A DNA stretch of 42,121 bases, taken from the NCBI GenBank assembly GCA_022843175.1, contig JALHOE010000062.1, positions 1 through 42,121 on the forward strand, given 5' to 3'. The stretch is from Deltaproteobacteria bacterium (lineage in GTDB: Bacteria > Myxococcota_A > Polyangia > Polyangiales > JADJMO01). This document shows positions 1 through 42,121 of this stretch, piece after piece (within the stretch, counting starts at the first letter, position 1; every line of letters starts with the position of its first letter). Under the pieces are notes generated by a model, which had not been told where the DNA came from, did no database searches, and was given only the letters and a program-made list of their open reading frames with translations. The position numbers were made by a program, and so were the translations under genes.

Positions 1-98
1 GCGTCGCGCGCGACGGCGGGCGCCGGCGCCGGCGCGCTGTGGCAGCCGAGCGCGAGGAAGACAACGAGCGCGCCGGATCGCGCCCGCCGCAACTTCAC
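1..98 (-). CDS. Lipoprotein, N-terminal fragment (runs off window)
   Basis: Only the first 32 codons are present, reading towards the window start. They encode a basic N-terminus (MKLRRARSG), a hydrophobic core (ALVVFLALG), and a Cys followed by an Ala/Pro-rich linker, which is a lipobox-type signal peptide (LALGC). I took the GTG at 96-98. A TTG two codons further in has better spacing from the GGAG just upstream, so the exact start is uncertain. The gene lies 20 bp after the stop of the 119-700 gene on the same strand and may be co-transcribed with it. Nothing can be said about function because the mature part is missing. Confidence 0.6.
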   Translation of the reverse strand, partial: MKLRRARSGALVVFLALGCHSAPAPAPAVARD

Positions 99-118
99 TC
101 CGCGCGACGGCCCCGGGC

Positions 119-700
119 TCAGTGCAGCCATCGCCGTTGCGCGAGAACGGCGGCGCCGAAGACCAACGTCAGCGGGACGAGAGCGTCGGTCGCGTGGCCG
201 AACGCGCAGGACCGGCCGGGGAGCGGCTCGGTGGCGCCGACGATCTCGGGGGCGGCGTCGGGGCTCGCGGGCGCTGCGGTGTCTGCCAAGTGCGCCTGCT
301 TGTACCAGCCGTACGACGGCTGAATGCTCGCCGCCTCGTCGATCGTGAGGCCCATCGCCGCGAGCCACATCAAGAGCTCGGGATCGCTCGCCAGCTCGTG
401 GATGCTCGCGAGGTTGTTGGTGCTTGCCACGCGCGCGACCAGTGAATGCGCGCCGACCAGCTCGAGCAGGTGCGCCATCGCGCAGCGCGTGCCGTGCTCG
501 TCGATGAACACGGGGGTGAGCGCTCCGCGCACGTGGTTACGCGGGAACCGACCGGCGCGGCGATATTCGGCGAGCGCTTCGATCAAACGGTCGCGCACGT
601 GGCGGACCGCGAGCGGCAGGTGCGACGCGTCCCTCGCTCGCAGCCGCTCCTCGGCCCAGCGGATGTGTTTCTCGATGCGCGCGTCCTCCCGGCTCAACAT
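119..700 (-). CDS. Uncharacterised protein with C-terminal membrane anchor-like tail
   Basis: 193 residues starting at ATG 698-700. The N-terminus is a charged helical stretch. A conserved-looking central block (about residues 60-130) contains TPVFIDEHGTRCAMAHLLEL, then SIHELASDP and IQPSYGW; I recall blocks like this in proteins of unknown function from myxobacteria and Bacteroidetes. The C-terminus has a Cys (GRSCAFG), a hydrophobic segment (ALVPLTLVFGAAVLA) and a QRRW tail. This resembles a MYXO-CTERM-type sorting signal, but no N-terminal signal peptide is visible with this start, so either the start is further upstream or the resemblance is coincidental. Function unknown. Confidence 0.75.
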   Translation of the reverse strand: MLSREDARIEKHIRWAEERLRARDASHLPLAVRHVRDRLIEALAEYRRAGRFPRNHVRGALTPVFIDEHGTRCAMAHLLELVGAHSLVARVASTNNLASIHELASDPELLMWLAAMGLTIDEAASIQPSYGWYKQAHLADTAAPASPDAAPEIVGATEPLPGRSCAFGHATDALVPLTLVFGAAVLAQRRWLH

Positions 701-794
701 GGTGTCGAGTCTAGCGTCGTGTCGGGCCGGGTCGAACCGGCAGTCCGTCGACCGATGACATGCCGCCAGCGTGACAAGCGCTCGGATCGACCCG

Positions 795-1148
795 CTACCG
801 CCCGAAGAACGAGATTTGCTGAAATCGCAGGCCCGCGAGGATCTGCTCCACGCGTTCCCCCGACAGCGATCCGATTCGGTCGCCGAGGCTCGCCTTCGCC
901 ACCGACGAGACCTGCGACACGACGACCACGCTCTGCTTCGGAAGGCTCCCCTCTCCGACGTCGAGCAGCACGTTCCCTGGCTCGGTCGCGCGATGCAGGT
1001 TCGTCGTCAGCGTGCAGACGACGACGGTGGTGATGCGCGAGTGGTTGAAGACGTCGTCCTGCACAACCACGTGCGGATGGGGGTAGCCGGGGACAGACCC
1101 GCGCGTGTCGTCGGGTGCGAGCCAGAACAGATCGCCGCGGTGGATCAC
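795..1148 (-). CDS. MazF/PemK-family growth inhibitor-like protein
   Basis: 117 residues with the MazF/PemK fold signature: N-terminal RGDLFWL, then a GSVPGYPHPHVVVQDD strand-turn-strand, VVVCTLTTN, PGNVLLDVGEGSLPKQSVVV, and a terminal helix (ERVEQILAGLRF). MazF proteins are sequence-specific endoribonucleases normally held in check by a small antitoxin encoded just upstream. Here only about 93 bp separates the start from a divergent lipoprotein gene and no antitoxin-sized reading frame lies on either side, so it looks solitary. The usual MazF Arg before the P-V-V strand appears replaced by a His-rich stretch, so activity is not assured. Family call good; toxin function inferred. Confidence 0.82.
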   Translation of the reverse strand: MIHRGDLFWLAPDDTRGSVPGYPHPHVVVQDDVFNHSRITTVVVCTLTTNLHRATEPGNVLLDVGEGSLPKQSVVVVSQVSSVAKASLGDRIGSLSGERVEQILAGLRFQQISFFGR

Positions 1149-1241
1149 GTCGCAATCCTACCGGCACTCACCGTAGCTCGGCGCGCCGAACGCGCTATTG
1201 ATTCTTCGATGCGCACTCTGCTGGCACTCCTGAGGACATCC

Positions 1242-1619
1242 ATGAGGGTCATGCACCGGAATGCGGCGTCTGTCATCCTCGTTGCCCTGTCGGCGGGGTG
1301 CGGCTCGCGTGTCGGGCCCGAATCCTCTTTCGTCGACAGCGGAGAGGCCGCTGACGTGCGGCCTGACGTGCGCGTGGACAGCGCGCTCCCCGCCGACTGC
1401 TGGAGGTACGAGGACTCGTTGTGTTCGCACCCCACACCGTGCAAACCGGTCGGCGACGGCAGGTGTTATCGGCGATGCGCCAATGACTCCGAGTGCCCCG
1501 ACGTAGCCTTCCCGAAGTGCGTCCAACCGTGGCTCTGGGGCTTCGGCGACTATTGTCAACGCGCATCCTTTCAAGTTTGTATGGCCAGTGACCCCACGAT
1601 CTGTCGCTATCCGCCGTGA
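1242..1619 (+). CDS. Small Cys-rich lipoprotein
   Basis: 125 residues. I chose ATG 1242 because AGGA lies about 6 bases upstream; ATG 1251 and ATG 1209 are in frame alternatives. A signal peptide (VILVALSAGC) ends in a lipobox, followed by an Asp/Ser/Val-rich linker and a Cys-rich domain. That domain includes CWRYEDSLCSHPTPC, CYRRCANDSECPD and two further Cys near the C-terminus, so several disulphides are likely. The CxxDSEC motif recurs in many myxobacterial secreted proteins of unknown role. Predicted outer-membrane or periplasmic lipoprotein; function unknown. Confidence 0.75.
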   Translation: MRVMHRNAASVILVALSAGCGSRVGPESSFVDSGEAADVRPDVRVDSALPADCWRYEDSLCSHPTPCKPVGDGRCYRRCANDSECPDVAFPKCVQPWLWGFGDYCQRASFQVCMASDPTICRYPP

Positions 1620-1671
1620 CGCCGTCAGACAGCGTGCGGCCTTCCAATTTACGGCGCTGTGCGTGGAGCGC

Positions 1672-1971
1672 ATGATTGGCGTGATGGAGTGGATCTATTT
1701 CATTCACGCGCCGCGCGAGAGCTTCGCCGACACGATGACCGACGACGAGAAGCAGACCTTCGCCGCGCACTTCGCCTATCTCCAGCGTTTGCTCGCCGAC
1801 GGCACGCTGATCCTCGCGGGCCCGACGCTCGGCAAGTTGAACACGGGCATCTGCGTGTTCACGGCGCCGGACCAGGCCGCGGCGGAGAAGATCATGAACG
1901 AGGACCCGGCGATCGCGAGCGGTCTCACGCGCGGCGAGCTACGCCCGATGCGGGTCGCGCTGAAGCGTTAG
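1672..1971 (+). CDS. YCII-domain protein
   Basis: 99 residues. ATG 1672 has GGAG at about 5 bases; ATG 1684 (MEWIYFIHAPR) is an in-frame alternative that fits the family start better. It matches the YCII-related dimeric ferredoxin-like fold: WIYFIHAPR strand, the helix DEKQTFAAHFAYLQRLLADG, the ILAGPTL strand with conserved Gly-Pro, then GICVFTAPDQAAAEKIMNED and the final LRPMRVALKR strand. Some YCII proteins are enzymes such as chloromuconolactone dehalogenases, but most are uncharacterised. Its TAG stop overlaps the TAA stop of the convergent kinase gene by 3 bp. Confidence 0.85.
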   Translation: MIGVMEWIYFIHAPRESFADTMTDDEKQTFAAHFAYLQRLLADGTLILAGPTLGKLNTGICVFTAPDQAAAEKIMNEDPAIASGLTRGELRPMRVALKR

Positions 1972-4900
1972 AACTGGCCGATCCAGGCAGCGCGCGCGCG
2001 CGCGGCCGCGGCGTCGGCGAGGTGCGCTTCGTCGACGCGGCCGAGCTGGCGAAGGAGATCGGCGCGTCGGGCTTCGGCGATCGCGCGCACGTGGCGGTGA
2101 CCGTCGGCCTCGGCGAGCCGCGCCGCCTCGGCGAACCCCAGCGCGGCGCGCTCCAGCTTGTGATCGAGCCACGCCGCTTCGGCGTCGATCAGCGCGGACT
2201 TCGCGGCGAAGTTCGTCGCGCAGTCACTGGCGTAGCCGCGTAGCTGACGCGCGATCCACGAGAGTCGCACCCGAGACCGCAGCGTGCCGACGCGCGCGAG
2301 GCAGAGCGCGTGGACGAACGCGTGCTCCGCGGAGTGCATCATGCCCCGCGAGCCGCCCGACAGCGGCGCCGCGCGCTCGATCGTTGCGAGCGCCGCGGCG
2401 ATGTCCCCGCGGACGTATGCGGTGAAGGCGGCGGCGACGAGCTGGAAGTGCGCGAAGTGCGGCGAGCCGTAGGTCGCGAGCGTGGCGTCGTCGGGGGCGA
2501 TCGCGCCCGGGTCCTCGCCCCGCAATTGCCGGATCGCGCGTTGCACGGCGCCCAGCGTGCCGATCGGCTCCTGCAAACGCATCGGCACGATCGTCTCGAG
2601 GAGCCGATTCGCCACCCGCTCGATCTCGTCGAGCGGCACGCCACGCATCCACTGGCTCATCACCATCGCGGCTGCGGCGCAGCCGATGTGGAACAGATCG
2701 CGCACCTGCAATCCGGCGTCGAAGGCCTCCGCGTACAGGGCCTCGGCCTCGATCGCCGGTCGCATCCACGACGTCGCGAAGTACGCAACCACGAAGGTCA
2801 CCTCGGCGCGCTGTCGTTCGTTGCGATAGCGGTCGACGATCGCGCGCGCCAGCTTGCCGTATTCGTAGCCGACGCGGTGCCGTCCGAGCACGCCGCCGTG
2901 GAAGATCGCGCCGTGAACCATGTAGCCGATCGCGGCGTCCTCGGCGTTGCCGTTCCGCAGACAGAGGTCGACCATCTTGTTGGCGACCGTCACGCACAGC
3001 TCGGGGCGCAGCTGATACGCCGCCTTGGCGAACGCGGCCATCAGCTTCACCGCCATGTGCGTGCGCGGATCGGTCGTCTGCGGCAGCTCGGCGACCGACG
3101 CGATCGACCGACCGCGCATCCGCAGCGCGAGGAGCGCGAGGTCCTTCACCAGGATCGGCGGCACGAACTTCGGCGGAACGCTCACGCCGAACCGGGCGAC
3201 CGCCTCGCGTCCGAGCGCATACGCGTCTGCGAACCGTGCGAGGTCCGTGTAGTGATGGATCAGCAGCTCCTCGATCGCCGCGCGCGCGAGGTCTGTGGGC
3301 GCGAGCGCCGCCGCGCGCTTGAAGAACGCCTCCGCGCGATCGAACGCGAGCACCCGCGACGCCTCGGTGGCGGCGCGCGCGTAGTGCACGCTCGCGCGCC
3401 CCGGCTCGCCGGCGCGTTCGAAGTGGGTGGCGATCGTCTCCGGTTGCACGTCGCCGGACCGCTCGTACGTCTCGGCGAGCGCAGCGTGGAGGCTCGTCCT
3501 CGTGCGCTCGGGGAGGTCGCCGGCGACGCCCTCGCGGATGCGATCGTGAAAGCTCTCGACCTCGTCGTCGAGCCCCATGCCGGTGCCCCGAATGAGGTGC
3601 TCGCGGCGAAGGAGCGAGAGCGTCTCGTGCGGCAACGACTCGACGCCGATCGCCTCGCGCACGTGGCGCAATCGAATCGGTGCGGCGGCTACCGCGATCG
3701 CCTCGAGCATGCGCCGCGCGGCCTCGGGCAACCGCTCGACACGCCTGCGAACCGCGAGATCGAGCCCGATCGGGGCGTCGGCGATCGACGGCTCGGCCTC
3801 GATCGCGCGCGCGAGCTCCAATACGAAGTAGGGAAGGCCGGCCGCAGCCGCGACGATGCGAGCCACCCGCTCGTCGCTGACGTGGGTCCCGAGCAGCGAG
3901 CGCGCGAGCGCGCCCGCGTCGTCGTCCCCGAGCGCGCCCACCTCGATCGTCTCGCGCAGGATCCTCTGCGGCCAACGAGCTGCTCGCGACGAGAGCGCCG
4001 CGAGGGACGCGCTGCGGGTCGCGTATTCGCTGCGATACGAGAGGAGCACGAGGATGCGATGCGTGTCCGGCGCGGTGATCAACGACGAGAGCATCTCGAC
4101 CCCGTCGGCGTCGCCCCACTGCAGATCGTCGATGTGCAGGAGCAGCGTCTTCTCGAGGGCGAGGTTTCCGAGGAGCTCGATGAACGCACGGACGCCGCTC
4201 TCCCGCGCTTCTCGAACGTCGAGTCCCGCGACCGACTCGTCGCCCCGCTGCACGCGCTCGATCACCGGAAAGAGCCGCGCGAGCGCCGAGGTGTGGGGGG
4301 TCAGGAGCACGTCGCGCTCCTCGAATGGGCGATGGAGCAGGTGCCGCACGAGCGCATCGACGATCCCGTCGACTGACTTGTACGGGACCGACTCCTGCTC
4401 GTAACAGCGACCGCGAAGGACGAGGACGTCATCGCCCGCGTCGGCGAGGAAACGATCGACGAGCGCGCTCTTGCCGGCGCCGGACGCTCCGTGCAGCTCG
4501 ACGACGACCGTCTCGCCTGCGCGCGCGTGATCGAGGGCACGGTGGAGCGCCGCGCGTTGCTCGCTTCGTCCGAGGAACGGCGCGTCGACGTCCTCGGTCG
4601 CGCGCGAGCTCGCGTCGCCCCCGAGGAGCCTGTCGATCTCGAGTCCGGAGGGACGCTCCGACGGCTCGCGACGGAGCAGCGCGGCGCACAGCGCGTCGAG
4701 ATCTTCGGGGATGTCCGGATCGATCGAGCGCGCGGAGGGCGCATCGAGCATTCGCTTTCGAATGACGACGTCGGACGGTGAGCCCTCGAATGGCAGGCGA
4801 CCGGTGAGCACCTCGAACAACATCACGCCGACCGCGTACCAGTCGGCGGGCTCGCCGAGCGGCAACGCCGCGGCTTGTTCGGGCGCCATGTACAGCGCGG

Positions 4901-5588
4901 TGCCAGCGATGCTGCGCTCGGTCGAGATGTATTGCCGCGGCTCGGACGAACGCGGCCCGTCGGTCGCTTCGGGGGCGGAGCGCAGGTCGGCGACGAGGCC
5001 GAAATCGAGGATCACTACGCGTCCGTCGTCGCGCATCATGACGTTGCCTGGCTTGAGATCGCGGTGGAGCTTCCCCGCGGCGTGCAGCGCACGAACCCCG
5101 GTCGCGAGCTCGCGAAACGCGGCGCGCACCTTGGCGTGATCGACCGGGACCGTGGGCAAGCGTCCGGTGATCGCGAGGCCGACCTCATCGAGCGTATCGG
5201 CCCGCGGACGCACCGCGGTCGGCTCCTCACGCGCGAGCGTCGTGTCGGCGACGGGGGCTTTGACGCGCGGGCGCAGTGCGCTCCGGAGATCGGTCGCGCC
5301 CTCGAGGATCTCCATGGTGAAGAACCAGTCGTCGCCCTCGACGAAGAGCTCGTACAGCGGGATCAAGTTGGGGTGCGCGATGGACGCGAGCGAGCGGAAC
5401 TCCTGCTTGAAGCGGTACAGCCACGCGGCGTCCTGCTCCTGGAGCGTCTTGAGCGCGACGCGCGTGTTTCGCTCGCGATCGTGCGCTTCGTAGACGACCC
5501 CCATCCCGCCGGCGCCGAGTCGGCGCAGGAGCTCGAAGCGTCCCCCGGAGGAGAGGCGCGCGTCGCTCCGCGCGTCCGAGCTCGTCAC
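1968..5588 (-). CDS. Ser/Thr protein kinase with AAA/STAND ATPase and helical-repeat regulator
   Basis: About 1206 residues from the GTG at 5586-5588, chosen because GGGAGAGG lies upstream; a GTG eight codons earlier is also possible. Residues 18-320 form a Hanks-type kinase: glycine loop GAGGMG (25-30), Lys47, HRDLKPGN (175-182), DFG (195-197), APE (235-237). A roughly 40-residue low-complexity insert sits before the catalytic loop. A second ATPase domain has Walker A GASGAGKS (367-374) and a Walker B-like LLLHIDDLQW with Asp487/488. The rest is Ala/Arg-rich alpha-helical repeats (TPR-like). No membrane segment is seen, so it is probably cytoplasmic. The kinase-ATPase-TPR order resembles PknK-type regulators, but no C-terminal LuxR HTH is visible. 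Substrate unknown. Confidence 0.93.
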   Translation of the reverse strand: MTSSDARSDARLSSGGRFELLRRLGAGGMGVVYEAHDRERNTRVALKTLQEQDAAWLYRFKQEFRSLASIAHPNLIPLYELFVEGDDWFFTMEILEGATDLRSALRPRVKAPVADTTLAREEPTAVRPRADTLDEVGLAITGRLPTVPVDHAKVRAAFRELATGVRALHAAGKLHRDLKPGNVMMRDDGRVVILDFGLVADLRSAPEATDGPRSSEPRQYISTERSIAGTALYMAPEQAAALPLGEPADWYAVGVMLFEVLTGRLPFEGSPSDVVIRKRMLDAPSARSIDPDIPEDLDALCAALLRREPSERPSGLEIDRLLGGDASSRATEDVDAPFLGRSEQRAALHRALDHARAGETVVVELHGASGAGKSALVDRFLADAGDDVLVLRGRCYEQESVPYKSVDGIVDALVRHLLHRPFEERDVLLTPHTSALARLFPVIERVQRGDESVAGLDVREARESGVRAFIELLGNLALEKTLLLHIDDLQWGDADGVEMLSSLITAPDTHRILVLLSYRSEYATRSASLAALSSRAARWPQRILRETIEVGALGDDDAGALARSLLGTHVSDERVARIVAAAAGLPYFVLELARAIEAEPSIADAPIGLDLAVRRRVERLPEAARRMLEAIAVAAAPIRLRHVREAIGVESLPHETLSLLRREHLIRGTGMGLDDEVESFHDRIREGVAGDLPERTRTSLHAALAETYERSGDVQPETIATHFERAGEPGRASVHYARAATEASRVLAFDRAEAFFKRAAALAPTDLARAAIEELLIHHYTDLARFADAYALGREAVARFGVSVPPKFVPPILVKDLALLALRMRGRSIASVAELPQTTDPRTHMAVKLMAAFAKAAYQLRPELCVTVANKMVDLCLRNGNAEDAAIGYMVHGAIFHGGVLGRHRVGYEYGKLARAIVDRYRNERQRAEVTFVVAYFATSWMRPAIEAEALYAEAFDAGLQVRDLFHIGCAAAAMVMSQWMRGVPLDEIERVANRLLETIVPMRLQEPIGTLGAVQRAIRQLRGEDPGAIAPDDATLATYGSPHFAHFQLVAAAFTAYVRGDIAAALATIERAAPLSGGSRGMMHSAEHAFVHALCLARVGTLRSRVRLSWIARQLRGYASDCATNFAAKSALIDAEAAWLDHKLERAALGFAEAARLAEADGHRHVRAIAEARRADLLRQLGRVDEAHLADAAAARARAAWIGQF

Positions 5589-5670
5589 TCCGCGACCTCT
5601 CCCACGGATCACAGCATATCCAAAGACCCAACTGCCGGGACGTCGCGCGTCCCACGGAGGTGTTGCGGTG

Positions 5671-6477
5671 TTAGAAGGCGCCCGCGCAAGGCGCCTTGGC
5701 GAGCTGCGCTCCGTCGACCGCCCTCAACATGGTCTCGAGCGCCTTCACCCCCGCCGGGATCGCCTTGCAGCCCGGCGCGCCGCCGCACTCGTCGCCGACA
5801 TCGATCACCTTCGTGCCGATCGTGATGCGGAAGACCTGTCCGTCGTACGGCCGCGGATCCTTGCCGTAGAGCACCGGCGCTGCCGCGAGCGCGGCGGTCA
5901 CGTCCGCGTGGTTGAGCGCCGCGCGCACGTCGCCGATGTCGACGGCATCACCGGCGCCGCACGCGAGCAGCTCGTTGGTGCACTTCGCACCCATCGGTCC
6001 GCCGCCGGCGCCGGTCTCGCGGTGGTGCTCGTAGGTCTTGCACGGCGCGATCGAGCTCTTGTCGACGTACGCGACGAGACCGCCCTCGCCGTGCCACGCG
6101 ACGGTCGAACCAAGACAGCACGGGGTGCCTGCGTCGGCGTCCGGGCACATGTCGCCGGGCTTCAGGGGAGGCAGTCCGCCGCCTGGCGATCCGGCCATGC
6201 ACCCGCACTCCGTGTTGGTGCCCGAGGGACACGCCCACTTGCCGCCGCTGCACACCATCGACTGCGCGACGTCCGCGCACGCGCGACCCGCGCCGCCGCC
6301 GAAGAAGCACATCGTCGACGGCGGCGCGGATTCGCAGCCGCCGCTCTCCGCGATGACGACGTCGCCCGTCGCGGTGTCGGTCGAGCTCGTGTCCATTCCG
6401 CCGTCGGTCGCGGCAGGCGCTTCGGAGACCGAGCCGCCGCAGGCGGTGAGGATAAGGGCAAGGGCCAGAGCGCGCAT
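5671..6477 (-). CDS. Cys-rich lipoprotein
   Basis: 268 residues from ATG 6475-6477; upstream reading in the same frame has no signal peptide, so this start is preferred. The signal peptide MRALALALILTAC gives a lipobox at Cys13, followed by a Ser/Thr/Asp/Ala linker (DGGMDTSSTDTATGD). The mature part contains many Cys (CESAPPSTMCFFGGG, CPSGTNTECGCMAG, TPCCLGS, CGAGDAVDIGD, DECGGAPGCKA). A C-terminal alpha/beta-like region has RITIGTKVIDVGDECG. Predicted lipid-anchored outer envelope protein. It lies downstream of the 6612-8651 regulator on the same strand with a 134 bp gap. Function not recognised. Confidence 0.8.
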   Translation of the reverse strand: MRALALALILTACGGSVSEAPAATDGGMDTSSTDTATGDVVIAESGGCESAPPSTMCFFGGGAGRACADVAQSMVCSGGKWACPSGTNTECGCMAGSPGGGLPPLKPGDMCPDADAGTPCCLGSTVAWHGEGGLVAYVDKSSIAPCKTYEHHRETGAGGGPMGAKCTNELLACGAGDAVDIGDVRAALNHADVTAALAAAPVLYGKDPRPYDGQVFRITIGTKVIDVGDECGGAPGCKAIPAGVKALETMLRAVDGAQLAKAPCAGAF

Positions 6478-6611
6478 GGGAGGGTGACCAGCAAACCACG
6501 GACCACATTCGGAGCGGGAAAACAGCCGCTTTGCGCGCGTGCAGTGTGCCGTTCTGCGCCTCCCGGAACGATCCGGCGTGACCAGCGAGGAGCCAGCGCT
6601 CGGAGACCGAC

Positions 6612-8651
6612 CTATCCGATTGCGCGTTCGAGAATGCGCAGGGCGATGCGTGCGTCGTCGCTCAGGCGAGCGGCCTCGCGTCCCCGCAGCACGCGCTGAC
6701 GAGCCGCTTCGACGTCGCCGCGTGCGAGATCGAGGTGGCCGCGGTGAATGGCGATCACGTCGGCGAAGAACTTGTTCTTGCGGAGGGCGCACTCGGCGCG
6801 CGCAAACGCAGCGAGCGACTCGTCGAGGCGCTTCAGGCAGGCGAGCGCGGCGCCGCGAATGCCCTCGAACACACCCTCGACGCGCAGATCTCCGGCGTCA
6901 CCCGAAGCGACCGCCGCGGTGCGCAGCAGCGCGTCGGCCTCGTGCAAGCGACCCGCGTCGAGCTCGAGGATGCCGAGATAACCCGTGACGATGCGCTCGG
7001 TGCGCGTCATGTGGAGGGCGCGCGCGAGGGCCAGACCGCGCTCGTAGTGATTGCGCGCGCGCGTGAGATTGCCGATCTCGAGCCACAGCGAGCCGAGGCC
7101 GATCGTGGCGCGCGCCTCGGCTTGGGGATCGTCGCCGTCGACCGCGAGCGCCAACGCGTTCTCGTGGTGGATGCGCGCGAGCTCGAGCTCCCCCAGGCTC
7201 GCGGCCACGGCGCCGAGGTGCTGCAGGAGCGCCGCGACCGCGCCCCGATGACCGAGCGAGCGTTCGAGGTCGAGGGCTTGTTCGAAGCACTGCCGCGCAT
7301 CGGAGAGCTCGCCGAGCTGGAAGTGGGCCAGACCGAGAGCGCGCTGCGCGTTCGCCGTGAGGCGCTCGTCGCCCCGAGAGAGGATGAGCGCAGTCGACGC
7401 GTCGCGCTTGGACTCCGCGAGCTTGCCGGTCGAATGGAGGATCGACGCCCGGGTCGAGAGCGCACGTGCGAGGAGCAACGGGTCGCCGGTCGAGGTGATG
7501 CACGCATCGAGCGCTGCGAGGTCGCGTGACGGATCGTCGAGCGTGAGCAGCATGCGGAGCGCGACGTTGAAGTGCTGCTCCGAGATGGCAAATGCGATGG
7601 CGGAACGCATGTTCTCGCGATCGATGGCGGTGCCGGGATTCGACTCGAACGACCGAAGGTGCCGTATCCGCAGCGCGTGCGCGCGACCGCTCGATTCGAG
7701 GACCTCTTCCGCGTGCGCGCGAACGCTCTCGGCCATCACGAGTCGAATCGGGTTGGCGTCGACGATCTCGAAGAGCCCGCGCCGCGCGAGGGAGATCGCG
7801 ATGGAGGACGCGCGCGGACCCAACTCCGAGATCGCGATCAGCCGATCGAGCGAGATCCCGCCGCGACACACCGACGCGGAGAGCAGGAGCTCGCGTTCGT
7901 CCTCCTCCAGGAGCGTCCATGCGCGATCGATGGCGCGTTGCACCGCGCGCGCGTCGTCGAACTGCTCGGGGAGACCGACCAGTCGATCGAAGACCACGTA
8001 GCCGTCTTGGCCGAAGCGCGACGCCGCGAGCTCGATGGCGAGGGGAACGCCGCCGAGCCTGCGCGCGAGCGTGATCATGGAGAGGCGACCGATCGGCCGG
8101 GGCTCACCGGCGGCGCGCATGCGATCGGAGAGGAGATCGGCGGCCCGCTCCTCGTCGAGGCCGCGTAGCTCGAGCACCGTCTCGTCGACGCCGAGCGGAG
8201 CGCGCGAGCCGCACACGACCTTCAGCGTCGGTACGTTGGCGAGAAGCTGCTCGATCGCGAGCGCGGCGAGCGGGAGGAGCGGCTCGACGTTGTCGAGTAC
8301 CAGCACGACCTCACCGCGCGCAGCGAGGACGCGCTCGGCGGCGCGCATCGCGTCGTCGGTGCGTTCGCCGCCGCACGCGAGCACGATGGTCGCGATCATC
8401 GCGTCGACGTCGCGCAGGTCACGGAGATCACACATCACGATCGTGCCCGGATCGGCGCGGCGCGATACGACGAACTTGCGCAACAGGCGGCTCTTGCCAA
8501 TCCCACTCGGGCCCACGACGACGACGAGACGATGATCGCGGACGGCGCGACGCAGACCGAGCAGCTCCTGGGCGCGCCCGACGAAGAGCGACGTCTCCGT
8601 TGGGGCGGCGGGTGCTCGTTGTATGGCACGCACTCGCGATGGCGAAATCAC
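6612..8651 (-). CDS. STAND-type ATPase with TPR-like repeats, no DNA-binding domain
   Basis: 679 residues from GTG 8649-8651. An N-terminal SLFVGRAQEL box precedes a P-loop NTPase: Walker A GPSGIGKS (47-54), Walker B VVLVLDNVE (115-123) and the VVCGSR sensor strand (145-150), an NB-ARC/STAND signature. A winged-helix-like segment follows (RELLLSASVCRGGISLDRL), then at least six TPR-like units with alternating Ala/Gly/Tyr (ALGLAHFQLGELSDARQCF, LGSLWLEIGNLTRARNHY). STAND ATPases act as ligand-triggered oligomerising switches. The protein ends at the point where its paralogue at 12272-14731 continues into a C-terminal winged helix, so its output is unclear. The upstream 159 bp presumably carries the promoter. 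Confidence 0.9.
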   Translation of the reverse strand: MISPSRVRAIQRAPAAPTETSLFVGRAQELLGLRRAVRDHRLVVVVGPSGIGKSRLLRKFVVSRRADPGTIVMCDLRDLRDVDAMIATIVLACGGERTDDAMRAAERVLAARGEVVLVLDNVEPLLPLAALAIEQLLANVPTLKVVCGSRAPLGVDETVLELRGLDEERAADLLSDRMRAAGEPRPIGRLSMITLARRLGGVPLAIELAASRFGQDGYVVFDRLVGLPEQFDDARAVQRAIDRAWTLLEEDERELLLSASVCRGGISLDRLIAISELGPRASSIAISLARRGLFEIVDANPIRLVMAESVRAHAEEVLESSGRAHALRIRHLRSFESNPGTAIDRENMRSAIAFAISEQHFNVALRMLLTLDDPSRDLAALDACITSTGDPLLLARALSTRASILHSTGKLAESKRDASTALILSRGDERLTANAQRALGLAHFQLGELSDARQCFEQALDLERSLGHRGAVAALLQHLGAVAASLGELELARIHHENALALAVDGDDPQAEARATIGLGSLWLEIGNLTRARNHYERGLALARALHMTRTERIVTGYLGILELDAGRLHEADALLRTAAVASGDAGDLRVEGVFEGIRGAALACLKRLDESLAAFARAECALRKNKFFADVIAIHRGHLDLARGDVEAARQRVLRGREAARLSDDARIALRILERAIG

Positions 8652-8810
8652 GCTCAGAGACTAGCAATGACGCAGGCGGTCGCTATCGCCACTTGTGCGC
8701 GCCTCCCCATCATTGCGTCAGCGCTACCATCGCGCGGAACAATCAGCGATTCGCAGCTCTGCTCCCTAGTGTGCGTGCGCGACCTTCACCGCTCTCCACC
8801 CGTCGCGGGT

Positions 8811-10214
8811 TCAGGCGACCTCGCCGTGGAGGTCGACGTGAACGCTGTTCGGCGAGACCGTCGCAACGAAGATCGGTAGACCACGTGCGAGCTCGTGCAA
8901 CGTGCGCCCGAGCTGACGCTCCGCCAGCGCCGTGACCTCGGCTTCGAGCGCGCGCGGATCGACCTCGGAGGACGCACAGAGGAAGTGCACCGTCTGGCGG
9001 CGGAGGTACTGCGCGACCTGCGGGTGTTGCAGGAAGATCTGCGTGCCGCCGGCCATCGGCGAGACGAGGGGCACACGCGAGTAGGCCTCTGCGTCACCCG
9101 GTATCAAGACGTTCACCACCGCGCCCTCGGCGTGACCGCCGGGGAGCACCTCGACGTCGTGCTCCGTGATCGACTCCCACCGCAGCCTGAAGAATTGACG
9201 CAGGAACGACTCGACGAGCTCGGGGCGTACGCCGTAGTCCCGGGCGTTCACGAGCGAGAGGCGCAGGTGACCGCAGCCGAGGTGCTCCGGCCGGATCATG
9301 TGATCGAGGAGGAGATCGCGCAGCTCCTCGGGCGGCGACGCGAGGAACCGTCGCCACTGGAGCGTTTCGAAGACGTTGGCGAGCGCCGCGTCGAGCCGGC
9401 GATCGGAGCGGAACGAGCCGATGAGGCGATTCTGCGCGCCGATGTCGGTGTGCAAGTAGAGCCGCCCGAAGGCGTCGAGCCGGCGGAGGAGGAGTGCGCG
9501 CAGCGCAGCGTCGTCGAGCTGTATCTTGCCGACGCGTTCGAACGCGGCGAGCACGAGGAGGAGCTCACCCGCGTCGCCCCCCGGCGCGCCGATGATCCCG
9601 CTGCCGTCGCGACCGTCGACGCAGGAGATCCGACCGGTCAGGAGCAGCGAGGCGAGCTTCATCCAGCGGATGACGCTCGGATCGCCGAGGTGCGCGGCGA
9701 CGTCGTCACGCGCGAGCACCCGATGTTCCGCGACGAACGCGGAGGTGCGCGCCGGGCCGATCGCTCCCTCCCGCGAGAGTATCGATGGGTCGCGGCTGAC
9801 CGCGAGGCCGACCTGCCGCCAGCCGACGATCCCACCCATGAGCACGGCGACGAAGCGATGCCCGCGCGACTCGAGCTCGAGCGCGATCCGCGACGCGCGC
9901 TCTTCGGTGCGGGAGACGAGCACCAACGGCTCGTCGACCGCGCGGTGTGAGAGGAGCTCAACCGCGCGGTCGAGCGGGACGTAGTCGCTACCGGGCACGT
10001 GACCGTCCGGGCCCACGATCTCCTCGGCGCGACGCACATCGACGATGCGCGCCGCGTGACCGAGCCGCGCGACGTCGTGCGGGGAGAGCAGCGGGACCCC
10101 GCTCGGTGAGCGCAGCTCCGCCGCCACCCAGTTCACGCGGAACATTCGCTCGGCCTGCGTGACTCGACCGATCGGGGGGATGCGCGGATCGTCGGCGGGC
10201 GCGGGTTGGCTCAT
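8811..10214 (-). CDS. Rhodanese-like domain fused to zeta/beta carbonic anhydrase-like domain
   Basis: 467 residues from ATG 10212-10214. Residues about 41-140 form a rhodanese-like fold (LLSPHDVARLGHAARIVDVR, GHVPGSDYVPLD, LVLVSRTEERA, VAVLMGGIVGW), but Ser101 occupies the position of the catalytic Cys, so sulfur transfer is unlikely. The rest has three motifs: CVDGRDGSGIIGAPGGDAGE (Cys198), HLGCGH (311-316, Cys314, with His305 and His311 nearby) and EVLPGGHAEGAVVNV (His361). As I recall, the cadmium/zinc carbonic anhydrase repeat of diatoms (zeta class) has CVDGR, a Gly-Pro-x-x-Gly-Gly stretch, LGCG and a Gly-x-His-x-Glu strand, and beta enzymes use C-x-D/S-x-R plus HxxC. Gene and rhodanese fold are secure; the metal-site assignment is inference. 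Cytoplasmic (no signal). Divergent from the ferritin-like lipoprotein. Confidence 0.85.
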   Translation of the reverse strand: MSQPAPADDPRIPPIGRVTQAERMFRVNWVAAELRSPSGVPLLSPHDVARLGHAARIVDVRRAEEIVGPDGHVPGSDYVPLDRAVELLSHRAVDEPLVLVSRTEERASRIALELESRGHRFVAVLMGGIVGWRQVGLAVSRDPSILSREGAIGPARTSAFVAEHRVLARDDVAAHLGDPSVIRWMKLASLLLTGRISCVDGRDGSGIIGAPGGDAGELLLVLAAFERVGKIQLDDAALRALLLRRLDAFGRLYLHTDIGAQNRLIGSFRSDRRLDAALANVFETLQWRRFLASPPEELRDLLLDHMIRPEHLGCGHLRLSLVNARDYGVRPELVESFLRQFFRLRWESITEHDVEVLPGGHAEGAVVNVLIPGDAEAYSRVPLVSPMAGGTQIFLQHPQVAQYLRRQTVHFLCASSEVDPRALEAEVTALAERQLGRTLHELARGLPIFVATVSPNSVHVDLHGEVA

Positions 10215-10313
10215 GGACCATTACGATAGCGCCGCGTGGACGTCGTTCCCTGGCCGCCGCGACTCTCTCGGGCGAACCGCGCACCAGGATCCTCGTAGTA
10301 CGCTCCCTGGCGG

Positions 10314-11201
10314 ATGCATCCGTTCGTCGCGCGCCTGATGCAGCTCTCGTTCGGTGCGTGCGCGCTCGCCGGGTGCAAGACCGTCTGCAACCAAGCAGAC
10401 ATCGCGCGCTCGAAGCCCACCGACGAGCTCGCCGAGCGCTATCCGACGGCCATCGCGGAGGCATGGGCCGCGAGCAGCGAGCTGGGGAGCGGCTCCGTTC
10501 CCATTGAGCCCAAGAGCTGCGCGAAGATGTGCGGGCCGAAGGCGACCCAATGCACGCTCGAGGTCCATCCCGACCAGACGACCAAGCTCCACGCGTCGGT
10601 GCGTTGCGTCTTCGGCTCCCGTGAGGAGTGCCACCAGGACTTCGATCCCCTGAACATGGGGAGCTGCCCCTACGGGTGCGGCCGTCTGCCGGGAGAGATC
10701 GATCTCGCCCCGTACACGCCGCTGGAGCGCGTCTTTGTCCTCGAGGCGCTCAGCGTCGTTGCGTTCCGGGATCTCGCGCGTGATCTGCGGCGCTTCGGCG
10801 CGCCGCGCTCGCTCCGTTCGCGCGTGTTGAGAGCGGCCCGCGACGAGGCTCGCCACGCGCGGCTGGCGCGCACCCTGCTCAACCGCGACGTCACGCTGCC
10901 CCCCGTCCCGCGTCGACAGCGCTCGCTGGAGGAGGCCGCGATCCTCAACGCGACGGAGGGCTGCGCGCGCGAGAGCTTCGGCGCGCTCGTCGCGATCGGT
11001 CTGGCGCGACACGGGCACGAGCTGTATGCGGCGATCGCCGATGACGAGCTGGAGCACGCGGCGCTCTCGCACGATCTGCACGCGTGGTTCATGGAGCGCC
11101 TCGCGAACCGCTCACGCGCCAGGGTCGAGCAAGCGCTGCATGGCGCGCTCTCCGCGCTCCCCGGCGCGCTCGGGGTCGCGCTTCGTGCGGAGCTGTCATG
11201 A
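10314..11201 (+). CDS. Lipoprotein with ferritin-like di-iron domain
   Basis: 295 residues from ATG 10314. The signal peptide ends at a lipobox (CALAGC, Cys21). A Cys-rich N-terminal part (CAKMCGPKATQC, CPYGCG) precedes a four-helix ferritin-like domain at about 135-290. Candidate iron ligands are Glu144 (VLEALSVVAF), Glu178 and His181 (DEARH), Glu215 or Glu220 (EGCARE), and Glu245 and His248 (DELEH), the two ExxH pairs typical of di-iron bundles. Predicted periplasmic or outer-membrane iron protein: oxidase, iron store or peroxide defence are all possible. The stop codon overlaps the next start (ATGA at 11198-11201), so the two are translationally coupled. Confidence 0.88.
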   Translation: MHPFVARLMQLSFGACALAGCKTVCNQADIARSKPTDELAERYPTAIAEAWAASSELGSGSVPIEPKSCAKMCGPKATQCTLEVHPDQTTKLHASVRCVFGSREECHQDFDPLNMGSCPYGCGRLPGEIDLAPYTPLERVFVLEALSVVAFRDLARDLRRFGAPRSLRSRVLRAARDEARHARLARTLLNRDVTLPPVPRRQRSLEEAAILNATEGCARESFGALVAIGLARHGHELYAAIADDELEHAALSHDLHAWFMERLANRSRARVEQALHGALSALPGALGVALRAELS

Positions 11202-12190
11202 GAGCGGCCGTCGCGCTCCTGCTCTGCGCCTGCGCGCACGATCCCGCGTTGGACGGCGCCTTCCAGCAGGCGGGCGCAGAGCCCAAACCGGAGCTCGCGA
11301 TCGCGAAGGTCGTGATCCCGCAGCGGGAGGGTGTGGTGGTGGGGGGCGGGCGCTTCGGCATCGTGCTCACGCGCCCGGTCGAGCAAGCCGCCAATGCCCT
11401 CACGGTGCGGGACAAACGCCTCGGCGCCATCGCCGGCAAGACGGTGTGGCTCGATCGCCAGGCCCTCTACTTCGAGCCGAATGCGGAGCTTCGACCCGGC
11501 CTCGATCTTCGCTTTCACCTCACCGCGACGCTGCGCGCACCCGACGGCGCGACCATCTCGCCGCGCGAGCTCGCGCACGCGCGCACGAGACCGATCAGCT
11601 TCTGGTCGGCCAACCCCGTCGGCTACGGAGAGGAGCTGCGCGCGCTCGGCGCACTCGAGGTGAAGTTCGAGGAGAAGATCCCCGCGGCCGAGCTGCAGTC
11701 GATCGCGGTCCTCCTCGACGGCAGCGCCGAGCTGCCGTTCATGGCCCGGGACGAGGGCTCCGCCGTGCGGATCACTGCGGCGTTTCCGCCCGGCCACGAG
11801 CTGCTGTTCACGTTTCGTGACGACGTCGACACCGCGACCTCGGTCGGCGTCGTCGCGGCGCCCCACGCGAAGCTGAAGGTGGCCAAGGGGTTCCGCTTCA
11901 CCACGTTCGGCGAGCCCGGCGATCAGTGCGTCGAGGACAACAAGACGATGACGTTGAAGTGCGGCGGCGCCGTCGCCTACCTGGTGCTCGACTCGCCGAC
12001 GACGCAGGCGTCGATCGACGCCAACATCCATCCCGCCGCGCGCCTCGCGACCACGGGCGATCTACGGGGCCACCGCATCGAGCTTGCCGTCGCAGCGACC
12101 CCGACCGTCATCAAGATCGACAAGGAGCTCACCGACGTGTTCGGGCAGACGCTCGGCAAGCGGTATCAGTTCACGCTGCTGCGTAAGTGA
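11198..12190 (+). CDS. Lipoprotein with SbsA/Ig-like domains
   Basis: 330 residues from ATG 11198, which overlaps the preceding stop as ATGA. A short signal peptide (MRAAVALLLCAC) gives a lipobox at Cys10 or Cys12. The mature part looks like bacterial Ig-like domains of the SbsA/Big_5 type, as found at the start of bacterial alpha-2-macroglobulin-like proteins: FGIVLTRPVEQAANAL, VWLDRQALYFEPNAELRPGL, then LTDVFGQTLGKRYQFTLL at the C-terminus. A single Cys pair (QCVEDNKTMTLKCGG) may form a disulphide. Coupling to the ferritin-like lipoprotein suggests the two act as partners in the envelope, for example a scaffold plus an iron centre; that is inference. Confidence 0.82.
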   Translation: MRAAVALLLCACAHDPALDGAFQQAGAEPKPELAIAKVVIPQREGVVVGGGRFGIVLTRPVEQAANALTVRDKRLGAIAGKTVWLDRQALYFEPNAELRPGLDLRFHLTATLRAPDGATISPRELAHARTRPISFWSANPVGYGEELRALGALEVKFEEKIPAAELQSIAVLLDGSAELPFMARDEGSAVRITAAFPPGHELLFTFRDDVDTATSVGVVAAPHAKLKVAKGFRFTTFGEPGDQCVEDNKTMTLKCGGAVAYLVLDSPTTQASIDANIHPAARLATTGDLRGHRIELAVAATPTVIKIDKELTDVFGQTLGKRYQFTLLRK

Positions 12191-12271
12191 CCTGCGAGAT
12201 CACCACTTTGCCGGCGCCGCGACGGAGCGATCCGTTGTCGTTTCGTCGGGAGGAGATCGTATCCTCCCGGA

Positions 12272-14731
12272 GTGGGGGGCCCGTTTCGCAACCTCGATGC
12301 GCGGGCCGACGTGTTCGTCGGACGCGCCGACACGCTCGCGAGCTTGCGCGATGCGGCCCTTCAACACTCGCTTTTGTTGGTGCTCGGCACCGCGGGCGCG
12401 GGCAAGACGCGAACGACGATCGAGCTCTTCACCCGGCATGGCCGCGAGCTCGGGCCGGATGGCGCGTGGTTCGTCGATCTGAGCGAGGTCACCGACGAGG
12501 CGGGGATGTTGGCGGCGTTCGCTGGCGCGCTCGGGATCGCGCTCGGGAGCAACGCGGCCGAGCGCGTGGCGGCCGCGGTCGCCGCCCGGAGACGCGCGGC
12601 GTTCCTGGTGGACGACTTCGAGAAGATCGTCGCGTCGGCGCCGACGCTCGAGGCGATCGCGCGCGCGGCGCCCGAGGCGCGGTTCGTCGTCACGTCCCGC
12701 GAGGTCTTGCGGATCGGCGAGCACCGCGTGGAGCTCGGGCCGTTGGCGTCCGCGGAGGCGGTCGACCTCTTCGTCGCGCGTGCGGGGACGACCCCGAACG
12801 ACGACCTCCGCGCCCTCTGTGACGAGCTCGAGGGCTTACCCCTGGCGATCGAGCTGGCCGCGTCGCGTGCACGTGTCCTGTCGCCCCGTCAGCTGCGCGA
12901 TCAACTTCATCGCCGCTTTGATCTGCTGCGCCGCGAGGGCGGCGGGCGTCGTGCCACGCTGCGTGGCGCGATCGACGTGTCGTGGGAGCTCCTCTCGGAG
13001 AACGAACGGCGGGTCCTCGCGCAGTGTTCGGTGTTCCGTGGCGCCTTCACGCTCGCTGCGGCCGAGGCGGTCGTGCGCGCGGAGGGCTGGGTGCTCGACG
13101 CGATCCAATCGCTCGCCGACCGCTCGCTCGTCCAGGTCGTCGTGGCCGAGCCGGTGCGCTATCGCCTGCTCGAGAGCATCCGCGAATACGCGCGCGAGAA
13201 GCTCGCCGACGCGACGGTCGAGGAGCGCCACGCCGACCACTTTCGTACCGCCGTCATGACCGAGCTCGATCGCGAGAACGTGATCGCCGCGCACCGCTTC
13301 TACCTCGCCAGGGGCGACATCGAGGCCGCGCTGCAGACGCTGAACGCGCTCGATCGACTCCTTGTTTGGCGCGGACCCACGACCCTCCGCCTCGCGCTCC
13401 TCGACGCCGCGCTCGCCGTGCCTGGTGGCACTCCTGCGACCCGCGCGCTCGTGTTTCTCCGTCGAGCGGGCACGCTCCTCGAGCTCGGGCGCGCAGCGGA
13501 CGCCACCGCCGATCGAGAGCGCGCGCGGGAGCTCGCCGTCGGCGATCGCGAGGTCGAGGCGCGGGTGCTCGAGTCGTTCGGCCTCGGCGCGTGGCACGGC
13601 GGCGACATCGCCGGCGCGCGCGACTATTTCGAGCGCGCCGGCGCGGCGTTCGACGATCCCGGCCTCCGCGCGCGCACGCACGTGTTCCTCGCCAACGCGC
13701 TCTATTTCCTCGGCGCGGTCGACGAGGCGCGCAGGCTCTATCAACAAGCGAGCGTCACCCTCCGTGCGGCGGGCGATCTGCGAACGCTCGCGCTCGCGGT
13801 CGCGAACCTCGGCAGCCTCGAGCACGACCTCGGCAACCTCGACGCCGCGCGCCGCGGCTACCTCGACGCCCTCGAGATCGAGCAACAGCTCGGCATGCGG
13901 AGCGACGAGGGCATCGCCCAGATGAACCTCGGTCACCTCGCGCTCGAAGCGTTCGACATCGACGCGGCGCGCGCACTCTACGAGCGCTCGATCGAGATTC
14001 AACGCGAGGTCGGCAACCGCCGGTGGCAGGCGATCACCCTCGGTTACCTCGGTCTATGCCACGAGATCGCTGGACGTCGCGACGAGGCCCGCGACGTCTA
14101 CCTCGAGGCGATCGCGAAACACGACGAGGACGGCGACGCGGTCTTCGGCGGGCTCACGCGCTGTTGGCTCGCGCGGCTGCAGGGCGCCCGCGGCTCGTAC
14201 GACGAAGCACGCGCCACCCTCGCCGCGGGGCGCGCGTCGATCGCGCGCGGCGGCGCGACGCTGTTCGAGCACGTGGCCACGGTCTGCGAGGCCTCGATCG
14301 CGAGGGCCGAGGGCCTCCCGCCGGTCTCGGTCGACGCCGCGCGCACGGCGATCTCGAGCGAGGTTCGCATCGCGCTCCGGATGCTCGAGTCGCAGCGCGC
14401 CTCCTCCACCGCGTTGGTCGTCTCCACCTCCGGAAGGAGCGCGACGATGCCCGACGGCACCCGGTTCGACCTCGCCACCCGAGCTCCCCTGCGCCGACTC
14501 CTGCTGGCGCTGGTGGAGCTCCGTCTCGATCGGCCCGGCACGGCGCTGACGCTCGACGAGCTCGTGCAACACGGCTGGCCCGGCGAGAAGCTCGTGGGCA
14601 CGACCGGCCCGGACCGGGCGTATGCGGCGCTCTCCACGCTGCGAAAGCTCGGCCTCCGCGCCGTGCTCGTCCGGCGCGACGACGGATACCTGCTCGACCC
14701 GGCGGTCCCGCTGCGGCGCGTCGAAGACTGA
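12272..14731 (+). CDS. STAND ATPase-TPR regulator with C-terminal winged helix
   Basis: 819 residues from GTG 12272 (GTG 12311 just before the VFVGR box is less likely). The N-terminal ATPase has a VFVGRADTL box, Walker A GTAGAGKT (39-46), Walker B AAFLVDDFE (109-117) and FVVTSRE (138-144). Then come a winged-helix-like STAND segment (RRVLAQCSVFRGAFTLAAAE) and many TPR-like repeats (ALYFLGAVDEARRLYQQA, LGSLEHDLGNLDAARRGYL). The last ~94 residues (726-819) look like an OmpR/BTAD-type winged helix: RAPLRRLLLALVELRL, LTLDELVQHGWPGE, YAALSTLRKLGLRAVLVRRD, GYLLD. DNA binding from the C-terminus is the reverse of the SARP/AfsR order. It is paralogous to the 6612-8651 protein. Likely a cytoplasmic transcription regulator; signal and targets unknown. 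Confidence 0.9.
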   Translation: MGGPFRNLDARADVFVGRADTLASLRDAALQHSLLLVLGTAGAGKTRTTIELFTRHGRELGPDGAWFVDLSEVTDEAGMLAAFAGALGIALGSNAAERVAAAVAARRRAAFLVDDFEKIVASAPTLEAIARAAPEARFVVTSREVLRIGEHRVELGPLASAEAVDLFVARAGTTPNDDLRALCDELEGLPLAIELAASRARVLSPRQLRDQLHRRFDLLRREGGGRRATLRGAIDVSWELLSENERRVLAQCSVFRGAFTLAAAEAVVRAEGWVLDAIQSLADRSLVQVVVAEPVRYRLLESIREYAREKLADATVEERHADHFRTAVMTELDRENVIAAHRFYLARGDIEAALQTLNALDRLLVWRGPTTLRLALLDAALAVPGGTPATRALVFLRRAGTLLELGRAADATADRERARELAVGDREVEARVLESFGLGAWHGGDIAGARDYFERAGAAFDDPGLRARTHVFLANALYFLGAVDEARRLYQQASVTLRAAGDLRTLALAVANLGSLEHDLGNLDAARRGYLDALEIEQQLGMRSDEGIAQMNLGHLALEAFDIDAARALYERSIEIQREVGNRRWQAITLGYLGLCHEIAGRRDEARDVYLEAIAKHDEDGDAVFGGLTRCWLARLQGARGSYDEARATLAAGRASIARGGATLFEHVATVCEASIARAEGLPPVSVDAARTAISSEVRIALRMLESQRASSTALVVSTSGRSATMPDGTRFDLATRAPLRRLLLALVELRLDRPGTALTLDELVQHGWPGEKLVGTTGPDRAYAALSTLRKLGLRAVLVRRDDGYLLDPAVPLRRVED

Positions 14732-14784
14732 TTTTGGATCCATTTGGAGGCCGAAAATCGGCGCGAAAGGGAGAGTGCTCCCCC

Positions 14785-16062
14785 ATGTCGCGATACCTCC
14801 TCCTCGTGCCCTTCCTCGTCGGTTGCGCGGCCGCCGCCGAGACCAAATCCTCGACCGAGGCCTCCGATTCGGACATCTCCTCGGAGACCGTCGTCGCGAG
14901 CGAGGACACCGGGAGCCCGAGCGAAGAGGACACCGGCCGGCCGAGCGAGGAGGACTCCGGGCCGCTCCCGGACAGCGCGGCCATGGATACCGCTCCGCCC
15001 CTGGCTGACACCGCCGCCCCGCCGTCCGAGGAGTGCAAGAGCTACCCCTTCGCCGCCGAGACGTTGCTCGCGGAGAAGCTCGGCTTCGGCGCGTCGGCGA
15101 AGGGCGGCGATCCGAAGAAGGTGTTCCGCGTGAAGAGCCTCGCGGACAGCGGCCCGACGACGTTGCGCGCCGCGCTCGAATCGACGGAGCCCTATTGGAT
15201 CGTGTTCGACGTCGAGGGAACGATCCTCCTCGGCGAGGACGCGATCCGACCCAAGTCGAACAAGACGGTCGACGGCCGCGGGCGCGCCGTCGTCGTCGAC
15301 GGACTGATCAAGATCGGCGCGGGGACGAAGAACCTGATCTTCAGCGATCTGACGCTGCAGTACCCGCGCGGCTTCAAGACCAGCAGCGGCGACACCATCT
15401 CGATCAGCGGCCACGCCGGCGCGTCGGCGGACGCCTACGACACGCGCGACATGTGGTTCCACCACCTCGAGCTCGGGCGCTCGGGCGACGGACAGATCGA
15501 CGTGCGCGGCGGCACCAACATCACCATCTCGTGGACGCACCTGCACTCGCACGCGAAGGCGTTCCTCCACCAGAAGGACGCGGACAACCTGCCGTCGCCC
15601 TTTATGCGCATCACGTATCACCACAACTGGTTCGAGAAGATCACGCGGCGCGGGCCGCTCTTCTATTACGGCCAGGCCGACTTCTTCAACAACTGGCAGC
15701 ACCAGTGGTACGAGTTCGGCGCGTCGAGCAACTCGGGCGCGCAGTTCCTCAGCGAGAACAACATCTACGAGGCGCGGCCCGGCACGTATTGCATCCCCGG
15801 ATGCCCCGACCCGAACAGCCCGACGGGCGACAGCGACTACCAGGTCTCGAAGGAGGCTCTGGTGTCGGGCTGGGCCGGCGAACCGGGGTATATCAAGAGC
15901 GTCGGAGACCTCGCCCTCGAGGGCGCGAAGATCGCCACCAACAACCCGACCAAGGTCTTCGACCGCGCGACCTTCTACGCGGCGAAGCCCGAGGTCGCCA
16001 ACGCGGAGCTGAAGGCGCGACTCAAGGCGTTGACCGGCCCGCGCAAGACCTACTGCAAATGA
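14785..16062 (+). CDS. Pectate lyase-like secreted lipoprotein (PL1 type)
   Basis: 425 residues from ATG 14785 with GGGAGAG about ten bases upstream. The signal peptide MSRYLLLVPFLVGC gives a lipobox at Cys14, then a ~75-residue acidic Ser/Thr/Pro linker with an exact 24-base repeat. The mature domain is a right-handed beta-helix of pectate lyase family 1: GFGASAKGGDPKKVFRVKSL, SLADSGPTTLRAALE, VFDVEGTI, NKTVDGRG, GDTISISG, DMWFHHLELG, GDGQIDVRGGTNITISWTHL, MRITYHHNWFEKITRRGP. The DG-Q-ID-V-RG and HHNWF blocks are the family's calcium and substrate regions; Arg in ITRRGP is a candidate catalytic base. Predicted to cleave polygalacturonate by beta-elimination at the cell surface, a nutritional role. 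Activity not proven. Confidence 0.92.
   Translation: MSRYLLLVPFLVGCAAAAETKSSTEASDSDISSETVVASEDTGSPSEEDTGRPSEEDSGPLPDSAAMDTAPPLADTAAPPSEECKSYPFAAETLLAEKLGFGASAKGGDPKKVFRVKSLADSGPTTLRAALESTEPYWIVFDVEGTILLGEDAIRPKSNKTVDGRGRAVVVDGLIKIGAGTKNLIFSDLTLQYPRGFKTSSGDTISISGHAGASADAYDTRDMWFHHLELGRSGDGQIDVRGGTNITISWTHLHSHAKAFLHQKDADNLPSPFMRITYHHNWFEKITRRGPLFYYGQADFFNNWQHQWYEFGASSNSGAQFLSENNIYEARPGTYCIPGCPDPNSPTGDSDYQVSKEALVSGWAGEPGYIKSVGDLALEGAKIATNNPTKVFDRATFYAAKPEVANAELKARLKALTGPRKTYCK
14902..14964 (+). repeat. 24-bp tandem repeat in the pectate lyase linker
   Basis: Two adjacent 24-base units (14902-14925 and 14926-14949) plus a partial third differ by a few bases. They encode EDTGSPSE / EDTGRPSE / EDSGPLPD in the acidic linker between lipobox and catalytic domain. 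The unit is in frame, so copy-number changes would alter linker length without breaking the gene. Confidence 0.7.
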
Positions 16063-16139
16063 GCGTGCGGACCGCGTGACAGGCGCTCGGATCGCGCACA
16101 AGATGCGGGAGCAGCAAGACCTTCCGATCGGACGGGACG

Positions 16140-17048
16140 ATGCGCGCGTTTCCCGAGGACATCGAGGCAGAGGTCGATCGGCAAACTGCAGACCTCGGGC
16201 GACAATGGGCTTGGCTCGCGCTCGAGGAGGCCGTCATCGTGTGGGAGCGGCACGCTCCCGGGCTGAAGCTCGCGTATCGCGACAGCGTCGTGGGGATGCA
16301 CCACGAGATCGATCCCGCGCTGCCGCGCCGCACGCTGCTCGCGAGCGAGGACCGCGCCGCGCTCGAGAAGGAATGGCTCGAGCCGATCACCGCGCTGCAG
16401 GACGACGACTGGGAGCTACCCGACGCGGCGCGCGACGCGTTCTATGCGGCGTACAACGCCGTTCGCGGGCGCTATGGGGCGTGCGTGGGCTTTGCGCGCG
16501 CGGCCACGTTCGCAGAGTACGAACGTGCGCAGTTCCACGAGCTATGGGCGCGATGGTGGGCGCACATCGCTCCCACGGCATCGACCGAAGGCCGCCTTCC
16601 GATCCAGCTCGCCGCCGAACGCTTCGTGGAGCTCGCGGCCGCGACGTACGCCGCGCTCGGCATCCCGTTTCGTGTCTCCGAGCCCGCGGTGCGCAATGAG
16701 CCGCCACCGCACGGCGTGGAGGAGGTCCGCATCTCGACGTGGCGCGACGGTGACAACGTCGTCGAGCTCCGGCGCGTGTGGGATCAGCCGGTCCCGATGG
16801 AGTCGCGCGATCGCAGCTTCGACGCGCGGATGACGATCCCAACCCACCGCGCAGAGCTCGCCGTCGCGGGGATGGATGATTTCTCCTCGTATCGTCTTGT
16901 GGCGAACGTCGATTCGCTGCCCGTGGTGCAATCGGCCGTGCGCGGCGCTGCGGCGCGCCTGGCCGTGCGCGCCGGGCAGTGGACGAACCGCTACGCCGCG
17001 CCGAGCGAGTGGGTCGCAGCAGCACGAACGGCGCCGATCGATGGGTGA
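16140..17048 (+). CDS. Hypothetical protein
   Basis: 302 residues from ATG 16140, with GGGACG about four bases upstream. It is acidic and Trp-rich in the N-terminal 150 residues (WAWLALEEAVIVWERHAPGL, DDDWELPDAARDAFYAAYNA, ELWARWWAHIAP) and looks mainly alpha-helical. The second half seems beta-rich (VEEVRISTWRDGDNVVELRR). There is no signal peptide, membrane segment or motif I recognise. It overlaps the following ankyrin gene by 8 bp, so the two are probably co-expressed. GC-rich third positions agree with neighbouring genes, which supports it as a real coding sequence. Confidence 0.7.
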   Translation: MRAFPEDIEAEVDRQTADLGRQWAWLALEEAVIVWERHAPGLKLAYRDSVVGMHHEIDPALPRRTLLASEDRAALEKEWLEPITALQDDDWELPDAARDAFYAAYNAVRGRYGACVGFARAATFAEYERAQFHELWARWWAHIAPTASTEGRLPIQLAAERFVELAAATYAALGIPFRVSEPAVRNEPPPHGVEEVRISTWRDGDNVVELRRVWDQPVPMESRDRSFDARMTIPTHRAELAVAGMDDFSSYRLVANVDSLPVVQSAVRGAAARLAVRAGQWTNRYAAPSEWVAAARTAPIDG

Positions 17049-17328
17049 GGCCTCCGCCCTGCTCGACGCCGGCGCGTTCATCAACGGTCGCGATCTCGCG
17101 GGCAACGCACCGCTGCACCTCGCTGCCAGCGGGAGCTATGGCTACGCCGACTACACGGGCGACGGCACCGAGCCCGCGGGCCGCAACGAGGCCGCGCACG
17201 CCGGCGTCGTGCGCGTGCTCCTCGCGCGCGGCGCCACGCGCCACGTGGAGAACGACAAGGGCCTCACGCCGCTCGCGCTCGCAGAGCGCGCCGGCAACAG
17301 GTGGATCGCCGAGCTGTTGCGCAAGTGA
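17041..17328 (+). CDS. Short ankyrin-repeat protein
   Basis: 95 residues from ATG 17041, inside the last codons of the preceding gene. It carries about two to three ankyrin units: ASALLDAGAFINGRDLAGNA then PLHLAASGSYG, a loop, then HAGVVRVLLARGATRHVEND and GLTPLALAERAGNRWIAELL. The first unit lacks its first helix, so the protein could be a compact ankyrin or the 3' remnant of a longer one. No Shine-Dalgarno is evident, so translation may depend on coupling to the upstream gene. Ankyrin repeats mediate protein binding, and the overlapping partner gene is a natural candidate. Confidence 0.72.
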   Translation: MGEASALLDAGAFINGRDLAGNAPLHLAASGSYGYADYTGDGTEPAGRNEAAHAGVVRVLLARGATRHVENDKGLTPLALAERAGNRWIAELLRK

Positions 17329-17354
17329 GCCGTGAGATACTCCATCCGGAGACC

Positions 17355-18014
17355 ATGACCCGACCCAGTGACGGCCCTTCGCGACGTGCACCTCGCCGTC
17401 GCGGCGTCACGCTCGCGCTCGTAGTTGCCCTCGTCGGCTGTGAGCGAACGACCGCCGAACGACCGGTGACCGCCCCGCGCCTCGCGTCGCCGTCGTCATC
17501 CGCGTCACCATCACCCTCGGCGTCACCGTCGGCGTCGCTGACCAAGCCACGCGTCCCGCTCCATCGACCGAAGGCGCCGACTTGTTCGAACGCGAAGGTG
17601 AAGGGCGATCCGAGGCTCAAGGCGAAGGGCTGCCAGACCGACGCCGCGTGCACCAACGGCAGGAACGGCCGCTGCGCGCCGGAGTCGTACGAGGGCGCGT
17701 ATCCGAACGTCTGCTACTACGACGGCTGCTACTCGGACGGCGACTGTGGTGCGGCGCGCGCGTGCGAGTGCGGCGCGGGCGTCGCGCACATTCCGCACCG
17801 GTGCGTCCCTGCCGAGTGTCGAACCGATGCCGACTGCGGCGCGGGCTCGTACTGTTCGCCGACCTACACCGACTGCAGCGGCGTCAGCGGTTGGTATTGC
17901 CGCACGGCGAAGGACACCTGCCTCGACGACGCCGATTGCGGCACCTACGAGGGCTGCCTCTTCGACAACAGCAAGGGTCGTTGGACCTGCGCGCACAAGT
18001 CCGGCTGCATGTGA
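17355..18014 (+). CDS. Cys-rich lipoprotein with Ser/Pro linker
   Basis: 219 residues from ATG 17355, with GGAG four bases upstream. A basic N-terminus (SRRAPRRRG) leads to a hydrophobic core and lipobox (LVVALVGC). A low-complexity linker of Ser/Pro/Ala follows (SPSSSASPSPSASPSASL), then a Cys-rich region with repeated C-x-x-D-x-D-C-G units (CQTDAAC, CYSDGDCGAA, CRTDADCGAGSYC, CLDDADCGTYEGC). These spaced-Cys repeats occur widely in myxobacterial secreted proteins and are probably disulphide-stabilised. Envelope lipoprotein; role unknown. It heads a run of four lipoprotein genes on the + strand. Confidence 0.82.
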   Translation: MTRPSDGPSRRAPRRRGVTLALVVALVGCERTTAERPVTAPRLASPSSSASPSPSASPSASLTKPRVPLHRPKAPTCSNAKVKGDPRLKAKGCQTDAACTNGRNGRCAPESYEGAYPNVCYYDGCYSDGDCGAARACECGAGVAHIPHRCVPAECRTDADCGAGSYCSPTYTDCSGVSGWYCRTAKDTCLDDADCGTYEGCLFDNSKGRWTCAHKSGCM

Positions 18015-18117
18015 GCATGCCGAGGCGCCCGGCGATTCCGAAGCAGAAGCTCACAGCGCAAGGCCGCCACGTGCGGATTTGCCCAAGGAGTCGTCGGCTG
18101 CCGGGTCCGTAGCCTCC

Positions 18118-18402
18118 ATGCGATCTCTCCTTCTGTGGATGTTGCTCGCGTGCGCGTCCCCAAAGCCGCCCGACACACCGGTCGCGCCGACGACCGGCGC
18201 GTGCACCAACGGGGCGCTGCTCGACTCCAAGCGCGTCGACTGCGCGCCAGCGCGCGCGTGCATCCTCGCCGACAATGAGCCGAAGTGCGTGGCGCACGCA
18301 GAGCTCGAGGAGTCGTGCGGCATGATCAGCTGCGGCGCCGGCTGCACCTGCACCGGCGTGAGCTCGCACGAGTGTATGTGTCCGAAGCTCGGCGCGCCGT
18401 AG
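18118..18402 (+). CDS. Small Cys-rich lipoprotein
   Basis: 94 residues from ATG 18118. The signal peptide MRSLLLWMLLAC ends in a lipobox at Cys12, followed by a Pro/Thr linker and ten or so Cys residues (CTNGALLDSKRVDC, ARACILADNEPKC, CGMISCGAGCTCTGVSSHEC). That pattern is a compact disulphide-knotted domain. Third-codon GC is high, as expected for a real gene. Function unknown; predicted envelope lipoprotein. Confidence 0.72.
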   Translation: MRSLLLWMLLACASPKPPDTPVAPTTGACTNGALLDSKRVDCAPARACILADNEPKCVAHAELEESCGMISCGAGCTCTGVSSHECMCPKLGAP

Positions 18403-18424
18403 GCGTGGGAAGCGGGACGGGGTG

Positions 18425-19108
18425 ATGCGGCGTTCGATCGGTATGAAGCGTGTGCTCGTCCTCCTCGCGCTCGTTGGGTGCACTCGTGTCGATGAAGCCG
18501 CGGTCCGCAGGGATCCGGCGAGCGCGCCGCCGCCCGCGGAGCTCTATCCGGTCGTGATCACCCCGAGTCTGCCCGCCCTCGAGCAGGGAATGATGGATCA
18601 CGCCGACGTCTTCGGATGGTCCCGCGACGGCGCTGTCTTCGGCTTCTGCCAGACCGACGGAGGGATGGGCGCGCGGCACTGCACGCTGCATTCGTCGAGC
18701 GGCGCGGAGTCCCTCGACGACGTCGATCCGGCGACCCACGAGATCGACCCGGCGAAGACCGCCGCGATCGCCGCGCGCATGAAGGACCTCGCCCTCGGCC
18801 CGACCGCCCCCAAGTGGCGACACCAAGTCGAGGTGGTGTGGAAGACGAGCGATGCCGACTTGATGCACAGCGCGCCCGGCGCACCCGTGCTGCACGTCGG
18901 CGTGCGCGCGCCCGGCAAGGAGGCCGTCTATCCGATCACCCTCGCGGGCCTTCCCGGGATTCACGGGTCGGTTCACCCCGAGATCATCGCCGTCTCGCCC
19001 GACGGCACCATGCTCGGCGTGGTCGCGCACGCGTACGGCGGAGAGTTCACCGATCGGCTGATGGTGAAGGTGATGCCGATCAGCAAGGTGCTCGCTGCGG
19101 CCGAGTGA
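18425..19108 (+). CDS. Lipoprotein of unknown function
   Basis: 227 residues from ATG 18425 (GGACGGGG upstream); GTG 18422 and ATG 18443 are alternatives in frame. The signal peptide ends in a lipobox (LLALVGC). The mature part is beta-rich (DVFGWSRDGAVFGFCQTDGG, HPEIIAVSPDGTMLGVVAHA), with the look of one or two propeller-like blades including a SPDGTMLGVV WD/PQQ-like strand. Two Cys lie close together and may pair. Located 22 bp after the previous lipoprotein gene, likely the same transcript. No enzyme motif seen. Confidence 0.75.
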   Translation: MRRSIGMKRVLVLLALVGCTRVDEAAVRRDPASAPPPAELYPVVITPSLPALEQGMMDHADVFGWSRDGAVFGFCQTDGGMGARHCTLHSSSGAESLDDVDPATHEIDPAKTAAIAARMKDLALGPTAPKWRHQVEVVWKTSDADLMHSAPGAPVLHVGVRAPGKEAVYPITLAGLPGIHGSVHPEIIAVSPDGTMLGVVAHAYGGEFTDRLMVKVMPISKVLAAAE

Positions 19109-19125
19109 GCTAACGTGGCCGCATC

Positions 19126-19515
19126 GTGCGCTGGTTCTTGATCGTGTGCATGGCCTGTAGCTCCGAAGAGATCGGCAAGCGCGCCGAGAAGGCCTCGGTC
19201 GATCCCGCCGACTACACCCTCACGCTGCAACAAGCGGAGAAGGCGATCGAAGCGCACACCGGTCCGGGGTGCCTGCGCATGTTCCCGTATGTCGCGTGCC
19301 GCGGCTGCATCGCGAAATATCGGCTCGATCCGATCGAGGCGGGTGAGGCCGTCGGACCGTGCGAGCGCTCGACGTTCGTCGCCGGCCCCGAGGTCACGAC
19401 CGCCAACGCGCCGCAGGGCAAGACGTTCACGTGGACCTGCAACGGCGGCGCGCTCGGCGGCACGTGGAACAACGGCGCGATGGAATCGACCGGCGCGCTC
19501 ATCTGTCGCGATTAG
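19126..19515 (+). CDS. Small lipoprotein of unknown function
   Basis: 129 residues from GTG 19126, 17 bp after the previous gene. A very short signal peptide (MRWFLIVCMAC) has a lipobox at Cys11. The mature part has four to six Cys, including GCLRMFPYVACRGCIAKYRL and FTWTCNGGALGGTWNNGAM. It closes with a Trp/Gly-rich strand and ICRD. I do not recognise the family. The signal core is short for a Sec lipoprotein, so the export call is moderate. It converges on the zinc-finger gene with 30 bp between stops and no terminator hairpin. Confidence 0.65.
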   Translation: MRWFLIVCMACSSEEIGKRAEKASVDPADYTLTLQQAEKAIEAHTGPGCLRMFPYVACRGCIAKYRLDPIEAGEAVGPCERSTFVAGPEVTTANAPQGKTFTWTCNGGALGGTWNNGAMESTGALICRD

Positions 19516-19545
19516 CGAAGTAAGACCGGTCCGCCGACGTGGCGT

Positions 19546-21264
19546 TCACTTCTTGCGCTTCTTCGGCTTCGAAGCGTCCGCGATCGCCGACTCGAGGGCG
19601 GCGCGGTCCGGCACGTCGCCGGAGTAGGCGGCGAGCACGGGCCCGAGCAGCTTCGGGCGCTTCTCGGCGGCGCAGCGCAGGTGGTACCAACGCATCGTCG
19701 GTTCATCGGAATCGGAGAACCGATTGGGCGCGGCCTCGCCGAACCGGAGCTCGCCCTTCGCGATCTTCTCCTTGCAGCCGCGACATCCGGCCCGGCCCGA
19801 CGACGCGACCTCGATCACGTGCGAGATGGGTGCGGTCTCCGCTGCGGGTTCACCTCGCAACGAGGCGATCCCCTTGGTCAGACGCGTGCGATCGGGTTTG
19901 CGCTTCGCGCTCGCGAGCTCGGCCTCGAGCACGGGAATCGCGGCCGGATCGCCGAGCGCGACGAGCTGCTCGACCGCGCGTTCGACACCCAAGCGCCCGA
20001 AGTTCTCGCGGATCAGGGGGAGTGCCTGCGGTAGCTTCCATAATGCGAGGACGCCGATCGCGCTCGCGCGAATCTGGTCGTAGAGGTCGTAGGCGTAATC
20101 GCTCCAGTCCGGCCCCGTCGTCGATACGCGGACAATGAAGTCTTCCCACGCCGGCGAGCGACGTTCCGGACGCTCGTAGAACGAGCCCACGATCCAGCGC
20201 AGTGATTCGAGCCGTCCGGGGTGTGCACGCCGATCGCCCTCGATGAGTTTGTCGGCGCGAGCCGCGGCGTTCTCGGGATCGCTCGCGAAGAGGGCGTCGA
20301 CGATCCAGCGATGGTTGTCGTTCGATTGCGGATCCTGCCGGACTCCGAGCAGCGACGCGAGCTGCACGTCGGCGTCGCGCCCGCCGAGCGCTCGCGCGCG
20401 TTCGTGATCGCGGAGGAACCAGTGCGGTGACGCGATCCAGATCCTCATGATCTCGCCCTGCGCTTCGCCGCGTTCCCAGAGCGCGTGCATCAAGACGAAC
20501 GCCGCGAGGAGCTCTGCGTCGACGAGCCTCTCCTTCGCGACGAGCTCCCGCAGGCGCGCGAGCATGCGGGAGCTAGCGTCTTCGTCCCGGCGCGCGGCGA
20601 GCGCGCTGACCAGCGGACTCGAGGGAAGCCAGTCGCGGACGGTGAACATCGCGCTCTCCGGCAACAAGCCGGGGAGCTTCGCGAACACGTCGTCCATATC
20701 GCGCGCGCCGGCGATGACCGCGCCCTGCTCGGCGCGCTGCGCCGCGAGGTCCTTCAAGAACTGATCGACGCCACCTGCCGGCATGTGCTTTTCGATCATC
20801 GCGGCGACGAGCGCCTCGGCCTCGCCATACGCCTCGGTCTTCTCGACGGCGGCGGCCGCGTCGTCGTCGAGCTCCTCACACGTGGAGGCGCCGTTCGCGG
20901 CCGTCGCACGCAGACCGAATACGCCCGGATAGTCGGTGTACCCAACGACGGTGAGCGCGCCCTCGCCACCGAAGCTCGCCGCCTGACGGAACGCGCACAC
21001 GAGTGGGCCGCGGCCGTCGAGGAACGCGTCGCCGCTCTTGTCGACGACGGCGCGGAGCTTCACCGTGTCGCCCTCGTCCTCGATGAGGCTCACGTCACCC
21101 CTGAAGTATGCGAGCGCGCCGGCGGGGGTGTCGTCGCCGTTCCCGTAGCTCCAGTCCTTCGGCGAATCGAAGCTCGTGCCGTCGAGCGCGCTTTCACGCC
21201 ACGCGGCCTTTCGCTCGGCGTCGGAGAAGCGCAGATCACCCAGAAAGACGTAGCTGTAGCCCAC
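19546..21264 (-). CDS. Protein with helical repeats and C-terminal PARP-type zinc finger
   Basis: 572 residues from GTG 21262-21264; codons upstream of this read as non-coding. The N-terminus (MGYSYVFLGDLRFSDAERKA) and residues 1-130 look like a small beta-rich domain. About 190-460 is helical, with HEAT-like units (IGVLALWKLPQALPLIREN, AVEQLVALGDPAAIPVLEAE). Residues 485-535 form a PARP-type zinc finger: ASSGRAGCRGCKEKIAKGEL then RWYHLRCA, with Cys494, Cys497, His528 and Cys531, a CX2C-X30-HX2C spacing that matches the CX2C-X28-30-HX2C rule of PARP1 fingers. It ends in a lysine tail (KPKKRKK). PARP fingers sense DNA breaks; no ADP-ribosyltransferase motif is seen here. Cytoplasmic. Role in DNA binding inferred. 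Confidence 0.86.
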   Translation of the reverse strand: MGYSYVFLGDLRFSDAERKAAWRESALDGTSFDSPKDWSYGNGDDTPAGALAYFRGDVSLIEDEGDTVKLRAVVDKSGDAFLDGRGPLVCAFRQAASFGGEGALTVVGYTDYPGVFGLRATAANGASTCEELDDDAAAAVEKTEAYGEAEALVAAMIEKHMPAGGVDQFLKDLAAQRAEQGAVIAGARDMDDVFAKLPGLLPESAMFTVRDWLPSSPLVSALAARRDEDASSRMLARLRELVAKERLVDAELLAAFVLMHALWERGEAQGEIMRIWIASPHWFLRDHERARALGGRDADVQLASLLGVRQDPQSNDNHRWIVDALFASDPENAAARADKLIEGDRRAHPGRLESLRWIVGSFYERPERRSPAWEDFIVRVSTTGPDWSDYAYDLYDQIRASAIGVLALWKLPQALPLIRENFGRLGVERAVEQLVALGDPAAIPVLEAELASAKRKPDRTRLTKGIASLRGEPAAETAPISHVIEVASSGRAGCRGCKEKIAKGELRFGEAAPNRFSDSDEPTMRWYHLRCAAEKRPKLLGPVLAAYSGDVPDRAALESAIADASKPKKRKK

Positions 21265-21316
21265 GGCGCCAGCATATCGCGGAGACGATCGCGTCGCGCG
21301 ACGTGGCGCTGATCGC

Positions 21317-21660
21317 GTGACGCCCATGCAATCGTGGGCGGTGTTGCTCCTCTCCGGGGGTCGGAGTCGAAGCGTCCGCGGGGGATTCCGGTCGCCCACC
21401 GAGGTCTACGCGGCGGATGCCGAGCAGCTCGAGTATCCGAACCGCCTTGTCCCGCCCGGCGCCGCGCGCGATCGCGCCGCCATCATCGAGGGCTTCGTCC
21501 GCGGCAAGCAGGTCATGCGCGAGCAGCACCTCGAGCTGCACGAGGTGATCGCGAGCGGCGAAGCGGCAGACTACGAGTGCACCTGGACGCCTTCGAACGC
21601 GACGTCCAGGTGCGATACCTTCTGTTCCGTGACGAGCGCTCGGCGCTGATTCGGTTCCTC
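21317..21660 (+). pseudogene. SnoaL-like (NTF2-fold) remnant
   Basis: The + frame from 21317 encodes YAADAEQLEYPNRLVPPGAA, then RDRAAIIEGFVRGKQVMREQ and a strand ending YECTW. I recall this pattern from SnoaL-like proteins of the NTF2/ketosteroid-isomerase fold. The first helix and the C-terminal strands are missing. After 21578 the frame is lost; a related frame gives VQVRYLLFRDERSAL, possibly a displaced end. Third-codon GC is lower in the 3' part. It sits between two minus-strand genes and has no clear start. It may instead be chance in GC-rich DNA, but the run of matches argues for a decayed gene. Confidence 0.5.
21579..21613. repeat. 11-bp perfect inverted repeat
   Basis: GCACCTGGACG at 21579-21589 pairs exactly with CGTCCAGGTGC at 21603-21613 across a 13-base spacer. 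It falls where the SnoaL-like reading frame is lost. There is no T-run, so it is not a classical terminator. It may mark a small inversion or duplication, or be a hairpin tied to the decay. Confidence 0.75.
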
Positions 21661-22981
21661 AGTGAGTCGCAGTCTCGTTCGAGAAGCAGGCTGAGAGGAG
21701 GGCAACGGCCGTCGCGACATCGCGACCGGGGTTCTGTGGCAACTCGATCCTTATGGGGACGGGCCCCTGTCCACCAAGGAGCACGTTGCGATCGACGTGC
21801 ACACGGACGCGGGCGCTCGCGCGAGGGTGACGGGGATCGTGGGAGGTCATGGCGATTTTGGTGCCGGCGCTGTCGACGTCGAAGTCGAACGCGTGCTCAC
21901 CAATGAAGAAGACGACCGGCGGTGCGAGAGCCACCAGTGCTTGGAACGACGGGGCGCGCGTCATCACCCTCTGGAGCGCGCCGAGCACGCGCGTGGTCTC
22001 GTCGTTGAACATATCGAGGAGCCCGCCCCCCTCCGGCTCCGGTGGCTCCGGCGGCGGCGGCTCGTAGGGCGGGACGCCCGGCACGCTGGCACGACGTAGC
22101 GGGCCCGTGTCGCGAATGCCATGCGACGCGAGCAACTTCGCGACCTCGAGCACGCGCGTCCTGCGCGCGTACTGCACCTCGGCCATCGTCACCGGAAGGA
22201 GCAGCGTGAAGTGCGCGAGACCATTCCCGACCGGGAACACCTCGGGGAAGGTGGTTGGCGCGAGGATGAGGAAGCCGCCGATGTCGCTGTCGGCCAAACA
22301 TTCGCCATTGAGCCAGACCCACTCACTGGGCAAGAGGTGCTCGGCGCGCGACGCCGAGACTCGAACCATCGCGCCGAGCTGATCGGACACGCGGGTGTCT
22401 CCCGGCTCGCAGAGCGCAATGAGCTCATAGCCCGCGCCCATCGCGCGCGGATCCAGGTTCCGAAAGAACTCCGTGGGCGCGCGTTCGGGGTTGCTGATCC
22501 CCGAGGTGACGGCGACATCGAGACCGCGCAAGCCGTTGCGATAGCGGAGCACCTCCAAGGTGCCGCTCTTCGAGCCCAGCAAGACGCTGACGTCGTCGCC
22601 GAACATCGTCGCGTAGACCAGGTCGCGTCGCTCCGTGAGCGGAGCCTCGAACCCCGGCGCCTGAAACGTCCGCTGCACGAGCCGCGCGAGCTTCGTCGGG
22701 ACCGGCGTCGATCCGGCGGGCCGCATCTCGATCGGGAGCGACGCGCGCTCGTCGAGCGCAAGCAGCTTGCGCTTGTCGACGACCGCCCACGCCTGCACCT
22801 TCGCATCGCGGATCGAGGCGCACGGTTCGAACTTCATGCGCATCGTCTCGGGATCGCTGCGAAGGATCACTGCCTCGTCGTCGGCAAGGAAGCCGAGCGC
22901 GGTGACCCCGCGGGCGAGGAGCGCGCGATAGTCGGAGCGCTTGATGGCATGGCCGAGCGACTCGACAACCGTCCTTCCCAT
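21659..22981 (-). CDS. Suppressor-of-fused (SUFU)-like domain protein
   Basis: 440 residues from ATG 22979-22981. The central part resembles bacterial SUFU-domain proteins: LRYRNGLRGLDVAVTSGISN, GAGYELIALCEPGD, SDIGGFLILAPTTFPEVFPV then NGLAHFTLLLPVTMAEVQYA. A Pro/Glu linker (PPYEPPPPEPPEPEGGG) separates it from a C-terminal ~120-residue beta-rich part. SUFU domains bind partner proteins, and some bacterial ones serve as immunity proteins in polymorphic toxin loci. No toxin is adjacent here, so the role is open. No signal peptide. The C-terminus is close to the SnoaL remnant. Family call moderate. Confidence 0.8.
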   Translation of the reverse strand: MGRTVVESLGHAIKRSDYRALLARGVTALGFLADDEAVILRSDPETMRMKFEPCASIRDAKVQAWAVVDKRKLLALDERASLPIEMRPAGSTPVPTKLARLVQRTFQAPGFEAPLTERRDLVYATMFGDDVSVLLGSKSGTLEVLRYRNGLRGLDVAVTSGISNPERAPTEFFRNLDPRAMGAGYELIALCEPGDTRVSDQLGAMVRVSASRAEHLLPSEWVWLNGECLADSDIGGFLILAPTTFPEVFPVGNGLAHFTLLLPVTMAEVQYARRTRVLEVAKLLASHGIRDTGPLRRASVPGVPPYEPPPPEPPEPEGGGLLDMFNDETTRVLGALQRVMTRAPSFQALVALAPPVVFFIGEHAFDFDVDSAGTKIAMTSHDPRHPRASARVRVHVDRNVLLGGQGPVPIRIELPQNPGRDVATAVALLSACFSNETATH

Positions 22982-23021
22982 GCGCTCAGTCTACTGTGAT
23001 CGGGACGATCGACCTGCGCGG

Positions 23022-23035
23022 CAGCTCGCGAGCTG
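23022..23035. promoter_or_regulatory. 14-bp perfect palindrome upstream of the SUFU-like gene
   Basis: CAGCTCGCGAGCTG is its own reverse complement and lies 41-54 bp before the SUFU-like start, where an operator would be expected. A second short inverted pair, CTGCAG-AGGAGG-CTGCAG, lies further upstream in the same 130-bp gap. Both could be chance in this GC-rich DNA. Confidence 0.25.
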
Positions 23036-23111
23036 GTCCCACGAGATCATCTGCAGAGGAGGCTGCAGTCGCTCGGTGAGACTCCCCAGAGGGCGCCCCG
23101 CTGATAGTCGG

Positions 23112-24056
23112 TCACTTGGGGCAGTCGCAGCAGATCTGCTTGGTCGCGGCTTGCATGGCCTTGTCGAGGGTCGCGGCGTCGCCGGCCTGGAGGAACAAGA
23201 TCGGACCCTTGGTGTTGTCGACGGCGACGTAGCCGGTCGCACCCATCTTGCAGTTCTTCGCCATGTCCGGCGCCGTTTGACCGGCGCAGGCCATGTCGTT
23301 GAGGAACGGCACCCCGACGCCGTTGTCGACGAGCGTGCCGTCGTTGGAGAAGCCGAGGATGAAGGTCTTGATGCCCTTCTTCGCGTTCTCCTGGGTGATC
23401 TGCAGCGGATCCGGCGTGGGGCACGACTTGTCCCAGTCGGCGCCGTCGGTCACGAGCAGGATGTACTGATCGCGACCGGTCTCCTTCATCTTCACGAGGT
23501 GCGCGGCCCCCTCGATCAACCCCTGGCCGGTGGGGGTGGTGGTGCAGATCTTGGTCGTCGCCGGATCGAGCAGCGCGGAGATCTTCGAGCCGGTCGAGAG
23601 GGCCGGCGACACCAGGATTTCGCCCGTCTCGCACATCGGGTTGGTCGCCATCTGCTCGGCGATGCGCTGGGCGAGGGTGATGCACCCCGGCGACTCCTTC
23701 GGCCACAGCTCGAGGCCAAAGCGGATCGTCGTGTCGAGCGGCGCCCTCGCCACGTTCTCAATCGCGGTGATCGCCTGCCACCACTTCGAGCTCTTGTAGT
23801 CCGGGCCGTCGGTCGGGGTCGACGCGTCGGGTTTGCGGTGCATCGTCAGCGTGCGATCGAGCGCGATCAGCATGTCGGGCGGGATGCACGCCGGCGGGCC
23901 TCCCTCGCCGGGGCTGACCTCGCCGCCGAGGCCGCCGGTGTCCTCGAGCGTCATCGTCGTGTCGGAGCTCGCCCCGGAGTCGGTGGCGAGATCGTCCTTC
24001 GATCCCTCGGCAGACGAACACGCGAGCAGACACACCGAGAGGACGATGGAGCGCAT
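23112..24056 (-). CDS. VWA-domain lipoprotein
   Basis: 314 residues from ATG 24054-24056. The signal peptide MRSIVLSVCLLAC gives a lipobox at Cys13, followed by an acidic Ser/Thr/Gly linker. A von Willebrand A fold follows: MLIALDRTLTMH carries the metal site as D67-x-T-x-T, TPTGQGLIEG supplies Thr176, and QYILLVTDGADWD supplies Asp204. The C-terminus has AKKGIKTFILGFSNDGTLVD and a CCDC motif. The MIDAS Ser residues are replaced by Thr, which can still hold a metal. VWA lipoproteins of this style are frequent in myxobacteria; ligand unknown. Divergent from the methyltransferase with almost no spacer. Confidence 0.9.
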   Translation of the reverse strand: MRSIVLSVCLLACSSAEGSKDDLATDSGASSDTTMTLEDTGGLGGEVSPGEGGPPACIPPDMLIALDRTLTMHRKPDASTPTDGPDYKSSKWWQAITAIENVARAPLDTTIRFGLELWPKESPGCITLAQRIAEQMATNPMCETGEILVSPALSTGSKISALLDPATTKICTTTPTGQGLIEGAAHLVKMKETGRDQYILLVTDGADWDKSCPTPDPLQITQENAKKGIKTFILGFSNDGTLVDNGVGVPFLNDMACAGQTAPDMAKNCKMGATGYVAVDNTKGPILFLQAGDAATLDKAMQAATKQICCDCPK

Positions 24057-24076
24057 ATCCGGTGTATTTTAGCGCA

Positions 24077-24643
24077 GTGCACGAGCTCCTGCGCTGGATC
24101 GAAGGTCTCCCGCCGTCGCAACGCGATGCGGCCGTCGAAGCGGAGCTCGGGATCGGTGCGGCCGATCCGGCGCCGCCCGGCGCGGAGCTGATCGGCTATC
24201 ACCCGAGCGGCGTCGACGCGATCCTCCGAGCGCTCCGCGAGGCGCCGGTCACCGGGGACGACGTCTTGGTCGATCTCGGCGCGGGGCTCGGGAAGGTTCT
24301 GCTCCTCGCCCGCATGCTGACCGGCGCGCGCGTTCGCGGGATCGAGATCCAGCCGTCGCTCGTCGAAAGGGCGCGAGCGACCGCCGAGCGCCTCGGCGTC
24401 GAGATCGAGATCGAGGTGGGCGACGCGCTCACCGCGCCGCTCGAGGGCACCGTGTTCTTCCTCTACCTGCCGTTCACCGGCGAGACCATGAAGCGCGTGC
24501 TCGCGCGGCTGTCAGAGGTCCCGCACCGCATCGTGGTGTGCGCGCTCGGCGTCGACCTCGTCGCCCCCTGGCTTCGGGCCCGGCAGACCGACTCGTTCTG
24601 GCTGACGATCTACGACGACATCAGGCCCAGAACCCGGGAGTAG
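24077..24643 (+). CDS. Class I SAM-dependent methyltransferase
   Basis: 188 residues from GTG 24077; GTG 24062 is the other in-frame start, but it lies only 5 bp from the divergent lipoprotein start and overlaps a TATTTT. Motif I is VLVDLGAGLGKVLLLAR (63-79), followed by VRGIEIQPSLVERARA with acidic Glu90, then IEVGDALTAPL and TVFFLYLPF. This is the class I Rossmann core; the N-terminal GYHPSGVDAI block suggests the DOT1-like or small-molecule group, but the substrate cannot be told. No signal peptide. The promoter must lie inside the neighbouring coding region, or the message is close to leaderless, as TATTTT sits 7-12 bases before the chosen GTG. Confidence 0.88.
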   Translation: MHELLRWIEGLPPSQRDAAVEAELGIGAADPAPPGAELIGYHPSGVDAILRALREAPVTGDDVLVDLGAGLGKVLLLARMLTGARVRGIEIQPSLVERARATAERLGVEIEIEVGDALTAPLEGTVFFLYLPFTGETMKRVLARLSEVPHRIVVCALGVDLVAPWLRARQTDSFWLTIYDDIRPRTRE

Positions 24644-24695
24644 CTGTTCGCGGCCATCGCCTCGCACCACGCAGGCGGGGTACGCTGGCCCGATC

Positions 24696-26087
24696 GTGCC
24701 GGCCGGTCGAAAGCGTTGGCTCGCGCTGCCGCTGTGCGCGCTCTTGTTGGCGGGCGCCTATGGGGTCAAGCGCCGCTACGAGGCGCGCGTCGACGAGCAG
24801 CATCTCGCGGACGCGTGGGATGCATACCGTCGCTGCATGCTCGGCGAAGCGCCCCTCGAGGGCGAGGATCCCTACTATCGCGTCCGCCGGCTCACGTTCA
24901 CGTCGATCGTAGACTCGGAGCTCGGAGTGCCATCGACGCCGGGGTACCCCTGGACGTGTCGACCGTTCGCGGACGCGCTCGAGGCGGCGGTGTTCGACGA
25001 TCGCTTCTTGCTCGAACGGCCGGGACGGCACACGGTCAAGGCCGAGGAGGGCTCCATGCAGAGCCCGTATCTCCCGCCGTCGCGCGAGAGCTGGGCCAAG
25101 CTGTGGGCCGACGCGGCGCTCCTTCGCGCGAAGCCGGTCGTGCGAGCAGTGCCGTGGCCGCCTCCGGCGGCGAGGCCCCTCGAGCTCGACGAGATGACGC
25201 CGCTCGGTCCGCCGCCGCTGGGGGCGCGCGCGCGGGTGATCACGCGGACCGCGCGCGTAGTGGTCGGCGACCGCGTGTGTGCGATCGAGAACGGCGTCGC
25301 GCACTGCGAGAAGGGCGCCGTCCTCGGCGACGAGGACGCGTACGTCTTCGACGACGGGAGCGTCGCCTCACTGAAGAAGACCGAGCTCACCGTCACGAAT
25401 GGATCGAACACAGTGCGCGCCACCCTCGAGAGGCCTGCGGTGCTTCGGGGCGACGCGGTGGTGTGGATCGAGGACAAGAACCTCGTCGCGCGCGATCTGC
25501 AGCCGCACGAGCCGCTGCTCGGACCACGGACCGTCGTCGGGCCGTTCGGCAACTTGTTCGGCACGACCTGTCGCAACGGGACCGATCTGTTCATCCACGG
25601 CAACGGCCTCGCCGCGCGAAGCGGGAAGTCGTGGTCGGCCCACGCCGCGCCCGAGGGGAAGCTCAGCTGCTACTCGAGCGCGGTGATCACGTCGATGAGC
25701 TACGCCGACAGACACTACTCGTTGCGCGCGTCGCGCTGCGGCGCCGAGTCCTGCCGCGACGAGCATGGAGCGGTTCGCGAGTGGACGTGGGGGAGCTCGA
25801 GCGAGGCCCCGCGGCTCGGTCCGCTGTTTCTCCAAGCCGGCACCTCGCTCGCGGTGGTCGACGATCGCGACGGGCTGTCGGTCCGCGCAGCACCGACCGC
25901 GCCGGCGCTCGGATCGACGCCGCGCCGGATCGTCCTCGACGACAGCCCCGTCGACGGCAAGCACCGCGCATGGCTGCGCGAGGTCGTCCCGGTGGTGGGC
26001 GGGCTCGTGTTGTTGATCGAGTCGCGCGGAGCGATCTACGGCATGTGGGTGTACGGCGACGTGGTGTCTGCGATCACGGTGAAATAG
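24696..26087 (+). CDS. Secreted or membrane-anchored protein of unknown function
   Basis: 463 residues from GTG 24696. An N-terminal signal anchor (RKRWLALPLCALLLAGAYGV) is followed by a helical 100-residue part and then a beta-rich body of repeated short strands (RVVVGDRVCAIENGVAHCEK, AVVWIEDKNLVARDLQPHEP, SLAVVDDRDGLSVRAAP, LVLLIESRGAIYGMWVYG), which suggests a beta-propeller. Several Cys pairs fit an exported protein. No catalytic motif was recognised. Related in style to the 28537-29586 lipoprotein. Confidence 0.8.
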   Translation: MPAGRKRWLALPLCALLLAGAYGVKRRYEARVDEQHLADAWDAYRRCMLGEAPLEGEDPYYRVRRLTFTSIVDSELGVPSTPGYPWTCRPFADALEAAVFDDRFLLERPGRHTVKAEEGSMQSPYLPPSRESWAKLWADAALLRAKPVVRAVPWPPPAARPLELDEMTPLGPPPLGARARVITRTARVVVGDRVCAIENGVAHCEKGAVLGDEDAYVFDDGSVASLKKTELTVTNGSNTVRATLERPAVLRGDAVVWIEDKNLVARDLQPHEPLLGPRTVVGPFGNLFGTTCRNGTDLFIHGNGLAARSGKSWSAHAAPEGKLSCYSSAVITSMSYADRHYSLRASRCGAESCRDEHGAVREWTWGSSSEAPRLGPLFLQAGTSLAVVDDRDGLSVRAAPTAPALGSTPRRIVLDDSPVDGKHRAWLREVVPVVGGLVLLIESRGAIYGMWVYGDVVSAITVK

Positions 26088-26127
26088 TCGCAGTCGCCGG
26101 AGTCGCGCTCGGGATCGCAGAGAGGTC

Positions 26128-26700
26128 CTATTCCACGCCCGCGTCGTTGTCGGGCTCCGTGGTCTCGATTTCGCTGAGCTTTCGGTACAGCGTCGTGCGG
26201 TCGATTCCGAGCATCCGCGCGGCGACCGTCTTGTTTCCCTCCGCCTTCCGAAGCGTCTCCATGATGTGTCGGCGCTCGAGCTCCCTGAGCGATTGGACTG
26301 CGTCGCGCGCTTCCGTCGCAGCGCCCGTCGATCCTGGTGGACGACGTGGGTCGGCTCGGTCAATGGCGGCGAACAGGGGGTCTGCGGTCAGGGGCTTGAC
26401 CAAGAAGTCGTATGCGCCGGCGCGGATGGAAGCGATCGCCACATCGAGGTTGGGCTTACCGGTGATGATGATCACCCGTACGTTGGGCCGATTCTTGGTG
26501 ATGTGGCCGCAGAGCTCGAGCCCGTCCATACCGGGCATCGCGATATCAGCGAGGACGATGTCCACCTCTTCGTTGGCGAGGAGGGCAAGCGCCTCGGGTG
26601 CCGAGGCGGCGACGAGCACCGAGTGGCCCCTGAACTGCAGCGCCTCCTTGATCGTCTGCAGCACGTCTTCGTCATCGTCGGTCGCGAGGACCTTGGCCAT
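26128..26700 (-). CDS. Response regulator, REC-Fis (NtrC-like without AAA+)
   Basis: 190 residues from ATG 26698-26700. An N-terminal receiver domain has the acidic pocket DDDED (8-12), phospho-acceptor Asp52 (VLADIAMPGMDG), Thr80 and Lys102 (LVKPL). A linker leads to a Fis-type helix-turn-helix (about 140-180): LERRHIMETLRKAEGNKTVA then ARMLGIDRTTLYRKL. The sigma54-interaction AAA+ module of NtrC proteins is absent, giving a short ActR/PrrA-like layout. It is the third gene of a phosphorelay operon, 37 bp after the REC-only gene, and is the likely transcription output. DNA target unknown. Confidence 0.94.
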   Translation of the reverse strand: MAKVLATDDDEDVLQTIKEALQFRGHSVLVAASAPEALALLANEEVDIVLADIAMPGMDGLELCGHITKNRPNVRVIIITGKPNLDVAIASIRAGAYDFLVKPLTADPLFAAIDRADPRRPPGSTGAATEARDAVQSLRELERRHIMETLRKAEGNKTVAARMLGIDRTTLYRKLSEIETTEPDNDAGVE

Positions 26701-26737
26701 CGCTGGTCCTTTGGTGTTCGGCGCGGCGCGGCCGGGG

Positions 26738-27151
26738 TCAGCCGGGCGCCGCCGAGGATAATCGACTCGAACGCAGCGAGGTGGTGATCGCCCGCTCGAG
26801 CTCGTCGACGAGCTTCGCGACGTCGAAAGGTTTCTTGACCCAAGTCAGGCGAAACTCCTCCGCAAGTGGCGTGGCGAGCTCGCCGGATGCCGACAGAAGA
26901 AGCAGCGCCGGCGCGAGCGCGTCACTGACCACCCCCCGCACGAAATCGCTGCCCAGCTCGCCGTTGCCGAGCCGTAGGTCGACGAGGACCGCGTCTGTGT
27001 CGCCGACCGCGACGATCTCGAATGCCTCCGCCACACTCGTCGTGCCCGCGGCCGCGTATCCTTCGAGCGAGAGCGCCTCGACGAGCGCCTCACGAATATC
27101 GTCGTCGTCCTCGAGAACGAGAACACGCGAAACGCAATCCGGTTTGGTCAC
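26738..27151 (-). CDS. Single-domain response regulator
   Basis: 137 residues from GTG 27149-27151. A lone receiver domain: VLVLEDDDDIREAL (acidic pocket Asp15-17), phospho-acceptor Asp58 in AVLVDLRLGNG, Ser88 and the Lys106/107 pair (WVKKPF). There is no output domain, so it probably works as a phosphate relay or sink between the hybrid kinase upstream (54 bp) and the REC-Fis regulator downstream (37 bp). The C-terminal tail is Ser/Arg-rich and probably disordered. Confidence 0.92.
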   Translation of the reverse strand: MTKPDCVSRVLVLEDDDDIREALVEALSLEGYAAAGTTSVAEAFEIVAVGDTDAVLVDLRLGNGELGSDFVRGVVSDALAPALLLLSASGELATPLAEEFRLTWVKKPFDVAKLVDELERAITTSLRSSRLSSAAPG

Positions 27152-27205
27152 AGCATCTTGTGATGTTCGGGGGACGGAAGCGCAGCTGAACGCCTGGCGA
27201 ATATC

Positions 27206-28321
27206 TCAGAGGCTGCCAGAGGCCGGCTGCTTGGGGGCGCGTCGGGGCAAATTGACCGTGAAGCTCGTGGCTCCCTCATCGCTGGTCGCGACCACAGAAC
27301 CGCCGTGGGCGCGCACGATCTGGTCGACAATGAACAATCCGAGGCCGAGGCCGCTCCGCGGGCTCGCCGACTCGCCCTGGCTGAACGCGTCGAACAAACT
27401 TGTCCTGGAGCTCTGCGGAATCGCGCCGGTGTTGGTGATTCGGATCGTCACGGCGTCGGCAGTTCCCTCGGCTTCGACCGTGATCGGCGTCGCCGGCCTG
27501 CCGTGCTTGATCGCGTTGTCGAGGAGGTTGCTGCAGACCTGCGCCATGCGATCGACGTCCCATTCGCCGGCGAGATCGTGGCCATAGCTGGTGTCGATTT
27601 CGTGCCTGGCGTGGGCGGCGCGCGCTTCGTCGACTGCGCGCTCGACGATCGTGTCGAGCGACACGGGGACACGGTTGAGAAGCATGCCCGCGCCCACGCG
27701 GCCGCGGCTAAAATCGAGCACGTCGTCGATCATTCGCGCCATTCGCTGCGCGGCGCCCTCGATGCGCTTCGAACCCGCGGCGACGTCCGAAGAGCGCGAA
27801 AGGGTCTGCGCGGTCGCGTAGATCGCGCTCAGCGGCTGTCGAAGATCGTGGCCGAGAACGGCGATGAAGCGCTCTCGAAGCTCCGCCTCGTCGCGCAACA
27901 TGCCGGCCGCCGCCTGCAACCGAGCGTGAAGCCGTCGCGAGCGCTCCAGGCCCTCGATTCGCGCGGTGAGCTCGCCGCCATCGCAAGGCTTGCGCACGAA
28001 GTCGTTCGCGCCAGCGTTGAACGCGGTGATCAGGTCGTTCTGGTTGGAGGTTGCCGTCAGGATCAGAATCGGGAGCTCGGAGGGCCCGCGCGACTCGCGG
28101 ACGAAGCGACAGACGTCGAGGCCGGAGACCTCGGGCATGTGCCAGTCGAGCACCAGGATGTCGGGCGTCGTCCGGGTGAACGCTTCGAGCACGCTCGCGC
28201 CGTCGTGGAAGACCTCGACGACGTAGCTCGCCTGCAGCGCTCGACGCACGACCTCGGCCTGGCCCACGCTGTCATCGACGAGCCACACGCGTGCGCAGGC
28301 CGGAGCGCGAGTGCAGTTCAT
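27206..28321 (-). CDS. Hybrid histidine kinase, N-terminal REC
   Basis: 371 residues from ATG 28319-28321. Order: receiver domain (DD at 16-17, Asp59 in ILVLDWHMPEVSGLD, Lys111), a coiled linker, HisKA with His158 (GHDLRQPLSAI), then HATPase_c with the N box (NLLDNAIKHG, 265-274), a G1-like ITNTGAIP, and GLGLGLFIVDQIVRAHGG. The Asn-x-Gly-x-Ile-Pro form of the G1 box is a normal variant in some kinases. No membrane segment or sensor domain is visible, so input may come by phosphotransfer to the REC. First gene of the operon with the two regulators downstream. Sensing cue unknown. Confidence 0.94.
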   Translation of the reverse strand: MNCTRAPACARVWLVDDSVGQAEVVRRALQASYVVEVFHDGASVLEAFTRTTPDILVLDWHMPEVSGLDVCRFVRESRGPSELPILILTATSNQNDLITAFNAGANDFVRKPCDGGELTARIEGLERSRRLHARLQAAAGMLRDEAELRERFIAVLGHDLRQPLSAIYATAQTLSRSSDVAAGSKRIEGAAQRMARMIDDVLDFSRGRVGAGMLLNRVPVSLDTIVERAVDEARAAHARHEIDTSYGHDLAGEWDVDRMAQVCSNLLDNAIKHGRPATPITVEAEGTADAVTIRITNTGAIPQSSRTSLFDAFSQGESASPRSGLGLGLFIVDQIVRAHGGSVVATSDEGATSFTVNLPRRAPKQPASGSL

Positions 28322-28378
28322 CGCGGCCAACCTAGCGCGCGTACAAGGGTGCTGCTAGGTCGAGAAAACAAGTTGTGA

Positions 28379-28397
28379 GCGTTGCATTTTGCAACGC
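28379..28397. promoter_or_regulatory. Inverted repeat upstream of the phosphorelay operon
   Basis: GCGTTGCA-TTT-TGCAACGC is a perfect 8-bp inverted repeat with a 3-base spacer, 58-76 bp before the hybrid-kinase start and about 140 bp before the divergent lipoprotein start. It lies in an AT-rich island in the 215-bp divergent gap, where regulators usually bind. A looser pair CCTAGC...GCTAGG lies next to it. Candidate operator, possibly for the REC-Fis protein; it is not a terminator because no T-tract follows. Confidence 0.45.
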
Positions 28398-28536
28398 CAG
28401 AGCACTCCGCAGCCTCAATCGTCGCGCCCAGTTTTTGTCTCACCAGGTTCTCAACCGCTACCTCGCCTCGAAGAGACTTGGGGAGGAGGTCGAGGCGTCT
28501 GCGGGGGCGTAGGACGGCATCGGGTATCGTGGGGCG

Positions 28537-29586
28537 ATGAGGCGGCCCGCCTTCGCGATCACGCTTGCACTTCTCGGCGCGGCCGCGTGCCGTAAGCCCG
28601 AGAAGGTTTCGCCGGAGCCAGAGCTCGTCAGCAAGGCCGACGCAGAGCTCCCCGAAGCGGACGCGCCGAAGGAGCAGAAGCCCCCGCGCGTGCTCCGAGA
28701 TGACAAGGGCGACCCTTCACGTCGTGCGAAGGTCCTCGCGAGCGTCACCGGCGCGATCGCTCTCTTCGCGGATAAGACCGATGTGTATGCGCGCACCGGC
28801 GCTTCGCCCTACGACGTCTTCGCGATTCCCATCGCGGGCGGCGCAACGCGCAAGGTCTTGGCCGCCGTGGACGCCGAGTGGCACGTCGTTCCGGGGCTGT
28901 TGCATCGCGCCGAGGACACGGGTCACGGTCGCGACCTATTCGTCAAGAGGTTCGGCGGCACCGAACGCAAGATCGCCAGCACCAACTGCTCGTCGGGAAC
29001 GTCGTTCTACGACGACAAGGCGTTGTACTGGCTGTGTCACGGCAGCGTCGGCGCAGGACCTCCGATGGATGGGCGTATCTGGCGCGTCGAGAGGCCCACA
29101 CTCGCCGCGCGGACGATTGTGACGGGCCTCACGCTGCCCAACGTCGGAACCGATTGGTCGCCGGGCGGGGCTATCTCCGACGGCGCGATGATCTTCTGGC
29201 CCGAGAGGGAGCCGCTCGCCGTCTTCTCCCTGCCGGTCACCGGCGGCACCAAGAAGGTCGTCAACAGCAAGGAGATGGCGTCACCCCTGTCCGCCAACGC
29301 GACAACGCTGACCCTTCGAAGCTGGGATGGTCGACTGCTCCGCGTGCCGAGAACGGGCGGATCCGCCGTCGAGATCCCGCTCGATGCTGCGGATGCGCCC
29401 CAAGCGATCCGCGGAGACGCGTCGGGTCTGTACTTCACCACCGAAGACAGCGCGGTGCTGCAGCTCGTCGAGGGAGCTCCCCCTGCGGTCCTCGCGCTCG
29501 GTAAGCACGAGATTCGCTCGATCACGACGAATGACACGCACGTCTTCTGGGCCGACGGCGACGACATCGTCGGACTGATGAAGTAG
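28537..29586 (+). CDS. Lipoprotein with beta-propeller-like repeats
   Basis: 349 residues from ATG 28537. The signal peptide MRRPAFAITLALLGAAAC gives a lipobox at Cys18, followed by a Lys/Glu/Pro-rich linker. The body has repeated units of the type found in DUF5050-like propellers: YDVFAIPIAGGATRKVLA, DLFVKRFGGTERKIAS, AVFSLPVTGGTKKVVN, GRLLRVPRTGGSAVEIPL and GLYFTTEDSAVLQLVEG, each a tyrosine/aspartate strand followed by GG. Two Cys near CSSGTSFYDDKALYWLCHG may pair. Predicted extracytoplasmic binding protein or scaffold; ligand unknown. Divergent from the phosphorelay operon, so it may be under its control. Confidence 0.85.
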   Translation: MRRPAFAITLALLGAAACRKPEKVSPEPELVSKADAELPEADAPKEQKPPRVLRDDKGDPSRRAKVLASVTGAIALFADKTDVYARTGASPYDVFAIPIAGGATRKVLAAVDAEWHVVPGLLHRAEDTGHGRDLFVKRFGGTERKIASTNCSSGTSFYDDKALYWLCHGSVGAGPPMDGRIWRVERPTLAARTIVTGLTLPNVGTDWSPGGAISDGAMIFWPEREPLAVFSLPVTGGTKKVVNSKEMASPLSANATTLTLRSWDGRLLRVPRTGGSAVEIPLDAADAPQAIRGDASGLYFTTEDSAVLQLVEGAPPAVLALGKHEIRSITTNDTHVFWADGDDIVGLMK

Positions 29587-29608
29587 GGCCCTTCTCCAGC
29601 CGGCCGGT

Positions 29609-30105
29609 CTACGCCGCACGTCTCTCCTCGCGCGAGGCGACGAGATCGTGGCGTTCACCGCGTGCGCGCATCCACACCCTCTGCGCCCTCGCGGAAGCGG
29701 TTGTTCCAACCGCCGTCGAAGAGGCGCTCGATCACGCACGTGCCGTGGCGCGCCGTGGAAGTTGGTGATCACTATCGAGTGGACACCGGCGTGGAACATC
29801 GACTCGCCGATCCGCACGAGGATCCGGCGGACCACGTCGAGGTCGTGTCCGATGGAGCCGGCCAACGGGAGCGGGTCGACGCCGAGGGGAAGCGTCGGAT
29901 GCATGAGGAAGTGGCGGCTCGGAAACGAAGCGCTCAGCCGCTCCGCGAGCGCATCGGCGTAGTGCTCGGATCGGATGATGTCAGTGCCCAGGGGCAGGTG
30001 CGGGCCGTGCACCTCGAGGGGCGCGCACGGCACGATCACGGTGACCGGTTCGCGGACGAGCTTCCTGAAGCTCGCCCCCGAGAGACTTCCATAGCGAACG
30101 ATCAT
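29609..30105 (-). pseudogene. Creatininase-family protein, truncated and frameshifted
   Basis: ATG 30103-30105 overlaps the stop of the TetR remnant as ATGA, so the pair was once an operon. The first ~120 residues are a good creatininase start: VIVPCAPLEVHGPHLPLGTD (metal-site Glu, His and Asp), SIGHDLDVVRRILVRIGE, and HSIVITNFHGAPRH. After HGAPRH homology stops. A second frame gives VIERLFDGGWNNRFREGAEG and ends at 29655. A third gives ERHDLVASREERRAA and ends at 29609, as if a different tail had been joined and then frameshifted. The family is normally about 250 residues with a further metal ligand in the missing half, so the product should be inactive. Confidence 0.75.
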
Positions 30106-30484
30106 GGTCTTCCTTTCCGCCGGGGCCGTGCCACGGAGCGGGTGCGACGCTGCGAGAGTGCGAGCAAGCCCGGGGAGAGGAACTCGGTGAGCAACTGGGC
30201 GAGCGCCTCTGCGGAGAGTTCGGGGTGGTCCTTCCACCACAGCGCGGTCGACTCCACCGCGCCGTTGATCGCCTGGGCGAGGGCCTCGGCGACGACAGGG
30301 TCGAGGGGCGTGTCGGCGTCGCTCCGGCTGATCAGCTGAGCGACGAGCAACACCTGCGCCCGCTGCATCTGGGCGAGGCTGGCGCTCGCCGGCCCGGCGC
30401 TCGTCGAGAGCGAAGTCAACAGCGCCGACCATTGGGCGCGATGCGCGCCGACGTAGCGGAGGAACGCGAGGATGCCTGCGTGCA
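30102..30484 (-). pseudogene. TetR/AcrR-type regulator, 3' half only
   Basis: This frame encodes LHAGILAFLRYVGAHRAQWS, then QMQRAQVLLVAQLISRSDAD, VVAEALAQAINGAVESTALW, WKDHPELSAEALAQLLTEFL and a basic tail. It is a ligand-binding C-terminal domain of a TetR-family repressor ending in a normal stop. The N-terminal HTH is absent: upstream the sequence changes, in another frame, to the glycosyltransferase fragment. No start codon serves this piece alone, so it is a remnant. Its stop overlaps the creatininase start. Confidence 0.7.
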
Positions 30485-31513
30485 GATGACGCCGAGGGCG
30501 CCGGGGGAGATCTTCGCCATCGCCGCGAGCGCGAGCGCGAAGCCGCCCATCGCCTCGCGCTTGGACTCGAACGCGAACATCGAGAGGACCGCGATCACCA
30601 CGACCGCGCCCTGGGCGTTGCCGATCTGCAGGACCGAGAGCACCGGCAGGCTGCCGAAGAACAGCGGCGCGAGCAGCAGCGGTCGATGCCATCGCACGCC
30701 GCCGAACGCGCGCGCCCCGAGCCAGAACGCGAACGCGAGGAGCGCTCCGTTGAGGCCGAACCAGCCCGCGCGCTGCGCGAAGTAGTCGCCGCGCAGCGGC
30801 CGCACCACCTCGGCGACGAGGAGGAACGGCGGTGGATAGAAATACTCGTCGATGTCGAACGGCGAGAACGCGGTCTGCGGCCGAGGCCCATCGAGCCCCA
30901 CGGTCTGGGGCCATCGCTCGGACAGGTAGAGGTTGTCGACGCGATCGTGTGCGAGCTCGTTGGCGCGTACATACGCGGTGAGGCACGAGTGGGTCTCGAG
31001 GAACTTCACGCCCGGCACCACCTGCGCGGTGGTGCGCCACGGCTCGGCGATGAACACGCTCACCCGCGCGACCTGCACGATCGAAGACAGCGCGACGAGG
31101 GCGTAGCACGCCGTGAGCGCGCGATGCCGCGCGGCGAGGCCATCCAACGCTGCGGGGAGTCGCGCCGGGAGCCACAACGTCAGCGCGACGCTCGTGACGA
31201 TGACCACCGCGAGCGCGAGGAAGCCCGGCGCACGTACGCCGAGCGACAGACCGACCACCGCCATGACCACGCCCGCCACGCTCGATGGCACGACGACACT
31301 CCGTGACTCTCGCGACGCACACGCGAGCGACGCAGCGAACGCGACCAGCAGCGCCACAACCGTGAGCCCCCCGCCGCTCGGATGCGTAGTGAGCGCGTGC
31401 GCCAGCGGACGATCGAGCCCCTGCGCGATCACCGGCGCGATCAGCATCGCGACGAACCCCGAGAACAGCCAACGCTCGGGCTGGCCACGAAGGGGTTGGA
31501 ACATCCGCGTCAT
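30485..31513 (-). pseudogene. GT87-type membrane glycosyltransferase, 5' part
   Basis: From ATG 31511-31513 the frame runs about 343 residues with many hydrophobic helices: WLFSGFVAMLIAPVIAQGL, LTVVALLVAFAASLA, AVVIVTSVALTLWL, RPLLLAPLFFGSLPVLSVL. It has the GT87/DUF2029 loop motifs SCLTAYVRANELAHDRVDNL, FDIDEYFYPPPFLLVAEVV, QIGNAQGAVVVIAVL and AMAKISPGALGVI. Such enzymes use polyprenyl-phosphate sugars and are normally 400-500 residues. At about 30485 homology ends and the frame joins the TetR half out of register, leaving a 22-residue meaningless tail. The truncated protein could still insert in the membrane but lacks the C-terminal helices. Confidence 0.78.
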
Positions 31514-31615
31514 GCTCTCAACGAAGCGGCGCGGACGCGACCGAAATCACGACTGCGAGCGCGCCGCCGACCAGCGCGATCCGCGGACACGGTTTGGGTT
31601 TAGAATCGGCCGCGC

Positions 31616-31756
31616 ATGACGGTGAGCCCTTCCACGGCGCTGGGGAGCGCGAGCGATGGTGCGCTCGCGACCGCGGTGATCGGCGCCGGCGTCGCGGGCA
31701 GCCCGGCCGAGGAAGCGGAGCTGTGTCCACGATTCGGCCGCCGGGCTTCGGTGTGA
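31616..31756 (+). pseudogene. Flavoprotein N-terminal stub
   Basis: 46 residues from ATG 31616. TAVIGAGVAGSPAEEAEL is a dinucleotide-binding GxGxxG opening of the kind that starts FAD-dependent oxidoreductases, but the residues after it do not form the expected helix. The frame stops at 31754-31756. Nothing downstream resumes it, and the next gene starts on the other strand. It is a likely leftover of a deleted oxidoreductase gene, though the match is short. Confidence 0.4.
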
Positions 31757-31806
31757 TGGCCGTCGACTTCGTAGAAGCCGCCGTGGGGGTGTAAGGGTTT
31801 GGCGAG

Positions 31807-33363
31807 CTACATGCCGGTGACGGTGAGTGTGGCGTTCCAAGAGCAGAAGGGCTGCGGGGGCGTGAGATTGGTCGTCGGGCGCACCCCCGTGGTGTTCGGC
31901 GCGACGACGTCGTGTCCGAACCCGTTGTAGTTGGTGCGCGCCCACTTCGCGCGCGCCCTCGAGGTCTTGAACCTGCACGGCTCCTGCACCCCGGGAATGG
32001 TGCTCAAGCCGCACGCGCCGCACACCGAGTCGCTCGTGCGGTTGGACTTGTACGTCGCGGGATCCGACCGGCAGAGCAGGTACTGCCGGTACTCGGCCTC
32101 GGCGTCGCTGTTCGAGTTGTGCCCGAAGCTACCCGTGATGAAGGGCCCCGACGTCGGCGGATCGCAAGCCGCGGATTTCTGCCCGCCGCCCTCGCAGTGC
32201 GTGAAGCTGTTCGGGTAGTAGGTCGACATGAGGTTGGTGCCACCCTGCGCCCGGACGTACGGGCCATCGGCGCTCGTCCCGTAGTAGCTCAAGACGGACG
32301 TGGGCTTCTTCATCCACGTCGTCCAAGCCGGTGCGGCGAAGCAGCCCGCGATCTCCGTGTTCGCGAGATCCCAGTAGCCGTCCTCGTCCTGGTCCATCGG
32401 GAAGGTGTAGCTGCAGTTGCCGCAGCGCTCGTCGCAGTAGCCCTCCTTCTCCGACTCGAACGCTCGATTGCAGTCGATCGTGTCGAACAGGCGCTGCTCC
32501 GCGGTGTTGACCACGCTGGCGCTCGACACCGCGAGCGGCGGCACGAGCACGAGAGTCCAGACCGGGTCTGCGGTGGCGCTGTCCCTGGGCGCGGTGATCT
32601 CCCCGAGGCCCTGGAGATCGATGGTCCGCCCGTGGTTCGAGATGTCGATCTTGTAGTCGACCTTGACGCTGCAGAACGTACCCGTCGCGCCCGCGGAGAT
32701 CGCGCTGTCGACCAGGGACACCGCGATCCGATCGCGAAGGAGGTTGCGCTTCGCGTGGGGCCAGTTGAGCGCGAGCTGATCGGTCGCCAGCTCATAGAGT
32801 TGCTCGCGGGAGTAACTCGAGAAGGAGCGCTCGGGCGGGGCGGCCAAGCGGTAATCGAACGTCACCGTCAGGCCGAACACGCCGATACCCTGGTGCTCGC
32901 CGTTGCCCCAGGAGTCCGCGACGTTGTAGGCCGTGACCAGGAACTTCCCCACGAACGACTTGCCCGCGCACTTCGAAAGCGAGGTGCAGATCGGCAGGAC
33001 GTAACCATTCGCGTCGCGGTCGTTGCAGGACGCCGTCGGCGTGATCACGTCGGGGCCCGTGTCCGCGTCGACCACATAGGTGTCGTTCGCGTCGGCGTCG
33101 GCATCCGCGTCGGCGTCGGCGTCGTAGCCCGAGTCGCAGAGCAAGCCGCAGCCTCCGCCCCCGCCTCCGCCTCCGCTGCCGTCGAGGACGTCGCCGTCGG
33201 CGTCACCGTCGGGGGCGGCGTCGCCGAGCAGCGGGCTCGCGTTGGTGCCGGTGGTGCCCTCGCCCTCCCGGGCGGGGGGCGAGCACCCCGGGGAGGCGAT
33301 GCTCACGAGAGCCGCGGCGAGGACGGTCAGCGACAGGACGGCGGAGACGCGAAGGAGATGCAT
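31807..33363 (-). CDS. Large lipoprotein with DA/Gly linker and Ca-binding-like motif
   Basis: 518 residues from ATG 33361-33363, with AAAGGA six bases upstream; longer readings lack a signal peptide. The signal peptide ends at IASPGC. A long linker holds a Gly tract (GSGGGGGGGGC) and a DADADADADAND run. The mature part contains a sec-type beta-rich domain and Cys-rich segments (CDERCGNCSYTFPMDQDEDG, CGACGLSTIPGVQEPC). MDQDEDGYWDLANTE resembles the Asp-rich calcium loops of thrombospondin type-3 repeats and of MopE-like myxobacterial proteins. Predicted surface lipoprotein; ligand unknown. Confidence 0.86.
   Translation of the reverse strand: MHLLRVSAVLSLTVLAAALVSIASPGCSPPAREGEGTTGTNASPLLGDAAPDGDADGDVLDGSGGGGGGGGCGLLCDSGYDADADADADADANDTYVVDADTGPDVITPTASCNDRDANGYVLPICTSLSKCAGKSFVGKFLVTAYNVADSWGNGEHQGIGVFGLTVTFDYRLAAPPERSFSSYSREQLYELATDQLALNWPHAKRNLLRDRIAVSLVDSAISAGATGTFCSVKVDYKIDISNHGRTIDLQGLGEITAPRDSATADPVWTLVLVPPLAVSSASVVNTAEQRLFDTIDCNRAFESEKEGYCDERCGNCSYTFPMDQDEDGYWDLANTEIAGCFAAPAWTTWMKKPTSVLSYYGTSADGPYVRAQGGTNLMSTYYPNSFTHCEGGGQKSAACDPPTSGPFITGSFGHNSNSDAEAEYRQYLLCRSDPATYKSNRTSDSVCGACGLSTIPGVQEPCRFKTSRARAKWARTNYNGFGHDVVAPNTTGVRPTTNLTPPQPFCSWNATLTVTGM
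33085..33126 (-). repeat. GCGTCG-type hexanucleotide repeat
   Basis: Near-perfect runs of the hexamer GCGTCG (with one interruption) encode the DADADADADAND stretch in the linker of the 31807-33363 lipoprotein. The run is in frame, so copy changes would only alter linker length. A Gly-coding CCGCCT/CCGCCC run follows at 33154-33180. Confidence 0.75.
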
Positions 33364-33422
33364 CCAGTTCCTTTGGGGCGGAGGCCGGCCGAGCGCTCGG
33401 CTGCAGCTCCCATGCCCATGCC

Positions 33423-33444
33423 TTGCGCGCGAAAATACGCGCAA
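33423..33444. promoter_or_regulatory. Inverted repeat around a -10-like box, upstream of the lipoprotein
   Basis: TTGCGCG (33423-33429) and CGCGCAA (33438-33444) form a 7-bp inverted repeat 60-81 bp before the lipoprotein start at 33363. Read on the minus strand, the spacer contains TATTTT, a possible -10. A GCGTT-CTG-AACGC repeat follows at 33462-33474. The layout fits a repressor-bound promoter, but this is only sequence inference. Confidence 0.35.
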
Positions 33445-33620
33445 ATAAGTGAGCGCGAGTTCGCGTTCTGAACGCCGCTCGGTTCAGACTCCGCACCGCA
33501 GTACAGTTTCTTAAACGCGCCGAGTCGTTCCTCACGCACCCGTCGATCCTCGCGCTGCACGCCAAGTCGAACCAGTCTTCGCCGGTGCGCCGCGACGCTC
33601 TCTGTGAGCTTCTCTGCGTC

Positions 33621-34238
33621 TCAGCGCACCAGACCGCGGGCTCGCGCAGCCTCGACGAACCGATCTTTCGCGAGCTGGAAGCGCTTGCGGAGCCGCCCAC
33701 TCTCTTTGCGGAGGTCCTCGTCGGTGGCGTCCTCACCGAGGAAGACGCGCGCGAGATCGAGCCATGCGAGCTTCTGTTCGAGGCGCAGGATCAACAGCAG
33801 ACGATCCTCCTCCGACAAGGTCGCGCGAAGGGCGTCCAGCTCGCTCTGCGCATGTCGAAGCACGCTCGCGGTCTCGGTCCGAACGCTCGCCGCAAGACGC
33901 TCGATCTCGCTCGCCTGCGAGAGCGGGATCTCGCGCCCCCTCGGGCGGTTGGATCGCCTGAGATCGATCGCTGCGTTGCGCGCGAGGCGAAAGCACCACG
34001 ATCGGAGTGAGCACCGCCAGGCGAATTGATCGAGCGTGGTCCACAGGCGTTCCGCGAACAGCGAGAACGCGTCGCTTCCAGCCTCGGGATCGTCGAGGAG
34101 AGAGGTCAGAAACCGCAGGATTTCCGGCCCGCGCGCGCGGATCGCGAGTGTCGCGGCGGCCGCTGTGTCCGAACGGCTGAGCAGCGCGCGCACCTCTGCT
34201 TCGAGGGGGTCTGCTTCGCGCGCGCTGACCTCGGTCAC
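33621..34238 (-). CDS. ECF-like sigma-70 family RNA polymerase sigma factor
   Basis: 205 residues from GTG 34236-34238. Region 2 is seen at about 52-98: AFSLFAERLWTTLDQFAWRC, SLRSWCFRLARNAAIDLRRS. Region 4 is at about 135-195: ALRATLSEEDRLLLILRLEQ, LAWLDLARVFLGED, SGRLRKRFQLAKDRF. Regions 1 and 3 are lacking, as in ECF factors. No anti-sigma gene is adjacent; instead the divergent gene, 35 bp away, is a transmembrane Ser/Thr kinase. Kinase-linked ECF families are known in which phosphorylation of the sigma factor replaces anti-sigma control (for example EcfP/PknT in Vibrio). Promoters presumably overlap the short gap. Confidence 0.88.
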   Translation of the reverse strand: MTEVSAREADPLEAEVRALLSRSDTAAAATLAIRARGPEILRFLTSLLDDPEAGSDAFSLFAERLWTTLDQFAWRCSLRSWCFRLARNAAIDLRRSNRPRGREIPLSQASEIERLAASVRTETASVLRHAQSELDALRATLSEEDRLLLILRLEQKLAWLDLARVFLGEDATDEDLRKESGRLRKRFQLAKDRFVEAARARGLVR

Positions 34239-34273
34239 GGCGCTAGCGTATCGCGTATCCTTATCCTGCGCAG

Positions 34274-37200
34274 ATGGTCGACGGCTCGCGCGACGATGAA
34301 GATCCGCCGTCGGCGCTGTCGCCGTCGGAGGAGCTCTTGCTCGACGTCGCGCGCCGCCCGCGCGCGTCCGCGGGAGAGGCCGATCTGATCGGTACGTCGT
34401 TCGGTCGCTATCGGGTCACGGAGCTCCTCGGGCGCGGCGGCATGGGCGTCGTCTACCGCGCGTGGGACACGACGCTGTCTCGGTCGATCGCGCTGAAGGT
34501 CCTGCCGACGACGTTCCTCGAGAACGAAGAGCGGCGACGTCGGTTCATGCGTGAAGCGCGCTCCGCTGCGATGGCCTCCGCGCAGTCCATCGCGACGGTG
34601 TACGACGTCGGGGAGATCGACGGTCGCCCGTATCTCGCGATGGAGCTCGTCGAGGGGCGAACGCTTCGCGCGAGACTGCTCGAGGGACGGCTGTCTCCGG
34701 AGGAAGCGCTGCTCGTCGCGCGCAAGCTCGCCGAGGGCCTTGCCGCTGCGCATCGCGCGGGCGTGGTTCATCGGGATCTGAAGCCCGAGAACGTGGTGCT
34801 CGATGCGCATGGCGATCCCAAGATCCTCGATTTCGGGCTCGCCAAGCTGTTCGCCGGCGGGGAGCTCGAGGGCGCCGAGGGCGGCACGGTCGATGGGAAG
34901 ATCCTCGGCACCCCGGCGTACATGTCGCCGGAGCAAGCGAAGGGGCTGCCGGTCAACGCACGTACCGACGTGTTCTCGTTCGGCGTGATGCTCTACGAGA
35001 TGCTCGCAGGCAAACGTCCGTTCGCCGGGCGAACGACCGTCGAGCTGCTGATCGCCATCGATCGTGACGTGCCGAACCCGATCCCCGGGCTGTCTCCTGC
35101 GCTCGAGTCGCTCGTCTCACGCTGCCTGAGCAAGGAACCGAGCGCGCGTCCCGCCGACGGCGCGGCGTTGCTCGCCGACGTCGTCAACGTGGAGCAGCTC
35201 TCCACGTCGACCGCGCTCGCGATCGAGCCGCGCGCGCGAACGAGCCTGCGTGCGGCGATCGGCCTGTTGCTCGTCGCGGCGGTCGCCGGCATCAGCCTCA
35301 CGGTGGCTCGCGTGCGCCGCGTGAATACCGCGCCGCAGGCGCCCGTCGCTCCCGCGTCACCACTCGTCGGCGATGAGACACGGGTCGCGTGTCCGGTGCT
35401 CGCGGTGGAGGGCGTGCAGGAGCCGAGCGGTTGGCTCGGTGCCGCGGCCGCGAGTCGCGCGTGCCGACGGCTCCTTGTGGCGCTCGGTGGTCGCAGCGCA
35501 CGCGTGCTTCTACCTGCGTCGCTCCTCGACCTGCCGCACGCGCCCACGACCGATTTTCCACGCGATCCCTTCGATGCGCCGAGCTCGCGAGCGCGCACGC
35601 TGCAAACGGCCAAAGCGCGCGGCGATGCGGTCCTCGACGGCAAGGTGACCAAGCTCGGCAGCCGCTTGCGTGTCGAGCTGACCCTACGCGCCAGGGACGA
35701 TCGCGTCGTCGCGACCGCGAGCGGCGAGCACGAGACGCTGCTGCGCGCCGTCGTGGACGCGACCGATGGTCTGCTCGGTCCGCAGGCCGTGCCTCTGCGA
35801 ATTGCGTTTCCCGAGCTCGAAGCGGCGGGCGCCACCTCCGACCCACGCGCTGCGCTCGCGCTCGCGGATCTGAGCGAAGCCTGGGACGCGCAGGACGAGC
35901 TCTCGTGGGCGGCCGCGCGTGGCGCTCCCTTTCGCAGCTCCTTGCCGGAGCTCGAACCGATGTTCCTCGCCACCGAGGCGCGCCTTCAGCAGATCGCACG
36001 TCCTCGATTCAGCGGATCGCCCGATGTCAGCTCGCCGCGCGCGCTGATCCTCGCCGCTGCCGCGCTCTCCGACTCGACGACGTCGCGCGAGACGCGCGAA
36101 GCATTTGCTGCCGCGCTCGCCAAGCAGCGCGCACTGGAGACCCGCCCCGCGGTTCGCTCTGCGTACGCGATGGCCGAGGCGAACCTGATGCTTGGTCTTG
36201 GGCGATCGCGCGCCGTGGCGGAGCTGCTGTTGCCGCTCGCAGAGGACGATCCGATCGCGTTTCCGTGGTTCACGCTCGCCCTCGGGGGAATTGGAAATCC
36301 CAACGCCGGCACCTACGCGCGTGCGTTCGAGGCGTGGCAGCCCGAGTCGGTGAACGCGCACCTCAACGTCTCGAAGATCCCCGGGGCGAGCCCGGAGGTG
36401 AAGCTACGCGCGACCTCGCGGGGGTGGCTCCTCTCGCCGACCTCGGGGGACTCGGCGAGTGGCTACGTGACGAGCCTCCTCGCGGTGTCGCGCGTCGAGG
36501 AGGCGCGCGCGGTGGGTGGGCGGCTGCTCGGCTCGTCGGAACCGCGTCTGCGCTGGGTCGGTGCTGCAGGTGTCGCAGGCGCCGAGATCCATGACGGGCG
36601 CATCGCTGCTGCGGCACGTCGCGTCGATGCCGTGATGGACGAGATCGTCACCTACGGGGGAGACACGTATGCAACGCGGGCGGTGATGGGACCGTGGATC
36701 GATACCCATTTCGCGATCGGCGACCTCGACGCGGCGTTGATCCGACTCCTCGACAGGTTCTTCGACCCGAAGGAGCCGCACGCTGTGCTCACGACGCCGA
36801 CGGTCAACGAGCTCCTCGATGCTTGTACGAGGGCGAGCGCCGCCGTGGCTCGGACGTGCGCGACGCGGGTGCGCGCGGTGTTGGATTCCGGCATTGGAGT
36901 GGAGGACGTCACCGACATCGTTCGCGTCCATCTGCGTGGCCTCGAGCGGTTTGCTGCCGGCGATTCGAGAGCGGCGGCGGAAGCATGGCGACCGCTCGTC
37001 GAGCTCCGCAGCGCGAAGCGACAGCTGCCCGTGTCGGTCTTCGACGCCGCCGGCGACCGCGAGCTCGCCGACAAGATCGAGGCGCAGGTCGTGGCCGAGG
37101 CGGGGGCGCCCCACTTCGCGAGCTGGCTGTGCCCGGCTCTGGCCAAGCGAGCGCTCGCACGAGGGGACAGGGCGAGGGCGCGGCTCTTGGCGCAGCGGGT

Positions 37201-37276
37201 GATCGATGCCTTCGGCGCGGTCGACGTGACCATCCCCGTCGTCGCGGAAATGCGGGCGATTCTCGCGAAAACCTAG
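34274..37276 (+). CDS. Transmembrane Ser/Thr protein kinase with helical-repeat C-terminal domain
   Basis: 1000 residues from ATG 34274. Residues 45-300 are a Hanks-type kinase: glycine loop GRGGMG (53-58), Lys75 in IALKVL, HRDLKPEN (166-173), DFG (186-188), GTPAYMSPEQ (212-221). A single transmembrane helix (about 326-345, LRAAIGLLLVAAVAGISLTV) precedes a ~650-residue periplasmic part. That part begins with a possible substrate-binding-like domain (GDAVLDGKVTKLGSRLRVEL, as in FlgO/TolB-like kinase extensions) and continues with TPR-like helical repeats. The kinase is thus cytoplasmic and the sensor external. Divergent from the ECF sigma gene, its probable partner. Confidence 0.94.
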   Translation: MVDGSRDDEDPPSALSPSEELLLDVARRPRASAGEADLIGTSFGRYRVTELLGRGGMGVVYRAWDTTLSRSIALKVLPTTFLENEERRRRFMREARSAAMASAQSIATVYDVGEIDGRPYLAMELVEGRTLRARLLEGRLSPEEALLVARKLAEGLAAAHRAGVVHRDLKPENVVLDAHGDPKILDFGLAKLFAGGELEGAEGGTVDGKILGTPAYMSPEQAKGLPVNARTDVFSFGVMLYEMLAGKRPFAGRTTVELLIAIDRDVPNPIPGLSPALESLVSRCLSKEPSARPADGAALLADVVNVEQLSTSTALAIEPRARTSLRAAIGLLLVAAVAGISLTVARVRRVNTAPQAPVAPASPLVGDETRVACPVLAVEGVQEPSGWLGAAAASRACRRLLVALGGRSARVLLPASLLDLPHAPTTDFPRDPFDAPSSRARTLQTAKARGDAVLDGKVTKLGSRLRVELTLRARDDRVVATASGEHETLLRAVVDATDGLLGPQAVPLRIAFPELEAAGATSDPRAALALADLSEAWDAQDELSWAAARGAPFRSSLPELEPMFLATEARLQQIARPRFSGSPDVSSPRALILAAAALSDSTTSRETREAFAAALAKQRALETRPAVRSAYAMAEANLMLGLGRSRAVAELLLPLAEDDPIAFPWFTLALGGIGNPNAGTYARAFEAWQPESVNAHLNVSKIPGASPEVKLRATSRGWLLSPTSGDSASGYVTSLLAVSRVEEARAVGGRLLGSSEPRLRWVGAAGVAGAEIHDGRIAAAARRVDAVMDEIVTYGGDTYATRAVMGPWIDTHFAIGDLDAALIRLLDRFFDPKEPHAVLTTPTVNELLDACTRASAAVARTCATRVRAVLDSGIGVEDVTDIVRVHLRGLERFAAGDSRAAAEAWRPLVELRSAKRQLPVSVFDAAGDRELADKIEAQVVAEAGAPHFASWLCPALAKRALARGDRARARLLAQRVIDAFGAVDVTIPVVAEMRAILAKT

Positions 37277-37347
37277 GAGGCTTCACATCCGGCGGCGGCT
37301 TCCGTCTCTCCTAACAGGCCACCTCGGCCTGCCATCGGGAGGAGATC

Positions 37348-38940
37348 ATGGCGCATGGTTCAAGCTTGCTCGGGTCGTGTGTGTCGCTCTCACTCGTCCT
37401 GCTCGTAGGGTGTGGAGGTGGCGGCGATGCTGCCGCACCTGCCAACGATGCCGGCGACAGCGGCGTGCTCGATGGCGGCGAAGCCGGCGTCGCGGCGATC
37501 GAGTGGGAGCGCTGTCCCATCATCACGGGCGGCGAGGGCACGGGTGCGTTCTGCGCCACGGTGCCGCTCCCCTTGAACCCCGAAGCGCCCGACGGCGAGA
37601 AGATCGGCGTCTTCGTCAAGCGGATCCCGGCCAAGGAGAAGGCGCGCAGCGCGCTGTGGTTGCTCAACGGAGGGCCGGGGCTCTCGGGCGTTGGCTTGGA
37701 ACCGCTCGGTAAGCTCGCGCTCGACGAGCTGCCCGCGGTCGACGTCTACATCCCCGATCACCGCGGCACGGGTCGATCGTCACGGCTCGGATGCAAGACG
37801 AACGAAGCGCCCGGGAGCGCGAGCGGTGTCGGCATCGCGGCAAACGAGTGGAAACGATGCGCGGCCGACGCGAAGGCGGAGTGGGGTGATCGGCTCCTCG
37901 CGTTCAGCACGACCAACGCCGCGAAGGACGTCGCGGCGCTCATCGATCGCACGCGCGTGCCCGGTCAGTCGGTCTTCGTGCACGGAGCGTCGTACGGATC
38001 GTACTGGGCGCAGCGCTACCTGCAGCTGCGACCGGATGGGGTCGACGGCGTCATCCTCGAGGGGATCGTGCCGCCGGGCTTTCGCTTCACGTCGTACGAC
38101 CAGACCTTCAACGCCGCGGGACAACAGCTCGCGAAGGCGTGTGCGGCCGACGCCTTCTGCAGCGGCAAGATGGGCGCCGATCCGTGGGCGCGGATCGGTG
38201 CGACGCTCGCCAAGCTGGACGGAGGTCACTGCCCTGCGTTGTCCGAGAAGGCACCGGCTCGCGTGCTACTGCGACTCGCCGCTGGCAACGCGGTTTGGGA
38301 TCCCCGGCTGCGACCGCTGGTCCTCGCGCTCTCGTATCGCGCCGAGCGTTGCAACGAGGCGGACGTGAAGGCCCTCAAGTTCCTTTTCGACAAGCTGTTC
38401 TTCAAGGCGCCGCCTCCCGACCTCATCGTCAATTCACCCGTCCTCGCGAGCGTGATCGGGATCTCGGAGCTGTGGCCGAACCCCGGACCCACCGTCCCCG
38501 AGCTCCAGGCCATCGCCGACGCGGCGTACGTGTCACGCGATCTCGGGCCGTACTTCGGGGCTGCCGCGCCGCACTTCCCTCGCTACGAGGATCCGCTCAT
38601 CGGCAAATACCCGACGACCTCGGTCCCGATGTTGATGATGAACGGGACGCTCGACCCGGCGACTCCCCTCGAGAACGTGATCCCCTTTGCCGAGCACTTC
38701 AAGGCGCCGAATCAGGAGCTTGTCGTGTTCCCGGGCGCTACGCACGCGGTGCTCGGTTCATCGCCCACCAAGGACGCGGTGGCGAAGTCGTGCGGCGCGT
38801 TGGTGGTCACGAGCTTCCTCGCCGATCCCAAGAAGCCCGTCGACAAGAGCTGCATCGCCAACATGCGACCGGTCGACTTCACCATCCCGACCGACGCGAG
38901 CAAAGAGTTCCTCGGCGTCGCGGACGCGTGGGAGGAATAG
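37348..38940 (+). CDS. Lipoprotein alpha/beta hydrolase, tripeptidyl-aminopeptidase-like
   Basis: 530 residues from ATG 37348 with a strong GGGAGGAG site four bases upstream. The signal peptide ends in LLVGC (Cys22), then a Gly/Ala/Asp linker. The alpha/beta hydrolase fold has the oxyanion stretch LLNGGPGLSG, the DHRGTGRSS turn, nucleophile Ser215 (VHGASYGSYW), Asp436 (MNGTLDPATP) and His466 (FPGATHAVLG), a complete catalytic triad. The C-terminal third matches TAP-like (tripeptidyl aminopeptidase) proteins. It probably cleaves short peptides or esters in the periplasm or at the surface, in keeping with predatory or scavenging nutrition. Substrate not determined. Confidence 0.92.
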   Translation: MAHGSSLLGSCVSLSLVLLVGCGGGGDAAAPANDAGDSGVLDGGEAGVAAIEWERCPIITGGEGTGAFCATVPLPLNPEAPDGEKIGVFVKRIPAKEKARSALWLLNGGPGLSGVGLEPLGKLALDELPAVDVYIPDHRGTGRSSRLGCKTNEAPGSASGVGIAANEWKRCAADAKAEWGDRLLAFSTTNAAKDVAALIDRTRVPGQSVFVHGASYGSYWAQRYLQLRPDGVDGVILEGIVPPGFRFTSYDQTFNAAGQQLAKACAADAFCSGKMGADPWARIGATLAKLDGGHCPALSEKAPARVLLRLAAGNAVWDPRLRPLVLALSYRAERCNEADVKALKFLFDKLFFKAPPPDLIVNSPVLASVIGISELWPNPGPTVPELQAIADAAYVSRDLGPYFGAAAPHFPRYEDPLIGKYPTTSVPMLMMNGTLDPATPLENVIPFAEHFKAPNQELVVFPGATHAVLGSSPTKDAVAKSCGALVVTSFLADPKKPVDKSCIANMRPVDFTIPTDASKEFLGVADAWEE

Positions 38941-39045
38941 GATCCCCTCTCCGATCTTCACCTCGGACGGCCCGGTGCGTCGCGACGTTTCTGTGAGTCG
39001 TCTCCGTCGCGCGCGATCCGCCAACCCGGATACCATCGCGGAACC

Positions 39046-41295
39046 ATGGGTGGCATCGGCGTTCTCCTTCGATTCGCGAAGCAGCCCGACCAACCCGCGA
39101 AGCGCGAGAGGCTGCACAAGGCGCTGTGGAAACGCATCGAGAAGCGTCTCCGCGGTGCGCTGACCTCGCGGCTGACGCGCAGCATCTTGGACAACTACAT
39201 CGGCGATCAGACCAGCCACTGGTACGAGGAGCCGCTGGACGGGGGCTTCCGGGGCGTGTCGTTCACGTTCCGCGATGGTGGCGACGACTTCCCGATGAAG
39301 TACGCGGCGTATCATTGGACCGATCGCGCGTGCGTCGATCCCGAGGTCTTCGCGGATCTGCAGGAGATCGCCGAGAAGCACGACGCCGAGCTCGAGCCCC
39401 GGGCGTGGTATCCGCCCAAGACCCTCTATTTTCTGCTCGATGACGGCGACGCGCTCGTGGCCGTCTACGGCGACTACCTCGACGTGTGGACGAACGCGGG
39501 CCTGGTCCGCATCGACTTCGCCGAGTGTCCGATCCTCGACTACGTGAGGAAGCTCGTCGCCGAGCAGCGTTGTTTGTGCGAGGTCTGTCGGAAGCCAACG
39601 GACCAGGATCCGGGCCCGCCCCTCGATGCGGAGACGCTCGCCGGCATCGCGTCGGACATCGACGTGCCGGATTCACCCGCGCTGTTCGCACGCCTCGAAG
39701 AGGCGCTCGACGATCCCGACGAGGAGCTGCCCCTCGACGAGATCGCGGCGCTGAGCGGCACGGCGCGGCGGAAAGCGGAGCTGCGGATCGCCATCGCGTT
39801 CGAGGACGACCAGGACGACCTGCGCTTGCCCGTCGGGCTCGCGAAGCTCGGCGCGCGCTGGGCCGCGCCTGTGTTGTTCGGTCCGGCCATCTACAAGTCG
39901 ACGTCGGGTGACGTGCGCGAGGCGTTGCGCGAGAGCCTGCGAACGCTGCTAATCAAGCCACCAGTCATCACGACGGGTGAGCTCCTCGACGTGGATGGTG
40001 TGCCGGTCCTCGTGTTCCACTTCGTCGGCGACTACGTGGGTGAAGCGGACGCGAAACAGATGCGCGCCGATACGGATGCCCTGCTCGCCGCGCATCCCGA
40101 GGCGCAGGGCATGGTCCTCGACGCGACCGAGCTCTCGTACACCTCGGGCGCCGGCCTCGATGACATCGTCCTCAAGGGCCGACCGCGCGTCTGGGCCATC
40201 TCCGACAAGTCGCGCGGCCTCCACGAATTCATCAAGTCCGAGCGCGGGCTGTCGCCCGAGGAGTGGCTGTTCCCCTCCGTGCAAGACGCGATTGCCACGG
40301 TGCGCTCGCGCGTTGTCGACGGATTTGTGCTGCACGCGGCCGACGGAACAACCCCCGTCGAGACCAACTACGTCGAGCCGGGCGGGCGACGCATCGAACG
40401 CGGCAGCGAGGACGACGGTGTGCCGGTGGCTCTCTCGCAGTTCGTCGATCTTCGCGGCCAGCTGATCGAGAGGCTCACGACGTGGCAGGACGGCTCGCAG
40501 CGGCGCGTTCAGTTTCCTCGCCTCGACTCCCTCGGCAACGAGAACGAAGCGTGCCGCGTCGGCGGGCAATTGACCGCGTGGGGCGACACCTTCGTCAAGG
40601 TCGACTTCAATCCCGCCTGGCGAGAGCGGCCGATGCCAACGGACTGGATCGAGCGCCTGGTGGCGCGTCCGAACCTCGTCCGCGTCTCGCTCGACGACAC
40701 CAACGTATCGAGCGCCGAGATCTTGCAGCTGCTCGAGCGGTGCCCTCACCTCGAGGAGCTCTACCTGCACCGGGTGAAGCTCGACGCCGAGCTCTTTACG
40801 TCACCGCTCTTCGGTAGGTTGAGGCGTCTTCAATTGCATGGCGCCGAAACACCGCCGGGCGCCATCGCGCAGCTCGCTGCGTTGCACCCCTGGCTCGTCA
40901 TCGACCCGCCGCCCGTGTTCTCGAGCTGGAGCCGCGTGGTCGACGCGGAGGGCATCGCGATACTCGTCGTGAGCTTTGCCGGCGAGTACACCCCCGACAT
41001 GGCCGCGTCGATGAAGAGCGCGTGCACCACCGGGCTGACCGAACATCCGGACGTGCAGGGCATCGTGCTCGACGCGACGTACCTCCACTACGCGGCGGGC
41101 AAAGAGGTCGACGATCTCGTCCCGGAAGGGCGCCCGTGTGTCTGGGCGGTCTCGCCGCTGTCGCGGGGCCTCTTCCAGCACATCCGCGTCGACAGACAGC
41201 TCGAGCCTCGCGAGTGGCTCTTCCCGTCGGTCGAGGCCGCGATCCTCGAGGTGCGCGCCCGCGTCGTGGACGCGCAAAACGCGCGGCCCGGGTAA
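39046..41295 (+). CDS. Protein with two STAS-like domains flanking a leucine-rich stretch
   Basis: 749 residues from ATG 39046. Residues 1-190 are an unknown domain ending in CLCEVC (Cys176, 178, 181). Residues 308-426 and 628-743 are paralogous: GMVLDATELSYTSGAGLDDI versus GIVLDATYLHYAAGKEVDDL, each followed by GRPRVWAIS / GRPCVWAVS and WLFPSV. The hydrophobic strand, DATxL turn and helix resemble a STAS (anti-anti-sigma) core, though the phosphorylatable Ser is kept only in copy 1 (Ser367) and is Ala or Gly in copy 2. Between them, 531-612 is leucine-rich (LVRVSLDDTNVSSAEILQLL, HLEELYLHRVKLDAELF). No signal peptide. Binding or signalling scaffold inferred. Confidence 0.85.
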   Translation: MGGIGVLLRFAKQPDQPAKRERLHKALWKRIEKRLRGALTSRLTRSILDNYIGDQTSHWYEEPLDGGFRGVSFTFRDGGDDFPMKYAAYHWTDRACVDPEVFADLQEIAEKHDAELEPRAWYPPKTLYFLLDDGDALVAVYGDYLDVWTNAGLVRIDFAECPILDYVRKLVAEQRCLCEVCRKPTDQDPGPPLDAETLAGIASDIDVPDSPALFARLEEALDDPDEELPLDEIAALSGTARRKAELRIAIAFEDDQDDLRLPVGLAKLGARWAAPVLFGPAIYKSTSGDVREALRESLRTLLIKPPVITTGELLDVDGVPVLVFHFVGDYVGEADAKQMRADTDALLAAHPEAQGMVLDATELSYTSGAGLDDIVLKGRPRVWAISDKSRGLHEFIKSERGLSPEEWLFPSVQDAIATVRSRVVDGFVLHAADGTTPVETNYVEPGGRRIERGSEDDGVPVALSQFVDLRGQLIERLTTWQDGSQRRVQFPRLDSLGNENEACRVGGQLTAWGDTFVKVDFNPAWRERPMPTDWIERLVARPNLVRVSLDDTNVSSAEILQLLERCPHLEELYLHRVKLDAELFTSPLFGRLRRLQLHGAETPPGAIAQLAALHPWLVIDPPPVFSSWSRVVDAEGIAILVVSFAGEYTPDMAASMKSACTTGLTEHPDVQGIVLDATYLHYAAGKEVDDLVPEGRPCVWAVSPLSRGLFQHIRVDRQLEPREWLFPSVEAAILEVRARVVDAQNARPG

Positions 41296-41302
41296 GAGAC
41301 TC

Positions 41303-41466
41303 ACGTTGCGATAGCGGCCGAGCGCCAAGGTCGAGCCAGTGCTTCACCGCCATCGCGGCGATGAGCACCCCCATCAAGCTCTCTCCTGCGAGGGGGTTGG
41401 AAGTCGAGGCGCCGATCACACGCACGCCAGTATGCGCAACACCGCGGGCCTCGTCGTCGCGCTCGG
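41303..41466 (-). pseudogene. Possible OPT-like transporter remnant
   Basis: In the 305-bp gap after the STAS-like gene, the minus strand reads VIGASTSNPLAGESLMGVLI and AAMAVKHWLDLGARPL, a hydrophobic stretch that resembles the C-terminal membrane region of OPT-family oligopeptide transporters (LIAGE.LMGVL). It has no start codon, and a stop lies just upstream in frame. The evidence is weak; the rest of the gap shows nothing I can support as a gene. Confidence 0.22.
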
Positions 41467-41600
41467 CGGGATCTCATCGGCGGGAGCATCGACCAGCGCT
41501 CGCTCGCAATCGACCCGCTGACGCGGATGGTTGCCGGCCGGCACGGACCTGGCCACGCTGCCGCCCATGAGCCGTGCTAGCTGGAACCCGTGAGCAAGAC

Positions 41601-42005
41601 ATGCTGTCGCGACTTTGGATTCTCTTGCCGACCGTAGTCTCGCTTACGGCATGCCGAAGCGCTGAAGTCGCTTCCGAAGCCGCGAGGCCCGATGTTGGCG
41701 CGGACCTGTCGTCCGCAGACGTTTCCGATGGCGATATCAACGCCGGAGATGGCGCCGCAGAGAGCGATGTCGTTGTCGAGACGGGCGACGTCGCATCGGA
41801 CATCGATGCAGCGGACGCTTTCGATGGCGCGATTTGCCGGTCGCTGGCGCCTGCCGCGTGCGCGTCGAGCGGCTGTCAAAAGATTCGCTGTCGTCGCATC
41901 GACCGGCCTCGAGCCTGCAAGGAGAGCACGCTGAAGACCCTGGGTTGTCGGAGCAAGGGGCCGGTTCTTACGGGCTTCGACTGCTTCGTCGAGATCGCGA
42001 CTTGA
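41601..42005 (+). CDS. Lipoprotein, probably truncated by an insertion sequence
   Basis: 134 residues from ATG 41601. The signal peptide MLSRLWILLPTVVSLTAC gives a lipobox at Cys18. An Asp/Ser/Ala/Val linker (SSADVSDGDINAGDGAAES) leads to a Cys-rich part (CRSLAPAACASSGCQKIRC, CKESTLKTLGC, GFDCFVEIAT). The stop TGA at 42003-42005 is also the first three bases of the IS end that follows, so the natural C-terminus may lie beyond the insertion. Codon GC is lower than in other genes here. Function unknown. Confidence 0.72.
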   Translation: MLSRLWILLPTVVSLTACRSAEVASEAARPDVGADLSSADVSDGDINAGDGAAESDVVVETGDVASDIDAADAFDGAICRSLAPAACASSGCQKIRCRRIDRPRACKESTLKTLGCRSKGPVLTGFDCFVEIAT

Positions 42006-42121
42006 TCCTCCCCCGGTCTCGTGGACGGTCTGACTATGCCGCATCGCGGTGGATTTTGGACTTCAATTCGAACTCGATCGGACTGACGTAGTCGAGATGC
42101 GAGTGCAATCGCTCAGCGTTG
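42003..42121 (-). mobile_element. IS3-family insertion sequence, end and transposase C-terminus
   Basis: The element end begins TGATCCTCCCCCGG at 42003, the TG..CCCC form of IS3-family terminal repeats, and runs off the window. The other end and the target-site duplication cannot be seen; the bases just before it are GACT. The 31 bases between 42003 and the transposase stop are non-coding. Confidence 0.7.
42034..42121 (-). CDS. IS3-family transposase (OrfB), C-terminal fragment
   Basis: The last 28 codons before a TAG at 42034-42036 read NAERLHSHLDYVSPIEFELK followed by a short basic tail. This is the end of the DDE/rve integrase domain of IS3-family OrfB transposases, which usually closes with (R/Q)xRxHSxLxYxSPxEFE. 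The catalytic DDE residues lie outside the window. The rest of the gene is beyond the right edge. Confidence 0.85.
   Translation of the reverse strand, partial: NAERLHSHLDYVSPIEFELKSKIHRDAA

Follow-up and report, generated by a model that had tools for sequence, protein, structure and literature searches.

A rhodanese-linked protein of Myxococcota as a distant bacterial branch of the zeta carbonic anhydrase superfamily

The question raised by the locus at positions 8811-10214 of the window (the whole analyzed stretch of 42,121 nucleotides, contig JALHOE010000062.1 of a Deltaproteobacteria bacterium) is what kind of protein is formed when a rhodanese-like domain is joined to a domain with carbonic anhydrase (CA)-like motifs. 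A preliminary description, made from the letters alone, had called it a rhodanese-like domain fused to a zeta/beta CA-like domain. The features discussed below are as follows.

8811-10214, minus strand: whole open reading frame, rhodanese plus zeta-CA-like domain, 467 aa plus stop.
9816-10064, minus strand: rhodanese domain, residues 51-133 (Pfam PF00581, E 2.7e-8; PDB matches BpPRF, YgaP and Alr3790).
9912-9914, minus strand: Ser101, at the position of the rhodanese catalytic Cys (Ser invariant in alignment A1).
8814-9722, minus strand: zeta-CA-like domain, residues ~165-467 (hhalign against zeta-CA; AF2 model with VIA-align).
9609-9623, minus strand: CVDGR motif with the proposed ligand Cys198 and the Asp200-Arg202 pair (invariant in 44 relatives; aligns with CDCA1 CVDGR).
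9444-9452, minus strand: HTD motif with the proposed ligand His255, and Asp257 (invariant in 44/44; aligns with CDCA1 VHGD).
9267-9278, minus strand: GCGH motif with the proposed ligand Cys314 (invariant in 44/44; aligns with CDCA1 LGCG).
9123-9140, minus strand: GGHAEG motif with His361 and Glu363 (invariant in 44/44; counterpart of CDCA1 GSHTE).

The gene and its rhodanese domain

The reading frame is a genuine gene: it runs uninterrupted from ATG to stop, and its GC content by codon position (0.77/0.46/0.88) has the pattern of real genes in this DNA. The rhodanese fold expected from the preliminary description was confirmed over residues 51-133 by the Pfam match and by VIA-align (Z up to 12.9), while NCBIfam returned weak rhodanese-type matches only. 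In comparison, one-sequence searches of Pfam, NCBIfam and PDB gave no match for the C-terminal part (residues 150-467). The catalytic-loop position, which had not been commented on before, is occupied by Ser101 (loop LVSRTEER), and since Ser replaces the catalytic Cys, the rhodanese domain of this protein is probably not a sulfurtransferase. Its best-scoring rhodanese relative is BpPRF (5VE3-5VE5), a persulfide dioxygenase-rhodanese fusion, in which, however, the rhodanese retains its Cys and is joined to a dioxygenase of the metallo-beta-lactamase fold.

Relation of the C-terminal domain to zeta carbonic anhydrases

The preliminary description had proposed a profile comparison with CDCA and with beta-CA. 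The zeta-CA profile (A5) consisted of 11 sequences, i.e., 8 Myxococcota PF18484 proteins and 3 diatom repeats, and the CDCA1-R2 sequence used was identical to PDB 3BOB when compared. Against this profile, the 29-member family gave hhalign scores of 39.5 in local mode (probability 66%, E 5.7e-5) and 38.5 in global mode (probability 88%, 190 aligned columns), versus maxima of 24.9 and 13.6, respectively, in 150 column shuffles of A5. With 44 family members, the global score was 34.1 versus a shuffle maximum of 14.8, and the three diatom sequences alone gave a weak alignment (probability 8-9%). The family and zeta-CA aligned collinearly through CVDGR, PGG, HTD (as HGD), GCG and GxHxE, the paired family/CDCA motifs being CVDGR/CVDGR, HTD/VHGD, GCGH/GCGF and GGHAEG/GSHTE. 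No family member matched the Pfam CDCA model (PF18484) at its curated cut-off of 29.2 bits, no significant PF18484 match was found in the window's own genome, and the HMMER family profile had no match to the C-terminal part among PDB chains.

Beta-CA was rejected as the parent family: the global score was 1.5, which is at shuffle level, there was no Pfam match to PF00484, and beta-CAs of the same phylum reached a local score of 25.3 solely through a 29-column GCG stretch. Thus, the zeta half of the earlier label was supported and the beta half was not. The sites of zeta and beta CAs are known to resemble each other, and beta-CA (PF00484), together with the COS/CS2 hydrolases of that fold, is similar in general terms in its C-x-D-x-R, His and Cys ligands; nevertheless, the global profile scores did not rise above those of shuffles, and the spacing and the GxHxE strand differ.

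With the full-length AF2 model, the fold-search matches were taken up by the rhodanese domain, and the modelling of CVDGR was poor, so the C-terminal domain was folded alone. The resulting template-free model, based on an alignment of nine sequences only, had a pTM of 0.81 and a mean pLDDT of 79.5, with low pLDDT in the CVDGR stretch and a weak stretch (57-60) next to it. In the VIA-align 2 comparison with PDB, CDCA1 entries filled ranks 1-5 (Z 7.5, 7.3, 7.0, 6.6 and 6.4, over 167-175 residues with 15-20% identity), and the next, unrelated chain had a Z of 4.0. The match comes from this second-look aligner only: Foldseek gave no significant E-values and no CDCA among the top 50. A Z of about 7 taken alone is weak and could reflect a common arrangement; what makes the match strong is that all entries of one small, pre-chosen family took the first five places.

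At the residue level, Cys198, His305, His311, Cys314 and His361, which the preliminary description had listed, were all found at these positions in the translation. Among 44 distinct relatives, C198, D200, G201, R202, G212, G213, G216, E226, Y253, H255, D257, G313, C314, G315, R330, W346, L357, G359, H361, E363, F394, L446 and P447 never vary, and a 29-row alignment (A4) had the same conservation picture. Because the relatives were extracted with a filter requiring [CS]xDGR, PGG and GCG, the free evidence lies in the other positions and in Cys rather than Ser at 198. The invariance of Cys198, Asp200, Arg202, Cys314, His361 and Glu363 indicates that the motifs first noticed are not due to chance. 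The proposal of His305 or His311 as a metal ligand had to be abandoned, since these are His in only 27/44 and 32/44 relatives, respectively. The CDCA histidine aligns instead with His255, which is invariant (44/44) within a YLHTD motif missing from the earlier list. Indeed, the CDCA1 ligand positions C40, H92 and C102 of the 3BOB sequence, which we take to be Cys263, His315 and Cys325 in the usual numbering, align with C198, H255 and C314, so that the complete Cys-His-Cys set with the Asp-Arg pair (D200, R202) is present at the CDCA positions. In CDCA1, the site consists of two Cys and one His and binds Zn or Cd (PMC8659172). By this alignment, Cys198, His255 and Cys314 very likely form a metal site as well.

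The domain thus shares with CDCA1 of Thalassiosira weissflogii (PF18484; PDB 3BOB, 3BOH, 3BOJ, 3UK8 and 7BEZ) the motif order CVDGR, PGG, H-x-D, GCG, G-x-H-x-E and the putative ligand order, in addition to the fold matches. It differs in its low identity and the missing Pfam CDCA match, in some 50 additional residues between His255 and Cys314, before LGCGH, in a C-terminal extension and in being a single domain behind a rhodanese, whereas CDCA1 has three repeats. The strongest profile match was to Myxococcota PF18484 proteins (L039-L046), which have the same motifs and belong to the same phylum but are stand-alone proteins of about 210 aa without rhodanese and form a separate family. Such PF18484 proteins (L039-L046 and G188:C2:384357-384860) exceeded the cut-off in 9/284 Myxococcota genomes and share 45-53% identity with the CDCA1-R2 repeat of the diatom enzyme.

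Overall, we are highly confident that the C-terminal ~300 residues are homologous to zeta (CDCA) carbonic anhydrases as a divergent member of that superfamily. The profile match and the top-ranking CDCA1 folds also support the earlier suggestion that a metal center related to that of diatom CDCA is joined to a rhodanese fold. Such a protein represents a remote bacterial offshoot of the zeta-CA superfamily, joined to a new type of partner domain. A literature search found no paper joining rhodanese with zeta-CA. A survey of CA genes in microbes, published in 2026, still describes most of the rarer classes, zeta included, as thought to be largely diatom or protozoan (PMC13098186).

Distribution and family tree

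Relatives were found at nine loci in public genomes, eight of them full-length with 46-55% identity; the carriers are Myxococcota or delta-proteobacterial MAGs, and one is Minicystis rosea. A profile of the C-terminal part matched in 23/284 Myxococcota genomes (about 8%), and a profile with more members in 59 of the 318 sampled genomes of the class to which the window belongs (19%). No relatives were present in the plasmids and viral contigs searched. At one locus (L136, G220:C32:29594-30273), the family gene is apparently split over two frames, perhaps as a pseudogene or through an assembly error.

In a tree of 63 rows, rooted by midpoint only, the window protein falls into a cytosolic clade of 39 rows (support 98/97), with a Ser-rhodanese in 36/39. 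A lipoprotein clade of 18 rows (support 98/92) has the rhodanese Cys in 14/18, usually as CRSGRRS; a lipobox is seen at the start of its members L026, L028 and L037 and less clearly in L029 and L036. Under this midpoint root, neither clade includes the stand-alone domains that lack a rhodanese; these domains are mostly beside SulP.

Gene contexts and the activities they suggest

The relatives occur next to bicarbonate-type channels or among genes of sulfide oxidation, and these contexts point to an undescribed bacterial family of CO2- or COS-processing enzymes. A bestrophin gene (PF25539, E 7e-64 in L007) adjoins the family gene at eight loci of the Ser clade (L005, L006, L007, L059, L107, L109, L110 and L138), an adjacency for which the tree requires five changes. 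The two genes of L059 are on the same strand with a 4-base overlap. Since the genomes contain only 0-5 bestrophins each, chance adjacency is unlikely. Genomes G140, G409 and G411 have one bestrophin beside the family gene and a second beside a beta-CA gene, and in G236, too, a bestrophin adjoins a beta-CA gene. Thus, the bestrophins there pair with carbonic anhydrases, and the myxobacterial bestrophin/beta-CA neighbors (G140:C26:25633-27068, G409:C488, G411:C921, G236:C23) may represent a bacterial channel-CA pair.

For the cytosolic clade, we somewhat favor metal-dependent CO2 hydration as the main activity. A single catalytic metal, Zn or Cd, would be coordinated by Cys198, His255 and Cys314. 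As is the case in CDCA and beta-CA, the hydroxide bound to this metal would be oriented by an Asp-Arg pair, here Asp200-Arg202, and the enzyme would interconvert CO2 and bicarbonate. The N-terminal rhodanese, having lost its catalytic Cys, may be kept as a structural or sensing module, and where bestrophin (a bicarbonate/chloride-type channel) is the partner, as in several relatives, the pair might couple bicarbonate flux to CO2 hydration. A replacement of missing beta-CAs was ruled out: the window's genome has four beta-CA matches, leaving no gap to fill, and most carriers of the family gene have one.

The sister branches have a different context. SulP, the DUF6691/YeeE halves (PmpAB) or persulfide dioxygenase (PDO) were located within about 6 kb in 13/27 rows without a Ser-rhodanese versus 0/36 Ser-rhodanese rows (Fisher 1.9e-6, a statistic that ignores kinship), and further rhodaneses also occur among these sulfur-type neighbors. 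The DUF6691 and YeeE-half neighbors are of the PmpA/PmpB type (compare PMC11582611), and the PDO-like neighbor is an MBL protein. L071 has PDO first, then rhodanese, PmpA (DUF6691), PmpB (YeeE half) and SulP, and finally a divergent stand-alone domain; thus, parts fused elsewhere exist here as neighbors. The SulP of L071 is nearer to plant/animal sulfate/anion transporters than to BicA (481 versus 94 bits). Elsewhere in the window's genome (L002, contig C22: 33414-36767), a beta-CA-like ORF with an N-terminal hydrophobic stretch, 2606-3262(-), is the immediate upstream neighbor of a persulfide dioxygenase-rhodanese ORF, 1537-2586(-), with an intact CQTGKRS loop, as another carbonic-anhydrase-type gene beside sulfur genes.

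These sulfur genes of the sister branches suggest that the substrate may be other than CO2. The main rival to the CO2 hydratase, which we regard as rather unlikely, is accordingly a CA-fold hydrolase that would use the same Cys-His-Cys metal to split COS or CS2, with H2S and CO2 as products; the rhodanese, PmpAB, persulfide dioxygenase and SulP would take up, oxidize and export the sulfur, and the cytosolic clade would descend from this sulfur system. Besides the uneven distribution of sulfur genes and the gene order in L071, it is favored by the retention of the rhodanese CRSGRRS loop in the lipoprotein clade, by the beta-CA-like gene just upstream of the PDO-rhodanese gene in L002 and by the hydrolysis of CS2 that Alterio reportedly described in 2021 for a diatom zeta-CA (cited in PMC12163698 and PMC8659172). 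However, COS/CS2 hydrolysis is often a side activity of CAs, SulP can carry bicarbonate too, and the window's own clade has neither nearby sulfur genes nor the rhodanese Cys.

The window gene itself has no bestrophin or other informative partner adjacent to it. It is flanked downstream by a STAND-type NTPase with TPR repeats (6612-8651, minus strand) and upstream by proteins without a Pfam match, and the neighborhood is variable between loci of its clade. Also in the window are a Ser/Thr protein kinase-AAA protein near the family gene (1968-5612, minus strand) and an ORF with a pectate-lyase domain in its C-terminal part (12982-16062, plus strand; E 3.6e-15). The variable neighborhood, together with the four beta-CA matches in the genome and the fact that rhodanese domains without Cys are commonly regulatory, would suit a non-catalytic protein in which the zeta-CA fold and the metal site are retained for sensing or binding metal, sulfide or bicarbonate; the rhodanese would then be a further sensory module for the control of transport or signaling. 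We consider this improbable, as the full ligand set with the Asp-Arg pair is invariant over 44 diverged members, a pattern more readily explained by catalysis than by decay of the site. An unrelated metalloenzyme whose motifs converged by chance could explain why one-sequence and HMMER profile searches gave no match, but it is very improbable given the independent agreement of the profile-profile, fold and residue evidence.

A speculative history, which we consider unlikely in this full form, would place the origin of the family in a sulfide/persulfide-oxidation cluster. The ancestral form would have been a stand-alone or lipoprotein COS/CS2 hydrolase accompanied by active rhodanese, PmpAB, PDO and SulP. 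In the cytosolic clade, once the rhodanese Cys was lost, it would later have been converted into a CO2/bicarbonate enzyme linked to bestrophin. Most descriptions of zeta CAs concern diatoms, so a distant family from bacteria that carries the same putative site widens the class. Moreover, with its rhodanese fusion and its two kinds of gene context, this one family allows CO2 to be compared directly with COS/CS2 as the natural substrate.
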